A DNA stretch of 41,587 bases from Bathymodiolus heckerae thiotrophic gill symbiont (GTDB lineage: Bacteria; Pseudomonadota; Gammaproteobacteria; PS1; Pseudothioglobaceae). The stretch lies in assembly GCF_900180345.1 (NCBI RefSeq), contig NZ_FXLV01000004.1:1-41587 (forward strand). The letters are read 5' to 3'. Below, piece by piece: positions 1 to 41,587 of the stretch (position 1 is the stretch's first letter; every line of letters begins with the position of its first letter). The position numbers were made by a program, and so were the translations under genes. The notes below the pieces were generated by a model. It saw only the letters and a list, made by a program, of their open reading frames with translations. It was not told where the DNA came from and made no database searches.

Positions 1-452
1 AAGGTCTCAATGCGTTTTACTTGGGATTTTTGGGTTTTGTGGTTTGTTGCTTTGATATTTGTGGGTAGGGTGTCTTGTTTTTCTAAATTATGCAGTAATT
101 GGGTTAAATTTACTTGATTGGCATTTTGTTCTAGGGCAAAATGCAATTCATCCAGTTTAATCTCGTCAATCACAATTAGATTGTGGCTTATAGTGCCTAT
201 TTTTAGTAAAAAATGATCTAAGGAAAGGGCATTTTTATGCTTGAAATTAGATGGATTTTGCACTTCAATGAAGTCAATGTTAAGACTTTTGTCGAACAAA
301 TGGGTGTTTAATTGGCTAATTTCAACGGGTGTTTTAAACAAGTTTTGGGCGTAATCTTGGGCATAATATTTGCCGATTGAATCGATAAAAAAAGCAATGA
401 TTAGGGCTAGAATAGCAAGTAAACCTAATATTTTATAGAGTATTTTTTTCAT
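1..452 (-). CDS. AsmA-like (DUF748-type) membrane-anchored protein, 3' end cut by window
   Basis: This reading frame runs on the minus strand from an ATG at 452-450 to the window edge without a stop, giving about 150 residues. The start reads [20 protein letters not shown], one N-terminal membrane segment, followed by a periplasm-type region with FKTPVEISQLN and the pattern IxxIxLDELHF. That arrangement resembles AsmA/DUF748 proteins, which are anchored in the inner membrane and linked to envelope lipid transport; the match is from memory of the family. The ATG shares one base with the rsmG stop (TAATG), so it is probably translationally coupled to rsmG. The C-terminal part is missing. Bases 1-8 equal the outer end of the mobile-element terminal repeat seen elsewhere here, so the gene may really be interrupted rather than only clipped. 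Confidence 0.6.
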   Translation of the reverse strand, partial: MKKILYKILGLLAILALIIAFFIDSIGKYYAQDYAQNLFKTPVEISQLNTHLFDKSLNIDFIEVQNPSNFKHKNALSLDHFLLKIGTISHNLIVIDEIKLDELHFALEQNANQVNLTQLLHNLEKQDTLPTNIKATNHKTQKSQVKRIET

Positions 453-1054
453 TATTTTTTCCTTATTTTGATTAAAAATCGTTGGTCTGAAACCCATGGC
501 ACGGACAGTTGGTGTATTGTTGCTCTGGTGGGTGGTGTTTCTTGTTCGGCATTTGCACCTTTCATTAGCAAATAATGTCCATTCTCGCATAATAAATGTT
601 GTGTTAATTTTAATGTTTTGTCCACTTCGGCAAAGGCTCTGGAGGTGATTTGACCAAAACATTGCTGAGGTTTGAAGGTTTCAACTCGTTCATTCACCAC
701 AGATAAATTTTTAAGTGCCAACTGGGTTTTTGCAAATTGCATAAAACGACATTTTTTACCTACTGTGTCCAGCACACTCACGGCAAGTTCTGGCTTCATA
801 ATACTGACTACAATGCCCGGCAAGCCTGCACCTGAACCGACATCAAGCAAGGGCGATTTATCAATAAATGGCACAATGGACAAACTGTCTAACAAATGTT
901 TTTTAACGCCTATTTCCATCGTGCGAATTGCACTTAGATTGTAAGTTTTATTCCATTTTATAATCAATTCAAGGTAACTAATTAGTGAGGTTGCTTGTGC
1001 ATCGCTGAGTGCAATGTTCATTTCTTTTGCGCCTTGTATAAGGAGTTCTTTCAT
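452..1054 (-). CDS. rsmG: 16S rRNA (guanine527-N7)-methyltransferase RsmG
   Basis: RsmG (GidB) makes m7G527 in 16S rRNA using S-adenosylmethionine. The 200-residue length is normal. The SAM-binding motif [12 protein letters not shown] lies at residues 69-80, and the family signature [11 protein letters not shown] follows in the second half. The start codon overlaps the mnmG stop by 4 nt (ATGA), the usual mnmG-rsmG (gidA-gidB) pairing. Unlike many bacteria there is no parA-parB after it; an AsmA-like gene follows instead. Identification is firm from motif and neighbour. Confidence 0.95.
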
Positions 1055-2910
1055 CTTTTATAAGTTTTTAAATACACCAATAGAATAGAAATAGAGGCGG
1101 GGGTAATGCCTTGAAGTCGGCTTGCTTGACCAATGGTTTCTGGCTGGTGGTCGTTAAGTTTTTGTATTACCTCGGCAGATAGTGCTTTGATGACGCTATA
1201 ATCCATTTTTTCTGGCAGGGAGGTGTTTTCATTTTTACGATATTTTTCAATTTCTTCCAATTGACGCTTGATATAGCCAGCATATTTGATTTGATTTTCC
1301 ACCACGGCAATCAAGGTTGTATCGCTCAAAAAAGGCTTGCCTGATTCGATTTGACTTAAAATTTGATAATCTACTTTTGGTCGTTTTAACAGCTCTAACA
1401 GAGAATATTCGTGGTTTAATTTTCCCAATATTGCACTTGCCTGTGTATCGCTAGCTTGAATCCAAGTAGTTTTTAGGCGTTGTTTTTCTTCTGCAACTGC
1501 TACATATTTAATCTCAAATGCCGCCCATTGTTCATCGCCTATCAGCCCTAATGCTCTGCCTTTAGGGGTTAGGCGTTCGTCGGCGTTATCTTCTCTTAAT
1601 AACAAACGATATTCAGCACGCGAGGTAAACATTCGATATGGCTCATTTGTGCCTTTGGTAATCAAATCATCCACCATTACCCCGATATAAGATTCATCGC
1701 GTTTGGGATGCCAAGGGGCTTTTTCCTGCACGGCACAGGCGGCATTAATACCTGCCAATAATCCTTGTGCTGCCGCCTCTTCATAGCCTGTTGTGCCGTT
1801 AATTTGCCCTGCAAAGTAAAGCCCTGATATTTTCTTTACTTCTAGCGTTTGCTTTAGCCCCCTAGGGTCAAAAAAATCATATTCAATGGCATAGCCGGGA
1901 CGCACAATTTGTGCATTTTCAAAGCCTTTAATTGACTGTATAAAATTGCATTGCACCTCGTATGGCAAGGAAGTGGAAATCCCATTTGGATAAACTTCAT
2001 TGGTTGTTAGCCCTTCAGGTTCAACAAAAATTTGATGTGAATCTCGCTGGGCAAAACGCACCACTTTATCTTCAATCGATGGGCAATACCTTGGGCCGAT
2101 ACCTTCAATATTGCCTGTGTATATTGGCGAATCTTTTAAGCCATCACGAATAAAATCATGTGCTTTTTCATTGGTATGAGTGATATAACAAGGGATTTGT
2201 TGCGGATGATCGCTTGCCTTTCCCATAAAAGAAAAAGTAGGCAAAGGTGTATCGCCCGGCTGTTCTTGTAGCACGCTAAAATCAATAGTGCGGCCGTCAA
2301 GCCTTGGTGGTGTGCCTGTTTTTAATCGACCCACGCCCAAATCATAGGCACGAAGTGTCTTAGACAAGGGATTAGAAGGAGCATCGCCAGCTCGCCCACC
2401 TTGAAAATTACTTTGCCCAATGTGGATAATACCCCCTAAAAAAGTGCCTGTCGTCAGCACCACTTTATCAGCAAAAAAACTCAATCCCATTTGGGTTTTA
2501 ATGCCCTTAATCACATTATTTTCAATGATTAAATCATCAACCGCTTGTTGAAATAACGATAAATTTTCCTGATTTTCTAAAGCATAACGAATAGCTGCCT
2601 TATACAACACTCTATCCGCTTGTGCCCTAGTAGCACGCACCGCAGGCCCTTTAGAAGCATTCAGCGTGCGGAACTGTATCCCAGCCTTATCAATTGCACG
2701 AGCCATTGCCCCACCCATTGCATCAATCTCTTTGACCAAATGCCCTTTACCAATCCCACCAATCGCAGGATTACAACTCATTTGCCCTAAAGTTTCAATA
2801 TTATGAGAAATCAACAAAGTCTTGACCCCCATACGAGCAGAAGCAAGCGCTGCTTCAGTGCCTGCATGCCCGCCACCGATTACAATTACTGAATAATGCT
2901 TTAATTTCAT
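1051..2910 (-). CDS. mnmG: tRNA uridine-34 5-carboxymethylaminomethylation enzyme MnmG
   Basis: MnmG (GidA) works with MnmE to modify the wobble uridine of several tRNAs, using FAD. At 619 residues it is of normal length. The FAD dinucleotide-binding motif [14 protein letters not shown] is at residues 8-21, the family block [20 protein letters not shown] follows near residue 46, and TGTFLGG and [10 protein letters not shown] are also present. It overlaps rsmG by 4 nt. The fba terminator lies only about 15 bp upstream of its start and a TATAAT abuts the ATG at 2911-2916, so its own promoter is unclear. Confidence 0.97.
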
Positions 2911-2925
2911 ATTATATTCTTAATC

Positions 2926-2956
2926 AAAAAAAGGCTTGATAAAATCAAGCCTTTTT
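2926..2956 (-). terminator. Rho-independent terminator of fba
   Basis: The inverted repeat GGCTTGAT / ATCAAGCC (2933-2940 and 2944-2951) has a 3-nt loop and is flanked by A-runs on the left and T-runs on the right. Read on the minus strand it is a stem followed by seven T, 20 nt after the fba stop codon. The symmetrical tails could let it work in both directions, but no plus-strand gene needs it. Confidence 0.85.
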
Positions 2957-2976
2957 AGTTATTCATTGCTAAATAC

Positions 2977-4038
2977 TTACTTGATTTGTGCGTCTAATTC
3001 ACCAGATAAATATCTTTGACTCATTGTGTCTAATGAAGATACTTTGATTTTATCAGCATTGCCTGCGGAACCAAAGGCTTCAAAACGAGCGGCACAAATA
3101 TCGCTCATCGCATTGGTTGCTTCTTTTAGGAATTTGCGTGGGTCAAAGTTTGAGGTATTTTCAATCAAGTGTTTACGAACTGCACCTGTGGAAGCCATAC
3201 GCAAATCAGTGTCAATATTTACTTTACGCACACCGTTTTTGATGCCTTCTTGAATTTCACTTACTGGCACGCCATAAGTTTGCCCCATATCGCCACCGTG
3301 TGAGTTGATAATTTCTAACCAGTCTTGTGGCACTGAAGAAGAGCCGTGCATAACTAAGTGTGTGTTTGGCAGACGCTGGTGGATTTCTTTAATGCGGTCA
3401 ATACGCAAGATTTCGCCGTCTGGCTCCTTGGTAAATTTGTAAGCACCGTGCGAAGTGCCAATTGCAATTGCTAATGCGTCAACATTCGTTGCTCTAACAA
3501 AATCAGCCGCTTCTTCAACTGAAGTTAATAACAAATCAAGGTCTAATTTGCCTTCAGCACCATGACCGTCTTCTTCACCCATTTCACCTGTTTCTAATGA
3601 ACCTAAACAGCCTAATTCGCCTTCAACAGAAACGCCACCAGCATGTGCCATCTTAACCACTTCTTTGGTCACTGCAACATTGTATTCAAATGAGGCTGGT
3701 GTCTTACAATCTGCTTCCAAAGAGCCGTCCATCATTACTGATGAAAAGCCTGATTGAATAGAGCGCAAACATACTGCTGGCTCGCTACCATGGTCTTGAT
3801 GCATTACTACTGGAATATGCGGATACATCTCAGTTGCTGCAATGATTAAATGACGCAAAAATGGTTCGCCTGCATAGCCTCTTGCACCAGCAGAACCCTG
3901 CATAATAACAGGGCTATTGGTTTTGTCCGCTGCCTGCATAATGGCATGAACTTGCTCCATATTGTTAACATTGAACGCTGGCATACCGTAATTTTCTTCT
4001 GCTGCGTGGTCTAATAATTCTCTTAATGAAATTAACAT
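2977..4038 (-). CDS. fba: Fructose-bisphosphate aldolase class II (Calvin-cycle subtype)
   Basis: This zinc-dependent aldolase joins or splits fructose 1,6-bisphosphate and, in autotrophs, also sedoheptulose bisphosphate. The 353-residue length and the opening [20 protein letters not shown] fit the class IIB/Calvin-type (CbbA) subfamily. The catalytic and metal block MHQDHGS is at residues 79-85; MHGSSSVP and [10 protein letters not shown] further on carry later metal and phosphate ligands. A strong ribosome site (AGGAG) precedes the ATG. It closes the tkt-gap-endA-pgk-pyk block and has its own terminator. A 14-bp palindrome sits in its leader. Confidence 0.95.
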
Positions 4039-4063
4039 ATTTCTTTCTCCTTATTTTTCTTAA

Positions 4064-4077
4064 ATCAAATATTTGAT
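4064..4077. promoter_or_regulatory. 14-bp perfect palindrome in the fba leader
   Basis: The sequence ATCAAATATTTGAT is a perfect 14-bp palindrome in the 84-bp pyk-fba gap, 25 bp upstream of the fba ATG. It could be an operator for a dimeric regulator. AT-rich palindromes also arise by chance, and no second copy was seen at the tkt promoter, so the functional reading is weak. Confidence 0.3.
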
Positions 4078-4122
4078 GTTACTTGTTTGCTTACCAACAA
4101 TAACACATTTTTTATACTACTA

Positions 4123-5571
4123 TTATAAATCATCATCACCAACGCGTAAAATCTTCATTAGGTTGGTGCCACCTGATTGATTTACATGCATTCCTTTGGT
4201 TAATATTATCAAATCACCTTCCTCAACAATATTCTTATTTTCCAATATACTAACTACTTTTCCGTTGACTCTTTCCCATTCTATATCGTTCATCTTATCA
4301 ATACCACAAGGGTAAACGCCACGATAAAGTGTTGTTTTACGCAAAGTGGCAACACTGTCGCTCATGGCATAAATTGAGATATTGGAACTCATGCGTGACA
4401 TCCACAAGGGTGTTTTTCCACTTTCAGTCAGTGCAACCACAACTTTAACGCCTAAATGATTAGCGGCATACATAGAACTCATGGCAATGGTTTCATCAAT
4501 ATGATCAAAGCACTCATGTAGGCGATGGTGTGAAACTTTTGCAATTGGGCTTTTCTCAGTTTCTATGCAAACATCGTGCATCGTTTTTACTGCATTCTCT
4601 GGGTAATCGCCTGCCGCTGTTTCAGCAGATAACATTACTGCATCGGTGCCGTCTAATACTGCATTCGCTACATCAAACACTTCTGCACGGGTTGGAATTG
4701 GGCTGTTAATCATTGACTCTAGCATTTGAGTTGCAGTAATAACAATACGGTCATTTGATCTGGCCAATTTAATTAAGCGTTTTTGTTGTGCTGGTAACTG
4801 TGGGTCGCCAATTTCAACGCCTAAATCACCGCGTGCCACCATAATGCCTGCCGACTCTTGGATAATATCATTAATGACTTCATCTACCAAAGACTCAGCA
4901 CGCTCAATTTTTGAAATCACACCTGCATCAGAGCCTGCTTCCTTCAATAACCTTTTCGTAAGACGCACATCATCGCCACTCACTGGGAATGATAAAGCCA
5001 CATAATCTGCCTTTGCTTTAGCAGCGGTTACAATGTCTTTTTTGTCTTTTTCAGTTAATGCATCAGCTGACAAACCGCCACCACGAAGATTAAGCCCTTT
5101 CTTATCCGAAAGTATGCCACCTTGCGTAACCACTGTATTGATTTTGTTACCATTAATACTGGTTACTTCCAGCACAATTTTGCCGTCATCCAGTAACAAA
5201 ACATTGCCCTCTTTAACCTCTTGTGGCAATGTTTTGTAAGCAATGCCAACAGCATCTTGGTTACCAGAAGTGTTATCCATATCTGCATCAAGTGCAAATT
5301 TGTCACCAATATTTAATCTAATCTTTACGCCGTCTTTAAAACTGGCAATGCGAATTTTTGGCCCTTGTAAGTCCATCAAAATTCCCACATAAGTATTATT
5401 AACATGTGCCCAATTACGCACCGCTTTAACACGGGCTAAATGCTCTTCTTCTGAGCCATGGGAAAAATTAATGCGCACAACATTTGCACCTGCTGCTAAA
5501 ACGCTCTCTAAGACACCGGGCTTATCCGTTGCTGGGCCAAGTGTTGCTAGTATTTTGGTTCTTCTTAGCAA
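4123..5571 (-). CDS. pyk: Pyruvate kinase
   Basis: Pyruvate kinase converts phosphoenolpyruvate and ADP to pyruvate and ATP, the last step of lower glycolysis. It is 482 residues, the usual size. The start RRTKILATLGPATD and RINFSHGS form the first part of the barrel. ISKIERAES carries the catalytic lysine, ARGDLGVEI the metal region, and ATQMLESM followed by DGTDAVMLSAET is the family signature. The start lies 3 nt after the pgk stop, so the two are co-transcribed. In an autotroph it draws pyruvate from Calvin-cycle triose phosphates. Confidence 0.97.
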   Translation of the reverse strand: MLRRTKILATLGPATDKPGVLESVLAAGANVVRINFSHGSEEEHLARVKAVRNWAHVNNTYVGILMDLQGPKIRIASFKDGVKIRLNIGDKFALDADMDNTSGNQDAVGIAYKTLPQEVKEGNVLLLDDGKIVLEVTSINGNKINTVVTQGGILSDKKGLNLRGGGLSADALTEKDKKDIVTAAKAKADYVALSFPVSGDDVRLTKRLLKEAGSDAGVISKIERAESLVDEVINDIIQESAGIMVARGDLGVEIGDPQLPAQQKRLIKLARSNDRIVITATQMLESMINSPIPTRAEVFDVANAVLDGTDAVMLSAETAAGDYPENAVKTMHDVCIETEKSPIAKVSHHRLHECFDHIDETIAMSSMYAANHLGVKVVVALTESGKTPLWMSRMSSNISIYAMSDSVATLRKTTLYRGVYPCGIDKMNDIEWERVNGKVVSILENKNIVEEGDLIILTKGMHVNQSGGTNLMKILRVGDDDL

Positions 5572-5574
5572 GCG

Positions 5575-6735
5575 CTACTCCGATGCTCTTTGTTCTAAAA
5601 TTTCTACTGCTGGCAGTTTTTTACCTTCTAGGAATTCTAAGAAAGCACCGCCACCCGTTGAAATATAACTGATTTTGTCTTCAATACCGTATTTGTCAAC
5701 CGCTGCCAAAGTGTCGCCACCACCAGCAATTGAAAATGCATCAGATTCAGCAATTGCCATGCCTAATGTTTTGGTGCCACCAGCAAACTGGTCAAATTCA
5801 AACACACCTACTGGGCCATTCCAAACAATTGTCCCTGCATTTTTCATAATCTCAGCCAATTGCTGGGCAGAATCAGGTCCAATGTCAAAAATCATATCGT
5901 CATCAACAACAGCAGACGATGCTTTGGTTTCGGCTTCAGCAGTCTCTGAAAACTCCTTACCGCAAACCACATCAGTTGGCACTGGTATTTCACAGTCTTC
6001 CATCAGTTTTTTTGCTGTTGGAATTAAGTCATCTTCACACAGTGATTTGCCGACATTATGACCTTGTGCTGCAATAAAAGTATTAGCAATACCACCACCA
6101 ACAACCAATTGATCGACAATTTTAGACAAAGATTCTAAGACTGTTAATTTGGTTGATACTTTAGAGCCACCAACAATCGCCACCATTGGACGCTTTGGAT
6201 TGTCTAATGCTTTACCAAGCGCCTCTAATTCACCTGACAACAATGGACCTGAACAAGCAATTGGCGCATACTTAGCCACGCCATGGGTTGAGGCCTGTGC
6301 ACGATGTGCGGTGCCGAATGCATCCATTGCAAAAATGTCACACATTGCTGCCATGCGTTTAGACAAGGCATCATCATTTGACATTTCACCCACATTAAAA
6401 CGCACATTTTCACATAGCACAACCTCGCCATCTTGCATTTCAATACCATCTAACCAATCTTTCTCTAAACGCACAGTAGTATTCAATAACTCACTAAGGC
6501 GATCAGCCACTGGTTGCAAAGTAAATTCATCACTCGCCTCACCCTCTGTAGGGCGACCACGATGCGACATTAACATTACCTTGGCACCTTGTTTTATTGC
6601 CATTTCAATGGTTGGTAGCGACGCTTTAATGCGTTTATCACTTGTTACCACACCCTCTTTAATAGGTACATTTAAATCCTGACGAATCAGTACTTTTTTA
6701 CCACCTAACTCTAACTCTTCTAAATTTATAATCAT
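5575..6735 (-). CDS. pgk: Phosphoglycerate kinase
   Basis: This enzyme interconverts 3-phosphoglycerate and 1,3-bisphosphoglycerate with ATP; it runs in the ATP-consuming direction in the Calvin cycle. The 386-residue length is normal. Visible motifs are LIRQDLNVP near the N-terminus, [30 protein letters not shown] in the hinge region, NGPVGVFE and the nucleotide-binding GGGDT near residue 345. Its ATG overlaps the endA stop by one base (TAATG) and its stop lies 3 nt from pyk. Confidence 0.97.
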
Positions 6736-7535
6736 TAATTATCCTTCCATATTTTTCCAACTAATTTAGGACTGACAATAAAAGGGTTGTAGTTCCCTTG
6801 TATTGCCATAATCCGTTTATTGCGTTTTATTTCTTTATCACTTACTGGGTCTTTCTGGTGCCACTTAAGCAATATCTTTTGTGCCCATGGCTTAAAATTA
6901 TTCCCTTCCAATATAGGCGATGACCAATCTTGAATCTTGTCATAATAAGCAGTTAGCAAGTAAAAATACCCTCTAGCAAAATCTCCTTTAAACTCATCAA
7001 TTGGCTCAAAAAATACACCTTTTAAGAGTTTATTTTTTGCCTTACCCAGCATAGACCCGTTCTCAGAAAGCTTTGCACTCTTAGGATCGACTTCTGCATA
7101 AGGGTGATTGGCTCGCATGTTATTTACAAACCCATCTACAGGGTATATGTGAAATAAATCCCTAGCCATTGGCTCACCTAAACTACCGCCCCACCAACTT
7201 TTTGGAAAAGAATGCTCTCTATTATAACAATCACCTTCTTTTTTATAATGTCCACATTGATCAGTAAAGAACTTATAAACATACGGCAACTTACCCTTCT
7301 TATATGAATAAATATCAAACACTTCATTTGGCTGATTGGGCAATGCATCGGTTTTCTTAAATGCCTTCCACAAATCTTTATAACTCAAAACCTTGTGTTT
7401 GCTTATTATTTTATATAATTGTTCTCTTAGTGACTCACCCTGCTTTTGATTGTTTGCTATATTCTCAGTAGCAAAGACAGATGAACCATACAGAGTTAAA
7501 CTAAACGCAACGCTAAAAAGAAAAGAAATTCTCAT
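6735..7535 (-). CDS. endA: Endonuclease I family secreted nuclease (EndA-like)
   Basis: This encodes a 266-residue protein with a signal peptide (hydrophobic run at residues 3-19, likely cleavage after SSVFA) and the Endonuclease I signature [13 protein letters not shown] at 105-117. His108 is the expected catalytic residue, and the family block [17 protein letters not shown] follows. Such enzymes cut DNA in the periplasm or outside the cell. The gene sits 5 nt after gap and overlaps pgk by one base, so a secreted nuclease is locked into a central-carbon transcription unit. The family call is firm; the biological role here is unknown. Confidence 0.88.
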
Positions 7536-7540
7536 GCAAA

Positions 7541-8533
7541 TTAAGCAATATGTCGAACTAAACGCAACATATTACAAGTATAACCATACTCATTGTCATA
7601 CCAAGAAACCAACTTCACAAAAGTATCATCAAGTGCAATACCCGCATTTGCATCAAAAATTGAAGAAGCACTAACACCACGGAAATCACTAGATACAACC
7701 ATATCTTCTGTGTATTGTAATGTGCCTTTCATTGTGGTCTCTGACGCTGTTTTAATGGTTGCACAAATTTCTTCATAAGAAACGCTCTTGTCTAATTCAC
7801 AAGTTAAATCAACCACAGAAACATCAACTGAAGGGATGCGGAAAGCCATACCTGTTAGTTTGCCATTTAATTCCGGCAATACAATACCAACCGCCTTAGC
7901 AGCACCTGTTGACGAAGGAATAATGTTCTCAAATACTGCACGACCACCTCTCCAATCTTTCATTGAAGGGCCATCAACGGTTTTTTGTGTTGCTGTTGAA
8001 GCATGAACTGTTGTCATTAATCCACGCTTAAGACCCCAATTATCATTGATAATCTTAGCAATTGGTGCCAAACAGTTAGTGGTGCAAGAAGCCGCTGAAA
8101 CAATAGACTGACCCTCATAAGAATCGTGGTTAACGCCATATACAAACATTGGTGTGCTGTCTTTAGCGGGTGCCGATTGAACCACTTTTTTAGCACCAGC
8201 ATCAATGTGTGCTTGACAAGACTCTTCGGTTAAGAAAAAACCCGTGCAATCAATGGCAACATCTACATCAATATCACCCCATTTAAGATCAGCTGGATTA
8301 CGCTCAGCAGAAAGACGAATTTTCTTACCATCAATAATAAAATTATCACCTTCAACTTCAACAACACCATCGAAACGACCTTGTGCCGTATCATACTTTA
8401 ACATATATGCTAAATAATCATTGTCTAACAAGTCGTTAATACCAACTACTTCTAATTCTGGAAAATCCTTTTTAATTGCACGAAAAACCATACGACCAAT
8501 ACGACCAAAACCATTAATACCTACTTTTATCAT
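7541..8533 (-). CDS. gap: Type I glyceraldehyde-3-phosphate dehydrogenase
   Basis: GAPDH interconverts glyceraldehyde 3-phosphate and 1,3-bisphosphoglycerate. The 330-residue protein begins with the Rossmann motif INGFGRIGR and holds the catalytic [12 protein letters not shown] with Cys150. Asp34 in GINDLLD is the residue usually linked to NAD preference, though Calvin-cycle enzymes of this family can use both cofactors. A good ribosome site (AAAGGAG) precedes the ATG. It follows tkt by 44 bp and is followed within 5 nt by endA. Confidence 0.96.
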
Positions 8534-8577
8534 CTCTTACTCCTTTATTAAATTAAATTTACTTACCTTTTTTTTGT

Positions 8578-10560
8578 TTAACCGATAACTGCTTTCGCAG
8601 TCGCAATCACATTATCAACGGTAAAACCAAACTCTTTAAACAACTCAGGTGCAGGTGCAGATTCACCAAATGACTTCATACAAACCAAGCCACCGTCTAA
8701 GCCAACATACTTATACCAAGATTGTGCCACGCCCGCCTCAATTGCCACGCGTTTCACACCCGGCGTTAAAACAGCGTCTCTATAGGCTTGGTCTTGTGCA
8801 TCAAACGCCTCACAGCACGGCATTGAAACCACACGAACATTCGCATCCATCGCCTCGGCAGCTTCAACTGCCAAGCCTACTTCAGAGCCTGTTGAGATGA
8901 AAATAACATCTGCATTACCATCACAATCTTTAAGCACATAGCCGCCTTTTTCAATATTGGCAACTTGCTCAGCAGTTCTCTGCATTGCTGTTAGTGCTTG
9001 GCGTGAGAATATTAATGCCGTTGGTGCATTGCCACGAAGCATTGCCATTTTCCAAGATACTGCTGATTCAACCGCATCACAACCTCTCCAAGTTTGGAAG
9101 CCCGGAATAACCCGCATGGTGGATAATTGCTCAACCGCTTGGTGGGTTGGACCATCTTCGCCTAAGCCAATAGAATCATGTGTATAAACATAAATTGTGC
9201 CGATTTTCATCAGTGCTGACATTCTCAGTGCGTTACGCATAAATTCCATAAACATAAAGAAAGTTGCACCGTAAACTTTGAAGCCACCGTGCAAAACCAT
9301 ACCATTCATCATATGTGCCATACCAAATTCACGCACACCCCATGAAAGGTAGTTGCCATTTGCATTTTCTTTGTTAACTTTGACAGTGCCTGACCAGTTT
9401 GTCAAATTAGAGCCTGTTAAATCTGCAGAACCACCAAACATTTCTGGTAATAATGGCCCCATCGCCTCAATCGCTCTTTGTGATGCTTGGCGCGATGCAA
9501 TCGTTGGCATTTCATCTTGAGTTTTAGCAATAAACTTATCCATTTCAACTACAAAATTCGCTGGAAGGTCGCCTGCCATACGGCGTTCAAACTCAGCCGC
9601 TTCGGCTGGAAACTCTGTTTTATAAGCACCAAATTTATCATTCCAAGCACTTTCATCTACTGCACCCTGTGCTTTATGGTTCCAGCCTGCATAAACATCA
9701 GCAGGAATTTTAAACGGAGCATGATCCCAACCCAATTGCTTGCGCGTTGCTGCGATTTCATCATCACCCAGCGGCGCACCATGACAATCATGTGTGCCTG
9801 CAAGATTTGGCGAACCAAAACCAATCGTAGTCTTACAGCAAATCAAGCTCGGCTTGTCCGTTACTGCTTTCGCCTCAGTGATAGCTTTACTAATTGCATC
9901 TGCATCATGCCCATCAACTGCCACCACATGCCAACCATAAGAGTTGAAGCGACCCGGAACACCTTGCTCCATCCAATCACCAATATGGCCATCAATGGAA
10001 ATGTCATTATCGTCCCAAAAAGCCGTCAATTTACCCAAACCCAAGGTGCCTGCCATAGCACAAGACTCGTGCGACAAACCCTCCATCAAACAACCATCGC
10101 CCATAAAAACAAAAGTATTGTGATTGACAATTTCATGCCCTGGTTTGTTAAATTGTGCTGCCAATGTGCGTTCTGCGATCGCCATACCCACTGCGTTCGT
10201 AACACCCTGTCCGAGCGGACCCGTTGTGGTTTCAATACCATCTGCATAGCCATATTCAGGATGACCTGCGGTCTTTGAATGCAACTGACGGAAGCCTTTA
10301 ATATCATCTATCGTCAACCCAAAACCCGTTAAATGCAATAAGGAATAAATCAACATTGAGCCATGTCCATTAGACAACACAAATCTGTCTCTGTCTGCCC
10401 ATTTAGCATTGTTTGGGTTGTATTTCATATGATCATTCCAAAGCACTTCGGCAATATCTGCCATCCCCATTGGCGCACCTGGATGGCCTGAATTGGCTTT
10501 CTGAACAGCATCCATGCTTAAAGCACGAATTGCATTTGCTAAATTTCTGCGTGATGACAT
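8578..10560 (-). CDS. tkt: Transketolase
   Basis: Transketolase moves two-carbon units between sugar phosphates in the Calvin cycle and the non-oxidative pentose phosphate pathway, using thiamine diphosphate. It is 660 residues. Early motifs include [16 protein letters not shown] (from residue 23), TTGPLGQG and the ThDP-binding [12 protein letters not shown]. The pyrimidine domain shows [10 protein letters not shown] and [15 protein letters not shown] ribosome site (AAGGAA) lies 9 nt before the ATG and a near-consensus promoter lies 30-58 bp upstream. It is the first gene of the carbon block. Confidence 0.97.
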
Positions 10561-10589
10561 ATTAATATTTCCTTGAACAAAACTGAATA

Positions 10590-10618
10590 ATTATACGCAA
10601 AAACTATCCAATTATCAA
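10590..10618 (-). promoter_or_regulatory. Sigma70-type promoter of tkt and the carbon-metabolism block
   Basis: On the minus strand TTGATA (10613-10618) and TATAAT (10590-10595) are separated by exactly 17 bp. The -10 is perfect and the -35 matches 5 of 6. This gives a leader of roughly 20 nt before the tkt ATG at 10560. It is the only strong promoter seen for the tkt-gap-endA-pgk-pyk-fba series. Confidence 0.8.
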
Positions 10619-10705
10619 CACCTACGAAAACGCCCACGCTATCAATAAACTCAGGAATACCCTATTTCCCGTAAGTATAAAACTCGGTAGCTAAACTAGG
10701 CTTTT

Positions 10706-10726
10706 TGTCAAGGTTGAACCTTGACA
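10706..10726. repeat. 21-bp inverted repeat in the tkt-tRNA spacer
   Basis: TGTCAAGGTT and AACCTTGACA are perfect 10-bp arms around a single G. A further AAGGTT at 10735-10740 could pair with AACCTT at 10717-10722, giving an alternative stem. It lies about 90 bp upstream of the tkt -35. The spacer at 10620-10796 shows no ORF, and I see nothing else in it. It could be a regulator site or an old repeat remnant. Confidence 0.35.
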
Positions 10727-10796
10727 CCCAACTGAAGGTTGTTTTTAAGGGGTAAGGTCTGTTACAAAAAGCAGTAGCAATCCTTGTCTTTGGGCG

Positions 10797-10829
10797 AAAA
10801 AAAAGGCTATCTTAACGATAACCTTTTTT
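10797..10829 (-). terminator. Terminator of the tRNA-Met/tRNA-Thr unit
   Basis: Read on the minus strand, GGTTATC pairs with GATAGCC (one G-U pair) around a 5-nt loop and is followed by eight T. It lies 7-40 nt after the tRNA-Thr gene and ends the two-tRNA transcript. Confidence 0.85.
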
Positions 10830-10835
10830 AAAATA

Positions 10836-10911
10836 TGGTGCCGAAGGCCGGGCTCGAACTGGCGACCTACTGATTACAAGTCAGTTGCACTACCAACTGT
10901 GCTACTTCGGC
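10836..10911 (-). tRNA. tRNA-Thr(TGT)
   Basis: A 76-nt cloverleaf with the 3' CCA encoded (10836-10838). The acceptor strands GCCGAAG and CTTCGGC pair fully. The anticodon stem-loop CTGACTTGTAATCAG presents TGT, reading ACA threonine codons. The T-arm contains GTTCGAGCC. It lies downstream of tRNA-Met in the same transcript. Confidence 0.95.
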
Positions 10912-10975
10912 ATAATGCGAGAATTATACAACCTTATTTTAAAAAATGAATACTTTTTTATCATAAGTTTAAATA

Positions 10976-11052
10976 TGGTGGTTATAGGTGGACTTGAACC
11001 ACCGACTCCAGCATTATGAATGCTGTGCTCTAACCAGCTGAGCTACATAACC
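10976..11052 (-). tRNA. tRNA-Met(CAT), elongator type
   Basis: A 77-nt cloverleaf with encoded CCA. Acceptor strands GGTTATG and TATAACC pair with one terminal G-U. The anticodon loop is CAT within CAGCATTCATAATGCTG. A paired position 1-72 and the lack of three G-C pairs in the anticodon stem exclude the initiator. A lysidine-modified tRNA-Ile2 also carries CAT, but GTAGCTCAGCTGGTTAGAGC is closer to elongator Met as I recall it. Confidence 0.9.
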
Positions 11053-11062
11053 GTAGGGCAGT

Positions 11063-11091
11063 ATTATCGGGACTTTTACTATAGAAGTCAA
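11063..11091 (-). promoter_or_regulatory. Promoter of the tRNA-Met/tRNA-Thr unit
   Basis: On the minus strand TTGACT (11086-11091) and GATAAT (11063-11068) are spaced by 17 bp. The stretch after the -10 (CTGCCC) is GC-rich, typical of stable-RNA promoters under stringent control. The tRNA starts about 10 nt downstream. Confidence 0.75.
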
Positions 11092-11127
11092 TAGATAATT
11101 ACAGTTTGGATGTTAAAATTAACACTT

Positions 11128-11742
11128 ATGGATATTCTTAAAATTGCACTAACGGGTGGCATTGCTTGCGGAAAGTCACAGATGGCTCAGGTTTTTGCTG
11201 AGTTAGGCGCTGATGTTGTTCGGCTTGATGATATTTCTAAACAAGTGACTACGCCTGGCTCAGATGGTCTTAGAGAACTGGTAGATGCCTTTGGTGAAAA
11301 AATTCTTAATCAAGATGATGAGCTTAATCGACAAGTGTTGCGAGCCATTTTATTAGAGAATGAAAGTAATAAAAATTGCATTGAAGTCATTTTGCATCCA
11401 AAAATATTGAAAACAATGCAAGAATGGCAAAAAAACTCAAAAAAACCCTTAAATATTGTAGAAATTCCACTACTTATAGAGAGAAACTTAGCTTATCTAT
11501 TTGATAGAGTCATTATTTTGACCTGCAATGAGGAAAAACAATTAAAAAGACTGAAAAATCGTGCAAATATTGACGAAAAACAAGCAAAAAAGATGATTTC
11601 TATGCAAACTAGTCACGAAAATAGGTTAAAAATTTCTGCAGAATTACCTTGTGACATTATTGAAAACAATGGCACACTTACTGATTTAAAAAAGCAAACT
11701 AAACAGTTATATCAAAAGCTCAATCAGTCTGTAGGTATTTGA
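11128..11742 (+). CDS. coaE: Dephospho-CoA kinase
   Basis: CoaE phosphorylates dephospho-CoA, the last step of coenzyme A synthesis. From the ATG at 11128 the protein is 204 residues, and the P-loop GGIACGKS at residues 10-17 sits where the family has it. An upstream in-frame ATG at 11110 would add six residues and is less likely. RLDDISKQVTTPG matches the acceptor-binding D-x-x-x-x-Q-V region, and VEIPLLIE and CDIIENNG are further family blocks. The usual GGIGSGKS is altered to Ala-Cys at two positions but keeps the key Gly-Lys-Ser. No clear ribosome site was seen. It is convergent with phoR. Confidence 0.93.
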   Translation: MDILKIALTGGIACGKSQMAQVFAELGADVVRLDDISKQVTTPGSDGLRELVDAFGEKILNQDDELNRQVLRAILLENESNKNCIEVILHPKILKTMQEWQKNSKKPLNIVEIPLLIERNLAYLFDRVIILTCNEEKQLKRLKNRANIDEKQAKKMISMQTSHENRLKISAELPCDIIENNGTLTDLKKQTKQLYQKLNQSVGI

Positions 11743-11780
11743 CAGGTTTGTCTACCATTAAATATTCGGCGAGAGTTTCA

Positions 11781-13049
11781 TCAGTTGTTGACTAAGAAAC
11801 AAACTTTAAATGTCGAGCCACTACCTACTTTGCTATCAATAGTTAATACTGCATTATGTCTCTGGGCAATGTGGCTAACAATGGCTAATCCTAAACCTGT
11901 GCCCCCTTGCTCTTTAGACCTACCTTTATCAGCCCGATAAAACCTTTCTGTTAAATGCACTAAATGCTTATTTGGAATTCCTTTGCCAAAATCTTGGACA
12001 CTAAAACATAACTTGTTACTACTGTTCGCATACCACCTGACAATGATTTTTGTCCCTTTTGGGGTGTAGAATATTGCATTTTGTATTAGGTTGGTGCATA
12101 AACTAATAATCTCTGTTTCAACACCAACCATTACCTCATCGGTATTAATCTCTACCATAACTGCTTGATTTAAATCTTGACACACATGATTGATAACCTT
12201 TTTCATATTTATGCTTGTGCTAATATCTTGAATATCATCGGTGCTTTCTAGGCGTGAAAGCGTTAATAAGTCTTCAATAATATTTTGCATTCGTTCAGTT
12301 TGTTCGTATGAAGCATTAATTGGACTGATCAATGCTTTTGGCAAGCTCTTATATTCTTTAATCATTTCCAGATAACCTGAGATTACCGTTAGTGGCGTAC
12401 GCAATTCATGCGATGCATTTGAAATGAAACTTTTACGCATTTCTAATGTTTTGTTTCTTTGCATTATATCGCGTGCGATTAACAACTTTGAGTCAGAGCT
12501 AATGGCAATAATTTTTAACAACAACTGTATGGATGAGTCTTTAGGGGACTCTATTTCAATCTCGCTACCGTCTTCATTAGAATTCAATAACTTGTACAAC
12601 TTAGGGGAGCGGATTAAATTGTTAATACGCTGCCCCCTATCACTTTTGACAATATTTAACAAAATACTAGATTTGCTATTACTCCAATCAACTTCATTGT
12701 TTTGATTAAGAACAATAGTGGCATAAGGAAACCCTTTTAAAATACTTTGTGAGCGTTTTAACAAAGCATTCATACGCCTTTTTCTATTACTACTTTTATT
12801 TTTGTCTTGTAGCACTTGGTAGTTAATCTTGTCCCATATTCCAGCACTATCTGGCACATTATTTTGGTTAGTTCCATTGGTTATCCAAATATAGAACTGG
12901 TGAAGTTTGTAATACATCCAAACAATATAGCCAAACAAACTTAATGCTATGCTTATTAGCCAAGCATCTGTTAGTAAGCCACTAACCAGTATTACAAATA
13001 TAACAATCGCTATGCGCCACTTTTCAATAGACAAAATAGAGGGCTTCAT
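11781..13049 (-). CDS. phoR: Phosphate regulon sensor histidine kinase PhoR
   Basis: A 422-residue membrane kinase that would phosphorylate PhoB when phosphate is scarce. Two closely spaced membrane segments lie within residues 12-48. A PAS-like region spans about 95-195, and the H-box SNASHELRTPLTVISGYLEM carries His214. The N-box NLIQNAIFYTPKG and the G-boxes DFGKGIP and GGTGLGLAIV complete the ATPase domain. There is no large periplasmic loop, as in other PhoR proteins. It overlaps phoB by 4 nt and ends the pst-pho series. Confidence 0.93.
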   Translation of the reverse strand: MKPSILSIEKWRIAIVIFVILVSGLLTDAWLISIALSLFGYIVWMYYKLHQFYIWITNGTNQNNVPDSAGIWDKINYQVLQDKNKSSNRKRRMNALLKRSQSILKGFPYATIVLNQNNEVDWSNSKSSILLNIVKSDRGQRINNLIRSPKLYKLLNSNEDGSEIEIESPKDSSIQLLLKIIAISSDSKLLIARDIMQRNKTLEMRKSFISNASHELRTPLTVISGYLEMIKEYKSLPKALISPINASYEQTERMQNIIEDLLTLSRLESTDDIQDISTSINMKKVINHVCQDLNQAVMVEINTDEVMVGVETEIISLCTNLIQNAIFYTPKGTKIIVRWYANSSNKLCFSVQDFGKGIPNKHLVHLTERFYRADKGRSKEQGGTGLGLAIVSHIAQRHNAVLTIDSKVGSGSTFKVCFLVNN

Positions 13050-13750
13050 AGCGTTATATTAGCACTAAATCGATAGCCCGTATTGCGTACAGTTTGGATG
13101 CACTTATCTGCCTCACAAGGTTTTAATATTTTTCTCAGTCTTAAAATATGGACATCAACAGTGCGTTCGTCTATAGCAACAAATCTTCCCCAAACCTCAT
13201 CAAGTAACTGAGGGCGATTAAACACCCTGTTTTTATTTTTCATCAAAAAGTGTAACAACCGAAACTCAGTGGATCCAATAGTAATAGCTTCGCCACCGAT
13301 GGTTAATAATTGTTGCACTGGATTAATAACAATGTTGTCAATAATTAACTCATCACTAGCAGTAAGCCCTTGTGACCTACGCAATAAAGAACGAATACGC
13401 GCATCTAACTCTTTTAACAATACTGGTTTAGTCATATAGTCATCGGCACCCATATCAAACCCTTCCACTTTATCTTCTTCACTAGATTTTGCTGTTAACA
13501 TCATAATTGGTAAATACTGAAAACCCTCAAACTTTCTGATTTTGCCAATCAGTTGAGTGCCATCAACATCTGGCAACATCCAATCAAGCAACACTAAATC
13601 TACATCATTATCACCCAATAGACTTATTGCTTGAGAACCTGTATTAGCCTTGAGTATGTTGTACTGTTTAGCTTGAAGAAATACACTCAGCATTTCTATT
13701 ATCGCCTTATCATCTTCAACAATTAAGATTGTAAACATAGCGTCATTCAT
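13046..13750 (-). CDS. phoB: Phosphate regulon response regulator PhoB
   Basis: A 234-residue OmpR/PhoB-type regulator. The receiver domain has the acidic patch EDD at 12-14, the phospho-acceptor Asp56 in VLLDWMLP, and a conserved Lys in YMTKPV. The winged-helix domain (about 135-230) ends with VDVHILRLRKIL and VRNTGYRF. An AGGAG 6 nt before the ATG at 13750 supports this start over the internal ATG four codons in. It should bind the Pho box upstream of pstS. Confidence 0.95.
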   Translation of the reverse strand: MNDAMFTILIVEDDKAIIEMLSVFLQAKQYNILKANTGSQAISLLGDNDVDLVLLDWMLPDVDGTQLIGKIRKFEGFQYLPIMMLTAKSSEEDKVEGFDMGADDYMTKPVLLKELDARIRSLLRRSQGLTASDELIIDNIVINPVQQLLTIGGEAITIGSTEFRLLHFLMKNKNRVFNRPQLLDEVWGRFVAIDERTVDVHILRLRKILKPCEADKCIQTVRNTGYRFSANITL

Positions 13751-13759
13751 ACGATTCTC

Positions 13760-14440
13760 CTACTCCAGTTCAATATGGCGAACATCTTTACCTTTAACCA
13801 AGTAAACCACATACTCACAAATATTCTGAGAATGGTCGCCAATTCTCTCTAAAGCTCTAGCACACCAAATAACATGTAACATAGTTTTAATATTACGGGA
13901 ATTTTCCATCATATGTGTGACCAATATTCTGGAAACCCGGTCAAACTCTTCATCGATTTGTCTATCAGTTTCAGCTATTCTAGCCGCCTGTTCTACATCC
14001 ATACGGGCAAATGCATCCAGTGCATCTCGTAAAATAGTAATTACCTTGTCACCCAATCTAGAAAGTTCTGCGTACATATTAACATCATCTTTCATAGAAG
14101 TTAATTTTTGTGTGTAACGACCAATTTTTTCTGCCTCATCGCCAATACGCTCAAGGTCTGTGATAACCTTAATAATTGCGATAATAAGTCTAAGGTCTCC
14201 TGCAGCAGGTTGCCTTTTAGCAATAAGTTGGGCACAACTTTCATCAATTTCAACTTCAATTTTATTAATTTTATAATCTGACTCTGCAACCTCTTTTGCT
14301 AACTCACTATTCTGCTCAATAAGTGCGCTAATGGACTTTTCTACTTGGTCCTCAACCAACCCACCCATCTTTAAAACTTTACTTTTAACGCTCTCTAACT
14401 CTTGGTTATACTGTCGTGAAATATGTTGTTGTGTTTCCAT
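13760..14440 (-). CDS. phoU: Phosphate signalling complex protein PhoU
   Basis: PhoU links the PstSCAB transporter to PhoR and keeps the kinase quiet when phosphate is plentiful. The 226-residue all-helical protein has the two expected repeats, each with a conserved E/D-x-x-x-D metal-binding helix: ITDLERIGDEAEKIGRY in the first and ARALERIGDHSQNICEYVVY in the second. It lies 17 nt after pstB and 9 nt before phoB. Confidence 0.96.
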   Translation of the reverse strand: METQQHISRQYNQELESVKSKVLKMGGLVEDQVEKSISALIEQNSELAKEVAESDYKINKIEVEIDESCAQLIAKRQPAAGDLRLIIAIIKVITDLERIGDEAEKIGRYTQKLTSMKDDVNMYAELSRLGDKVITILRDALDAFARMDVEQAARIAETDRQIDEEFDRVSRILVTHMMENSRNIKTMLHVIWCARALERIGDHSQNICEYVVYLVKGKDVRHIELE

Positions 14441-14457
14441 GAATAGTCTCCTAATTA

Positions 14458-15285
14458 TTATCCAAACCTACCAGTAATATAATTTTCAGTCAATTGATGT
14501 TCTGGGTTGGTAAATACAATATTTGTATCATTCACTTCAACCACATAACCTAAGTGAAAGTAAGCGGTTCTTTGTGATACTCTAGCCGCCTGTTGCATAG
14601 AGTGCGTGACTATTGCAATGGTGTATTTCTTACTTAAATCAATCATTAACTCTTCGATAACAGCAGTAGCAATTGGGTCAAGTGCAGAAGTTGGTTCATC
14701 CATCAAAATAACTTCTGGGTCAATAGCAATCGTTCTAGCAATACATAATCGTTGCTGTTGACCGCCAGAAAGACTAGTGCCTGGTTTATGCAATGAATCT
14801 TTAACCTCTTTAAAAAGACCTGCTCGAATTAAACTTTTTTCTACCAACTCATCAAGCTCAATCTTACTGCTTGCTAATCCATGTAATTTTGCCCCATAGG
14901 CAACATTGTCGTAAATAGATTTTGGAAATGGATTTGGCTTTTGAAAAACCATTCCGACCCGTGCGCGTAGCAAAACAGGGTCTTGTTGTTTCTGATAAAT
15001 GTCTTCATCATCTAGTCTAATATCGCCACTTATGTGGCAATCTTGAATAGTATCGTTCATACGATTAAGGCATCGTAGAAAGGTAGATTTTCCACACCCA
15101 GATGAGCCAATCATCGCAATAATTTGATTTTTCCCAATATCTATATTTGCATCAAATATGGCTTGTTTTTCACCATAAAAAACATCAACATTACGAGTGG
15201 AAAATTTTGCATCATTAATAAAAGGCTTACCAACAGTTTTATCAATTTCTATATCAAATTCTTCACGCTTTTCTATATTTATCAT
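14458..15285 (-). CDS. pstB: Phosphate ABC transporter ATP-binding protein PstB
   Basis: PstB drives high-affinity phosphate import. Of its 275 residues, Walker [10 protein letters not shown] is at 60-68, the signature LSGGQQQR follows near 172, and Walker B with D-loop reads [13 protein letters not shown]. The H-loop is in IVTHSMQQA. The ending YITGRFG is typical of PstB. It begins 9 nt after pstA and is followed by phoU. Confidence 0.97.
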
Positions 15286-15294
15286 AACTTTATT

Positions 15295-16575
15295 CTACCG
15301 TTTTTTTTCAAATTTTCTACGCATTATTACAGCTAACAGGTTCATTACGATTAAAAGCCCTAACAACACCATGATAGCCGCTGAAGTTCTCTCTGTAAAT
15401 GCGCGTTCTGGTGAATCAGACCATAAGTATATTTGCACTGGAAGCACCGTAGATGGGTCTGCAATACTTTGAGGTACATCTGCAATAAAGGCAACCATAC
15501 CAATCATTAACAGTGGTGCAGTTTCACCCAATGCTTGTGCCATGCCAATAATAGTACCTGTTAGTATACCCGGCATAGCAGCTGGAACAACATGATGAAA
15601 GGTGGTTTGTACGCGTGATGCACCCAAACCTAATGCCGCCTCACGGATAGATGGGGAGACAGCCTTTAATGCTGCCCTAGAGGTGATAATGATAGTAGGG
15701 AGAGTCATTAATGTTAATACCAAGCCCCCAATCAATGGAATTGACCTCGGAATCCCAAAAAAGCCAATAAACACTGCTAATCCCAACAATCCAAAAACAA
15801 TGGAAGGCACGGCAGCCAAATTATTAATATTAATCTCAATAATATCTACCCATCTATTATTTTTTGGTGCAAATTCTTCAAGATATATAGCCGCTGAAAC
15901 GCCAATTGGAAAAGACAAAAACATGGTTACCAGCATTGTCAAAAATGATCCAATCATTGCCCCTTTAATCCCCGCCTGTTCAGGCTCTCTAGAGTCTCCT
16001 TGAGTAAAGAAGTTGATATTAAATCGTTTTTCAAGGCGATTTTCAGCCAATAACTTATCAATCCAAGCCAGTTGGAAATTTTTAAGCCTACGATCTGATT
16101 CTGGCAAAGACCTATCAATGCCCCCTTTCATAAATACATCAACATCGTCTCTAGCTAAAAACCATAAAGATTGTTTAGTATCAATAACATCAGGATTATT
16201 AATAACAAAATCTCTAAGTTGGTATCTTGCACTTTTACTGATTAATTGTCTGAGCGCTTTTTTTTGTTTCCTGCCATTAACGCTGGGAAATAATGTTTTT
16301 AGTGACTGGTTAACAACTTTTCTATAATTAGCGCTAAATAACGCCTTCTCACTATATTTGCCATCTAAGTTTAACAATTTACTGTCTATATCAACATCAA
16401 TATTGATATAAGTTTGTTGAAAAGCTGGAAACCCTGTTGTTGAAATATTTATCAATAATGACAACAAAAATGCAATACTAATAGCAATAGCGCTTAACCC
16501 ATAAATTTGAAAACGCTTTTCCTTTGCATAGCGTTTGGCTAATTTATTTTTTATTTTTTTTGTATTACTAATCAT
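15295..16575 (-). CDS. pstA: Phosphate ABC transporter permease PstA
   Basis: A 426-residue inner-membrane permease. One membrane segment near residues 25-47 precedes a soluble insert of about 150 residues, the layout of the longer proteobacterial PstA (with a DUF3333-type N-terminal region). The core then holds several membrane spans. The cytoplasmic EAA-type loop reads REAALGLGASRVQTTFHHVV, which docks to PstB. The start overlaps the end of pstC by 8 nt. Confidence 0.94.
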   Translation of the reverse strand: MISNTKKIKNKLAKRYAKEKRFQIYGLSAIAISIAFLLSLLINISTTGFPAFQQTYINIDVDIDSKLLNLDGKYSEKALFSANYRKVVNQSLKTLFPSVNGRKQKKALRQLISKSARYQLRDFVINNPDVIDTKQSLWFLARDDVDVFMKGGIDRSLPESDRRLKNFQLAWIDKLLAENRLEKRFNINFFTQGDSREPEQAGIKGAMIGSFLTMLVTMFLSFPIGVSAAIYLEEFAPKNNRWVDIIEININNLAAVPSIVFGLLGLAVFIGFFGIPRSIPLIGGLVLTLMTLPTIIITSRAALKAVSPSIREAALGLGASRVQTTFHHVVPAAMPGILTGTIIGMAQALGETAPLLMIGMVAFIADVPQSIADPSTVLPVQIYLWSDSPERAFTERTSAAIMVLLGLLIVMNLLAVIMRRKFEKKR

Positions 16576-17944
16576 ATTGTTCGCGATATTTACGCACTAC
16601 ATATAATGAGATAATATTAAGCACCAATGTGGTTAAGAATAGCCCCAGTCCCAACGCAAATGCTGCGAGCGTTTTTGTACTGTCAAACTCTTGGTCGCCT
16701 GTTAATAAGGCCACCATTTGTACTGTAACTGTCGTCACTGCTTCTAAAGGATTGAATGTTAAATTTGCCGATAGTCCAGCCGCCATAACCACAATCATCG
16801 TCTCACCAATTGCACGAGAAGCCGCTAATAACACGCCACTAACAATACCAGGGAGTGCAGCAGGAATAATCACTTGTTTGATAGTTTCAGATTTAGTAGC
16901 ACCCATTGCATATGAACCATCGCGCATTGATTGTGGTACAGCAGAAATAACATCATCTGACAATGAAGACACAAACGGAATAATCATTACACCCATTACG
17001 ATGCCCGCTGCTAATGCGCTTTCAGATGACAAACTTAAACCAAGCGACTCGCCCAAATCACGAATAAAAGGGGCGACTGTTATCGCAGCGAAAAAACCAT
17101 AGACAACTGTTGGGATGCCAGCCAGAATTTCTAAAACTGGCTTGGCAAATAATCTAAATCTAGATGACGAATACTCTGACAAATATATAGCCGACATAAG
17201 CCCCAAAGGTACAGCAATCACTAAGGCAATAAATGAAATTAATAAAGTGCCAACAAATAAAGGCAAGGCACCAAAACTACCAGAGCCGCCCACTTGGTCT
17301 TCACGAATAGCCTCTTGGGGACTCCAGTGGGTGCCAAATAAAAAATCAAACACATTAACAGTTTTAAAGAAAATAATAGATTCAAATATCACTGAAAATA
17401 TAATACCAATAGTTGTCAAAACTGCAATTGAGGTGCAACCAATCATAGCCCAGCGTATCAACCTCTCAACCAAGTTGCGTGCTTTCATTTCTGGTTTAAC
17501 AAAAGCTAATGCGACAAACATACCTATAAACGCTAAAATGAAAACCACAGTCGACTTAACCCAATTGCTAAATTCAATTAACTCGTTGTAGTAAAGAGCT
17601 GCATGGCGTTTAACATCATCGCCTATAGCTACATTTGAGTAAGATAAATTAATAATTTCATTAATAAACAACTCAACTTCATCTGCTGATAATTGCTGTA
17701 ACTGTGCTGGTAACTGTGCAACAATCGCAGCGTTAATAACAGATGACTCTAAAACAGACCAAAATAATAAAATTAATAATGCAGGAGCACCGCTCCAAAA
17801 TGCGATCAAATAGCCATAGTGTTGTGGCAATGAATGCAGGCGCTGATTACTCTTATCAGATAAGCTGATTGAACGCTTCCTTCCAGTGTAATACCCTAGA
17901 AGTAGCAACGCCATCAGTGCAGTAAGTATGGCTCCAAAGGTCAT
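16568..17944 (-). CDS. pstC: Phosphate ABC transporter permease PstC
   Basis: A 458-residue permease that pairs with PstA. It has an N-terminal span (residues 3-20), a second at 47-64, a soluble insert, a third at about 130-150, then the transporter core starting near residue 210. The EAA loop is RDGSYAMGATKSETIKQVII and the nearby block is ASRAIGETMIVVMAAG. The space between it and pstS is about 490 bp, unusually wide for a pst operon, and holds a pstS relic and two MITEs. Confidence 0.94.
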   Translation of the reverse strand: MTFGAILTALMALLLLGYYTGRKRSISLSDKSNQRLHSLPQHYGYLIAFWSGAPALLILLFWSVLESSVINAAIVAQLPAQLQQLSADEVELFINEIINLSYSNVAIGDDVKRHAALYYNELIEFSNWVKSTVVFILAFIGMFVALAFVKPEMKARNLVERLIRWAMIGCTSIAVLTTIGIIFSVIFESIIFFKTVNVFDFLFGTHWSPQEAIREDQVGGSGSFGALPLFVGTLLISFIALVIAVPLGLMSAIYLSEYSSSRFRLFAKPVLEILAGIPTVVYGFFAAITVAPFIRDLGESLGLSLSSESALAAGIVMGVMIIPFVSSLSDDVISAVPQSMRDGSYAMGATKSETIKQVIIPAALPGIVSGVLLAASRAIGETMIVVMAAGLSANLTFNPLEAVTTVTVQMVALLTGDQEFDSTKTLAAFALGLGLFLTTLVLNIISLYVVRKYREQYD

Positions 17945-18003
17945 GTTAATTCCTTAAATATAAAACTCATCATACGCATACAGTTAGTTAATTTTACCCA
18001 TTG

Positions 18004-18054
18004 ATAATACATTAAAGTTTTCCCTAAATTTTTCAATGATGAGATTGTCATTTT
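18004..18054 (-). pseudogene. Eroded fragment of a second pstS copy
   Basis: These 51 bases align without gaps to 18748-18798 inside the intact pstS, with 40 matches by my count. In the matching frame the relic reads NDNLIIEKFRENFNVL against NDNLIVEKLKTNPNAL of PstS, 10 of 16 identical. The similarity stops about 10 bp before the edge of the left MITE and fades into stop codons towards pstC. This is best read as the remnant of a tandem pstS duplicate. The piece is short, so chance cannot be wholly excluded. Confidence 0.7.
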
Positions 18055-18063
18055 TATTAAATA

Positions 18064-18225
18064 AAGACCTTTGCATAAATATGAATGATTAACAGAATTC
18101 AATTTTTGCGAACTTGGTATTTTTTTTAAACTCTGTCCTAGCAAGGCTAAGGCTGGGTTTAAAAAAATTACCAAGTTGGTAAAAAGTGGATTTTTGATGA
18201 TTATTCATATTTATGCAAAGGTCTC
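18064..18225. mobile_element. Foldback MITE, copy A
   Basis: A 162-bp element bounded by AAGACCTTTGCATAAATATG on the left and the reverse complement CATATTTATGCAAAGGTCTC on the right, matching except for the outermost left base. The inner halves also pair (ACTTGGTA with TACCAAGT, TTTAAAC with GTTTAAA), so the whole unit is a long hairpin. The centre is CTGTCCTAGCAAGGCTAAGG. It encodes nothing evident. The termini equal those of the transposase relic near 32280, which suggests mobilisation in trans by an IS5-type transposase. The flanking 3-bp sites are not identical. Confidence 0.85.
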
Positions 18226-18237
18226 AAATAATATAAT

Positions 18238-18380
18238 GAGACCTTTGCATAAATAGGGATGATTAGCAAAATTCAATTTTTGCCAGATTGGTGATTTTAT
18301 TAAACCTTGTCCTAGCAGGGCTGAGGCTGGGTTTAAAAAATCGCCAAGCGGGTGAAAAATAATCATCAAATATGCCTATA
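18238..18380. mobile_element. Foldback MITE, copy B (right end decayed)
   Basis: It starts with a perfect GAGACCTTTGCATAA at 18238 and follows copy A closely through ATGATTA, AATTCAATTTTTG, CTTGTCCTAGCAGGGCTGAG and GGCTGGGTTTAAAAAA. The right terminal repeat is degenerate and merges with the pstS terminator near 18380. Only 12 bp separate it from copy A, so the two form a direct tandem pair. It is the older-looking copy. Confidence 0.8.
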
Positions 18381-18412
18381 AAAAAGGCTAAAACGAATTT
18401 GTTTTAGCCTTT
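18380..18412 (-). terminator. Terminator after pstS
   Basis: AAAGGCTAAAAC (18383-18394) and GTTTTAGCCTTT (18401-18412) form a 12-bp stem with a 6-nt loop. On the minus strand it is followed by a T-run. It lies 25 nt after the pstS stop and would attenuate pstS transcripts before pstC, a common way to make much more PstS than permease. Confidence 0.85.
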
Positions 18413-18436
18413 ATAAATCGTAACCAACTTAATTGC

Positions 18437-19537
18437 CTACATCTTAAGTGGTACTAGATTATTGGCCGAATAGCTCATATTTTGACGCTCATTATCAGAT
18501 AGTGGGATTAACCCCTTATCAGTCAAATACCCATCCTCGCCCCAAGCATCTTCACTGGTAAATTCAGCAATGAATTCCTTAATACCAGGTACCTTCCCAA
18601 CATGGCTCTTCTTAACATAGAAATACAAAGGTCTTGAAATCGGATACGAGCCATTAGCAATTGCTTCAAAATCAATCTTAACACCATCAATAATAGCACC
18701 CTGAACTACATCGCTATTCTGGTCTAAAAAGCTATACCCAAAAACGCCTAATGCATTAGGGTTTGTCTTTAATTTTTCAACGATAAGATTGTCGTTTTCT
18801 CCTGCTTCAATATAGGCGCCATCTTCACGAATTGAATGGCAAATATTTTTATATTTTCTCTTTAACTGAGAAGCAAGGGACTTGTTTCCAGCTTTTTTAG
18901 CAATTTTTGAATCTTTTTTAATTTGTTTAATCCAGCTATAGGTAAAACATCCTCCTTGTAGTGCTAATTCTACAAATGCATCACGTGTTCCAGATGTTGG
19001 TGGTGGCCCTAATACTTCAATCTTTGTATTAGGTAACTTTGCGTTAATATCACTCCACTTTGTATATGGGTTATCAACTAACTCGCCTGTTTTTAGACTT
19101 GGGGTTTGCTTAGCCAATGCTAGAAATAATTCTCTACGAGTCAAATTAAAAACTGGGCTTTTCTTAGAATTAGCAACAGCAATACCATCAAATCCAATCT
19201 TAACCTCAACAATCTCTTTCACGCCATTTTTCTGACATTTTTTATACTCACTGCTTTTAATTCTACGAGAAGAATTGGTAATATCTGGCGTAGCGATACC
19301 ATTCCCAGCGCAAAACAACTTCATACCGCCACCAGAGCCAGTAGATTCAATCTTTGGTGTTTTAGAACCCGTATTTTTCCCATAAGTTTCAGCAACTACT
19401 GTTGCAAAAGGGTAAACCGTTGACGAACCAACTATATCAATGTGACCTCTAGAAACTAATGCACCATAAGAGGAAACAGACAGTACCACAATAGCTGCAG
19501 AAGTAAGTTTTGTTGCTAATTTATAATTATTTATCAT
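18437..19537 (-). CDS. pstS: Phosphate ABC transporter substrate-binding protein PstS
   Basis: The periplasmic phosphate-binding protein, 366 residues with an N-terminal signal peptide (hydrophobic stretch at about 11-26). Phosphate-binding motifs include VGSSTVYPFA, ESTGSGGGMKLFC and PPTSGTRDAFVEL. It carries more cysteines than most PstS proteins, which may form disulfides. It is the first gene of the pst-pho series and is directly preceded by a Pho box promoter. Confidence 0.96.
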   Translation of the reverse strand: MINNYKLATKLTSAAIVVLSVSSYGALVSRGHIDIVGSSTVYPFATVVAETYGKNTGSKTPKIESTGSGGGMKLFCAGNGIATPDITNSSRRIKSSEYKKCQKNGVKEIVEVKIGFDGIAVANSKKSPVFNLTRRELFLALAKQTPSLKTGELVDNPYTKWSDINAKLPNTKIEVLGPPPTSGTRDAFVELALQGGCFTYSWIKQIKKDSKIAKKAGNKSLASQLKRKYKNICHSIREDGAYIEAGENDNLIVEKLKTNPNALGVFGYSFLDQNSDVVQGAIIDGVKIDFEAIANGSYPISRPLYFYVKKSHVGKVPGIKEFIAEFTSEDAWGEDGYLTDKGLIPLSDNERQNMSYSANNLVPLKM

Positions 19538-19572
19538 ATGTTTTTCTCCGTTTTTTATTAAATTATGGGTGA

Positions 19573-19606
19573 ATTATAATAATTGAATATGACAGGATTA
19601 TGACAA
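19573..19606 (-). promoter_or_regulatory. Pho box and -10 element of the pstS promoter
   Basis: On the minus strand TTGTCATAATCCTGTCAT (19606-19589) matches the 18-bp PhoB consensus of two CTGTCAT half-sites at about 16 of 18 positions. TATAAT (19578-19573) lies exactly 10 nt downstream, the standard layout in which the Pho box replaces the -35. The pstS ATG is 35 nt further on. This predicts PhoB activation under phosphate limitation. Confidence 0.9.
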
Positions 19607-19713
19607 TAAAGTTTATTTATACCTAAGTGAGCTTACTAAGAGATTTAGAATATGGTTACTAACAACAAAAACAATAATGGTGAAAGCACTTTAATGGTTG
19701 AGCTTACTATTTT

Positions 19714-20025
19714 TTAATCAATCTTTAATCTATTAACTGGCTTACCTGCTATTAAATGCTTATTGATGATTTCATCAATATCCTCTTCGTCAATATATTG
19801 ATACCAAATATTATCAGGGTATACCACAGCCACTGGACCGAACTCGCATCTGCCTAGGCAACGAGACTCACTTATACCAATTTTCCCTTTGCCAAGTTTA
19901 CCTTGGTCTCGGCATTTATCTTTGGCATAACGATACAGTTGTTGTGCACCAAACTGTGAACAGCACGCCTTGCCATTTTTACGAATGTTATTACAAAAGA
20001 AAATATGCCGTGTGTAGTAACTCAT
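19714..20025 (-). CDS. (2Fe-2S) ferredoxin domain protein, thioredoxin-like fold
   Basis: A 103-residue protein with cysteines at 11, 21, 22, 38, 56 and 60; the SRCLGRC block and the early Cys resemble the thioredoxin-like 2Fe-2S ferredoxin family. These small proteins carry electrons in the cytoplasm, with partners mostly unknown. The ATG overlaps the rsmI stop by 4 nt, so the two are co-translated. An upstream in-frame alternative start was not seen. Confidence 0.85.
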   Translation of the reverse strand: MSYYTRHIFFCNNIRKNGKACCSQFGAQQLYRYAKDKCRDQGKLGKGKIGISESRCLGRCEFGPVAVVYPDNIWYQYIDEEDIDEIINKHLIAGKPVNRLKID

Positions 20026-20846
20026 AATTCAATAGCTCGTTGATAACAATATTTTTTATCAATACCTGTTATTTTTGCCGCCAGTTTTGCGGCTTTTGAG
20101 GTGCCCATTTCAACAAGTAAAATAGGCAGAATTTTATCCAATTGTGCCTCACCTGCAACTAAATTATGCTTATCAATGCTGGAGATGATAATAACAAACT
20201 CACCTTTTTGATGCACCTCATCTTCGATTAAATATTCAATTAACTCTGGCAAAGAGCTGGTTTTAATGGTTTCAAAAGATTTGGTAATTTCTTTAGCAAA
20301 ACAAACAATGCGTTCATTGCCTAGCACACTCAACAGGTCGTTTGCACAGGCTAAAATTCGTTTGGGCGACTCGTAAAAAATAACCGTTTCACTGCTGTGA
20401 GAAATTGCTTGAATGGCTTTGATACGAGCACTAGATTTAGCTGGTAGAAAGCCAAAAAAACTAAAACTATCACTGGCAATACCACAACTGCTTAAAGCAC
20501 TAATCAATGCCGAAGCACCCGGAATAGGGCAAACTATGACACCCATTTTTTTGGCCTCGCTAACCAGAACAAAACCCGGATCACTAATCAATGGCGTGCC
20601 TGCATCACTAATAAGTGCGATATTTTTCCCTGTCAATAATTCTGTCACCACAGTAGCAGTTTTAACAGATTCATTGTGCTCGTGAAAAGCTTGAACGGGT
20701 GTGTTAATGTCATAATGGTTAAGCAATTTTTTACTGTGGCGGGTATCTTCTGCTAAAATTAAATCAACCGTTTTGAGTGTTTCTATCGCTCTAAACGATA
20801 TATCTTCTAGGTTTCCAATGGGGGTGGCTACTATATATAAAGGCAT
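20022..20846 (-). CDS. rsmI: 16S rRNA (cytidine1402-2'-O)-methyltransferase RsmI
   Basis: RsmI methylates the ribose of C1402 in the ribosomal decoding centre. The 274-residue protein opens with LYIVATPIGNLEDISFRA and shows ILAEDTRHSKKLL, LISDAGTPLISDPGF and IPGASALISALSSCG, the tetrapyrrole-methylase fold blocks. The start is fixed by the conserved N-terminus. It diverges from yraN with only 6 bp between the two start codons. Confidence 0.95.
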   Translation of the reverse strand: MPLYIVATPIGNLEDISFRAIETLKTVDLILAEDTRHSKKLLNHYDINTPVQAFHEHNESVKTATVVTELLTGKNIALISDAGTPLISDPGFVLVSEAKKMGVIVCPIPGASALISALSSCGIASDSFSFFGFLPAKSSARIKAIQAISHSSETVIFYESPKRILACANDLLSVLGNERIVCFAKEITKSFETIKTSSLPELIEYLIEDEVHQKGEFVIIISSIDKHNLVAGEAQLDKILPILLVEMGTSKAAKLAAKITGIDKKYCYQRAIEL

Positions 20847-20852
20847 AATAAA

Positions 20853-21227
20853 ATGTTTAGTTTAAAACGACAAGTGGGCAATAAGGCGGAAAAATTAGCA
20901 CTTCAATATTTAAAAAAAAATGGGCTAAAACTTGTTGAACAAAACTATTTAACTAAGTTTGGTGAAATAGACATCATTATGCTTGATAAATTAGAGCAAA
21001 CATTAGTTTTTGTTGAAGTTCGTTATCGTGAGAATATGCGCTTTGGCTCTGCAATTAGCACGATTAACAATGCTAAGCAAGAAAAAATCATTTATGCCGC
21101 CAACCATTTTTTACAAAAAACCTCACAATATGACGATTTTATTTGTCGATTTGATGTTGTTGGGCTAGAATCTAATTTAAAATGTCCTGAGATAAATTGG
21201 ATAAAAAATGCTTTCGAGGCGATATAA
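20853..21227 (+). CDS. yraN: YraN family (UPF0102) endonuclease-like protein
   Basis: A 124-residue protein of the YraN family, a restriction-endonuclease-like fold probably acting on DNA or RNA; its exact role is not settled. The core is GEIDIIM (37-43) then FVEVRYR (53-59), the D...E-x-V pattern of PD-(D/E)XK nucleases. The ending ICRFDVVGLE is also conserved. It is divergent from rsmI and 3 nt upstream of a dolP-like gene. In Escherichia coli lpoA lies between rsmI and yraN, and diaA between yraN and dolP; both are absent here. Confidence 0.9.
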   Translation: MFSLKRQVGNKAEKLALQYLKKNGLKLVEQNYLTKFGEIDIIMLDKLEQTLVFVEVRYRENMRFGSAISTINNAKQEKIIYAANHFLQKTSQYDDFICRFDVVGLESNLKCPEINWIKNAFEAI

Positions 21228-21230
21228 CTG

Positions 21231-21926
21231 ATGAAAAAAATTATTCTGTCCGCCATGCTAATGGCAAGCACGCTATTTTTAACTGGCTGTTTTTTAACCA
21301 CAGCAATCAGCACCACCATTTTGGTCTCTAACGACAGACGCACTAGCGGTGAAATTCTTGATGACAAAGGCACTCAATTGATGCTACTTATTTGGCAGAC
21401 AAATGAAAATGAAATGTTAGAAGACGCACATTTAAACTTTTTGGCTTTCACTGGAACAGTGTTAGTAACAGGCGAGGTGCCTACTGCTGCTGTGCGTGAT
21501 TACCTTACTACACAAATACCTTTAGAAGATTCTAAAATTAAAAAAGTTATTAATGAAGTGCGTATTGCAGAAAATAGTAGCCTATTTGATCGCATAAAAG
21601 ATTCATCCATTACTGGGCAAATTGAAGTATTATTTCTTAATCAAGAGGTGTTTAATCCTGTGCATGTAAAAGTTACTACGGAAAATCGCACTGTCTATCT
21701 CGTGGGCTCTGTTACTCAACGCGAAGCAAATCATGCCACAAAAATTGCCTCTATGGCAAAAGGCGTAAAACGCATTGTTAAATTATTCCATTATCTAAAA
21801 AACCGTCCTGCAGCTGAAATTGAACACGACAAACAAAAGAAAATTGAAGCAGAAAATGAAGCCAAAAAAGCAGAACTACAACGCCAAAATCAACTGTCAA
21901 CCCCTGCTTTTGACTGGGGAAAATGA
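21231..21926 (+). CDS. dolP: BON-domain outer-membrane lipoprotein (DolP/YraP-like)
   Basis: A 231-residue lipoprotein precursor with lipobox FLTGC (Cys20). [20 protein letters not shown] is typical of DolP. Two BON domains follow: one around 60-125 ([12 protein letters not shown]-like strand) and one around 130-200 ([12 protein letters not shown]). DolP helps keep the outer membrane intact in Escherichia coli. A charged tail of about 30 residues extends beyond the second domain. The last 30 bp overlap the end of rnhB on the other strand. Confidence 0.87.
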
Positions 21927-22451
21927 ATAACGGTGCTGACTTTTAATTGCACCAAATTTTCCCAATGCAATTAAATGTTGTTTTGTGCCATAACCCTTAT
22001 GCTGTGCAAAGCCGTATTCAGGGTGAAAAACATCTAATTCAATCATCTGCCTATCGCGGGTTACTTTGGCAATAATTGATGCAGCTGAAATAGCCGGCTC
22101 GGTTAAATCGCCTTTAATAATGGGCATGCAATTTTCCAGTTTAGGACAACGATTGCCATCTACCAAAACCCTATCATATTGAATATTCAAACTTTCTACT
22201 GCACGCTTCATTGCTAGCATCGTGGCTTGCAGAATATTAATATCATCAATTTCATTCGCACTTGATTCACCCACTGCCCACTGGCATTGGTCAGTAATTA
22301 GGGTGTATAAAACCTCACGCTTTTTCTCGCTGAGTTTTTTAGAATCGGTCAATTCAGGCAAATCAAAATCATCAGGCAAAATTACCGCACCTGCCACCAC
22401 ATTGCCTACCAAACAGCCTCTGCCCACCTCGTCAACGCCAATAATAATCAT
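21897..22451 (-). CDS. rnhB: Ribonuclease HII
   Basis: RNase HII removes ribonucleotides from DNA. It is 184 residues, at the short end of the family. The catalytic start IGVDEVGRG gives Asp7 and Glu8, and VLVDGNRCP and [13 protein letters not shown] carry further active-site and substrate contacts. The start overlaps the fic stop by 4 nt. Its 3' end overlaps dolP by 30 bp in the convergent direction. Confidence 0.95.
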
Positions 22452-23758
22452 TTGTAAGCCTTGATGCGTTGCTCTAAGTCGTTTGGTGCAATAAAAACAA
22501 AGGCTCGTCCTTGTTTAGCGTGTTGTAATAAGTTAAGTTTTGACAAACCCACCAAGTCAGTTTTTGCAGTTTGATAACTAATAGATTGTGAAATTTTATG
22601 CCCTGCAATGGTATAAACCGAACCGGGATATTTTAGTGCATGTTGAATGACCATGGCTTGGCGTGAATTGACTTTGCCATTACTTAAATAATTACCTAAT
22701 AAATTAAGTGCTTGTTGCTGTTGCTGTTGCTTTTCATCAACATAATCAAACAATCCAGCAATAGACTGGGTAATAAATTTAAGCTGGCTGTTAATAAAAT
22801 AAGTCAAATCAAATTCATCACTTTCAACCATTAAAAATGACTCTCCATATTGAACTTGCGCTTTCTTAATATACCTTGACAAGGTAATATATTGAAACAA
22901 CCAATAATTATTTTTCAAAATCACCCAATAAAACAAAGCCCTTGTAGTGCGCCCATTACCATCAGCAAAAGGGTGGTCATATGCCAAAGCAAAGTGCACA
23001 ACAATCGCCCGAATAATGGGATGCACAAAATAATCAGGTGCACTGCCATTAGCAAAATCGCACAAGACTTTTAGCCTACTGGGCAGTTCTTGAAAATCAG
23101 GCGGATGATGCAAAATGGTCTGTGTGCTATTATCAATCACATTAACTTCATTGTCCCGCCTAAGTTTACCAACCTCTGAATTATCCATCGTTCCCTTGGT
23201 AACAATGGTATGTAGTTGCAAAATCAAACTTGGGGTTAACTCGTCTTGTTTATGCTCGTTAATAAATTTAATGGCATGATAATTATTGTAAATCATTTTC
23301 TGCGAATGGTCTTCAGGTGTTTTGTTGTGTTTCAACATCTCCCGTGCGACCTTTCTAGTGGTTGCTGCACCTTCCAATTGGGAGGAACTAATCGCCTCAT
23401 CTATTAATGAACGCACAATATACCTGTCTTTATTATTATCAATATTTTTGGCCTCAAGTGAGCCACGCATTTTTGAATCTATCTCATGGAGATTTTTCTG
23501 AATATCATCTGTCAAAACAAAAGAGAAATCCTCAGAAAAAGGCAACTTTTTTTGCTGTTGCAAGCGTGAAAATTTAATAAAATGCCAATATTGATCAATA
23601 TCATCAAACTTATCAGGTGTTTTTAGATGGCGTAATTTATCCCAATGCAAATAGCGTTTTTTTTCATCAACAACAGTAGGCACAATCCCTTGTTGTATTT
23701 TTTCAAATGATACAAGCGATGTTTTCAAAGAAGTTTTAGGTGGCAGAACAATTTTCAT
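22448..23758 (-). CDS. Fic family protein with C-terminal winged helix
   Basis: Fic proteins usually transfer AMP from ATP to hydroxyl side chains. Numbered from an upstream ATG at 23785, the motif [12 protein letters not shown] (271-282) holds the catalytic His and the full loop. SSQLEG at 134-139 fits the [S/T]xxxE[G/N] inhibitory helix, so this is a class II, self-inhibited type. The last 60 residues look like a winged helix ([16 protein letters not shown]). A run of six Gln precedes it. I chose the ATG at 23758 because a TATAAT overlaps the upstream ATG. It overlaps rnhB by 4 nt. The target is unknown. Confidence 0.88.
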
Positions 23759-23783
23759 AAAAAACGACAAGTAAAAAATTGCC

Positions 23784-23823
23784 ATTATATCACTAATTAC
23801 TAATTTTTATTAAATTAGTAATT
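23784..23823 (-). promoter_or_regulatory. Candidate fic promoter with a 29-bp inverted repeat
   Basis: AATTACTAATTT (23795-23806) and AAATTAGTAATT (23812-23823) are perfect 12-bp arms around 5 nt. On the minus strand TATAAT follows 5 bp later (23789-23784), so the palindrome covers the -35 to -10 spacer. A weak TAATAA lies in the -35 position. This is the geometry of a repressor site. The wider gap to purD (23786-23914) also has GGGTTAAT / ATTAACCC arms, with no T-run. Confidence 0.5.
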
Positions 23824-23914
23824 AAATAAAATTTTTGGCATATTCTTTGTGTTAACGGGGTTAATCTTATACTCAGACTTATGAATTAACCCTTAATACC
23901 CACCCATAATAACA

Positions 23915-25186
23915 CTAACTACTAATCGCTTTAAAGCCAATATCGGTACGATAATAAGCATTTTCCCAATCAATTTTTTGCAACAATGTATAAACGTTTA
24001 TCTGCGCATCTTTGGTGTTTATTCCGAGTGCGGTAGCGCACAACACACGCCCGCCATTGCTGACAACATTATTGCCATCTATTTTGGTGCCAGCATGAAA
24101 TACTTTTGCCGATACACTGTCCTCAGGCAACCCAATCACCTCGCCTGAAAGATAGGTATCTGGGTAGCCATTTGCCGCCAAAACCACGCCCATTGATGAG
24201 CGAGCGTCCCATTCAATTTCCGCTTGGTCTAATTTTTGTTGCGTTGCCAACAAGCATAAATCTGCTAAATTAGACTTTAGACGCATCATAATTGGCTGAG
24301 TTTCTGGGTCGCCAAAACGACAATTGTATTCCAAAACTTTAGAATGCCCTTGCTGATCAATCATCAGCCCTGCATACAAAAAACCCGTATAAGGACTACC
24401 CTCAGCCGCCATACCCTCAACTGTTGGGCGGATAACCGTGTCCATTACATCCTGAAAAATCTCATCGGTAACAATCGGCGCTGGCGAATACGCACCCATG
24501 CCACCAGTATTCGGGCCTTTATCGCCGTTGTCTCGTGCCTTATGGTCTTGCGAAGTCGCCATTGGCAAGATATTTTTGCCATCCACCATTACAATAAAAC
24601 TCGCCTCTTCCCCCCTTAAGAACTCCTCAACCACAACACGAGACCCTGCCTCACCAAAGCGATTGCCTTCTAGCATATCATTAATCGCATCGGCTGCTTC
24701 TTGTTGAGTGTTGGCAATAATCACACCTTTACCTGCTGCCAATCCATCTGCTTTAATCACAATCGGCACGCCTTTATCTTGCACATATTGCACTGCTGGT
24801 TCTACCTCGGTAAAAACATCATAAAAAGCGGTTGGAATGTTATTTCTATCTAAGAAATCTTTACAAAAAGCTTTTGAACCTTCCAGTTGTGAAGCCGCTT
24901 GAGTAGGCCCAAAAATCGCCAAATTCTGTGCTTGAAATGCATCTACTACACCCATCACCAACGGCGCTTCAGGGCCTACAATAGTAATATCAATCCTATT
25001 ATTTTTGGCAAAGTCAATCAAAGCATTGGTGTCCTCTACGCCAATATCAACATTCGTAAGCTTATTTTCTAGCTCTGTGCCTGCGTTGCCCGGTGCAACG
25101 AACACCTCCTCAACACTATCAAACTTAGCACACTGCCAAGAAATAGCGTGCTCACGACCACCGCCGCCAATTACCAATACTTTCAT
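23915..25186 (-). CDS. purD: Phosphoribosylamine-glycine ligase (GARS)
   Basis: PurD joins glycine to phosphoribosylamine in purine synthesis. The 423-residue ATP-grasp enzyme shows the N-terminal VIGGGGREHAI, IVGPEAPLVMG, KADGLAAGKGV, NTGGMGAYSPAP and EYNCRFGDPETQ blocks. It starts 8 nt after an unrecognised gene, and no purH accompanies it here. Length and motifs leave no doubt. Confidence 0.97.
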   Translation of the reverse strand: MKVLVIGGGGREHAISWQCAKFDSVEEVFVAPGNAGTELENKLTNVDIGVEDTNALIDFAKNNRIDITIVGPEAPLVMGVVDAFQAQNLAIFGPTQAASQLEGSKAFCKDFLDRNNIPTAFYDVFTEVEPAVQYVQDKGVPIVIKADGLAAGKGVIIANTQQEAADAINDMLEGNRFGEAGSRVVVEEFLRGEEASFIVMVDGKNILPMATSQDHKARDNGDKGPNTGGMGAYSPAPIVTDEIFQDVMDTVIRPTVEGMAAEGSPYTGFLYAGLMIDQQGHSKVLEYNCRFGDPETQPIMMRLKSNLADLCLLATQQKLDQAEIEWDARSSMGVVLAANGYPDTYLSGEVIGLPEDSVSAKVFHAGTKIDGNNVVSNGGRVLCATALGINTKDAQINVYTLLQKIDWENAYYRTDIGFKAISS

Positions 25187-25194
25187 GCTCTATC

Positions 25195-25821
25195 CTATAT
25201 ATATTGTTCTATAAATTCTCTAAATTTCTTATGTGACATAATCTGCGTGCCATCGCAATTAAACGACATTGATACGGTCGAATTAAACAAATTAACGGTA
25301 ATTGAGCGTAAATAATAACCCTCAAGATGCCGCAACTGTGCAAGATTTTCCATAATAAAACACAGATCATCAGCATCGGTCAGCTTTTGCATGCCTTGGT
25401 TACGCTGATGCAAAGATTGCTGCCATTTTTGGGAAAGCATGGCAAATACCTCGTCATTTTCAAGCATTTTATAAATGCGTTTAATTAATTGACTTTTTTC
25501 TTTTAAAGGGATTTTATTAAAGTGAAAATCTACATACTCAGGGTTTAACAAATCATCTGCCAGATGCACCTCAGTATTAAACGGGTCAAACACACTTGCC
25601 ACACGCACCTCGGCATTATTTAGCCCGATTCCCAAACGATAAGCCCCCGTCTCAAGTAACAAATATAGCCAAACTTGTGAGAGTTTTTCTAGGTTTTCAT
25701 CCACACTGTTAAACGCTCGCTCACGGTTATAAACACTCTCACGCAGGCTTTTATCGCCCTTGATAGAGTGCATTAAATTGTTGTTAAAATAATAACCAAC
25801 TAAGGCATCTTTTTTCTTCAT
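25195..25821 (-). CDS. Unrecognised 208-residue protein
   Basis: I do not recognise this family. The protein is soluble, with no signal or membrane segment. It is charged and mixed helix/strand in look, with a cluster RNQGMQKLTDADDLCFIMEN in the second half and a strand-rich end (SITVNLFNSTVSMSFNCDG). It overlaps truB by 4 nt and ends 8 nt before purD, so it is translated in series with housekeeping genes and codon use looks like theirs. In Escherichia coli rpsO would lie after truB. Confidence 0.75.
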   Translation of the reverse strand: MKKKDALVGYYFNNNLMHSIKGDKSLRESVYNRERAFNSVDENLEKLSQVWLYLLLETGAYRLGIGLNNAEVRVASVFDPFNTEVHLADDLLNPEYVDFHFNKIPLKEKSQLIKRIYKMLENDEVFAMLSQKWQQSLHQRNQGMQKLTDADDLCFIMENLAQLRHLEGYYLRSITVNLFNSTVSMSFNCDGTQIMSHKKFREFIEQYI

Positions 25822-26726
25822 ACAAATAATCGTTTGGGTTGTAAATAGCCATTTTCTATTTGTCCAATACCCAGAAAAACAGCGTTTTCGTCAAACATTT
25901 TAACCAAATTATCGGCTTGATTTTCAACTTTAATTTTTCTGCCGTAACGAATATCAATACCTTGTTGTTGATCAATGGCAACATTATGAACATTAGGTAA
26001 CAAATCCTCACTTTTAAAAATATTGGCATCTAGTCGTTCAAAATCATCGCCTGCTAATGCTTCTAAATCAGCAAACTTAATAGCCTGAGTGATATCAATA
26101 TGTGCAAACCCTGTGCGCCGAAGCTCAATGACATGTGCGCCACAGCCCAGTTTATCACCAATATCAGCAATCAATGAACGAATATAAGTACCTTTAGAAC
26201 ACGACACCTCTAAACTGATTACGCCGTTTTCATAGCCTAAAAAATCAAGTTTATGAAGGGTGACCGAACGCGCTTTGCGTTCAATTTCAATACCTTGTCT
26301 GGCAAGTTTGTATAGGGGTTGTCCATCCTTTTTGAGCGCTGAATACATCGGTGGTACTTGTTCAATATTGCCTTGAAAACTCAGTGCAGCCTCCATTACT
26401 TGCGTTTTGCTGAGTTGTTCAAAGTTTTTTGTGGCAGTAATTTCGCCTTCGCAATCTAGCGTATTTGTGGTTTGTCCCAACTGCCCACGCACAAAATAGC
26501 GTTTGTTGTCATTGAGCAGAAACCCTGCAACTTTCGTAGCTTGACCCAAGCAAATCGGCAATATACCACTTGCCAAAGGATCTAATGCGCCAGTATGTCC
26601 TGCTTTTTTAGCAAAAAATAAGCGTTTGACTTTTTGTAAGGCAGCGTTAGAACTTAGCCCTGTGTCTTTATCAAGCAAAACAATGCCATTAATACCCCTG
26701 CCTTTTGCATTGCGTCTTGACATCAA
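25818..26726 (-). CDS. truB: tRNA pseudouridine-55 synthase TruB
   Basis: TruB makes the universal pseudouridine 55 in the T-loop of tRNA. Of 302 residues, the catalytic block GHTGALDPLASGILPICLG holds Asp49. GINGIVLLDKDTGLSS opens the domain, QVPPMYSALKKDGQPLYKLA and SCSKGTYIRSLIADIG follow, and a small PUA-like end is present. It starts 6 nt after rbfA. Confidence 0.97.
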   Translation of the reverse strand: MMSRRNAKGRGINGIVLLDKDTGLSSNAALQKVKRLFFAKKAGHTGALDPLASGILPICLGQATKVAGFLLNDNKRYFVRGQLGQTTNTLDCEGEITATKNFEQLSKTQVMEAALSFQGNIEQVPPMYSALKKDGQPLYKLARQGIEIERKARSVTLHKLDFLGYENGVISLEVSCSKGTYIRSLIADIGDKLGCGAHVIELRRTGFAHIDITQAIKFADLEALAGDDFERLDANIFKSEDLLPNVHNVAIDQQQGIDIRYGRKIKVENQADNLVKMFDENAVFLGIGQIENGYLQPKRLFV

Positions 26727-26732
26727 TCAAAT

Positions 26733-27071
26733 TTAAAGTTTGGCTAATAAATCGTCAATTCTAGCGCCTGTGTTTGGGGCTGAATCGTAAATAAATTTAA
26801 GTTCTGGTGTGTGGCGTAAATCTAGCGTTTTTGACAAACGAGAACGGAAAAAACCACTGGCTTTTTTTAACAAAGGCACAACAGCTGTTTTTTGCTTTTC
26901 TGGTATGGTGTAAAAAATCCTAGCACTAGATAAATCACGACTGGCAAGGACATCGGTAACACTTACTGCTTGCAATCTTGGGTCTTTGGTTTCTTGCTTT
27001 AACAGCATCACCAATTCCCTGCGAATCAGCTCATTAATTCTCTCAACTCTATAAGAGGACTGCTCTGCCAT
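26733..27071 (-). CDS. rbfA: Ribosome-binding factor RbfA
   Basis: RbfA helps mature the 30S subunit during cold or rapid growth. I place the start at the ATG 27071-27069, giving 112 residues beginning MAEQSSYRVERINELIRREL, the family N-terminus. A longer frame that starts inside infB would add 30 residues with no family match. The KH-type core holds DPRLQAVSVTDV and FRSRLSKTLDLRHTPELKF. It starts 4 nt after the infB stop. Confidence 0.93.
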   Translation of the reverse strand: MAEQSSYRVERINELIRRELVMLLKQETKDPRLQAVSVTDVLASRDLSSARIFYTIPEKQKTAVVPLLKKASGFFRSRLSKTLDLRHTPELKFIYDSAPNTGARIDDLLAKL

Positions 27072-27075
27072 TGAT

Positions 27076-29397
27076 TTACAGTGTACGCGCTCGTTCAATG
27101 CGCTCAAAGACTTCAATTTGGTCACCTGCCTCAACATCGTAACCTGCAACGCCGATACCACATTCGGTACCTGATTTCACTTCTTTGACATCATCTTTAA
27201 AACGCCTAAGTGATTCTAATTCGCCTTCAAACACCACCACGCTATCACGCAGAACGCGAATTGGACTGTCTTTTCTAACCACGCCTTCTTCCACTATACA
27301 GCCTGCAATATCGCCTAATTTTTGAGATCTAAATACTTCTTTTACATTGGCAGTACCGATAATATTTTCACTCAACTCAGGGCTAAGCAATCCGCTCATA
27401 ATGGCTTTAACATCGTCAATTAAGTTATAGATAATCGAGTAATATTCAATACGCACGCCTTCGTTATCTGCGGTCTTGCGTGCAACGGCGTCAGCACGCA
27501 CATTAAAACCAAGCACTAATGCATCAGAAGTAGATGCTAGATTAATATCGGTGTTATTGATGCCACCCACGCCACTTGACACCACTTTTACTCTTACTTC
27601 GTCAGTAGATAATTCCTCTAAAGCTTCAACTAATGCTTGCGCAGAGCCTCGCACATCGGATTTTAACAACACATTCACAGTAGAAATATCGCCTTCTTCC
27701 ATTTTTTGCAAGAAGTTTTCCATTTTTGATGCTTGTTGTTTTTGCAAATCAGCCTCACGGTCACGAGCCTTTCTAAAATCGGCCACTTCACGGGCTTTGC
27801 GTTCAGACTCCACTACCAATACTTCGTCGCCTGAATCTGGCACACCTGACAAACCAAGCACTTCAACAGGGCTAGATGGGCCTGCTTCTTTCAAAATTTT
27901 TCCTTGATCATCGACAATTTGTTTAACCTTGCCGTATTCTAATCCGGCAATCATAATATCGCCTTTCTTTAAAGTGCCTGATTGCACTAGAATAGTGGTT
28001 ACTTTACCGCGGCCTTTTTCAAGTCGAGCTTCTAGCACTGTGCCGTGTGCTGGACCTTTAACAACAGCTGAAAATTCCGCAATTTCAGCCGTAAGTGTAA
28101 TGGCATCTAATAGTGCATCAATGCCTTCACCTGTGTGTGCTGATACGCCTATCATTATCACATCGCCGCCCCATTCTTCTGAGATAACATCATGCGAAGA
28201 AAGTTCTTGCTTAACCTTATCAAGATTGGTGCCTTCTTTATCAATTTTGTTAATGGCTACAATAATCGGCACTTCTGCGGTTTTTGCGTGTTTAATTGAC
28301 TCAATTGTTTGTGGCATTACACCGTCATCAGCAGCCACTACTAAAACAATAATATCGGTTGTGCTAGCACCTCTAGAGCGCATTTTTGAAAACGCCGCAT
28401 GTCCTGGTGTGTCAATAAAGGTAATGACACCGCTTTTGGCACTCACTTGGTAAGCGCCAATATGTTGCGTAATGCCACCTGCTTCACTATCGGCAACTTT
28501 GGCCTTACGAATACAATCCAATAACGATGTTTTGCCATGGTCAACATGACCCATAATCGTTACTACTGGCGACCTAGGGCTTTCATCGCCTGTTGCTTTT
28601 GATTTTTCGACCAGCTTGTCTTCAATGGTTTCTTCTTTGCTGGCAACCCCTGTATGTCCCATTTCTTCTACCACTAAAAGTGCAGTATCTTGATCAATAA
28701 CATCATTGAGTGTCGCCATAACACCCATACCCATCAACACTTTTAACACCTCACCAGCTTTGGTGGTCATTTTTTGTGCTAAGTCACTTACCTTAATATT
28801 TTCAGGCACAGCCACTTCGTGTACTACTTTCTCAACAGGCTTTTGGAAGCCGTGTTGCGCTTGTTCTGTTTGAATTTTTTGACTTAGACGAGTTCTGTCT
28901 TTTTTCTTTAACTTGCGTTTACTTTTATGTGCAACATGTAGCTGTTTGCGTTCTGTATTTGAACCTGCATTACGCAAGCGTTTTGGTTTTTTGGCTTCTT
29001 TCGATTTGTCATCTTTGCTTGCATCAACCGTTTTTTTAGCGTCTTCTGTCACTTGACTTGCTAATTTTTGTTGTTGTTTTAAGGCCTCCGCTTGTTCTTT
29101 TTGCAAGCGTGTCATTTCTTGACGCTTGGCATCCTGTGCCAGCAACTTCTCATCTGCTTTATACCCAGCCTCTAATGCTACTTTTGCCTGTACTGCTGCT
29201 TCTGTATCAGACTCACTAACAGCTGCTATAGGCGCTTTGGTAGAGCGCTTTTTACTGCCCATTAAAATTTTGAGTTCACTTGTTGAGACCTCGGAATCGA
29301 CCCTCTTGCCTTCAATACCAGCATCCGCTAAACTTACAACGATTTCGTCTGCCGACTTTTTCAGTAATTTAGAAAGTGATTGAACTGTATGTGCCAT
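27076..29397 (-). CDS. infB: Translation initiation factor IF-2
   Basis: IF-2 brings initiator tRNA to the ribosome with GTP. The 773-residue protein has the N-terminal IF2_N domain (residues 1-50), a Lys/Gln/Ala-rich linker, a second IF2_N-like helix set at about 200-250, and the G domain with GHVDHGKT at 283-290, [12 protein letters not shown] and a GVSA G5 box. The C-terminal C1 and C2 domains bind ribosome and fMet-tRNA. The linker is shorter than in Escherichia coli. It lies between nusA and rbfA, as in enteric bacteria. Confidence 0.97.
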
Positions 29398-29442
29398 AGC
29401 GTTTGCCTTTGTTAAATTTTATCAAGAATTAGCGTTTAAAAA

Positions 29443-30918
29443 TTACTTAAACCACCCCTCATTCTCCCTTGCCGTCATAATCACAGTTGATGCCAATTCT
29501 TTATCTAGGTTACGGATGTCTAATAATTCATCAATAGATAATTCTGCCAAATTGTCCACTGTTACAATATCGGCTTTAATCAGGGCTCGTGCTAAATCTT
29601 CATCAACCCCTTCAACTCCTGTTAATACTTCAAAAGAATCTGCATCACCAAAAGCCTGCACTAATTGTGCATCAGAAGCACGCGCCTGCATCTCTTCCAC
29701 CATTGAAGCATCAAACTCTTCAATCGTCTCCAAACTTGTAGCGTCCGCATCAGCAACATCGTCAATGTTACCAAAGCCTTCGTCAACAAGAACAGCTGCC
29801 ACTTCAGAATCAACGCCCAGTTGTTCAGCCAACTTGTCACTAATCTTTTGATTTTCCTGTGCCTGTTTGTTGTCAGACTCGCTGACTGACATGACATTTA
29901 GCTTCCAATGCGTTAAGCGAGAAGCCAATTTAATATTTTGTCCGCCACGGCCAATCGCTAATGCCAACTGGTCGTCTTCAACTGCAATATCCATTGAGTT
30001 TTTATCTTCATCAATCACAATTGAACTAACTTCTGCTGGTGCCATAGCATTAATGACGAATTGTACAGGGTCTTCATCCCACAAAATAATATCCACGCGT
30101 TCGCCATTCAGCTCATTTGACACTGCCTGCACGCGTGCACCACGCATACCGATACAGGATCCAATCGGATCTAGGCGTTTGTCTTTTGCTTTAACCGCTA
30201 ATTTTGCACGCAAACCAGGGTCACGACTAGCGCCCATAATCTCAATCACGCCTTCAGAAATCTCTGGCACCTCCATCTCAAACAACTCAATCATCATTTC
30301 AGGCGCAGTACGGCTTAAAAATATTTGTGCGCCTCGTGGGCTTGATTTCACTTCTTTGATATAGGCTCTTAGGCGGTCATTCTTGCGAATGGATTCATTC
30401 GGAATTAAATCAAATTTAGGAATCATGCCGTCCACACCGCCCATATCGACATAAACATTACCCCTATCAACTCGCTTAACGGTTGCCATAATGACTTCGC
30501 CCACACGCTGAGTGTAATCTTCAACAATCACTTCTCTTTCTATCTCACGAACTTTTTGGATAATAACTTGTTTTACAATTTGTGCAGCAATGCGACCAAA
30601 CTCTTCAGTTGGTATTGGCTTACAGACAAAATCATCCACCGCTACGCCGTTTGCATCTTTTGCGTGAATGTGTAATTCTGCATCAAATTCAGTGCCATCG
30701 TCGTCCACAAAATTTTCACCATCTGCAATTACCATCCACTGTCTAAAAGTAGAAAACTTGCCAGTTTTTCTGTCAATTTGGACATTTGCATCAATGTTGT
30801 TTTGTTTTTTAGTTGCAACTGCTAACGCCTCTTCTAAAGACTCAAAAACACTTTCTTTTGAAATATTCTTTTCATTAGAAATTGCCTCAACCATCAAAAA
30901 TAAATCTTTACCTTCCAC
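29443..30918 (-). CDS. nusA: Transcription termination/antitermination factor NusA
   Basis: NusA binds RNA polymerase and modulates pausing. The 491 residues comprise the N-terminal polymerase-binding domain (1-125), an S1 domain (about 135-200, GEVIMATVKRVDRGNVYVDM), two KH domains (CIGMRGARVQAV and AIGRGGQNIKLA), and two acidic helix-hairpin-helix repeats near 365-420 and 435-490. The two AR repeats are typical of gammaproteobacteria. It lies 9 nt after rimP. Confidence 0.97.
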   Translation of the reverse strand: MEGKDLFLMVEAISNEKNISKESVFESLEEALAVATKKQNNIDANVQIDRKTGKFSTFRQWMVIADGENFVDDDGTEFDAELHIHAKDANGVAVDDFVCKPIPTEEFGRIAAQIVKQVIIQKVREIEREVIVEDYTQRVGEVIMATVKRVDRGNVYVDMGGVDGMIPKFDLIPNESIRKNDRLRAYIKEVKSSPRGAQIFLSRTAPEMMIELFEMEVPEISEGVIEIMGASRDPGLRAKLAVKAKDKRLDPIGSCIGMRGARVQAVSNELNGERVDIILWDEDPVQFVINAMAPAEVSSIVIDEDKNSMDIAVEDDQLALAIGRGGQNIKLASRLTHWKLNVMSVSESDNKQAQENQKISDKLAEQLGVDSEVAAVLVDEGFGNIDDVADADATSLETIEEFDASMVEEMQARASDAQLVQAFGDADSFEVLTGVEGVDEDLARALIKADIVTVDNLAELSIDELLDIRNLDKELASTVIMTARENEGWFK

Positions 30919-30927
30919 TTTCTTCTC

Positions 30928-31389
30928 CTAAAAATGCGCAACTAAATTTGCTTTTTCAATCATTTCAATATCCAACTGATAACTGCCAGTATTCGTCATC
31001 AATTCAATGCTATTGTTCGCCTCACTCACACTGCCAATAGCGCCATTAAATTTTCTCTGGCCGTTCAACGGCCTTAACAGTCTTAACTTAATATCATGCC
31101 CTAAAAATCGCTGATAATGCCCAATATGGAACAATGGTCGCTCAACGCCAGGCGATGACACTTCCAAATTATATTGCATAGCAATTGGGTCTTCCACATC
31201 AAAAATACTACTACATTGATGCGACACCTGCTCACAATCATCAAGCCCAATACCGTTATCTGAGTCAATATAAACCCTCAAAATACTGTGCTTACCACTG
31301 GCAATATACTCAACACCTACCAACTCATAGCTCATATCTTCAATCACTGAGCGAATTAATGTTTCAATTTTATCCGTGATTCTGGCCAT
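30928..31389 (-). CDS. rimP: Ribosome maturation factor RimP
   Basis: RimP aids 30S assembly. The start is set at the ATG 31389-31387, giving 153 residues beginning MARITDKIETLIRSVIEDM. A longer frame from 31464 would run across the tRNA spacer and shows no family match. Motifs are YELVGVEYI, LRVYIDSDNGIGLDDC and LEVSSPGVERPLF. It is the first protein gene after the initiator tRNA, as in the metY-rimP-nusA-infB operon of enteric bacteria. Confidence 0.94.
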   Translation of the reverse strand: MARITDKIETLIRSVIEDMSYELVGVEYIASGKHSILRVYIDSDNGIGLDDCEQVSHQCSSIFDVEDPIAMQYNLEVSSPGVERPLFHIGHYQRFLGHDIKLRLLRPLNGQRKFNGAIGSVSEANNSIELMTNTGSYQLDIEMIEKANLVAHF

Positions 31390-31465
31390 GTTTTTTATAT
31401 TAATCAAACAAAAATAAGTCTCAACAAGTCGCCTTCTTATTATAACTAATAAAAGACATCCCATT

Positions 31466-31487
31466 AAAAACCCCCTAAAAAGGGGGT
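31466..31487 (-). terminator. Terminator or attenuator between tRNA-fMet and rimP
   Basis: On the minus strand ACCCCC pairs with GGGGGT around a 6-nt loop and runs into a T-stretch. It lies about 11 nt after the tRNA. Since rimP-nusA-infB follow on the same strand, it may act as a partial terminator that separates the tRNA from the mRNA. Confidence 0.8.
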
Positions 31488-31497
31488 CGTAATCTTT

Positions 31498-31574
<77 letters not shown>

Positions 31575-31586
31575 CTAAAGATCACA

Positions 31587-31615
31587 ATGTTACACTTTTA
31601 TATCGCAATTGTCTA
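31587..31615 (-). promoter_or_regulatory. Promoter of tRNA-fMet and rimP-nusA-infB
   Basis: On the minus strand TAGACA (31610-31615) and TAACAT (31587-31592) are spaced by 17 bp, with 5 of 6 and 4 of 6 consensus matches. The tRNA begins about 12 nt downstream. No other strong promoter was seen for the translation-factor operon. Confidence 0.6.
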
Positions 31616-31802
31616 GTAAAAATATAAGTAATTTAATGATTTTGCCGAAAAATCACTTTAAAAGACCCCTGCATATCCCCTAAAAACAAACTCTAAAATT
31701 AAAAAAATCTATAAAAATCCAACTTTTATCCAAAAATAGGTCTATTTTCTTGCTTTTTTATGTTGATTTTGGGTCTTTTTGTTAAAAAAGACACAATAAT
31801 CC

Positions 31803-31980
31803 CTAAGGCGTTATCAAATCTTTGTAAACATTGGCTGCTCTGGTTAAATTATAAGCAATGGCTTTAAGATTAACCTTCTCTAAGTTGATATAACGAACCC
31901 TTGCCAAGCCAAGTGCGTTTGAGCGTACTAAAGGTAAGCTCAACGACAAACCTTCTTTTGCTGATTGCCTTTATTCCAAT
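31803..31980 (-). pseudogene. IS5-family transposase, C-terminal relic with frameshift
   Basis: On the minus strand one frame reads KAISKRRFVVELTFSTLK, where the Glu after FVV matches the last catalytic acid of the DDE triad. After a shift consistent with loss of two bases, the next frame reads ARVRYINLEKVNLKAIAYNL and then TRAANVYKDLITP to a stop at 31803. This matches the usual IS5-type ending (GTLKR..GL.KARYIGLEKVN) from memory. The first two catalytic Asp regions are gone. Confidence 0.75.
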
Positions 31981-31989
31981 GACTCATTG

Positions 31990-32170
31990 GAGACCACTGC
32001 ATTAATCTATTACAACTTATGAAACGCATAAAATAGCACCTTTTTACCCAAAAACTATACAGCAATCCTTGTAGAATGGAAAATAACTGGCTATTCTCCT
32101 CATTTTTGGATAAAAATGCACTATTTTTTTTATATTCTCTAAGTCACACTGGGTTAATGCAATGGTCTCA
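31990..32170. mobile_element. Foldback MITE, copy C, inserted in the IS relic
   Basis: A 181-bp unit bounded by GAGACCACTGCATTAA (31990-32005) and TTAATGCAATGGTCTC (32155-32170), inverted with one mismatch. The halves also pair internally: AAAATAG...TTTTTACCCAAAAA on one side against AAAATAG...TTTTTATCCAAAAA on the reverse strand. It carries no ORF. Its ends resemble copies A and B but have TTAA where they have TAA, so it is a related subfamily. Confidence 0.7.
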
Positions 32171-32306
32171 AGGTATTTTTTAGATTTTTATAGAAAAATA
32201 TGGAAAAATTTTAAGATATCTTTTGAAAAATTGTGAGGGTTGAAATTAGGGTGGGAAATTATGAATTATGCAAAGGTCTCAATATAACTTTTGAAAAGAA
32301 TAGGCG

Positions 32307-35048
32307 CTAATGCGCTTGCTGCCAAGAGTTGCCAATACCAACATCCACTTTAAGAGGTATATCCAGTTGATAAGCGCCCCCCATTAAGTCTTTGATTTTG
32401 CTAGCAAGTTCATCGGCTTTTGATGCCTTCACTTCAAAGACCAATTCATCATGCACTTGCATAATCATCTTAATATCTGAGTTGTTTTGCCCAATCCATG
32501 CGTAAATATCGAGCATGGCTTTTTTAATAATATCAGCGGACGAGCCTTGCATTGGGGCATTAATAGCGGTGCGCAAAGCGTGTTGTTGAAGCATTTTGTT
32601 TTTGGCATTAATTTGTGGCAAATACAGACGCCTGCCTATCACAGTCTCAACAAAACCTTGTGCTTTAGCCGATTCCTTGGTGCTGTTCATATAGTTCAAT
32701 ACATCGGGATAATTTTCAAAATAATCATCAATATATTGCTTGGCTTCAGTGCGTGAAACATCAATTTGTTTGGCCAAACCAAAAGCACTCATGCCGTAAA
32801 TTAAGCCAAAATTAATGGCTTTGGCTTTACGGCGATGGTCGCTGGTAACTTGCTCCATCGGGATATTAAACATAGTGGATGCAGTTGCGCTATGCACATC
32901 CATATCGTTATTAAACGCATCTAGCAAATTCGCATCTTGGGAAATATGCGCCATAATTCTAAGCTCAATCTGCGAATAATCTGCTGCAATAATGACATTG
33001 CCCTCGCTGGCAATAAAAGCGTCACGAATGCGTGCGCCTTGCTCTGAACGAATAGGGATATTTTGTAAGTTTGGATTGCTAGAAGACAAGCGCCCTGTTG
33101 CAGTAACCGCTTGATGATAAGAAGTATGTAAACGCTTAGTATTTAAATCAACCTGCTTAGGCAGTGTTTCAAGATAAGTAGAATTCAACTTAGTTAGGGT
33201 GCGATAACTCAAAATCAAATCCACCAGTGGGTGGTCTAAAAGTTTTAGAGCCTCTTCGTTGGTTGAGGGTGCGCCTTTGGGGGTTTTCTTTTTCGGCTCC
33301 AGCCCCAAACCTTCTTCTGAGAATAAGATTTGTTGAATTTGTTTGGGTGACTCTAAATTAAACACATCACCTGCCAATTCAAATGCCTGTGCTTGGATGG
33401 TTTTCATTTGTGTGGCAACACTGATCTGCTGTTTACTTAACGCATTGGCATCTAGTTCTACGCCGTTACGCTCCATCTTTACTAATACGGGAATCAGTGG
33501 CAATTCTACTCGCAAATAAAGTTTGTATAAATCTGGATATTTCACCAACTCATACGCCAATACTTCATTAAGTTTATGCGTTACAATCACATCTTCACAG
33601 GCATACGGAGCGGCAATGTCTATATCAACCTGATTAAAAGTGAGTTGCTTCTTGCCCTTGCCTGCCACATCAGCAAAATGAATGGTTTGATGGTTCAAAT
33701 AATACACACTCAAATCATCCATATTGTGCCGTGTAGCAACGGAATTTAGACAATAGGATTTAAGCATAGTGTCATCAACGATACCGTTGAGGGTAATGTC
33801 ATAATTTTTCAAAATATGACTGTCGTATTTAAGATTTTGCCCGATTTTTCCGATGTTTGGATTCTCTAAAATTGGGTGCAGTTTTGAACACACTTCATCA
33901 AAATTTAACTGCGTAGGGGTATCTAAATAATCGTGTGCAACAGGGATATAAAAACTGTCTTTGTCCAACAAAAACACCCAGCCGACAATTTGTGCATTCA
34001 TATAGTTCAGCGAAGTGGTTTCTAAATCGAATACAAAATTCTTACACGCCTTTAAGCGCTTAACCAAATATTCAAAATCCACCTGTGTGAAAATAACGCT
34101 TTGGGTATAGTCTACGAGCCAATCAGACTGAGGTTTTTCAGCTTGTGCTATTTCGGTTATTGGCGCAGTTGTTGCCTCTGCCACTTGTGTTACAGGTTGT
34201 TCGATACCCAACTGTTTGAGCCACACTTTAAAGCCATATTTTTGATAAAGGCGGGAAAGTTCTGCGTTATCAGCACCTGGCTCATCGTCCAAAATATCGC
34301 AAGGCAATTGCACATCAAATTTGAGCTGCACTAGGCGATAAGATAAATCCAATAAATCAAAGTTATCACGCAGTTTCTCACCCACTTTGCCGCCGATTTG
34401 CTCTGCATTGGTTTTAATACCATCAATAGAGCCAAACTGATCCAGCCATTTAATAGCCGTTTTAGGTCCAACGCTTGGCACACCAGGAATGTTGTCAGCA
34501 CTATCGCCAGTCAGCGCCAAAAGGTCTAAGATTTGTTCAGGCTTAACGCCTATTTTATCAACCACGCCTTGGTAATCTAACAGGTTACCTTTCATATCTA
34601 ACTGCTGTATGTGTCCATTCACCAGCTGCATTAAATCCTTATCGCCACTGGCAATAATCGTGTCAAATCGATGGACTTTTGCTAAATTTGCTAGCGTAGC
34701 AATCACATCATCCGCCTCAACCCCATCAACACAAATAAAATGAAAACCCATGGCACGAATAATGCCATACAGTGGCTCAATTTGCATCACCAACTCTTCG
34801 TCAGCTGGCTTACGATGTGCTTTGTATTCAGGGTAAATCTTGTGTCGATGGTTCTTGCCTTTGGCATCAAAAATGGCAATCATCTTCGCCTCTGGGTACT
34901 GGTGTTGTAGGCGCTTAATGGCGTTTATCACGCCAAAAATTGCCCCTGTTGGAAAGCCAGCATTGTTGGTTAAGTTTTGCGAAAGGGTGGAAAAATAAGC
35001 CCGAAATAAAAAGGCAGATCCGTCTAATAAAATAAGTTGCTTTGACAT
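32307..35048 (-). CDS. polA: DNA polymerase I
   Basis: PolA fills gaps and removes RNA primers. The start is placed at the ATG 35048-35046, giving 913 residues beginning MSKQLILLDGSAFLFRAYFS; a longer frame overlaps znuC. The 5' nuclease domain spans 1-290. The proofreading domain is intact: FDLETTS (Asp-x-Glu), GQNLKYDSH and YACEDV. The polymerase domain has DYSQIELR, RRKAKAINFGLIYGMS and QVHDELVFEV. A GCGC-ATTA-GCGC hairpin overlaps the stop. The IS relic lies just downstream. Confidence 0.96.
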   Translation of the reverse strand: MSKQLILLDGSAFLFRAYFSTLSQNLTNNAGFPTGAIFGVINAIKRLQHQYPEAKMIAIFDAKGKNHRHKIYPEYKAHRKPADEELVMQIEPLYGIIRAMGFHFICVDGVEADDVIATLANLAKVHRFDTIIASGDKDLMQLVNGHIQQLDMKGNLLDYQGVVDKIGVKPEQILDLLALTGDSADNIPGVPSVGPKTAIKWLDQFGSIDGIKTNAEQIGGKVGEKLRDNFDLLDLSYRLVQLKFDVQLPCDILDDEPGADNAELSRLYQKYGFKVWLKQLGIEQPVTQVAEATTAPITEIAQAEKPQSDWLVDYTQSVIFTQVDFEYLVKRLKACKNFVFDLETTSLNYMNAQIVGWVFLLDKDSFYIPVAHDYLDTPTQLNFDEVCSKLHPILENPNIGKIGQNLKYDSHILKNYDITLNGIVDDTMLKSYCLNSVATRHNMDDLSVYYLNHQTIHFADVAGKGKKQLTFNQVDIDIAAPYACEDVIVTHKLNEVLAYELVKYPDLYKLYLRVELPLIPVLVKMERNGVELDANALSKQQISVATQMKTIQAQAFELAGDVFNLESPKQIQQILFSEEGLGLEPKKKTPKGAPSTNEEALKLLDHPLVDLILSYRTLTKLNSTYLETLPKQVDLNTKRLHTSYHQAVTATGRLSSSNPNLQNIPIRSEQGARIRDAFIASEGNVIIAADYSQIELRIMAHISQDANLLDAFNNDMDVHSATASTMFNIPMEQVTSDHRRKAKAINFGLIYGMSAFGLAKQIDVSRTEAKQYIDDYFENYPDVLNYMNSTKESAKAQGFVETVIGRRLYLPQINAKNKMLQQHALRTAINAPMQGSSADIIKKAMLDIYAWIGQNNSDIKMIMQVHDELVFEVKASKADELASKIKDLMGGAYQLDIPLKVDVGIGNSWQQAH

Positions 35049-35086
35049 AAGGCGAATTTTACACTTAAATTGTTTAAAATAGGTGT

Positions 35087-35815
35087 ATGACGATGACACC
35101 GAAAACACTTATTAGCGCTAATCATATTAACCTTAGCCACCACGGAAAAAAGGTACTCGATGAGGTTAGTTTTGAGTTAAAAGCGGGTGAATTTATTACC
35201 TTAATTGGCCCGAATGGTGCTGGAAAAAGCTCATTAATTAAAATCCTGCTTGGGCTTATTGCACCTGATAATGGCAAAATTAAGAAATCTAAAAACATTA
35301 GACTGGGCTACACGCCGCAAAAATTCATTGCCAATGAGTTCATTCCTATCTCAGTGGCTGATTTCTTAAAACTCAACCAAAAAATTGACACCCAATTTTT
35401 AATAGACACTGCCACACTCACAGGCATTGAAACACGACTACATTTACCTTTAAACAGTTTATCTGGTGGCGAAATGCAGCGTGTATTACTAGCTCGTGCA
35501 TTGCTGGCAAAGCCCAATGTCCTTATCCTAGATGAGCCCGCACAAAATCTTGATGTTGATGGACAAATGCAACTCTACCAACTCATTCAAGACATTCACC
35601 AACAACAAGGCTGTGCGGTACTGATGGTCTCTCACGATCTGCATCGAGTGATGAAAGAATCAACTCAAGTGCTGTGTTTATATCACCACATTTGCTGTAT
35701 GGGTCAGCCTGAGGCTATTATTAAAGACAGTCAGTTCAATCATCTGTTTGCCAACCAAATGGACGAATTAATGGCAACCTACGAACATCACCATAATCAT
35801 AAGCACAAACACTAA
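35087..35815 (+). CDS. znuC: Zinc ABC transporter ATP-binding protein (ZnuC-like)
   Basis: A 242-residue ABC ATPase with Walker [10 protein letters not shown] at 41-49, signature LSGGEMQR, Walker [13 protein letters not shown] and H-loop [20 protein letters not shown] and the ending [11 protein letters not shown] are typical of ZnuC, the His tail fitting zinc binding. No znuA or znuB lies nearby, so it is an orphan here and partners must be elsewhere. It diverges from polA with 38 bp between start codons. A start at the ATG at 35093 is also possible. Confidence 0.87.
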
Positions 35816-35861
35816 ATTGTAACCGACAATTCCAGTGTAATCTAATTCAGAATTTAGGGTC

Positions 35862-35870
35862 TGATATAAT
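35862..35870 (+). promoter_or_regulatory. Extended -10 promoter of dapD
   Basis: TGATATAAT is a perfect extended -10 (TG-n-TATAAT). No good -35 precedes it, as is common for extended -10 promoters. The predicted transcript starts near 35877, leaving about 22 nt before the dapD ATG. A small AATTGT/ACAATT hairpin lies upstream after znuC. Confidence 0.6.
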
Positions 35871-35898
35871 ATCTGTTTTTTTGACTCATGGATTTACT

Positions 35899-36714
35899 AT
35901 GAAAGATATTATCGAAACGGCTTTTGAAGACAGAAACAATCTTAACCCACAAACTGCCAGCCCAAAAATCAAACAAGCTGTTGCAGAGGCTATCCATCTA
36001 CTTGATTCAGGTCAAGCACGAGTAGCCGAACAACAAGGGGTGGGTGATTGGAAAGTTAATGAATGGCTAAAAAAAGCGGTGCTACTGTCTTTTAGATTAG
36101 AAGACAATAGACCTATGCAAGGCGGTTTCACTCAATACTACGACAAAGTACCTTCAAAATTTGCCGATATGTCCACAGAGGAATTTGCAGCAGCAGGGGT
36201 TCGTGTTGTCCCGCCAGCAAGTGCACGCCGAGGCTCCTTTATCGCCAAAGACACGGTGCTAATGCCTAGTTATGTCAATATTGGTGCTTATGTGGACTCA
36301 GGCACCATGGTAGACACTTGGGCAACTGTCGGATCATGTGCACAAATTGGTAAAAATGTTCACTTGTCTGGTGGTGTTGGTATCGGTGGCGTATTAGAGC
36401 CATTGCAAGCCAGTCCAACGATTATCGAAGATAACTGTTTTATCGGTGCACGCTCAGAAGTTGTTGAAGGTGTGATTGTTGAAGAAGGAGCGGTAATTTC
36501 AATGGGGGTTTATATCGGACAATCTACCAAAATTTTTAATCGTGAAACAGGCGAAATTACTTACGGTCGTGTGCCAGCAGGCTCGGTTGTTGTTTCAGGT
36601 AATTTGCCTTCAAAAGACGGCAGTTATTCACTTTATTGTGCAGTAATTGTTAAACAAGTTGATGCCAAAACCCGTTCCAAAGTAGGCATTAATGCGTTAC
36701 TAAGAGGCATTTAA
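35899..36714 (+). CDS. dapD: 2,3,4,5-tetrahydropyridine-2,6-dicarboxylate N-succinyltransferase
   Basis: DapD succinylates tetrahydrodipicolinate in lysine and diaminopimelate synthesis. I start at the ATG at 35899 ([13 protein letters not shown]), giving 271 residues; an in-frame TTG at 35881 would lie almost on the transcript start. The middle has [13 protein letters not shown], then a left-handed beta-helix of hexapeptide repeats ([20 protein letters not shown]) and [20 protein letters not shown]. It stands alone between znuC and the convergent lipase gene. Confidence 0.95.
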
Positions 36715-36754
36715 TTACCCGTCTGAGAAGCCTTTATATGAATATGAATGCTCA

Positions 36755-37528
36755 TTAATTCTCTGTATTTACACGAAGATCTTCACTAATTTTTTTTAGT
36801 TGTTTGATGTAGTTAAGTAATGAATGATCTTCTCTCCAATCACAAAGATGTTCATTGCCAAAAGTTATGCCAAATTCTTGTTTTACATGCTGATAATGAT
36901 ATCCTAAGATGTCTTTTAAGGGTAAATCTGGAATTTTGTCGTTTGAGTTAACCACGCGCCAAGAATGGGCAATGGCATTATCATATATTGAAGCATAATT
37001 AGGGGAACCTGTGCGAGGCCCTGCAAATGAGTAAAGAATGGGTTCTTTGTATTTTGTATTCTTAGCAATATCAAGCGCATTCAAAACAGCAAGAGCACCG
37101 CCCATACTATGACCAGTTACATATATATTACCTTTTATTTGCCTTGCTTTAAGGAAGTTCAAAATCTTATCTTGAGGGGAGCAACTTTCTTCTGTTGATG
37201 TATATATCTGATAAAACCCAGATTCAACTTTGCTTTTTTCCGCAAGGTAGGCGCATTCTTCTTGCTCAAATTGTGCCACTTCGATCCATTCTTCGATTGA
37301 ACCAACGCCACGCCAACTAATATAAATATCTTCTCCCTTAGAGGCAATAAAGCCCAATGGAAAAAGTTTGCCTTCATGCATTATTTGGAATGTGGCTTCT
37401 AATTGATACCCTTTAGGTCCCAGCCATTTTTTCCCTTTTTTGTAATCAGAGTATTGAATAGATGTCTCAAGACTCAAATTAGCTAACTCTAAGGCTAAAC
37501 TTATATTAAATTTTTCTAATAAAGTCAT
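36755..37528 (-). CDS. Lipase class 3 family protein
   Basis: A 257-residue alpha/beta hydrolase of the fungal-lipase-like class 3 family. The nucleophile elbow VTGHSMGGALAVLNALD holds Ser141, NSNDKIPDLP gives Asp197, and REDHSLLNY a likely His235, so the triad is present. YSFAGPRTGSPNYA is a family block. No signal peptide is seen, so it may act in the cytoplasm or leave by another route. It lies 15 nt after the metallophosphoesterase gene. The substrate is unknown. Confidence 0.85.
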   Translation of the reverse strand: MTLLEKFNISLALELANLSLETSIQYSDYKKGKKWLGPKGYQLEATFQIMHEGKLFPLGFIASKGEDIYISWRGVGSIEEWIEVAQFEQEECAYLAEKSKVESGFYQIYTSTEESCSPQDKILNFLKARQIKGNIYVTGHSMGGALAVLNALDIAKNTKYKEPILYSFAGPRTGSPNYASIYDNAIAHSWRVVNSNDKIPDLPLKDILGYHYQHVKQEFGITFGNEHLCDWREDHSLLNYIKQLKKISEDLRVNTEN

Positions 37529-37543
37529 ATTAGTTAAACAAAA

Positions 37544-38776
37544 TTACTGGCAATTCAATGAAGAAGACTTGTCAAGCAACCATAAACACTCACCAACCTT
37601 GCCTCCCTTTTGATTATAAAATCTAAAGGCCTTGCCTGTATTTGTCAAAATTCCGTAACCGAAACCTGACCGAGAGTAAACAAAATTAGCCATATGCTTG
37701 TTAATATCAACCGCTCTTTTCATACTATTGCTAATTTTATATAACTTTGTGCCACTATTGCCAATAATCAGCTGATCGTAATCAGTTCGCATATCTAGTG
37801 TCTGTAAATAATGGGCGTGTCCAGCAATGAATAATGTGTGCGTGGGCAGTAAGTCTTTAAAGGCTATTTGTTGAGTTAAATTTCCATAATAATATTTAGA
37901 TTTAATTTTATTGTAAGTCCACATAGGCCGATGTGTCAAAAATATATTGGTCGAATCTTTATCGATTTTTAACTGCTCTATTGCCTTTTTATAAAGCGCT
38001 AATTGGGCATCGGAAGTGTGATCATCCTGACCATAACTACTGTCAAACATAATGTAATTAACATTTTTCAACTTAAACAGATAGGGTTTTTCCATCTCGG
38101 TGCAAGCTTGCCCCGTCTTTTGATACGCCCATGGCGATAAAAAACGAAACCAGCCATTTTCTGCTCTACTACAACCTTCGTGGTTACCCCGAGAAAAAGC
38201 AATCACTGACGATTGAAATAATGAACTGGCAGGCGTAAACCAATCCGCATTCCAAGTATCCCAATTGTATCCACTTGGCGAACCTTGACAGCCCTTATTA
38301 CCCTCAGGACAAGGGGATTCTCGGTAAAAATAATCACCTACATGCAAAATTATATCGGGGGTTTTAGAGGTAATACTCTCGCTTAACTCACGAAATGGCC
38401 AAGCCTCAGCATCGTTACATGCTTGAGCGCTGACCTTATTAATACGACATCCTGTATCACCTAAGATAGCAATACGATTGACTTCACGGGGTAAAGTAGG
38501 CAACACCCGCTGTTGAATTTTGATTGATTGAGTATCACGACTGACTAACAGTTCACATACCGCTGGAAAATTTGCCACCTTGGGTGCTCTTAATTGCATA
38601 GCAGTGGGGATATTATTAACACTCACCTTTGGACACAGCTCATCTTTTAATAAAATGGCTCTAACGCTGAGCTGGTTATTGGCGACCATTTGAACCCATT
38701 GATAAGGGGATTGCGCATAAGTCATAAATGACAATGACCCCAACAAAACTATCATGACGCACTTAAAAAACTTCAT
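37544..38776 (-). CDS. Secreted metallophosphoesterase
   Basis: A calcineurin-like phosphoesterase, 410 residues from the ATG at 38776, chosen because AAGAGG lies 6 nt upstream and a signal peptide follows (hydrophobic MKFFKCVMIVLLGSLSF, cleavage near YAQS). Metal motifs are ILGDTGC, HVGDYFY, RGNHEG, LTHRPMW and AGHAHYL, all intact. Several cysteines fit an exported protein. It follows ubiA closely and precedes the lipase gene. A role in scavenging phosphate is a guess; no Pho box was seen. Confidence 0.87.
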   Translation of the reverse strand: MKFFKCVMIVLLGSLSFMTYAQSPYQWVQMVANNQLSVRAILLKDELCPKVSVNNIPTAMQLRAPKVANFPAVCELLVSRDTQSIKIQQRVLPTLPREVNRIAILGDTGCRINKVSAQACNDAEAWPFRELSESITSKTPDIILHVGDYFYRESPCPEGNKGCQGSPSGYNWDTWNADWFTPASSLFQSSVIAFSRGNHEGCSRAENGWFRFLSPWAYQKTGQACTEMEKPYLFKLKNVNYIMFDSSYGQDDHTSDAQLALYKKAIEQLKIDKDSTNIFLTHRPMWTYNKIKSKYYYGNLTQQIAFKDLLPTHTLFIAGHAHYLQTLDMRTDYDQLIIGNSGTKLYKISNSMKRAVDINKHMANFVYSRSGFGYGILTNTGKAFRFYNQKGGKVGECLWLLDKSSSLNCQ

Positions 38777-38824
38777 AAAAAACCTCTTGATTAGAAATAT
38801 TTGTATCCATAACAAAGGCTTCAT

Positions 38825-39667
38825 TTAATAACTCACACCAAAAATAACACCAAGTAACACGCTTATACCGATATATTGATTGTGTAAAAATGCCTTAAAA
38901 CAGGCGTTTTTTTCACGCTTTTTAATTAAAAACTGATGGTAAGACATAAGCCCAAACACAATAACAAGCATAAAAAAATATTCTGATTTTAACGCAAAGA
39001 CCGATCCAATTACAAGCAAAATAACCATCAGCGTCAATTGCAATATGGCAATAATTAAACGGTCAAACTTGGCAAATAAAATAGCGCTAGATTTAACCCC
39101 AATCTTTAAATCTTCTTCCCTATCTGCCATTGCATACATAGTATCATAAACGACCGTCCATACAACAGTTGCTAGAAAAATCCACCATGCATCATTCGGC
39201 ACACTGCCATTCGTTGCAGCAAATACCATCGGCACACTCATCGCAAATGCACAACCAAGCACCAATTGTGGCAAATGCGTCCAGCGTTTGGTAAATGGGT
39301 AAAGTATCGCCAAAAAACCTGCAATTAACGCCAATTGAACGGTCAAAGCATTAGTCATCAACACCAAACCAAAGGCAATCGCCATTAATATAGAAAATAA
39401 AATCAACGCCGACTTAGGTTGGATTTCACCCGTAGTAATAGGGCGGTCGCTTGTGCGTTCAATCAATTTATCGATTTTTCTATCGGCATAATCGTTAATC
39501 ACACAACCTGCTGAACGCATTAAAATCACACCCAAGGTAAAAATCAAGAATAATTTTAAATCAGGCACACCCTCTGCCGCCAACAACAACGCCCATAGAG
39601 TAGGGTAAAGCAAAAGATAAATGCCTACAGGCTTGTCCAAACGCATTAGGCGAAAATAAGCATTCAT
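38825..39667 (-). CDS. ubiA: 4-hydroxybenzoate octaprenyltransferase UbiA
   Basis: UbiA attaches the polyprenyl tail to 4-hydroxybenzoate in ubiquinone synthesis. The 280-residue membrane protein has about eight or nine hydrophobic segments. The two Asp-rich Mg-diphosphate motifs are INDYADRKID (57-66) and YDTMYAMADREED (about 170-182). It overlaps rluC by 4 nt. It implies a respiratory chain using ubiquinone. Confidence 0.95.
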   Translation of the reverse strand: MNAYFRLMRLDKPVGIYLLLYPTLWALLLAAEGVPDLKLFLIFTLGVILMRSAGCVINDYADRKIDKLIERTSDRPITTGEIQPKSALILFSILMAIAFGLVLMTNALTVQLALIAGFLAILYPFTKRWTHLPQLVLGCAFAMSVPMVFAATNGSVPNDAWWIFLATVVWTVVYDTMYAMADREEDLKIGVKSSAILFAKFDRLIIAILQLTLMVILLVIGSVFALKSEYFFMLVIVFGLMSYHQFLIKKREKNACFKAFLHNQYIGISVLLGVIFGVSY

Positions 39668-40569
39668 AAGGTTGCCAAAAATGCCTGCAATTCAACTGAC
39701 AATGGTGCTTTAACAGTTTGAATTTCCTCAGTACTTGGGTTGGTAAAAGTCAATTGATGTGCATGTAAAAACAAACGCTTCAGCCCTTGAGCATGTAATT
39801 TACGGTCAAATTCTCTGTTGCCATATTTATCATCTCCTGCCAGCGGATGCCCTACATATTGTGCATGCACACGGATTTGATGCATTCGCCCAGTCTCAAT
39901 TAACACCTCAACCAAAGCCGCATCAATGCTGTCAAAATTCTTCAACGGTTGAAAATGACTCAACGCCTCTTTGCCTTTGACATCCACCACCGTGCAACGA
40001 GAATTTTGATACAAAGGTGCATCAATCGTATGGCGTTTTTTTGACCATGTGCCTTTAACCAAAGCCGTATAGCGTTTTTCCATTTGATGTTGCACCAATT
40101 GCGTATGCAAATCTTTCAACACACTGCGTTTTTTCGCTATCAACAACACCCCCGAAGTCGCTCTATCAATACGATGCACCAATTCCACTGGCGTGTTAAA
40201 CATCTCTCTAAGTGCCTCAATCACCCCCACTTCAATCCCACTGCCCCCATGCACCGCCAAACCACTCGGTTTGTTAATCACCAACAGTCCTTTATCCTCA
40301 TACAAAATACTCTCAGTCAACAATTTTTTAAGACTATCAGAAGTTTTGCCAGACCTTGGCTCAGCGACCCGAATAGGCGGAATACGCACCACATCCTCAA
40401 TTTGTAATTTGTAATCCGCCTTTTTCCTGCCTTTGTTAACCCGCACTTCTCCTTTGCGAATCACCCGATAAATATGCGATTTTGGCACCCCTTTTAGATG
40501 CTTCAATAAGTAATTATCCAGTCGTTGCCCTACTGCAAACTCATCAATTGTCTGAAAAATAACACTCAT
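39664..40569 (-). CDS. rluC: 23S rRNA pseudouridine synthase, RluC type
   Basis: A 301-residue RluA-family enzyme with an N-terminal S4 RNA-binding domain (about 14-65) and the catalytic HRIDRATSGVLLIAKK with Asp135. INKPSGLAVHGGSG and GRMHQIRVHAQYVGHPLAGD are family blocks. RluC modifies positions 955, 2504 and 2580; the assignment over RluD rests on overall feel and is moderate. It overlaps both tatD and ubiA by 4 nt. Confidence 0.88.
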   Translation of the reverse strand: MSVIFQTIDEFAVGQRLDNYLLKHLKGVPKSHIYRVIRKGEVRVNKGRKKADYKLQIEDVVRIPPIRVAEPRSGKTSDSLKKLLTESILYEDKGLLVINKPSGLAVHGGSGIEVGVIEALREMFNTPVELVHRIDRATSGVLLIAKKRSVLKDLHTQLVQHQMEKRYTALVKGTWSKKRHTIDAPLYQNSRCTVVDVKGKEALSHFQPLKNFDSIDAALVEVLIETGRMHQIRVHAQYVGHPLAGDDKYGNREFDRKLHAQGLKRLFLHAHQLTFTNPSTEEIQTVKAPLSVELQAFLATL

Positions 40570-41336
40570 AATGCAAACAAAGTTTTAAAATTATTCGTAG
40601 TCGAAGCCGCTATTGTCTCCATACTTTCCCCCCGAATTTCAGCCAATTTTTCAGCCGTATAATAAGTATAAGCAGGTGAATTTGCCTTACCCCGATATGG
40701 CACAGGCGTTAAATAAGGTGCATCCGTCTCCACCAAAATCCTATCCAACGGCACTTTTTTAGCCACCTCACGCAAATCCCCCGCACTCTTAAAAGTAATA
40801 ATGCCCGAAAATGAAATATAAAAACCCAAATCCAACGCCGCCTTAGCCGTCTCCCAATCCTCAGAAAAACAATGCATCACCCCTTTTTCCGCCCGCTCTT
40901 CCCGCATAATCGCTATAGTGTCCGCCCGAGCATTCCGAGTATGAATAATCATCGGCTTACCCGATTGATTTGATGCCTGAATATGCCGCCTAAATCGCTC
41001 TCGTTGCCAATCAGCCCCCGCCTTTTCCACATGAAAATAATCTAACCCCGTCTCCCCAATAGCAATAATATCCTCCTCATCCGCCAACCTCAATAACTCC
41101 TCCACACTCGGATCCCGCCCCTCCAACTCACAAGGATGCACCCCAACTGAGGCATAAATTTGTGGATATTTTCTCGCCAAAGAAACCACCCCCTCAAAAT
41201 GCTCCAAATCAATACAAACACACAAAAACTCTTCCACCGACAGCGTCTTAGCATGTGCCAACAAACTCTCCATACTACCGCCAAAAGCCGTCAAATCTAC
41301 CCTATCTAAATGACAATGTGAGTCAATAATTTTCAT
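40566..41336 (-). CDS. tatD: TatD family metal-dependent hydrolase
   Basis: A 256-residue TIM-barrel deoxyribonuclease-like enzyme of the TatD/YcfH family. Metal ligands are visible in IDSHCHLD (His7, His9), GETGLDYF, IIHTRNA, MHCFSED and ETDAPYLTPVPYRGK. Members cut DNA 3' ends or remove damaged bases; the cellular job is not fully settled. It is the first gene of the tatD-rluC-ubiA series. Confidence 0.93.
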   Translation of the reverse strand: MKIIDSHCHLDRVDLTAFGGSMESLLAHAKTLSVEEFLCVCIDLEHFEGVVSLARKYPQIYASVGVHPCELEGRDPSVEELLRLADEEDIIAIGETGLDYFHVEKAGADWQRERFRRHIQASNQSGKPMIIHTRNARADTIAIMREERAEKGVMHCFSEDWETAKAALDLGFYISFSGIITFKSAGDLREVAKKVPLDRILVETDAPYLTPVPYRGKANSPAYTYYTAEKLAEIRGESMETIAASTTNNFKTLFAL

Positions 41337-41394
41337 TCTAAAATTCCCTAATTACAGCAATATAATCTTTAATAATAAATTATATAAATATAAA

Positions 41395-41431
41395 GCTCAT
41401 ATTTTGATCAGCATCCGATAAAAACATGAGC
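41395..41431 (-). terminator. Possible terminator of the partial right-edge gene
   Basis: GCTCATATTTT and AAAACATGAGC form an 11-bp stem with one mismatch and a 15-nt loop. It lies about 40 nt after the stop of the partial gene and runs into TTTATATTTATAT on the minus strand. The large loop makes it only moderately convincing. The rest of 41337-41470 is AT-rich with nothing else clear. Confidence 0.45.
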
Positions 41432-41470
41432 ACTAAATTTGTACAGTTTATTATTCTGTGGTAATTCAGC

Positions 41471-41587
41471 TCAACAATGAGTTTTTTTATACTTCTTTTC
41501 TTCTATAAACTCTTCAATGTTTGCAATAACATCTTCTAGGTGCGTGAAAATATCTTCTTTTTTCTCATTCAAGTCTCTATAAGTAGC
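41471..41587 (-). CDS. C-terminus of an unidentified protein, cut by window edge
   Basis: The minus strand is open from the window edge to a TGA at 41473-41471, giving 38 residues that begin ATYRDLNEKKEDIF and end EEKKYKKTHC. The stretch is highly charged and looks like a helix or coiled coil. Nothing allows a family call. Codon use matches the neighbours and a hairpin follows the stop, both in favour of a real gene end. Confidence 0.45.
   Translation of the reverse strand, partial: ATYRDLNEKKEDIFTHLEDVIANIEEFIEEKKYKKTHC

Follow-up and report, generated by a model that had tools for sequence, protein, structure and literature searches.

The closest described counterpart of the system analysed here is CccR of Yersinia pseudotuberculosis, a Fic protein with a C-terminal helix-turn-helix (HTH) that, in the part of PMC9755527 accessible to us, acts through a palindrome to repress the promoter of its own gene: deletion of CccR raised promoter activity 3.3-fold, and mutation of the palindrome abolished binding. 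The same paper identifies structure 7XUX as CccR. A second relative, CbFic2 of Coxiella burnetii (8CIL), is a class II Fic protein with a winged HTH that binds DNA; the accessible part of PMC10628234 describes experiments with random DNA and reports no specific operator, and its authors point out that SoFic had yet to be shown to bind DNA. Across the full-text literature seen in part, which lies outside preprints and most subscription journals, CccR was the sole Fic autorepressor found, and neither a conserved Fic operator nor a recognition code was encountered (PMC9755527, PMC10628234, PMC12249575, PMC12894286). On this partial view of the sources, one Fic autorepressor is known, and a shared operator together with a recognition code is apparently new. 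A correspondence between residues of the winged helix and the half-sites of an operator makes the role of this domain in Fic proteins testable by swap.

We analysed a 41,587-nucleotide stretch of DNA (the window) from the thiotrophic gill symbiont of Bathymodiolus heckerae; fic sits between purD and rnhB in the window's family. Its product is a Fic AMP-transferase: the Fic/DOC domain scores 61.6 bits against PF02661 (cut-off 24) and carries HPFADGNGR, which fits the defining motif HPFx(D/E)GN(G/K)R. Class II Fic proteins are defined by an N-terminal (S/T)xxxE(G/N) helix ahead of the Fic domain, and the window protein belongs to this class: S125, E129 and G130 do not vary in alignment A1 or in the 38 sequences of the alignment used for structure (A2; the window plus 37 loci picked from 80). 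In the AlphaFold2 model (mean pLDDT 84, pTM 0.81), the protein ends in a winged helix, as the first-pass annotation had proposed, with helices at residues 365-376, 384-391 and 395-407 followed by two strands.

Solved structures that cover both the Fic and the winged-helix parts include 7XUX, 3ZCN, 3EQX, 8CIL and 4RGL. By VIA-align, the model scores highest against Dde_2494 of Desulfovibrio desulfuricans G20 (4RGL; Z 27.6, rmsd 7.5, 315 aligned over the Fic and C-terminal parts), a protein for which we know of no function or operator; next come SoFic (3zcn_A; Z 26.0, rmsd 5.0, 335 aligned), which likewise joins a Fic domain to a C-terminal winged helix, CccR (7XUX; Z 25.2, rmsd 5.9, 325 aligned) and CbFic2 (8CIL; Z 25.1, rmsd 9.9, 325 aligned). 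The best Foldseek match is CccR (E 3.8e-11, with roughly 19% of residues identical when aligned by structure), spanning residues 74-427. The window protein falls outside the SoFic equivalog NF046030 (53.2 bits against a cut-off of 550), and the PADLOC SoFic profile PDLC03963, for which no cut-off is given, matches at E 2.3e-41 (140 bits).

CccR and the window Fic, both of class II, share a C-terminal winged HTH and an inverted repeat near the -35 and -10 of their own promoters, and differ in the layout of that repeat: the CccR footprint, AGATAATCAT-N26-ATGATAATCT, spans 46 bp with 10-bp arms and a 26-bp gap in the accessible part of PMC9755527, whereas the core at the window promoter spans 23 bp with 7 bp between 8-bp arms. 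Table 1 lists the features of the locus.

Table 1. Positions of the fic promoter, its neighbouring genes and the principal motifs of the Fic protein, in window coordinates
Feature	Position	Strand	Basis
Inverted repeat, perfect 13-bp arms, 5-nt loop	23794..23824	.	computed; chance from shuffles
Putative operator core, 23 bp, TACTAATT-n7-AATTAGTA	23798..23820	.	geometry common to most sampled orthologues
-10 hexamer TATAAT, TGn in front	23784..23789	-	starts 8 nt after the 23-bp core
Weak -35-like TTAATA, inside the putative operator	23808..23813	-	promoter scan
fic, 436 aa, start 23758 (conserved), stop TGA 22450-22448	22448..23758	-	
rnhB (RNase HII), ATG overlapping the fic TGA (AAATGATT)	21897..22451	-	
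purD, upstream neighbour of fic	23915..25186	-	
Fic catalytic motif HPFADGNGR (H262-R270)	22949..22975	-	sequence; mostly unchanged across alignments A1 and A2
Class II inhibitory motif SSQLEG (S125-G130)	23369..23386	-	alignments A1 and A2
C-terminal winged helix-turn-helix, about residues 361-436	22451..22678	-	AlphaFold2 model; structure matches to SoFic, CccR and CbFic2
Predicted recognition helix, residues 395-407	22538..22576	-	AlphaFold2 model
Tyr395-Gln396, co-varying with half-site positions 2 and 3-4	22571..22576	-	covariation counts

The palindrome in front of fic is a real feature. Read along the minus strand, the order is TAATTACTAATTT-aataa-AAATTAGTAATTA, 4 bases, TATAAT, 25 bases and the fic ATG at 23758; the arms occupy 23794-23806 (TAATTACTAATTT) and 23812-23824 (AAATTAGTAATTA). 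The first-pass annotation had placed a perfect palindrome with 12-bp arms between the -35 and -10 of the only TATAAT upstream of fic. The repeat is indeed perfect and the TATAAT is the sole one within 23700-23950, but the arms measure 13 bp, and the repeat covers the -35 region as well as most of the spacer. TGA precedes the hexamer on the minus strand (23789-23784), making an extended -10; the best -35-like hexamer lies at a spacer of 18 nt, and together the two hexamers agree with the consensus at 10 of 12 bases. Taken by itself, the promoter call does not exceed chance, with 2 promoter-like sites found by the scan against a shuffle mean of 3.1; the second of these, at 23906-23935 at the end of purD, contains a related half-site (ATTAGTAGTTAGTGTTATTAT). 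The gap between purD and fic is 156 bp long, and perfect arms of at least 12 bp (loop 3-12) occurred in 7 of 3000 dinucleotide shuffles of it, arms of at least 13 bp in 1 of 3000, so that the observed arms exceed chance expectation. The whole window holds three inverted repeats with arms of at least 13 bp, compared with none in 40 shuffles, and the other two appear by eye to be terminator-like and transposon-end-like. A perfect repeat with TTATGCAAAGGTCTCA arms at 18214-18249 resembles transposon ends, and in one relative of the window genome (G005; L012/L198), whose fic winged helix looks frameshifted, an insertion behind purD is bordered by a similar end.

We consider it highly likely that this palindrome serves a self-repressing Fic protein as its operator, and very probable that the winged helix is what binds it and represses the promoter; what has been demonstrated for CccR (in the accessible part of its paper) is here inferred from the comparisons below. 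In the mechanism that we infer, a Fic dimer would sit on the 23-bp core with one winged helix per half-site, and the bound protein would cover the -35 region and spacer and so shut off fic, with the overlapping downstream rnhB silenced along with it. The benefit would be low amounts, for as long as it is not needed, of an AMP-transferase that is self-inhibited yet potentially toxic, and the operator thus suggests how cells might quiet a self-contained AMP-transferase without an antitoxin gene.

We gathered orthologous loci among relatives of the window genome, from the best 80 contigs of 547 relatives in named genomes and from a class-wide draw. Many of the named loci are metagenome bins, some with doubtful labels. 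Among 138 loci scanned, 132 had a tblastn hit, and removal of 17 duplicates, fragments and decayed genes left 115 non-redundant loci. Additional draws by phylum and by order yielded only 5 and 4 new loci, and later draws none; among the additions, L143-L145 have another type of helix, and L161, part of the held-out set below, duplicates L061. In plasmid records there were 17 matches and in phage records 2, all of them distant. The homologues on viral contigs (L167-L193) are 29-39% identical, and their recognition helix mostly reads ENTAR or YNTA; the class-blind caller found no repeat with at least 7/8 outer pairs among them, and we treat them as a separate subfamily, a decision taken after seeing their sequence.

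An inverted repeat at p<=0.05 occurs upstream of fic in 83 of the 115 loci, each compared with 60 shuffles of its own 150 nt and uncorrected for the number of loci. In that this spacing-blind score is noisy, the top repeat often not being the coded operator, we turned to half-site pairs at fixed spans. Exact pairs are most frequent at an outer length of 23, with TACTAA (37 loci), TATCAA (13), TACTTG (9), TGCTAA (7) and TACCAA (5); a second, lower maximum at 34 corresponds to one more turn of the DNA helix. When aligned, the classes share T-R-Y-Y-N-N with mostly T-rich inner flanks, inverted at 23 bp. The half-sites used for these tests were chosen by eye after seeing the sequences, and a class-blind caller and a scan of all protein columns serve as checks.

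For the first-pass annotation, a missing palindrome in near relatives whose fic is intact would have counted against its proposal. The repeat is kept: each of L004-L009 has an intact gene and, ahead of the -10, an inverted repeat of 23 bp. Its distance from the promoter is less uniform. The core lies 8 nt from the -10 in the window, L003, L005, L007, L008, L010 and L011, about 11 nt in L009, and 28-29 nt in L004 and L006, where occlusion of the promoter would therefore have to differ. Between the right arm and the -10 of L004, a draft assembly whose fic is 98% identical, the 7-bp unit TAATTAG occurs in tandem, possibly a slippage site that alters the spacing between operator and promoter (29 vs 8 nt). 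The spacing in L004 and L006, together with the looser of the tree counts given below, slightly tempers our confidence in self-repression.

The same displacement is among the observations that would suit a different use of the site, in which Fic binds the operator mainly as an enzyme switch or an activator, the DNA setting its AMPylation or deAMPylation state and repression being secondary. In the accessible part of PMC10628234, DNA stimulates CbFic2, which forms dimers on it; the tight binding of CbFic2 to random DNA counts against our main reading. Larger assemblies on DNA are also conceivable, as 38 of the 83 loci with an expected pair have at least two pairs at spans 22-24, and some pairs stand at span 34. 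Nevertheless, the window operator covers the spacer and the -35 region, where repressors usually bind, and CccR, as far as the accessible text of PMC9755527 goes, represses through just such a site and its deletion derepresses the promoter. We therefore judge this possibility unlikely, if still worth serious consideration, and prefer self-repression.

If the Fic protein itself reads the palindrome, the sequence of the half-site should follow the residues of the predicted recognition helix. Residue counts used 112 loci, L012, L013 and L022 having been set aside with a frameshifted or truncated winged helix. Grouping by residues 396-397 assigned 100 of them to four groups, the other 12 having different residues. 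At spans 22-24 or 33-35, TRCTAA pairs occur in 52 of 62 loci with Gln396-Thr, TATCRR pairs in 16 of 20 with Ala396-Thr, TACCAA pairs in 5 of 7 with Asp396-Thr, and TACTTG pairs in 10 of 11 with Asp396-Val/Ile. Thus 83 of the 100 loci have the pair of their own group (81 at spans 22-24 alone), and none has the pair of a different group. Those 83 loci include members of ten named phyla, among them Verrucomicrobiota, Planctomycetota and Binatota, and their GC content is at least 55% in 38 cases, with the geometry seen up to 70% GC. The last 200 nt of the flank, a downstream control, held group pairs in 0 of 95 loci, and the control spans 26-30 and 38-43 held pairs in 3 and 2 of 100. Among the 17 loci with no exact group pair, several have one with a single base changed, and L101, L107 and L064 (only 115 nt upstream) show no recognisable pair.

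Both checks recover this correspondence. The class-blind caller's distinction between TC and not-TC matches Ala or Gln396 in 55 of 55 loci (41 rows gave no call), and its 41 Gln loci comprise 38 with CT on both sides, one with CT on one side and two unrelated repeats; a caller tuned to the family agrees in 67 of 68 (24 rows with no call). The unguided scan compared 426 protein columns across the 81 loci with exactly one half-site class, L091 being excluded as double. For half-site positions 3-4 it ranked residue 396 first and residue 400, one helical turn beyond, next; for position 2 it ranked residue 395 first; and for positions 5-6 it placed residue 397 first, narrowly and on the basis of a single clade. 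All of these residues lie in the opening stretch of the recognition helix that the AlphaFold2 model predicts. A switch of this kind lies close to the window: L003-L006 pair Gln with TACTAA, and L007-L011, whose Fic proteins are 70-78% identical to that of the window, pair Ala with TATCAA or TATCGG. In L007-L009 the arms and the recognition helix have changed in step, an argument for Fic itself rather than the partner protein that the first-pass annotation had allowed for.

On a tree built without the winged helix, we counted independent pairs on well-supported (starred) branches. The independent Gln/Ala pairs change together in 3 of 3 cases with the blind caller and in 3 of 4 with the family caller, the fourth not differing; the Asp/non-Asp pairs do so in 3 of 3 with the family caller and 2-3 of 3 with the blind one. 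No independent switch runs opposite to the rule, and the switches are so few that 3 of 3 cannot reach p 0.05 by a sign test. The Tyr395 rule is looser, with exceptions in 4 of 48 loci (family caller) or 3 of 41 (blind) and the expected direction in about 2.4 of 5 or 2.9 of 4 pairs on the tree, the rest not differing. A small held-out set gave mixed results: L141 fits (8/8 outer pairs, TATCAATT), L165 (Glu) has TACTAA, L166 (Asn-Gln) shows TCCTAA, and for three related proteins with Ala396 (L162-L164) the half-site is TATTAA, against a prediction of TATCAA. These three are missed by the class-blind caller, which drops two-letter half-sites, and they indicate that Ala396 determines T at position 3 more reliably than C at position 4. 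The covariation table predicts, from two or three residues, the DNA target of each protein.

The covariation bears directly on whether some regulator other than Fic binds the palindrome, a reading that we hold to be very improbable: the half-site class follows Fic residues 395, 396 and 400 with no mismatched pairing among the 100 classed loci, and relatives with no fic between purD and rnhB lack a coded site. A purD match was present in 52 of 60 family genomes, and 18 of the 30 purD loci fetched had no Fic match; a coded repeat was present at none of the 17 that had enough sequence to judge. At most of these loci rnhB appears by eye to follow purD directly, with another gene there otherwise, and one such genome (G046) has a fic gene of the TACTTG group elsewhere (L015). 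Because loci with no fic also have no coded palindrome, gene and operator seem to come and go together at this place. What speaks for another regulator is that two decayed remnants of fic keep the palindrome (L021, 8/8 outer pairs; L024, 7/8), which reflects either recent decay or maintenance by something else; a third remnant (L026) has lost it. The 12 fixed bases of the operator have one exact copy in the 1.44-Mb genome of the window and one-mismatch copies at 7 places, which makes a wide Fic regulon unlikely. A looser pattern finds one more genomic place (C13:9835, span 18 bp).

A purD terminator or a transcript hairpin would suit the position of the palindrome, which follows purD on that gene's strand and might fold in RNA reading through from it; to such a role we assign a still smaller probability. 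The scan found no terminator-like site here, and the arms consist almost wholly of A and T with no T run behind them; the repeat lies upstream of the -10 and hence outside a transcript starting there, it is absent from purD loci with no fic, and pairing in RNA would leave both the match to the protein helix and the fixed 23-bp span unexplained. The 24% GC of the purD-fic gap would favour coincidence, or a mobile repeat in AT-rich DNA, and both can be practically dismissed in view of the shuffles, the single exact genomic copy and the persistence of the geometry in GC-rich loci. We have set aside the terminator, hairpin, mobile-repeat and unknown-partner readings.

The upstream ATG at 23785-23783 overlaps the TATAAT and would thus precede any transcript start set by this promoter. 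Translation from 23758, which the first-pass annotation had favoured, agrees further with the retention of its M in the orthologues L004-L013 and with an in-frame TAA between the promoter and this M in four of them (L010-L013). At the other end of the gene, the overlap of the fic TGA and the rnhB ATG (22448-22451) makes it probable that rnhB is co-transcribed under the fic promoter, in which case expression of RNase HII may depend on it.

It is possible, although we advance this only tentatively and think it less probable than its negation, that Fic proteins with a C-terminal winged helix, SoFic included, are generally self-regulated one-protein toxins, in which operator DNA would both repress the gene and set the state of the enzyme (for example, dimers being silent or deAMPylating), and in which recognition would evolve through two or three helix residues. 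The anti-phage SoFic family (3EQX, 3ZCN) differs from the window in its DNA, with a TGTCGA-type half-site at span 27. These half-sites, at fixed spans, were found in the 400 nt around and upstream of the SoFic starts of 12 loci (L224-L235; 10 over the family cut-off and 2 others): convergent pairs at an outer length of 27 are present in 10 of 12, divergent pairs at 25 in 10 of 12, and the downstream control contained 0 half-site pairs. SoFic itself may be an operator-binding autorepressor. SoFic-like proteins below the family cut-off had pairs at 4 of 18 loci vs 2 of 18 downstream, and we make no claim for them as a group. About 15 half-sites are present at L235 of the SoFic family, and perfect repeats with 15-16-bp arms containing TGTATAGAAA/TTTCTATACA lie upstream of two SoFic-like genes (L245 and L253).
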